Source: Nocardioidaceae bacterium
Lineage (GTDB): Bacteria > Actinomycetota > Actinomycetes > Propionibacteriales > Nocardioidaceae
Length of the DNA: 10,678 nt
NCBI GenBank assembly: GCA_025965395.1
Contig: JAOPXA010000324.1
Span: forward strand, 1-10,678
Reading direction: 5' to 3'
The translations under genes and the position numbers were made by a program. The notes under the pieces were generated by a model. It worked only from the letters and a program-made list of their open reading frames with translations. It was not told where the DNA came from and searched no databases. How positions within the stretch are numbered: position 1 is the first letter of the stretch; each line of letters starts with the position of its first letter. Positions 1 to 10,678 of this stretch are shown here, piece after piece.

Positions 1-299
1 CCATGATCGGCTCGATCAGCTGCACGGCCGGCTTTCGCGGGTGCCCGTTCATCAACGCGGCCGCCGAGTACCCCGATGCAGCCCATCCGGCCCGTCGGAT
101 TGTCGACGAGCATCGGGCGTGGCTCACCGATCAGGTGAGCGAGGTCTTGGCTGAGTTGGGCGTCGAATCCGTCGGCACGAAGGCTGACCAGCTCATGATG
201 CTGCGCGATGGCGCCATGGTCGCCGGGTACGTCGGTCGTCGCCCCGCCGAGGTCGAAGCGGCCGTCGTCGCAGCGGGCAAGGCGATCATCGGCGCCTAG
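1..299 (+). CDS. TetR-family regulator, C-terminal part (5' end outside window)
   Basis: The open frame enters from the left edge and ends at a TAG at 297-299; the Met at position 3 is internal, so the gene is truncated by the window. The roughly 98 visible residues contain GCPFINAAAEYPD followed by HPARRIVDEH, a pattern typical of the ligand-binding C-terminal domain of TetR-type repressors. The later LMMLRDGAMVAGYVG segment fits the helical dimerisation region. The helix-turn-helix would lie upstream and is not visible, so target and ligand are unknown. Its stop overlaps the cobM stop on the other strand within CTAG, leaving no space for a terminator between the two genes. The family assignment rests on the C-terminal pattern only. 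Confidence 0.75.
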   Translation, partial: MIGSISCTAGFRGCPFINAAAEYPDAAHPARRIVDEHRAWLTDQVSEVLAELGVESVGTKADQLMMLRDGAMVAGYVGRRPAEVEAAVVAAGKAIIGA

Positions 300-1063
300 G
301 TGGGGCGGGATTTCAGGGTGCGGTCGCGCGTTGCGTCATAGAGGTATGACTCGCGGCCGTCTCGCGCGGCAGCGTCAAGGGCGTAGCCCACGAAGATTAC
401 GGCCGCCTGGCGCAAACCTGCCGCTTCGACCTGGTCGGCGATGTCGGTCAGCGTGCCCGTCAAGACCAGCTCGCTCGGCTGCGACGCATTGGCGACCACG
501 GCGACGGGGCAACTGGCCCCGTAGTGCTCGACCAGCTCCTCGGCGATGACCCGTATGCGCGTGATCGCCAGGTGAAGCACCAACGTGGCGCGGGTCGCGG
601 CGAAGTTCGCCAGGGCTTCGGTATCGGGCATCGCCGTCGAACGGGCCTGGGTGCGCGTCAGCACCACGGACTGCGTCAGCTTGGGCACCGTCAGCTCCTT
701 GCCGAGCAACGCAGCGGCGGCTGCGTACGCCGGAACACCCGGCGTGACGTCCCACGGAATGCCCAGCGCATCCAACCGGCCGGTCTGCTCGGCGAGCGCC
801 GAATAGAGGGACGGATCCCCCGATGCCAAGCGCACGACGTCCTTGCCCTCGGCGTGCGCACCTGCGAGGTGGGCGACGATCTGATCAAGGTCGAGGTCTT
901 GCGTGTCGACGGCAACGGCCTCGGGTCGCAGGTGCGACAGCACGGCGGCATCGATGTAGGTGCCCGGATACAGGCACACGTCAGCGGCGCCCAGCAACGC
1001 GACAGCGCGCAGCGTGAGAAGGTCGGCCGCGCCAGGACCCGCCCCCACGAAATGTACGGTCAT
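296..1063 (-). CDS. cobM: Precorrin-4 C11-methyltransferase (CobM/CbiF)
   Basis: The enzyme transfers a methyl group from S-adenosylmethionine to C-11 of precorrin-4, a cytoplasmic step of corrin ring synthesis. The 255-residue product has the usual length. It opens with VHFVGAGPGAADLLTLRA, the glycine-rich N-terminal motif of the tetrapyrrole methyltransferase fold. It then carries YPGTYID (about 32-38), VVRLASGDPSLYSAL (77-91), TPGVPAYAAAAA (108-119) and the TRTQARSTAMP segment (136-146) typical of CobM/CbiF. A longer frame reaches 1084, but ATG at 1063 is chosen because the family starts at this point and a GAGAAGG Shine-Dalgarno lies just upstream (1068-1074). The start forms an ATGA overlap with the cobL stop, so the two are probably translationally coupled. 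The stop overlaps the convergent TetR gene. Confidence 0.95.
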   Translation of the reverse strand: MTVHFVGAGPGAADLLTLRAVALLGAADVCLYPGTYIDAAVLSHLRPEAVAVDTQDLDLDQIVAHLAGAHAEGKDVVRLASGDPSLYSALAEQTGRLDALGIPWDVTPGVPAYAAAAALLGKELTVPKLTQSVVLTRTQARSTAMPDTEALANFAATRATLVLHLAITRIRVIAEELVEHYGASCPVAVVANASQPSELVLTGTLTDIADQVEAAGLRQAAVIFVGYALDAAARDGRESYLYDATRDRTLKSRPT

Positions 1064-2274
1064 CGCACCTTCTCGATCGCCCACTGCGTCACTGCCCGCG
1101 CTGGCTTCCAGCCCGTGAACGAACCGATGTGGTCGATGCGTTCGATCGAGATGCGGGTCAACTCACCGCCTTCACGTGCATACCACTGGGCCAGGACAAC
1201 CTCGGTCTCCATCGTCACGCCGTGCACGACCAGACGGCCACCGCGGCGCAGTGCGTGCCAGCACCCGTCGATGAGACCCTGCTCCGTGGCTCCGCCACCG
1301 ATGAAGATCGCGTCGGGTGCCGCTAGCCCGCTGAGCGCCTCGGGCGCATGCCCCTCGACCACGGACAGCCCGGGTACGCCTAACCGCGAGGCGTTAGCGG
1401 CAATGCGCGCGGCCCGCTCGGGTTGAGCTTCGATAGCAATTGCATGACACCGCGGATCGGACCGCATCCACTCGATGGCGAGCGAGCCAGCACCCGCACC
1501 GACATCCCAGAGCAGCTCACCCGGCACCGGCGCAAGCCGCGCCATGGCCGAGGCCCGCAGATCGCGCTTAGTGAGCTGACCGTCATGCAGGAACGCCTCA
1601 TCTGGCAGCCCGCTCGTCGACGACCAGGCGCCTGCCACCCCCGTTGGCCGAGCACAGACGAGCGCAATCACGTTGAGCGCCGGGCTCAACCGATCAGGCC
1701 ACGCATCGGCGCGACCATCAAGACGGGCCTGCTCAGGCGTGCCCAGATCGGACAGCACCGACATCGCCGTCTCGCCGAACCCGGCAACACGCAGAAGGGC
1801 CGCCACCGAACCGGGTGTGGACCCATCGGACGACAGCACCAACAGGCGACGCCCAGGCGACAGGTACCGCAACAGCGCTGCGTGATCGCGGCCGACCAGC
1901 GTGACGACGTCGACCGACTCGGCCGACCACTTCATCTGCGCGCGAGCGAGCGCCACCGAAGAGATTGCGGGAATCACGGTGACCTCATCGGGTCCGAGCA
2001 GGTCGATCAACGTGGTCGCGATCCCGGAAACCAACGGATCTCCCGACGCGACGACGACAACGCTCTGGCCCTCGTACGACGCCATGAACGACGCGAGGTT
2101 GTCCTTCAATGGCCTCGGCCAGGTGTCACGGGTTTGGGCAGGGATCACGGGCATGAGGTCGAGATGGCGCTTGCCACCCACCAAGACGTCGGCCGTCTCG
2201 ATGACGCGCTGGGCGGTGGACGACAACGCGTCCCACCCCTCTGCGCTGACCCCCACGACGATTACCGGTGACAT
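1060..2274 (-). CDS. cobL: Precorrin-6Y C5,15-methyltransferase (decarboxylating), CobL (CbiE-CbiT fusion)
   Basis: CobL methylates C-5 and C-15 of precorrin-6B and removes the acetate carboxyl on ring C. The 404-residue product shows both expected halves. The CbiE-like N-terminal methyltransferase (about 1-210) has IVVGVSAEGWDAL at the start and VVVVASGDPLVSGIA near 72-86. The CbiT-like C-terminal domain (about 220-404) has GLPDEAFLHDGQLTKRDLRA (222-241), the CbiT signature. Its SAM-binding loop LLWDVGAGAGSLAIEW follows at 254-269. The frame is open to 2406, but the extra 44 residues are arginine-rich and unlike the family and overlap the upstream gene, so ATG at 2274 is preferred. Only a G-rich stretch serves as a possible ribosome site. 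The gene follows the SMP-30-like gene by 26 bases and its TGA overlaps the cobM ATG, suggesting one transcript. Confidence 0.95.
   Translation of the reverse strand: MSPVIVVGVSAEGWDALSSTAQRVIETADVLVGGKRHLDLMPVIPAQTRDTWPRPLKDNLASFMASYEGQSVVVVASGDPLVSGIATTLIDLLGPDEVTVIPAISSVALARAQMKWSAESVDVVTLVGRDHAALLRYLSPGRRLLVLSSDGSTPGSVAALLRVAGFGETAMSVLSDLGTPEQARLDGRADAWPDRLSPALNVIALVCARPTGVAGAWSSTSGLPDEAFLHDGQLTKRDLRASAMARLAPVPGELLWDVGAGAGSLAIEWMRSDPRCHAIAIEAQPERAARIAANASRLGVPGLSVVEGHAPEALSGLAAPDAIFIGGGATEQGLIDGCWHALRRGGRLVVHGVTMETEVVLAQWYAREGGELTRISIERIDHIGSFTGWKPARAVTQWAIEKVR
1068..1074 (-). promoter_or_regulatory. Ribosome binding site of cobM
   Basis: On the minus strand this reads GAGAAGG, four bases before the ATG at 1063 and inside the end of cobL. 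It supports the 1063 start over the upstream ATG at 1084. Confidence 0.6.
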
Positions 2275-2300
2275 AGCCAACGAGGCTATCGCCCCCGGAC

Positions 2301-3158
2301 TTAGCCGCGCAGAGGGAGACCCGGAACCTCGGCATCGGCACGGAGCACCGTGCCGCCACCGGAGCCCGCGACATACAGCACGTCGAGGTTCGGGCCGCCG
2401 AAGCACACGTTGGCCGCGTTGGTGCCCTCTGGAAGGGGATGACGCGCCACGAAGCTCCCGTGCTTGTCGAAGACCTGGACGGAGCAGTCATGGTTGGTGC
2501 CCACCCAAAGCTGGCCGTCGAGGTCGATCGCCATTCCGTCGGGCCAGCCATCGACGACCCGAGTGAACTCCTCCGGCTCGCCGAGACCCTTCTCGAGGTC
2601 GAATGGGAGGCGCCAGATCGGCTGCGGTGTCATGGTCTGAATGACGAGCAGCGCGTCGCCCTCGGCCGTGAACGCGAGGCCGTTCATCAGCACCGGACCT
2701 TCCCAATGCATCGTGAGGTCGGAGCCGTCGCGCTCGCACGAGAACAGCTTGCCGGGGCGACTCGTGCTCGCATCCTCGGGATCGGGGTCCTCGTCGCCGC
2801 GAGGATCGGTGAAGTAGAGCCGACCGTCGGGGCCAAAGCACAGGTCGTTCGGCGCATCCGGCTCGCCGCCGCGCACGATGTAGGAAAGCTCACCGTTACG
2901 CAGCACCTGGATGCCAGGATCCGTGCCGGGCTTGCCGCCGTAGACCCCGCCGTTTTGGGCGATGAAGACGGCGCCGTCGGCATCGATGACGAGCCCGTTA
3001 GGCCCGCCGCCGACCTCGACGCGCTCGATGATCTCGCCCTCGGGCGTGAAGTGGTAGAGCGAGGCGTGGGTGATCGACACACACCACAACGTCCCATCCG
3101 GCGCCCAGGCGGGGCCTTCGGTAAATCCAAGATCGCTGGCAATGATGTCGAACTGCAT
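2301..3158 (-). CDS. SMP-30/gluconolactonase/LRE family protein
   Basis: This 285-residue protein is a six-bladed beta-propeller of the SMP-30/gluconolactonase family, whose members are metal-dependent lactonases acting on sugar or other lactones. Repeated PDG and GPDG turns (for example APDG, DADG, GPDG, DLDG) mark the blades. Candidate metal ligands match the family pattern: E14 in FTEGPAW, N104 in PNDL, N159 in MNGLAF and D207 in WPDGMAID. There is no signal peptide. The open frame extends to 3227, but ATG at 3158 is chosen because homology begins there and GGGAG lies 6 bases upstream on the minus strand. It is divergent from the LLM oxidoreductase gene and 26 bases upstream of cobL. The substrate cannot be told from sequence, and I see no direct link to cobalamin synthesis beyond position. 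Confidence 0.85.
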   Translation of the reverse strand: MQFDIIASDLGFTEGPAWAPDGTLWCVSITHASLYHFTPEGEIIERVEVGGGPNGLVIDADGAVFIAQNGGVYGGKPGTDPGIQVLRNGELSYIVRGGEPDAPNDLCFGPDGRLYFTDPRGDEDPDPEDASTSRPGKLFSCERDGSDLTMHWEGPVLMNGLAFTAEGDALLVIQTMTPQPIWRLPFDLEKGLGEPEEFTRVVDGWPDGMAIDLDGQLWVGTNHDCSVQVFDKHGSFVARHPLPEGTNAANVCFGGPNLDVLYVAGSGGGTVLRADAEVPGLPLRG

Positions 3159-3177
3159 CGAAGCTCCCAAAGGTCGT

Positions 3178-3188
3178 TTAATGATTAA
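3178..3188. promoter_or_regulatory. AT-rich inverted repeat, candidate operator in divergent promoter region
   Basis: TTAAT-G-ATTAA is a perfect inverted repeat around a central G. Allowing one mismatched pair it extends to CG-T-TTAATGATTAA-G-CG (3175-3191). It lies 20-30 bases upstream of the SMP-30-like start and 46-56 bases upstream of the LLM oxidoreductase start, in otherwise GC-rich DNA. That position suits an operator controlling either or both genes. The binding protein is unknown, and I could not place confident -10 and -35 hexamers for either gene. Confidence 0.4.
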
Positions 3189-3233
3189 GCGGGTCGGCAC
3201 TCCCATCAAACCAGAGCGTGAGGTCATCGCCGT

Positions 3234-4187
3234 ATGAGTCGCGAGGCGGTACGGTCCCTTGATATGAGCGTGCGCATCGGACTTGTGACCATGGGCTTCC
3301 CCTTCTCGTCGGCGGCTTCCTACCTCGAATGGGTCGACATGTGTGAAGACATGGAGGTCGATTCCTTGTGGTTCAGCGAGCGGCTCTCTTCGACTGAGAT
3401 GCGCCTCGAGCCGATCGTCACGATGAGCTTGATCGCCGGCCGCACGAGCAGGATCAAGTTCGGTATGAACGTCACCGTGCTCCCCTTGCGTGATCCGCTC
3501 GTGCTCGCCAAGCAGTGCGCGACGCTCGATTTCCTCAGCGATGGCCGGCTCCTACCGGGGTTCGGCGTGGGAGCTGCAAAGGCCCCTGTGGTCGCAGCGA
3601 CAGGCCGAACCGCCGCCGGGCGAGGTCGCTACGCCGACGAAATGCTCCAGATCATGACGAGACTCTGGCGCGAGGATCACGTCTCGTTCGATGGCGAGTT
3701 CTTCCAGTACTCCGACGTCTCGATCAGTCCCAAGCCGGCCCAGGCGGAACTGCCCGCGTGGATCGGTGGACATACACCGGCGGCCATCCGTCGCACCGCG
3801 CGCTACGGCACCGGCTGGCTCGCCGGATCGCTGACACCGACCGAGGTCGGCCCGGTGATTGCCGCGATCAAGGAGGCCACCGAAGCCGAGGGACGCCACA
3901 TCGATGACGACCACTTCGGTGGCGGCTTCGCCTTTCGCTTCGGCGCAGCCGACGACGCGGCCGTCAAGCAAGCGGTGAGCGACCAGCAACTCATCCGGCC
4001 GATGGATCCCGCCGACGTCGTCGTCCTCGGAGCCGACGCCATGATCGAGCGCGCCCGCGCATACGTCGAGGCTGGCGTCTCGAAATTCGTCCTGCGGCCG
4101 GTCGCCGACAACGACGACGAGATGCGCGAACAGGTCTCCCTGCTCGTCGAGCACGTGATGCCGGCCGTGCACGCAATGTCGACGTAG
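3234..4187 (+). CDS. LLM-class (F420-type) oxidoreductase
   Basis: The 317-residue product is a luciferase-like monooxygenase (LLM) fold protein of the bacterial luciferase/F420-dependent reductase superfamily. It begins its conserved part with VRIGLVTMGFPF near residue 13. It continues with SLWFSER (44-50), LEPIVTMSLIAGRTSRIKFGMNVTVLPLRDP (roughly 58-88), LDFLSDGRLLPGFGVG and the later PAWIGGHTPAAIRRTARYGTGWL, all landmarks of the TIM-barrel family. Substrate and whether F420 or FMN is used cannot be decided from sequence; actinobacteria usually use F420 in such proteins. ATG at 3234 has GAGG about 10 bases upstream. ATG at 3264 begins closer to the conserved region but lacks a clear ribosome site, so either could be used. 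It stands alone, divergent from the SMP-30-like gene and upstream of the riboswitch. Confidence 0.85.
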   Translation: MSREAVRSLDMSVRIGLVTMGFPFSSAASYLEWVDMCEDMEVDSLWFSERLSSTEMRLEPIVTMSLIAGRTSRIKFGMNVTVLPLRDPLVLAKQCATLDFLSDGRLLPGFGVGAAKAPVVAATGRTAAGRGRYADEMLQIMTRLWREDHVSFDGEFFQYSDVSISPKPAQAELPAWIGGHTPAAIRRTARYGTGWLAGSLTPTEVGPVIAAIKEATEAEGRHIDDDHFGGGFAFRFGAADDAAVKQAVSDQQLIRPMDPADVVVLGADAMIERARAYVEAGVSKFVLRPVADNDDEMREQVSLLVEHVMPAVHAMST

Positions 4188-4230
4188 CAACGACTGCCTA
4201 GCGACGTCTGCCCGGAATCAGGCGACCAGA

Positions 4231-4236
4231 TACGCT
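4231..4236 (+). promoter_or_regulatory. Possible -10 element for the riboswitch transcript
   Basis: TACGCT fits the loose actinobacterial -10 form TAnnnT. It would place transcription start near 4243, just before the first paired strand of the riboswitch. No recognisable -35 lies at the right distance, so this is tentative. Confidence 0.25.
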
Positions 4237-4250
4237 GGCAACCGTTAGAT

Positions 4251-4355
4251 GAGGCACGAGGTGCCCCGCAAGGGGAGAATCGGGAAGCCGGTGAGAATCC
4301 GGCACAGGGCCCGCTACGGTGACTCAGCTCGCTGAGAAGTCCGGAGACCGGCCTC
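4251..4355 (+). ncRNA. Cobalamin riboswitch (compact form)
   Basis: The conserved cobalamin aptamer core is present in order. GAGGC (4251-4255) pairs with GCCTC (4351-4355) as the closing stem. A GGTGCC box follows at 4260-4265. CCCC-GCAA-GGGG (4264-4275) forms a GNRA-capped hairpin. The characteristic GAATCGGGAA is followed by the hairpin GCCGG-TGAGAAT-CCGGC (4287-4303), then CCCGCTACGGTGA (4310-4322). The B12 box form AAGTCCGGAGACCGGCC is at 4337-4353. Between the last two elements there is only a short hairpin, CTCAG-CTCG-CTGAG (4323-4336), where many cobalamin riboswitches carry a large peripheral domain. It precedes the chelatase, cobO and cobBC operon and should lower its expression when cobalamin is plentiful. 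No U-tailed terminator follows, so control of translation is more likely than attenuation. Confidence 0.92.
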
Positions 4356-4381
4356 GCGCTGATCCGTATGGCACGAAGAGC

Positions 4382-4386
4382 GGGAG
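4382..4386 (+). promoter_or_regulatory. Ribosome binding site of the chelatase gene
   Basis: GGGAG sits 5 bases before the ATG at 4392 and 27 bases after the riboswitch core, favouring 4392 over the ATG at 4368. GCGGG (4380-4384), overlapping it, can pair with CTCGC (4353-4357) at the riboswitch 3' end with one G-U pair. That is one possible way to hide the site, but the pairing would compete with the riboswitch closing stem, so the switching logic is unresolved. Confidence 0.5.
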
Positions 4387-4391
4387 CCCCA

Positions 4392-6425
4392 ATGCCACAG
4401 CACTTCCCTTTCAGCGCAATCGTCGGCTCCGACGACATGGCGCTCGCCCTTGCCCTCACGACGATCTCGCCAGCGGTCGGCGGCGTCTTGGTGCGCGGCG
4501 AGAAGGGCACCGCGAAGTCGACGATGGTCCGCGCACTCGCCCACGTCTTGCCTCCGATCGACGTCATTGCCGGTGACCGCTTCTCCAGCGATCCACGTGA
4601 CCCGAACCCGTTGTCGCCCGACGGACCCTTCGCTGCTGACGCCGAGACAGAGACGCGCCCCGTCCGTCTCGTCGAGCTGCCCGTCGGCGCCACCGAGGAC
4701 CGCGTGCTGGGATCGCTGCACCTCGAGAAGGCGTTGTCGTCCGGTGTCACCGAGTACGAGCCAGGGCTTCTGGCGCGCGCCAACCGCGGCATCTTGTACG
4801 TCGACGAGGTCAACCTGCTGCATGACCATCTGGTCGATCTGCTGCTTGACGCGGCCGCCATGGGGCGCTCGACGGTCGAGCGTGACGGCGTCTCGGTCGA
4901 GCATGCGGCGCGCTTCGTGCTCGTCGGCACCATGAACCCCGAGGAGGGCGAGCTTCGCCCGCAGCTCCTCGACCGCTTCGGGCTGACGGTCGAAGTTGCC
5001 GCGCCACGCGACCCCTCCGTGCGGGTCGACGTCGTCAAGCGGCGCTTGGCGTTCGAGCAGGATCCTGAGGCGTTTGGTTTGGCGTACGCCGATGCCGAAG
5101 CTGCCCTGTCGGACCGCATCGCTGCGGCCCAAAAACTGGTCGAGGACGTCGACCTGAGCGACGCCGTGCTCTTCAAGATTGCCGAGATCTGTGCTGCTTT
5201 CGAGGTCGACGGTATGCGCGCCGACATCGTGACTGCCCGCGCATCGGCGGCCCATGCCGCGTGGAACGGACGCACCTACGTCACGCGCGAAGACATCCGC
5301 GCGGCGGCTCGGTTGGCGCTGCCGCACCGTCGCCGACGCAACCCGTTCGACGCGCCAGGGATCGATGAGGACCTGCTCGACCAGATCCTCGGCGATGATC
5401 TCCCGCCGGAGGAGCCGCCGCCGGGTGAGAGTGAGGCGGATGAGGTTTCGACAAGCTCAACCGACGAAAGTGGCTCAACCAGCGAGGGGGGCTCAACCGA
5501 CGAGGGCGGCGACGACGACCGCGGGTTGAGCAGTCCGAGGAACGAGGACGTGTCGAAACCACCGGAGGGCGAGGGCGGCGGGTTCGAGAGCGTCGTGGGC
5601 GCGGGCAACGCATACCGTCCCAAGCTGTTTCAGGTCGCAGGCATGGGCACGGGCGAGTCCGGCAAACGTTCGCGCGCAGTGACGTCGACCGGCCGCCGCA
5701 TCGGCGCGCAAGCACCCAACGGCACCGGCGGCACCCTGCACCTGACCGAGACGATCCGCGCCGCGGCGCCGCACCAGTTCGCGCGCGGCCGCACCGGCGC
5801 GCTTCGGTTCGAGGCTACCGATCTGCGCTTGGCCGTCAAGGAGGGTCGCGAGTCCAACCTCATCTTGTTCTGCGTCGACGCCTCCGGATCCATGGCCGCC
5901 AAGCGCCGCATGGAGCAGGTCAAGACCGCCATCCTCTCCTTGTTGCTCGACGCCTACCAACGGCGCGACAAGGTCGGTTTGGTCACGTTCCGCCAAGACA
6001 CGGCGACCCTCGCCCTCCCACCTACGTCGTCAATCGACATCGCAGCGGCGCGCCTTGAAGAACTGCCCGCAGGCGGACGCACCCCGCTCGCCGAGGGGCT
6101 GCTCCAAGCAGCCGAGTCATTGCGCCTCGAACGCATCCGAGACCCCCGCCGCCGACCGCTGCTGGTCGTCATCACCGACGGCCGGGCAACCTACGGACCC
6201 GACGCGTTGGACCGCTCCGCACAGGCCGCCCGCTACATCGCCGCATCCGGCATAGCCAGCTTGGTCATCGACTGCGAGACCGGTGGGTTCCGCATGGGCC
6301 TAGCGCGTGACCTCGCCGCCAACCTCCTGGCCGAGTACGTACCCCTCGGTGAGGTCGGCGCGGATGCATTGACCTCGGTCGTACGCGGCTCCGTCGGCAT
6401 CGCCTCGAGCGCGGGAGCGGCCTGA
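4392..6425 (+). CDS. AAA-VWA chelatase subunit (ChlI/ChlD-like putative cobaltochelatase)
   Basis: The 677-residue product joins a ChlI-like AAA+ ATPase to a ChlD-like VWA domain, the single-chain form found in actinobacterial cobalamin loci, where it probably drives cobalt insertion with CobN. Visible motifs are FPFSAIVGSDDMALAL at the start, Walker A GEKGTAKST (36-44) and Walker B ILYVDE (134-139). GTMNPEEGELRPQLLDRFG is the usual ChlI sensor region. An acidic, proline- and glycine-rich linker covers about 335-400. The VWA MIDAS is D496-A-S-G-S500, with T564 in GGRTPL and D596 in VITDGRAT. A longer start at 4368 exists, but 4392 has the better ribosome site and matches the family N-terminus. 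The linker contains a repeat element (5444-5560). The TGA overlaps the cobO ATG as TGATG. CobN itself is not in the window; magnesium chelatase function is less likely here. Confidence 0.9.
   Translation: MPQHFPFSAIVGSDDMALALALTTISPAVGGVLVRGEKGTAKSTMVRALAHVLPPIDVIAGDRFSSDPRDPNPLSPDGPFAADAETETRPVRLVELPVGATEDRVLGSLHLEKALSSGVTEYEPGLLARANRGILYVDEVNLLHDHLVDLLLDAAAMGRSTVERDGVSVEHAARFVLVGTMNPEEGELRPQLLDRFGLTVEVAAPRDPSVRVDVVKRRLAFEQDPEAFGLAYADAEAALSDRIAAAQKLVEDVDLSDAVLFKIAEICAAFEVDGMRADIVTARASAAHAAWNGRTYVTREDIRAAARLALPHRRRRNPFDAPGIDEDLLDQILGDDLPPEEPPPGESEADEVSTSSTDESGSTSEGGSTDEGGDDDRGLSSPRNEDVSKPPEGEGGGFESVVGAGNAYRPKLFQVAGMGTGESGKRSRAVTSTGRRIGAQAPNGTGGTLHLTETIRAAAPHQFARGRTGALRFEATDLRLAVKEGRESNLILFCVDASGSMAAKRRMEQVKTAILSLLLDAYQRRDKVGLVTFRQDTATLALPPTSSIDIAAARLEELPAGGRTPLAEGLLQAAESLRLERIRDPRRRPLLVVITDGRATYGPDALDRSAQAARYIAASGIASLVIDCETGGFRMGLARDLAANLLAEYVPLGEVGADALTSVVRGSVGIASSAGAA
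5444..5560. repeat. REP-like inverted repeat within the chelatase linker
   Basis: The element starts with GGTTTCGACAAGCTCAACC (5444-5462), identical to the 19-mer in cobB at 7779-7797. It ends with GGTTGAGC (5524-5531) and TGTCGAAACC (5551-5560), the two pieces of the opposite arm, separated by 19 bases where the cobB copy has one. CTCAACC recurs at 5456, 5474 and 5492, an 18-base period encoding three related six-residue units rich in Ser, Asp, Glu and Gly. The whole element is read in frame inside the acidic linker between the AAA+ and VWA domains. Confidence 0.8.
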
Positions 6426-7039
6426 TGCCCAAAGGACAACCGACCCTTATCCCCGACGACGGCTTGACCACCAACCAGCGCCGCAACCGACCGCTTCTGA
6501 TCGTCAACACCGGCGACGGCAAGGGCAAGACCACCGCCGCGTTCGGCGTAGCGATGCGCAGCTGGAACCAAGGCTGGAACATCGGCGTCTTCCAGTTCGT
6601 CAAGTCCGCCAAGTGGCGCATCGGCGAGCAGTCCGTGCTCGAGACCCTCGCGAAGTTGCACGACGAGACCGGCGTCGGCGGACCGATCGAGTGGCACAAG
6701 ATGGGGTCCGGTTGGTCCTGGTCGCGCAAAGAAGGCACGGGCGAGGACCACGAGCGCGATGCTCAGGAGGGCTGGGCCGAGATCAAGCGGCGCATCGCCG
6801 CCGAGACTCACGACCTGCTCGTGCTCGACGAGTTCACCTACCCGATCAACTGGGGCTGGATCGATATCGACGATGTGGTCGAGACGTTCACCCACCGCCC
6901 CGGGCGCCAGCACATCATCGTGACCGGGCGCCGCGCTGACCCCAAACTCATCGAGATCGCCAACCTGGTCACCGAGATGACCCATGTGAAGCACCCGATG
7001 GACGTCGGGCAAAAGGGCCAGCGGGGCATCGAATGGTGA
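6425..7039 (+). CDS. cobO: Cob(I)yrinic acid a,c-diamide adenosyltransferase (CobO/BtuR)
   Basis: CobO transfers the 5'-deoxyadenosyl group of ATP to the cobalt of cob(I)yrinic acid a,c-diamide or a related corrinoid. The 204-residue protein has the family length. It has a polar N-terminal arm (1-22), then LLIVNTGDGKGKTTAAFGVA with the P-loop GDGKGKTT at 30-37. AMRSWNQGWNIGVFQFVKS and the LLVLDEFTYPINWGW segment follow. The family C-terminal pattern is HIIVTGRRADPKLIEIANLVTEM then KHPMDVGQKGQRGIEW. The start shares a base with the upstream stop (TGATG) and the TGA lies 7 bases inside the cobB start, so the three genes are tightly coupled. Nothing appears missing. Confidence 0.96.
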   Translation: MPKGQPTLIPDDGLTTNQRRNRPLLIVNTGDGKGKTTAAFGVAMRSWNQGWNIGVFQFVKSAKWRIGEQSVLETLAKLHDETGVGGPIEWHKMGSGWSWSRKEGTGEDHERDAQEGWAEIKRRIAAETHDLLVLDEFTYPINWGWIDIDDVVETFTHRPGRQHIIVTGRRADPKLIEIANLVTEMTHVKHPMDVGQKGQRGIEW

Positions 7040-9624
7040 GCCTGCCGCGGCTCATCATTGCCGCACCCGCGTCGGGTCACGGCAAGACGACGATCGCCAC
7101 CGGCCTCATGGCTGCGTTGTCGGCTGCCGGACATACGGTCTCAGGGCACAAAGTGGGTCCGGACTACATCGACCCCGGCTATCACGCACTCGCCACCGGC
7201 CTGCCCGGACGCAACCTCGACCCGCACATGGTCGGCGAGGAACGCCTCGTGCCGCTGCTGCTCGCCGGCGCCAAGAACGCCGAGATCGCGATCGTCGAGG
7301 GCGTCATGGGCCTGTATGACGGACAGATCGGCGGCAACGGCTTCTCCTCGACCGCGCACGTCGCGACGGTCACGCGTACGCCCGTGGTGCTCGTGGTCGA
7401 CATCTCCCACGCGTCGCGCTCGATCGCAGCTGTCGTGCAGGGCATGGTGGCGTTCGACCCGCAGGTACGCATCGTCGGTGTGATCCTCAACAAGGCCGGT
7501 TCCCAGCGGCATGCCGACGAGGTGTGCAGCGCTCTCGAGACCACCGGCGTGCCCGTGCTCGGTGTCTTGCAGCGCGACGACGGGATCGTGGCGCCGTCGC
7601 GGCACTTGGGGCTCGTGCCTGCTGATGAGCGTCATGATGCCGCGCGCACGCTCGATCGTCTCGCCACACAGATCGCGGCCAAGGTCGATCTCGCCGCGAT
7701 CATGCGGTTGGCGCGCGAGGCACCCGATCTCGACGCCGAGCCGTGGGATGCGGCGGACGCGGTTTTGTCGTCCCTGTGGGTTTCGACAAGCTCAACCAAC
7801 GGATCGCGGGTTGAGCGGTCCCCGCTGGATGAGCCGTCCCCGCTGGTTGAGCCTGTCGAAACCCACGAAACCCCCGTCGTCGCGATCGCGGGCGGCCGGG
7901 CCTTCACTTTTCGCTATGCCGAAACCGAAGAGCTCTTGCGGGCCGCCGGGTGCGACGTCGCCTATTTCGACCCGCTCAACGACGAGGCCCTTCCCGAGGG
8001 CACCGCAGGCATCTACCTCGGTGGCGGCTTCCCCGAGGTCCACGCCACCGGTCTTACCGCCAACGAGCCGCTCCGCCGCGCCCTGCGGGAAGCCGTGCGG
8101 GCTGGCACGCCGACCGTTGCCGAGTGTGCCGGACTTCTCTACCTGTGCCGCACCGTCGATGGGTCCCCCATGATCAGCGCGATCGACGCCGAGGCGCGGA
8201 TGACACCACGTCTGACGCTGTCCTACCGTCAGGCGGTCGCTCCCCAGGACACCCTGCTCGCCGCTGCGGGAAGCCGCGTCAACGGGCACGAGTTCCACCG
8301 CACGACCGTGACTCCCGTCCAGGGCGCCGACGCGGCCTGGATCATCGCGGGCGAGTCGATCGGGTTCAGCACACCAACCCTGCACGCGTCGTACCTCCAT
8401 ACGCACTGGGCGGGCTACCCGCAGATGGCCGCCCGATTCGCCCGAGCCGTTCATGCCTACGCACCCGTGACCACCGCTGCGTCCACCACCACCACCACCT
8501 CCACCTCCACCTCCACCTCGCCGAGTGGCGCAAAATCGGGCCGCAACGGGTCATCTGACAACCGATTTGCGCCACTCGCGGGACGAAATGCGCCACTCGC
8601 GGGCACTCACCGGGAGAAATCCGTCGACCTCGCCCACCATGGCGACGCCGAGGTGGACGGGCTGATCGACTTCGCCGTCAACGTGTTCGACGGCGCCCGC
8701 CCCGAGTGGCTCGACGCCGCTCTCCAGGCGAGCCTTGCGCAGACACATACCTATCCGCACGCGGCCGAGGCCGAAGCCGCCATCGCCGCCCGCCACCTCC
8801 GCGGCCCTGGAGAGGTGCTCGCCACGGCCGGCGCCGCCGAAGCGTTCACCCTGATCGCCCGTGCCCGCGCGTGGCAGCGTCCCGTCGTGGTCAACCCGCA
8901 GTTCACCGAACCCGAAGCGGCCCTCCTCGCCGCCGGGCACCAGGTCGAACGTGTCCAGCTCGAGGAAAGCTCGGGGTTCCGCCTCGACCACGAAGCGATC
9001 CCCTACGACGCCGACCTCGTCGTCATTGGCAACCCGACGAACCCGACCGGTGTCCTGCATCCTGAATCGGTGCTGCGCTTGCTCGCCCGACCGGGCCGCA
9101 CCTTGGTGGTCGACGAGGCGTTCATGGACTCGGTCGAAGGCGAACGAGGCTCGCTCGCGTCCGTCCGTCTGCCCGGCCTGCTCGTGGTTCGGAGCCTCAC
9201 CAAGCTCTGGTCGATCCCTGGCGTTCGTGCCGGGTATGTCGTTGGGGCGGAGTCCCTCATCACCGACCTTCGCGCGCAGCAGTCCCCCTGGTCGCTCTCG
9301 ACCACCGCCGCAGCGGCGATTGTCGCGTGCACCGACGAGCGCGCCATCCTCGAGGCCGGCGAACGCGCCCGCACGATCACCAAACACCGCCAGATCCTGA
9401 CTGATGGTCTCGCCGAACTAGGGCTCCACGTCATTGGAGGCTCACAAGCGCCGTTCGTGCTCGTCAAGGTCCCCGACCACCTTCACGCGAGCCTGCGCGA
9501 TGTGGGCTACGCGGTCCGCCGCGCCGACACGTTCCCGGGCCTCGGCCGCGGCTGGGTCCGCATCGCCGTCCGCAAGCCCGAGACCACCCGCAGCCTGCTC
9601 GCCGCGATCGCGTCCCTTCTATAA
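7033..9624 (+). CDS. cobB: Fusion of cobyrinate a,c-diamide synthase (CobB) and CobC-type PLP-dependent protein
   Basis: One uninterrupted 863-residue frame covers two proteins. Residues 1-240 are the CobB ATP-binding domain: APASGHGKTT P-loop (11-20), SGHKVGPDYIDPGYHA and EGVMGLYDG. Residues about 280-475 are its glutamine amidotransferase domain, with nucleophile C365 in AECAGLLYL and catalytic-region H456/H458 in ASYLHTHW. CobB amidates the a and c side chains of cobyrinate. From about 530 a class-I-fold PLP protein of the CobC (Rv2231c-like) type follows: LIDFAVNV, GNPTNPTG and VDEAFMDS, with Schiff-base lysine K724 in SLTKLWSIPGVRAGY. Such proteins are assigned to threonine-phosphate decarboxylation or side-chain supply; the exact reaction is inferred. 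Residues 248-278 and about 484-524 are repeat-derived linkers. ATG 7033 overlaps cobO; GTG 7036 is an alternative start. Confidence 0.93.
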   Translation: MVSLPRLIIAAPASGHGKTTIATGLMAALSAAGHTVSGHKVGPDYIDPGYHALATGLPGRNLDPHMVGEERLVPLLLAGAKNAEIAIVEGVMGLYDGQIGGNGFSSTAHVATVTRTPVVLVVDISHASRSIAAVVQGMVAFDPQVRIVGVILNKAGSQRHADEVCSALETTGVPVLGVLQRDDGIVAPSRHLGLVPADERHDAARTLDRLATQIAAKVDLAAIMRLAREAPDLDAEPWDAADAVLSSLWVSTSSTNGSRVERSPLDEPSPLVEPVETHETPVVAIAGGRAFTFRYAETEELLRAAGCDVAYFDPLNDEALPEGTAGIYLGGGFPEVHATGLTANEPLRRALREAVRAGTPTVAECAGLLYLCRTVDGSPMISAIDAEARMTPRLTLSYRQAVAPQDTLLAAAGSRVNGHEFHRTTVTPVQGADAAWIIAGESIGFSTPTLHASYLHTHWAGYPQMAARFARAVHAYAPVTTAASTTTTTSTSTSTSPSGAKSGRNGSSDNRFAPLAGRNAPLAGTHREKSVDLAHHGDAEVDGLIDFAVNVFDGARPEWLDAALQASLAQTHTYPHAAEAEAAIAARHLRGPGEVLATAGAAEAFTLIARARAWQRPVVVNPQFTEPEAALLAAGHQVERVQLEESSGFRLDHEAIPYDADLVVIGNPTNPTGVLHPESVLRLLARPGRTLVVDEAFMDSVEGERGSLASVRLPGLLVVRSLTKLWSIPGVRAGYVVGAESLITDLRAQQSPWSLSTTAAAAIVACTDERAILEAGERARTITKHRQILTDGLAELGLHVIGGSQAPFVLVKVPDHLHASLRDVGYAVRRADTFPGLGRGWVRIAVRKPETTRSLLAAIASLL
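7776..7866. repeat. REP-like inverted repeat between the two CobB domains
   Basis: Arms of 23 bases (7776-7798 and 7844-7866) are inverted copies with one mismatch, around a 45-base centre. The left arm contains GGTTTCGACAAGCTCAACC and the right arm GGTTGAGCCTGTCGAAACC. The centre holds a tandem pair of 18-base units (7813-7830 and 7831-7848, 16 of 18 identical) starting GAGC and containing GTCCCCGCTGG. These are read in frame as ERSPLD, EPSPLV and then EPVETH. The element forms the linker between the ATPase and glutaminase domains and shares its 19-mer exactly with the repeat in the chelatase gene. Confidence 0.9.
8483..8518. repeat. Simple-sequence tract in the CobB-CobC junction
   Basis: A CCA run passes into four CCACCT units. 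In frame it encodes an alternating Thr/Ser tract. Units are 3 and 6 bases, so slippage would change linker length without breaking the frame. Confidence 0.85.
8522..8603. repeat. Second, unrelated inverted/direct repeat at the CobB-CobC junction
   Basis: CGAGTGGCGCAAAATCGG (8522-8539) is inverted at 8562-8578 as CCGATTTGCGCCACTCG, one T shorter. The 15-mer TGCGCCACTCGCGGG at 8568-8582 recurs directly at 8589-8603, 21 bases apart, giving the in-frame peptide echo FAPLAG and NAPLAG. Its sequence has nothing in common with the GGTTTCGACA element, so it is a different repeat family. Confidence 0.85.
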
Positions 9625-9651
9625 CCCCGGCGCCCCTCCCTGCCGTCGAAT

Positions 9652-9667
9652 CCCATGAGGCCATGGG
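9652..9667. repeat. Short inverted repeat CCCATG-AGGC-CATGGG
   Basis: Six-base arms around a four-base spacer, 27 bases after the cobBC stop. It shares the CCCATGAG motif with the larger palindrome that follows. Confidence 0.5.
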
Positions 9668-9672
9668 AAACC

Positions 9673-9708
9673 GACTCATCTCATGGGTTGCAACCCATGA
9701 GATGCGTC
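9673..9708. repeat. Large palindrome after cobBC, possible terminator or binding site
   Basis: A perfect 28-base palindrome (9677-9704, half-site CATCTCATGGGTTG) extends to 36 bases with a single mismatched pair (GAC and GTC at the ends). It lies 48 bases past the cobBC stop and about 50 bases before the promoter of the toxin-antitoxin module. As RNA it would form a strong hairpin, so it may end the cob transcript, but there is no U tract. With no loop and recurring CCCATGAG units it could equally be a dispersed repeat or a protein binding site. Confidence 0.75.
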
Positions 9709-9760
9709 AACAGCCCGAGGTATGTCAGGCCCACGGTCCTCAGGATCGCTCGCTCCGGTC

Positions 9761-9789
9761 TTGAATCACGTGCCGCAACGACGTACAAT
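9761..9789 (+). promoter_or_regulatory. Promoter of the yefM-yoeB module
   Basis: TTGAAT (9761-9766) and TACAAT (9784-9789) are separated by 17 bases, close to the housekeeping sigma consensus in both sequence and spacing. The -10 lies inside the inverted repeat 9781-9800, as expected for a self-repressed toxin-antitoxin operon. Confidence 0.65.
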
Positions 9790-9800
9790 TTTCTGTACGT
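9781..9800. promoter_or_regulatory. Candidate YefM operator
   Basis: ACGTACA-ATTTTC-TGTACGT is a perfect inverted repeat with 7-base arms and a 6-base spacer, 15 bases before the antitoxin ATG. Each arm matches five of six bases of TGTACA, the known core recognised by E. coli YefM. Overlap with the -10 suggests repression by blocking polymerase. Confidence 0.65.
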
Positions 9801-9815
9801 GAGGATGAGGTGAGT

Positions 9816-10403
9816 ATGAAGACAATGAGCTACTCGGAGTCGCGCGCGAACTACGCAGCGACCCTGGATGCTGTCATCAACGACCGCGAAGAGGTGGTGA
9901 TCACCCGCGCTGGCAGCGAGCCGGTCGTGATCGTTTCTCTCGAGGACTACGAATCCCTCAAGGAGTCGGCCTACCTGCTCCGCAGCCCCGCAAATGCACA
10001 GCGACTCCTGGCGTCCATCGATCGCTTGGAGTCCGACCAAGGCGCAGTGCGGGACCTCGTTGAATCACCCCGCATTGAATGGCCCTGCCTGAATGACCCT
10101 GCGCTGGGACGAATCCGCCTGGGAGGACTACCTGTGGTGGCAGACGCAGGATCGTCGGGTACTCAAACGGATCAATACGCTGATCCGCGACATTCAGCGC
10201 ACGGGCAACGAGGGAATCGGCAAACCCGAGCCCTTGAAGCACGGATTCCAGGGCTACTGGTCCCGGCGGATCACCGACGAACACCGATTGGTCTACAAGA
10301 TCGTCGACGACGAGATCCGCATCGCGTCATGTCGCTACCACTACGCAAGTTGACGATCCGCTGCCCCAGCCAAGCACCCCCACGAACCACCTCGGCACAA
10401 TGA
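9816..10403 (+). CDS. yefM: YefM/Phd-type antitoxin with stop-lost C-terminal extension
   Basis: Residues 1-83 match the YefM antitoxin: MKTMSYSESRANYAATLDAV (DNA-binding N-terminus), VVITRAGSEPVVIVSLEDYESLKE, then AYLLRSPANAQRLLASIDRL (toxin-binding). It should neutralise the adjacent YoeB and repress its own promoter. Family members commonly end about where E83 lies (10062-10064), but here the next codon is TCA, one base from TGA. The frame continues for 112 more residues, across the whole yoeB gene in a different frame, to a TGA at 10401-10403. The extension is Arg/Pro-rich and resembles out-of-frame translation, so only the first part is likely functional. ATG 9816 follows GAGG sites; GTG 9810 or ATG 9825 are alternatives. 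Sequencing error, mutation or true extension cannot be separated here. Confidence 0.85.
   Translation: MKTMSYSESRANYAATLDAVINDREEVVITRAGSEPVVIVSLEDYESLKESAYLLRSPANAQRLLASIDRLESDQGAVRDLVESPRIEWPCLNDPALGRIRLGGLPVVADAGSSGTQTDQYADPRHSAHGQRGNRQTRALEARIPGLLVPADHRRTPIGLQDRRRRDPHRVMSLPLRKLTIRCPSQAPPRTTSAQ
10093..10353 (+). CDS. yoeB: YoeB-family mRNA-cleaving toxin
   Basis: YoeB is a ribosome-dependent endoribonuclease that cuts mRNA in the A site and stops translation when its antitoxin is lost. The 86-residue product has the family length and pattern: WDESAWEDYLWWQ near the start, GKPEPLKHGFQGYWSRRITDEHRLVYKI in the middle, and CRYHY at the end. E46, R65 and H83 correspond in position and context to the catalytic residues of E. 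coli YoeB, so it looks active. Its ATG directly follows a TGA in its own frame (TGAATG), but no gene is translated into that TGA, and there is no clear Shine-Dalgarno. The antitoxin frame runs through it out of phase. This may reduce toxin synthesis. Confidence 0.92.
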   Translation: MTLRWDESAWEDYLWWQTQDRRVLKRINTLIRDIQRTGNEGIGKPEPLKHGFQGYWSRRITDEHRLVYKIVDDEIRIASCRYHYAS

Positions 10404-10678
10404 GCACCGTGACCTACGGCATCGATCTCACCCACCGCGCCGCCGTCGTATTCGGCGGAGACGCGCGAGCGCTCGGCCACGTCGCGGAGCTTCGCCAGGC
10501 CGGTGCCACCGTCACCGTCGTCTCACCCGAGGCGGTCGCCAGCATCGAGGACCTCGCCGACCGCGGACTCATCCAGTGGGACCGCCGTGCGTACGCAACC
10601 ACAGACCTCGACTCCGTATGGATTGCCGTCGCCGTCACGAACGACCCTATCTCCAATCTGCTGATCTCGACTGACGCC
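10400..10678 (+). CDS. cysG: Siroheme synthase / precorrin-2 dehydrogenase N-terminal domain (CysG-type), truncated by window
   Basis: The 93 visible residues read from ATG at 10400 to the right edge without a stop. They fit the N-terminal NAD-binding domain of CysG/Met8-type enzymes that oxidise precorrin-2 and chelate iron for siroheme. TYGIDLTHRAAVVFGG is followed by VAELRQAGATVTVVSPE, DLADRGLIQWDRRAY and DLDSVWIAVAVTNDP, in family order. A C-terminal uroporphyrinogen methyltransferase domain, as in mycobacterial CysG, would lie outside. The glycine-rich loop reads GGDARALG where GGGxVA is usual, which may weaken NAD binding. The ATG overlaps the extended antitoxin stop (ATGA), and no Shine-Dalgarno is evident. 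GTG at 10409 is an alternative start. The cobO, cobB, cysG neighbourhood supports the call. Confidence 0.8.
   Translation, partial: MSTVTYGIDLTHRAAVVFGGDARALGHVAELRQAGATVTVVSPEAVASIEDLADRGLIQWDRRAYATTDLDSVWIAVAVTNDPISNLLISTDA

What the first reader, a model, noticed from the sequence alone, without database searches (positions are those of the whole stretch)
9816..10403. Stop-lost YefM antitoxin reading out of frame through an intact YoeB toxin gene
The antitoxin homology ends at E83 (10062-10064), where related proteins commonly end, but the next codon is TCA, one substitution from TGA. The frame then covers all of yoeB in another phase and ends at 10403. The toxin keeps E46, R65 and H83. 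Normally toxin translation depends on antitoxin termination near its start; here no ribosome terminates there and the toxin has no clear ribosome site. The change could therefore weaken toxin production, or create an antitoxin with a 112-residue tail.
Basis: partly seen in the sequence, partly recalled or inferred. Interest (0 to 1): 0.7.

Follow-up and report, generated by a model that had tools for sequence, protein, structure and literature searches.

The report
Antitoxin gene that lost its stop
In one uncultured bacterium's genome, a short repeat has grown at the join between an ordinary antitoxin gene and its toxin gene, so the antitoxin frame no longer stops there and runs on through the toxin gene out of frame; this is probably a local accident that uncouples the pair, not a new kind of system.

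Summary
The yefM frame (ATG 9816) has no stop until 10401-10403 and runs out of frame through an intact yoeB (10093-10353). Of 109 relative loci, 108 gave both genes; in all 108 the antitoxin stop lies within -10..+4 nt of the toxin start, in 82 as a 4-nt RTGA/TTGA overlap.

The cause is more than one substitution. Against two near relatives the junction carries 29 extra nucleotides, made of near-copies of the unit TGAATGACCCTGCG (10061-10074, 10076-10089, 10090-10103). None of 102 distinct relatives has a comparable copy. The expansion changes phase, and the positions matching the relatives' stop are sense codons in both upstream copies.

The 112-residue tail shows no sign of being a functional domain: the same phase is open through the toxin in 27 of 102 relatives, Pfam finds nothing in it, and a weak model shows no structure there. 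The missing ribosome site is normal for the family. Operator, antitoxin domain and toxin residues look intact.

Best reading: a lineage-specific lesion that uncouples toxin from antitoxin translation. The genome is a 63%-complete, 330-contig assembly; a base error cannot be excluded.

The parts
9761..9789 (+). sigma-70-like promoter of the module: TTGAAT, 17 nt, TACAAT
   Evidence: consensus scan, 9 of 12 matches; 1 found against a mean of 0.3 in shuffles
9783..9798 (.). paired GTAC operator cores at 9783-9786 and 9795-9798, 12 bp apart, over the -10 box
   Evidence: same pair in 103 of 109 loci, window included; 1 of 2180 mononucleotide shuffles; published YefM operator has TGTACA cores 12 bp apart (PMC3920265, PMC7730913, passages)
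9816..10064 (+). yefM antitoxin, conserved part (83 residues)
   Evidence: Pfam PF02604 E 1.1e-21; aligned 1-83 with E. coli YefM 2A6Q_A; strong ribosome-site pairing, -10.6 kcal/mol
10061..10074 (+). junction repeat, copy 1
   Evidence: 11 of 14 identical to copy 3
10076..10089 (+). junction repeat, copy 2
   Evidence: 12 of 14 identical to copy 3; Tandem Repeats Finder array 10076-10102, period 14, 92%
10090..10103 (+). junction repeat, copy 3, holding the toxin start
   Evidence: 0 of 102 distinct relatives have a 12-of-14 copy upstream of this position, best 10
10065..10403 (+). read-through tail of the antitoxin frame: 112 codons, then TGA 10401-10403
   Evidence: open frame; no Pfam family; pLDDT under 50 nearly throughout and no secondary structure in a weak model
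10079..10096 (+). five-codon frame (ATG 10079 to TGA 10094-10096) ending as ATGA on the toxin start
   Evidence: no ribosome site, -0.7 kcal/mol
10093..10353 (+). yoeB toxin, 86 residues, intact
   Evidence: Pfam PF06769 E 1.6e-38; TIGR02116 above its cut-off; aligned with 2A6Q YoeB
10400..10678 (+). start of a cysG-like (precorrin-2 dehydrogenase) gene, cut by the contig end; its ATG overlaps the read-through stop as ATGA
   Evidence: Pfam NAD_binding_7 E 2e-13; cysG_Nterm E 6.9e-11, below its curated cut-off; sequence

Best explanation
This is an ordinary YefM-YoeB toxin-antitoxin module whose antitoxin/toxin junction has been altered in this lineage. Shown: relatives end the antitoxin at the toxin start, most of them in a 4-nt overlap; here the junction is 29 nt longer, is made of near-copies of a 14-15-nt unit that spans stop and start, has sense codons where the stop would fall, and leaves the antitoxin in a frame that next stops 308 nt after the toxin start. 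Inferred: slippage expanded the unit, later changes removed the stops, and ribosomes translating yefM now run over the toxin start and through the toxin gene out of frame instead of ending beside it. The toxin has almost no ribosome site of its own and its family is thought to rely on that termination, so toxin output should fall, while an antitoxin with an unstructured tail, perhaps short-lived, is still made and can still repress the operator. The module is probably quiet or decaying, and the tail has no function of its own.
For: 0 of 108 scorable relatives read through, 82 have the 4-nt overlap. 29 extra nt at the junction against Prescottella and a Rhodococcus plasmid copy; start-to-start distance 277 nt here, 248 in 74 of 109 loci, at most 265 otherwise. 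Repeat structure. Toxin ribosome site weak, antitoxin's strong. Tail without family or structure. Overlap taken as a sign of coupling in S. lividans yefM/yoeB (PMC3303803, passages). Broken yoeB copies occur in the family: 5 of 39 listed matches carry an in-frame stop.
Against: Both proteins look well kept: one departure each at well-conserved columns (34 and 46 columns), dN/dS about 0.13 with saturated dS, and an intact operator; a decaying module could look worse, so the change would have to be recent or harmless, or an error. One genome only; no reads seen. Reduced toxin output is not measured.
Confidence: 0.6

Rival explanations
1. Base-calling or consensus error in the assembly: the organism has a lengthened but normally terminating junction, and the read-through is an artefact of a wrong position in this short, repeat-rich stretch.
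For: The genome is a 63%-complete assembly in 330 contigs; only one genome of the genus is held; no same-species copy was found (best yefM 84%, best yoeB 87% among the 120 listed in each; 90% in Prescottella). Both other frames stop exactly at the toxin start. The proteins are well kept.
Against: The 29 extra nt are diverged copies, not a collapsed or duplicated exact repeat, so the lengthened junction itself is unlikely to be an artefact. Seven of eight other long frames scanned match their families over most of their length (the frame 2301-3227 gave only a sub-threshold match). No error rate was measured.
Confidence: 0.22
2. Regulated gate: the junction keeps the toxin low but not off. The antitoxin frame is the only one open across the toxin start; ribosomes that slip, or that start at the short frame from ATG 10079, end exactly at the toxin start and can restart there.
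For: Stops of both other frames at 10090-10092 and 10094-10096, and a five-codon frame ending as ATGA on the toxin start. In axe-txe, a relative of yefM-yoeB, a short frame ahead of txe raises its translation (PMC8708949, abstract and passages).
Against: The short frame has no ribosome site (-0.7 kcal/mol). I ran no search for slippery sites and saw no strong one by eye. Not conserved in 108 relatives. The frames close there because the repeat unit itself contains these stops.
Confidence: 0.08
3. Relay to the next gene: the long frame matters because it ends on the start of cysG and restores translational coupling that the inserted module had broken.
For: In 8 of 9 family loci holding both genes a cysG start codon lies 5-7 nt before the cobBC stop codon; here the module lies between them and the read-through stop overlaps the cysG ATG as ATGA.
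Against: 10 of the 27 relatives in which this phase outruns the toxin also end in ATGA, GTGA or TTGA, so the tetranucleotide is common. The cysG start is itself a prediction. Post hoc.
Confidence: 0.05
4. A true long antitoxin with a working C-terminal tail.
For: Open frame of 195 codons; four long homologues share the tail phase.
Against: No family in the tail, no predicted structure, not conserved in 108 relatives. Likeness among the homologues' tails follows from the conserved toxin DNA underneath.
Confidence: 0.03

Closest known systems
Actinobacterial yefM-yoeB modules (S. lividans/S. coelicolor, PMC3303803; Prescottella subtropica L031; Rhodococcus gordoniae plasmid pDND3A L197)
   Same: Gene order, both protein families, operator type, weak toxin ribosome site; yoeB 90% and yefM 76% identical to Prescottella's
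   Different: Those end the antitoxin in an overlap with the toxin start; here 29 extra nt and no stop
E. coli YefM-YoeB (2A6Q)
   Same: Antitoxin aligned 1-83, toxin 1-84, active-site residues kept
   Different: Antitoxin of normal length
axe-txe of Enterococcus with its minigene (PMC8708949)
   Same: Same toxin family; a short frame lies just ahead of the toxin
   Different: There the minigene has a ribosome site, ends 15 nt before txe and was shown to raise toxin translation, and axe ends normally as far as the passages show; here the short frame lacks a ribosome site, overlaps the toxin start and is untested

Membership tests
YefM-YoeB type II toxin-antitoxin module | Antitoxin of the Phd/YefM family upstream | tested here: met
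   PF02604 above its cut-off; PRK11409 hit below its equivalog cut-off, 96.9 against 121 bits
YefM-YoeB type II toxin-antitoxin module | Txe/YoeB toxin downstream with its active-site residues | tested here: met
   PF06769 and TIGR02116 above their cut-offs; E46, R65, H83, Y84 aligned
YefM-YoeB type II toxin-antitoxin module | Operator with paired cores 12 bp apart | tested here: met
YefM-YoeB type II toxin-antitoxin module | Antitoxin ends at or near the toxin start (usual, not strictly defining) | tested here: not met
   stop at +308 against -10..+4 in 108 of 108 relatives
YefM-YoeB type II toxin-antitoxin module | Toxin stops growth and antitoxin neutralises it | not testable with these tools
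   bench assay needed
Minigene-regulated toxin, axe-txe type | Short frame just ahead of the toxin | tested here: met
   ATG 10079 to TGA 10096
Minigene-regulated toxin, axe-txe type | Ribosome site for the short frame | tested here: not met
   -0.7 kcal/mol for ATG 10079 and for TTG 10075
Minigene-regulated toxin, axe-txe type | Translation of the short frame raises toxin output | not testable with these tools
   reporter assay needed

The most novel reading that the evidence does not exclude
A natural toxin-antitoxin junction in which the antitoxin frame is the only one left open across the toxin start, while both other frames stop exactly there: a translational gate in which only slipping or newly started ribosomes reach the toxin, and in which the antitoxin frame goes on to couple to the downstream cysG gene.
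Probability: 0.06. Interest if true: 0.75.

Novelty: new variant of a known kind. Interest (0 to 1): 0.3.

Why it matters
If the bases are right, this is a natural experiment on the idea that type II toxin dose is set by antitoxin termination at the toxin start: the coupling is removed while promoter, operator, antitoxin core and toxin look intact. It would also show one route, growth of a short repeat across the stop/start overlap, by which a module may fall silent without losing either gene. If it is a sequencing error it matters only as a warning about stop losses seen in one genome.

Tried and rejected
Missing ribosome site as something special: rejected. Tail as a conserved or folded domain: rejected (the model is poor overall, mean pLDDT 49.2, from 37 rows with few over the tail). 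Same-species intact copy in the protein database: none among the 120 listed hits (best 84%) or (best 87%). Viral contigs gave two YoeB loci at 70% and 57% identity, not examined further. Plasmids: 24 records, none covering 80% of the query; one of them, H1, was opened. In one search the G185 row was on the wrong strand and is ignored. An estimate of the assembly's frameshift rate was planned and dropped as too weak; no such rate is claimed. L028 had no scorable antitoxin and is left out's count; some genomes came in by both, so loci with identical junction and toxin DNA were merged for (102 distinct relatives). One search used 101 distinct loci, window included; 94 (YefM) and 95 (YoeB) rows passed an identity filter, and 67 of 73 and 88 of 94 pairs gave a usable dN/dS. 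Literature: searches listed no paper on a stop-lost or extended YefM that I could recognise from titles and abstract starts; they cover the held open-access library only, one search listed 20 of 24, one search listed 12 of 21 and one search listed 10 of 385.

Full report
What is there. The window is one contig (C72) of a fragmentary assembly, 62.7% complete in 330 contigs, the only genome held of its genus. Its family includes genomes whose loci match named Aeromicrobium and Nocardioidaceae records (the family assignment is my inference). The window is a cobalamin-gene region, and at its end lies a YefM-YoeB module. The yefM frame starts at ATG 9816 and has no stop before TGA 10401-10403. Its first 83 residues are a complete antitoxin: Pfam PhdYeFM, aligned with E. 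coli YefM in 2A6Q. yoeB at 10093-10353 is complete and keeps E46, R65, H83 and Y84.

Is the read-through unusual? I collected relatives by family search and by a scan of one genome per species, of which the best 80 loci are kept. Of 109 relative loci (L002-L110), 108 gave both genes. In all 108 the antitoxin stop lies between -10 and +4 nt of the toxin start, in 82 as an ATGA, GTGA or TTGA overlap; the window's lies at +308. Among long homologues in the protein database, 8 of the 120 listed (of 229 found) align to more than half of the 195-residue query. I read these eight and nine others. P0002, P0003, P0005 and P0024 run into the toxin in the same phase as the window (aligned); by eye, P0004 does so and then returns to the toxin frame, P0018 and P0056 use the other phase, and P0046 is in frame with the toxin. 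Each of the eight is known from one contig, five under 1.3 kb and three of 23-49 kb. Such frames exist elsewhere but look rare, and some may be errors.

Why it reads through. The distance from antitoxin start to toxin start is 277 nt here, 248 nt in 74 of 109 loci, and at most 265 in the rest. Aligned with Prescottella subtropica and a Rhodococcus gordoniae plasmid copy, the window has 29 extra nucleotides at the junction (the fourth row, G185, was on the wrong strand and is ignored). The extra DNA consists of near-copies of the unit that spans the toxin start: 10076-10089 matches 10090-10103 at 12 of 14, and 10061-10074 matches it at 11 of 14. Tandem Repeats Finder reports 10076-10102 on its own. 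In 100,000 dinucleotide shuffles of 10050-10089, 145 reached the first match and none both. Elsewhere in the window the same kind of double match occurs only inside two other tandem arrays. None of 102 distinct relatives has a 12-of-14 copy; the best is 10. I infer that a stop/start overlap like the relatives' was expanded by slippage and that the copies then diverged: where relatives stop, the first two copies now have sense codons, and the third is out of phase.

What the tail is. It has 112 codons, rich in R and P, with no Pfam family and no predicted secondary structure (a weak model, mean pLDDT 49.2). The phase it uses is open across the whole toxin in 27 of 102 relatives and for at least 102 codons in 19, so its length needs no selection. 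I see no reason to call it a protein domain.

What the change should do. In S. lividans yefM/yoeB the overlap is taken as support for translational coupling (PMC3303803, passages). E. coli YefM-YoeB is placed in a class expected to set the antitoxin excess by translation (PMC5535158, passages). The window's toxin start has the usual weak predicted ribosome pairing (-3.4; median -3.7, rank 53 of 103), the antitoxin a strong one (-10.6). Ribosomes that read yefM here pass over the toxin start and through the toxin gene out of frame, so toxin output should fall; this is inference. Two features leave room for residual toxin: both other frames stop at the toxin start (10090-10092, 10094-10096), and a five-codon frame from ATG 10079 ends as ATGA on it. 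A short frame before the toxin raises toxin translation in axe-txe (PMC8708949, abstract and passages), but here the short frame has no ribosome site (-0.7).

State of the rest. The operator is intact: GTAC cores at 9783 and 9795, 12 bp apart, as in 103 of 109 loci, window included, and as in the published operator (PMC3920265 and PMC7730913, passages). Both proteins look well kept: one departure each, at 34 and 46 well-conserved columns, which 37 of 94 and 57 of 95 rows equal or exceed; median dN/dS is about 0.13 with dS above 1. This fits a recent change, a module still in use, or a base error; the present data do not separate these. Of eight other long frames scanned against NCBIfam, seven match a family over most of their length, some just below the curated cut-off, and one (2301-3227) only weakly. 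I measured no error rate and saw no reads.

Surroundings. Of 29 relative loci fetched with the cysG-like protein, 9 also hold cobBC; in 8 of the 9 a cysG start codon lies 5-7 nt before the cobBC stop codon, and in L122 the two are about 640 nt apart with an opposite-strand open frame between. In the window the module and a dispersed palindromic repeat lie between them. The read-through frame ends in ATGA on the cysG start. That is suggestive, but 10 of 27 comparable relatives end in ATGA, GTGA or TTGA too, so I treat it as coincidence unless tested.

Verdict. A real-looking, so far single-genome variant of a known module, best read as a junction lesion that uncouples toxin from antitoxin. The main rival is a sequence error in a fragmentary assembly.

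Noticed in passing
9638-9738: A dispersed repeat with an 18-bp perfect-joint palindrome (9673-9708) lies just upstream of the module; matches were found in 22 other contigs of the same assembly. It looks like a REP-like or miniature element.
   Followed up: partly
9625-10399: The repeat and the module sit between cobBC and a cysG-like gene, which overlap in 8 of 9 family loci that hold both; the module looks like an insertion into a cobalamin operon.
   Followed up: partly
10400-10403: The read-through stop overlaps the cysG-like start as ATGA; possibly chance.
   Followed up: partly
7033-9624: CobB and CobC are one fused gene, above the cut-off of the NCBIfam model bifunc_CobBC.
   Followed up: no
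L023, L024, L025 and L028: Three family relatives have a stop inside the yoeB match, and L028 has no recognisable antitoxin: damaged modules occur in the family.
   Followed up: no
P0046, P0072, P0075, P0119: Metagenome proteins that carry antitoxin and toxin domains in one frame (Pfam labels; sequences).
   Followed up: no
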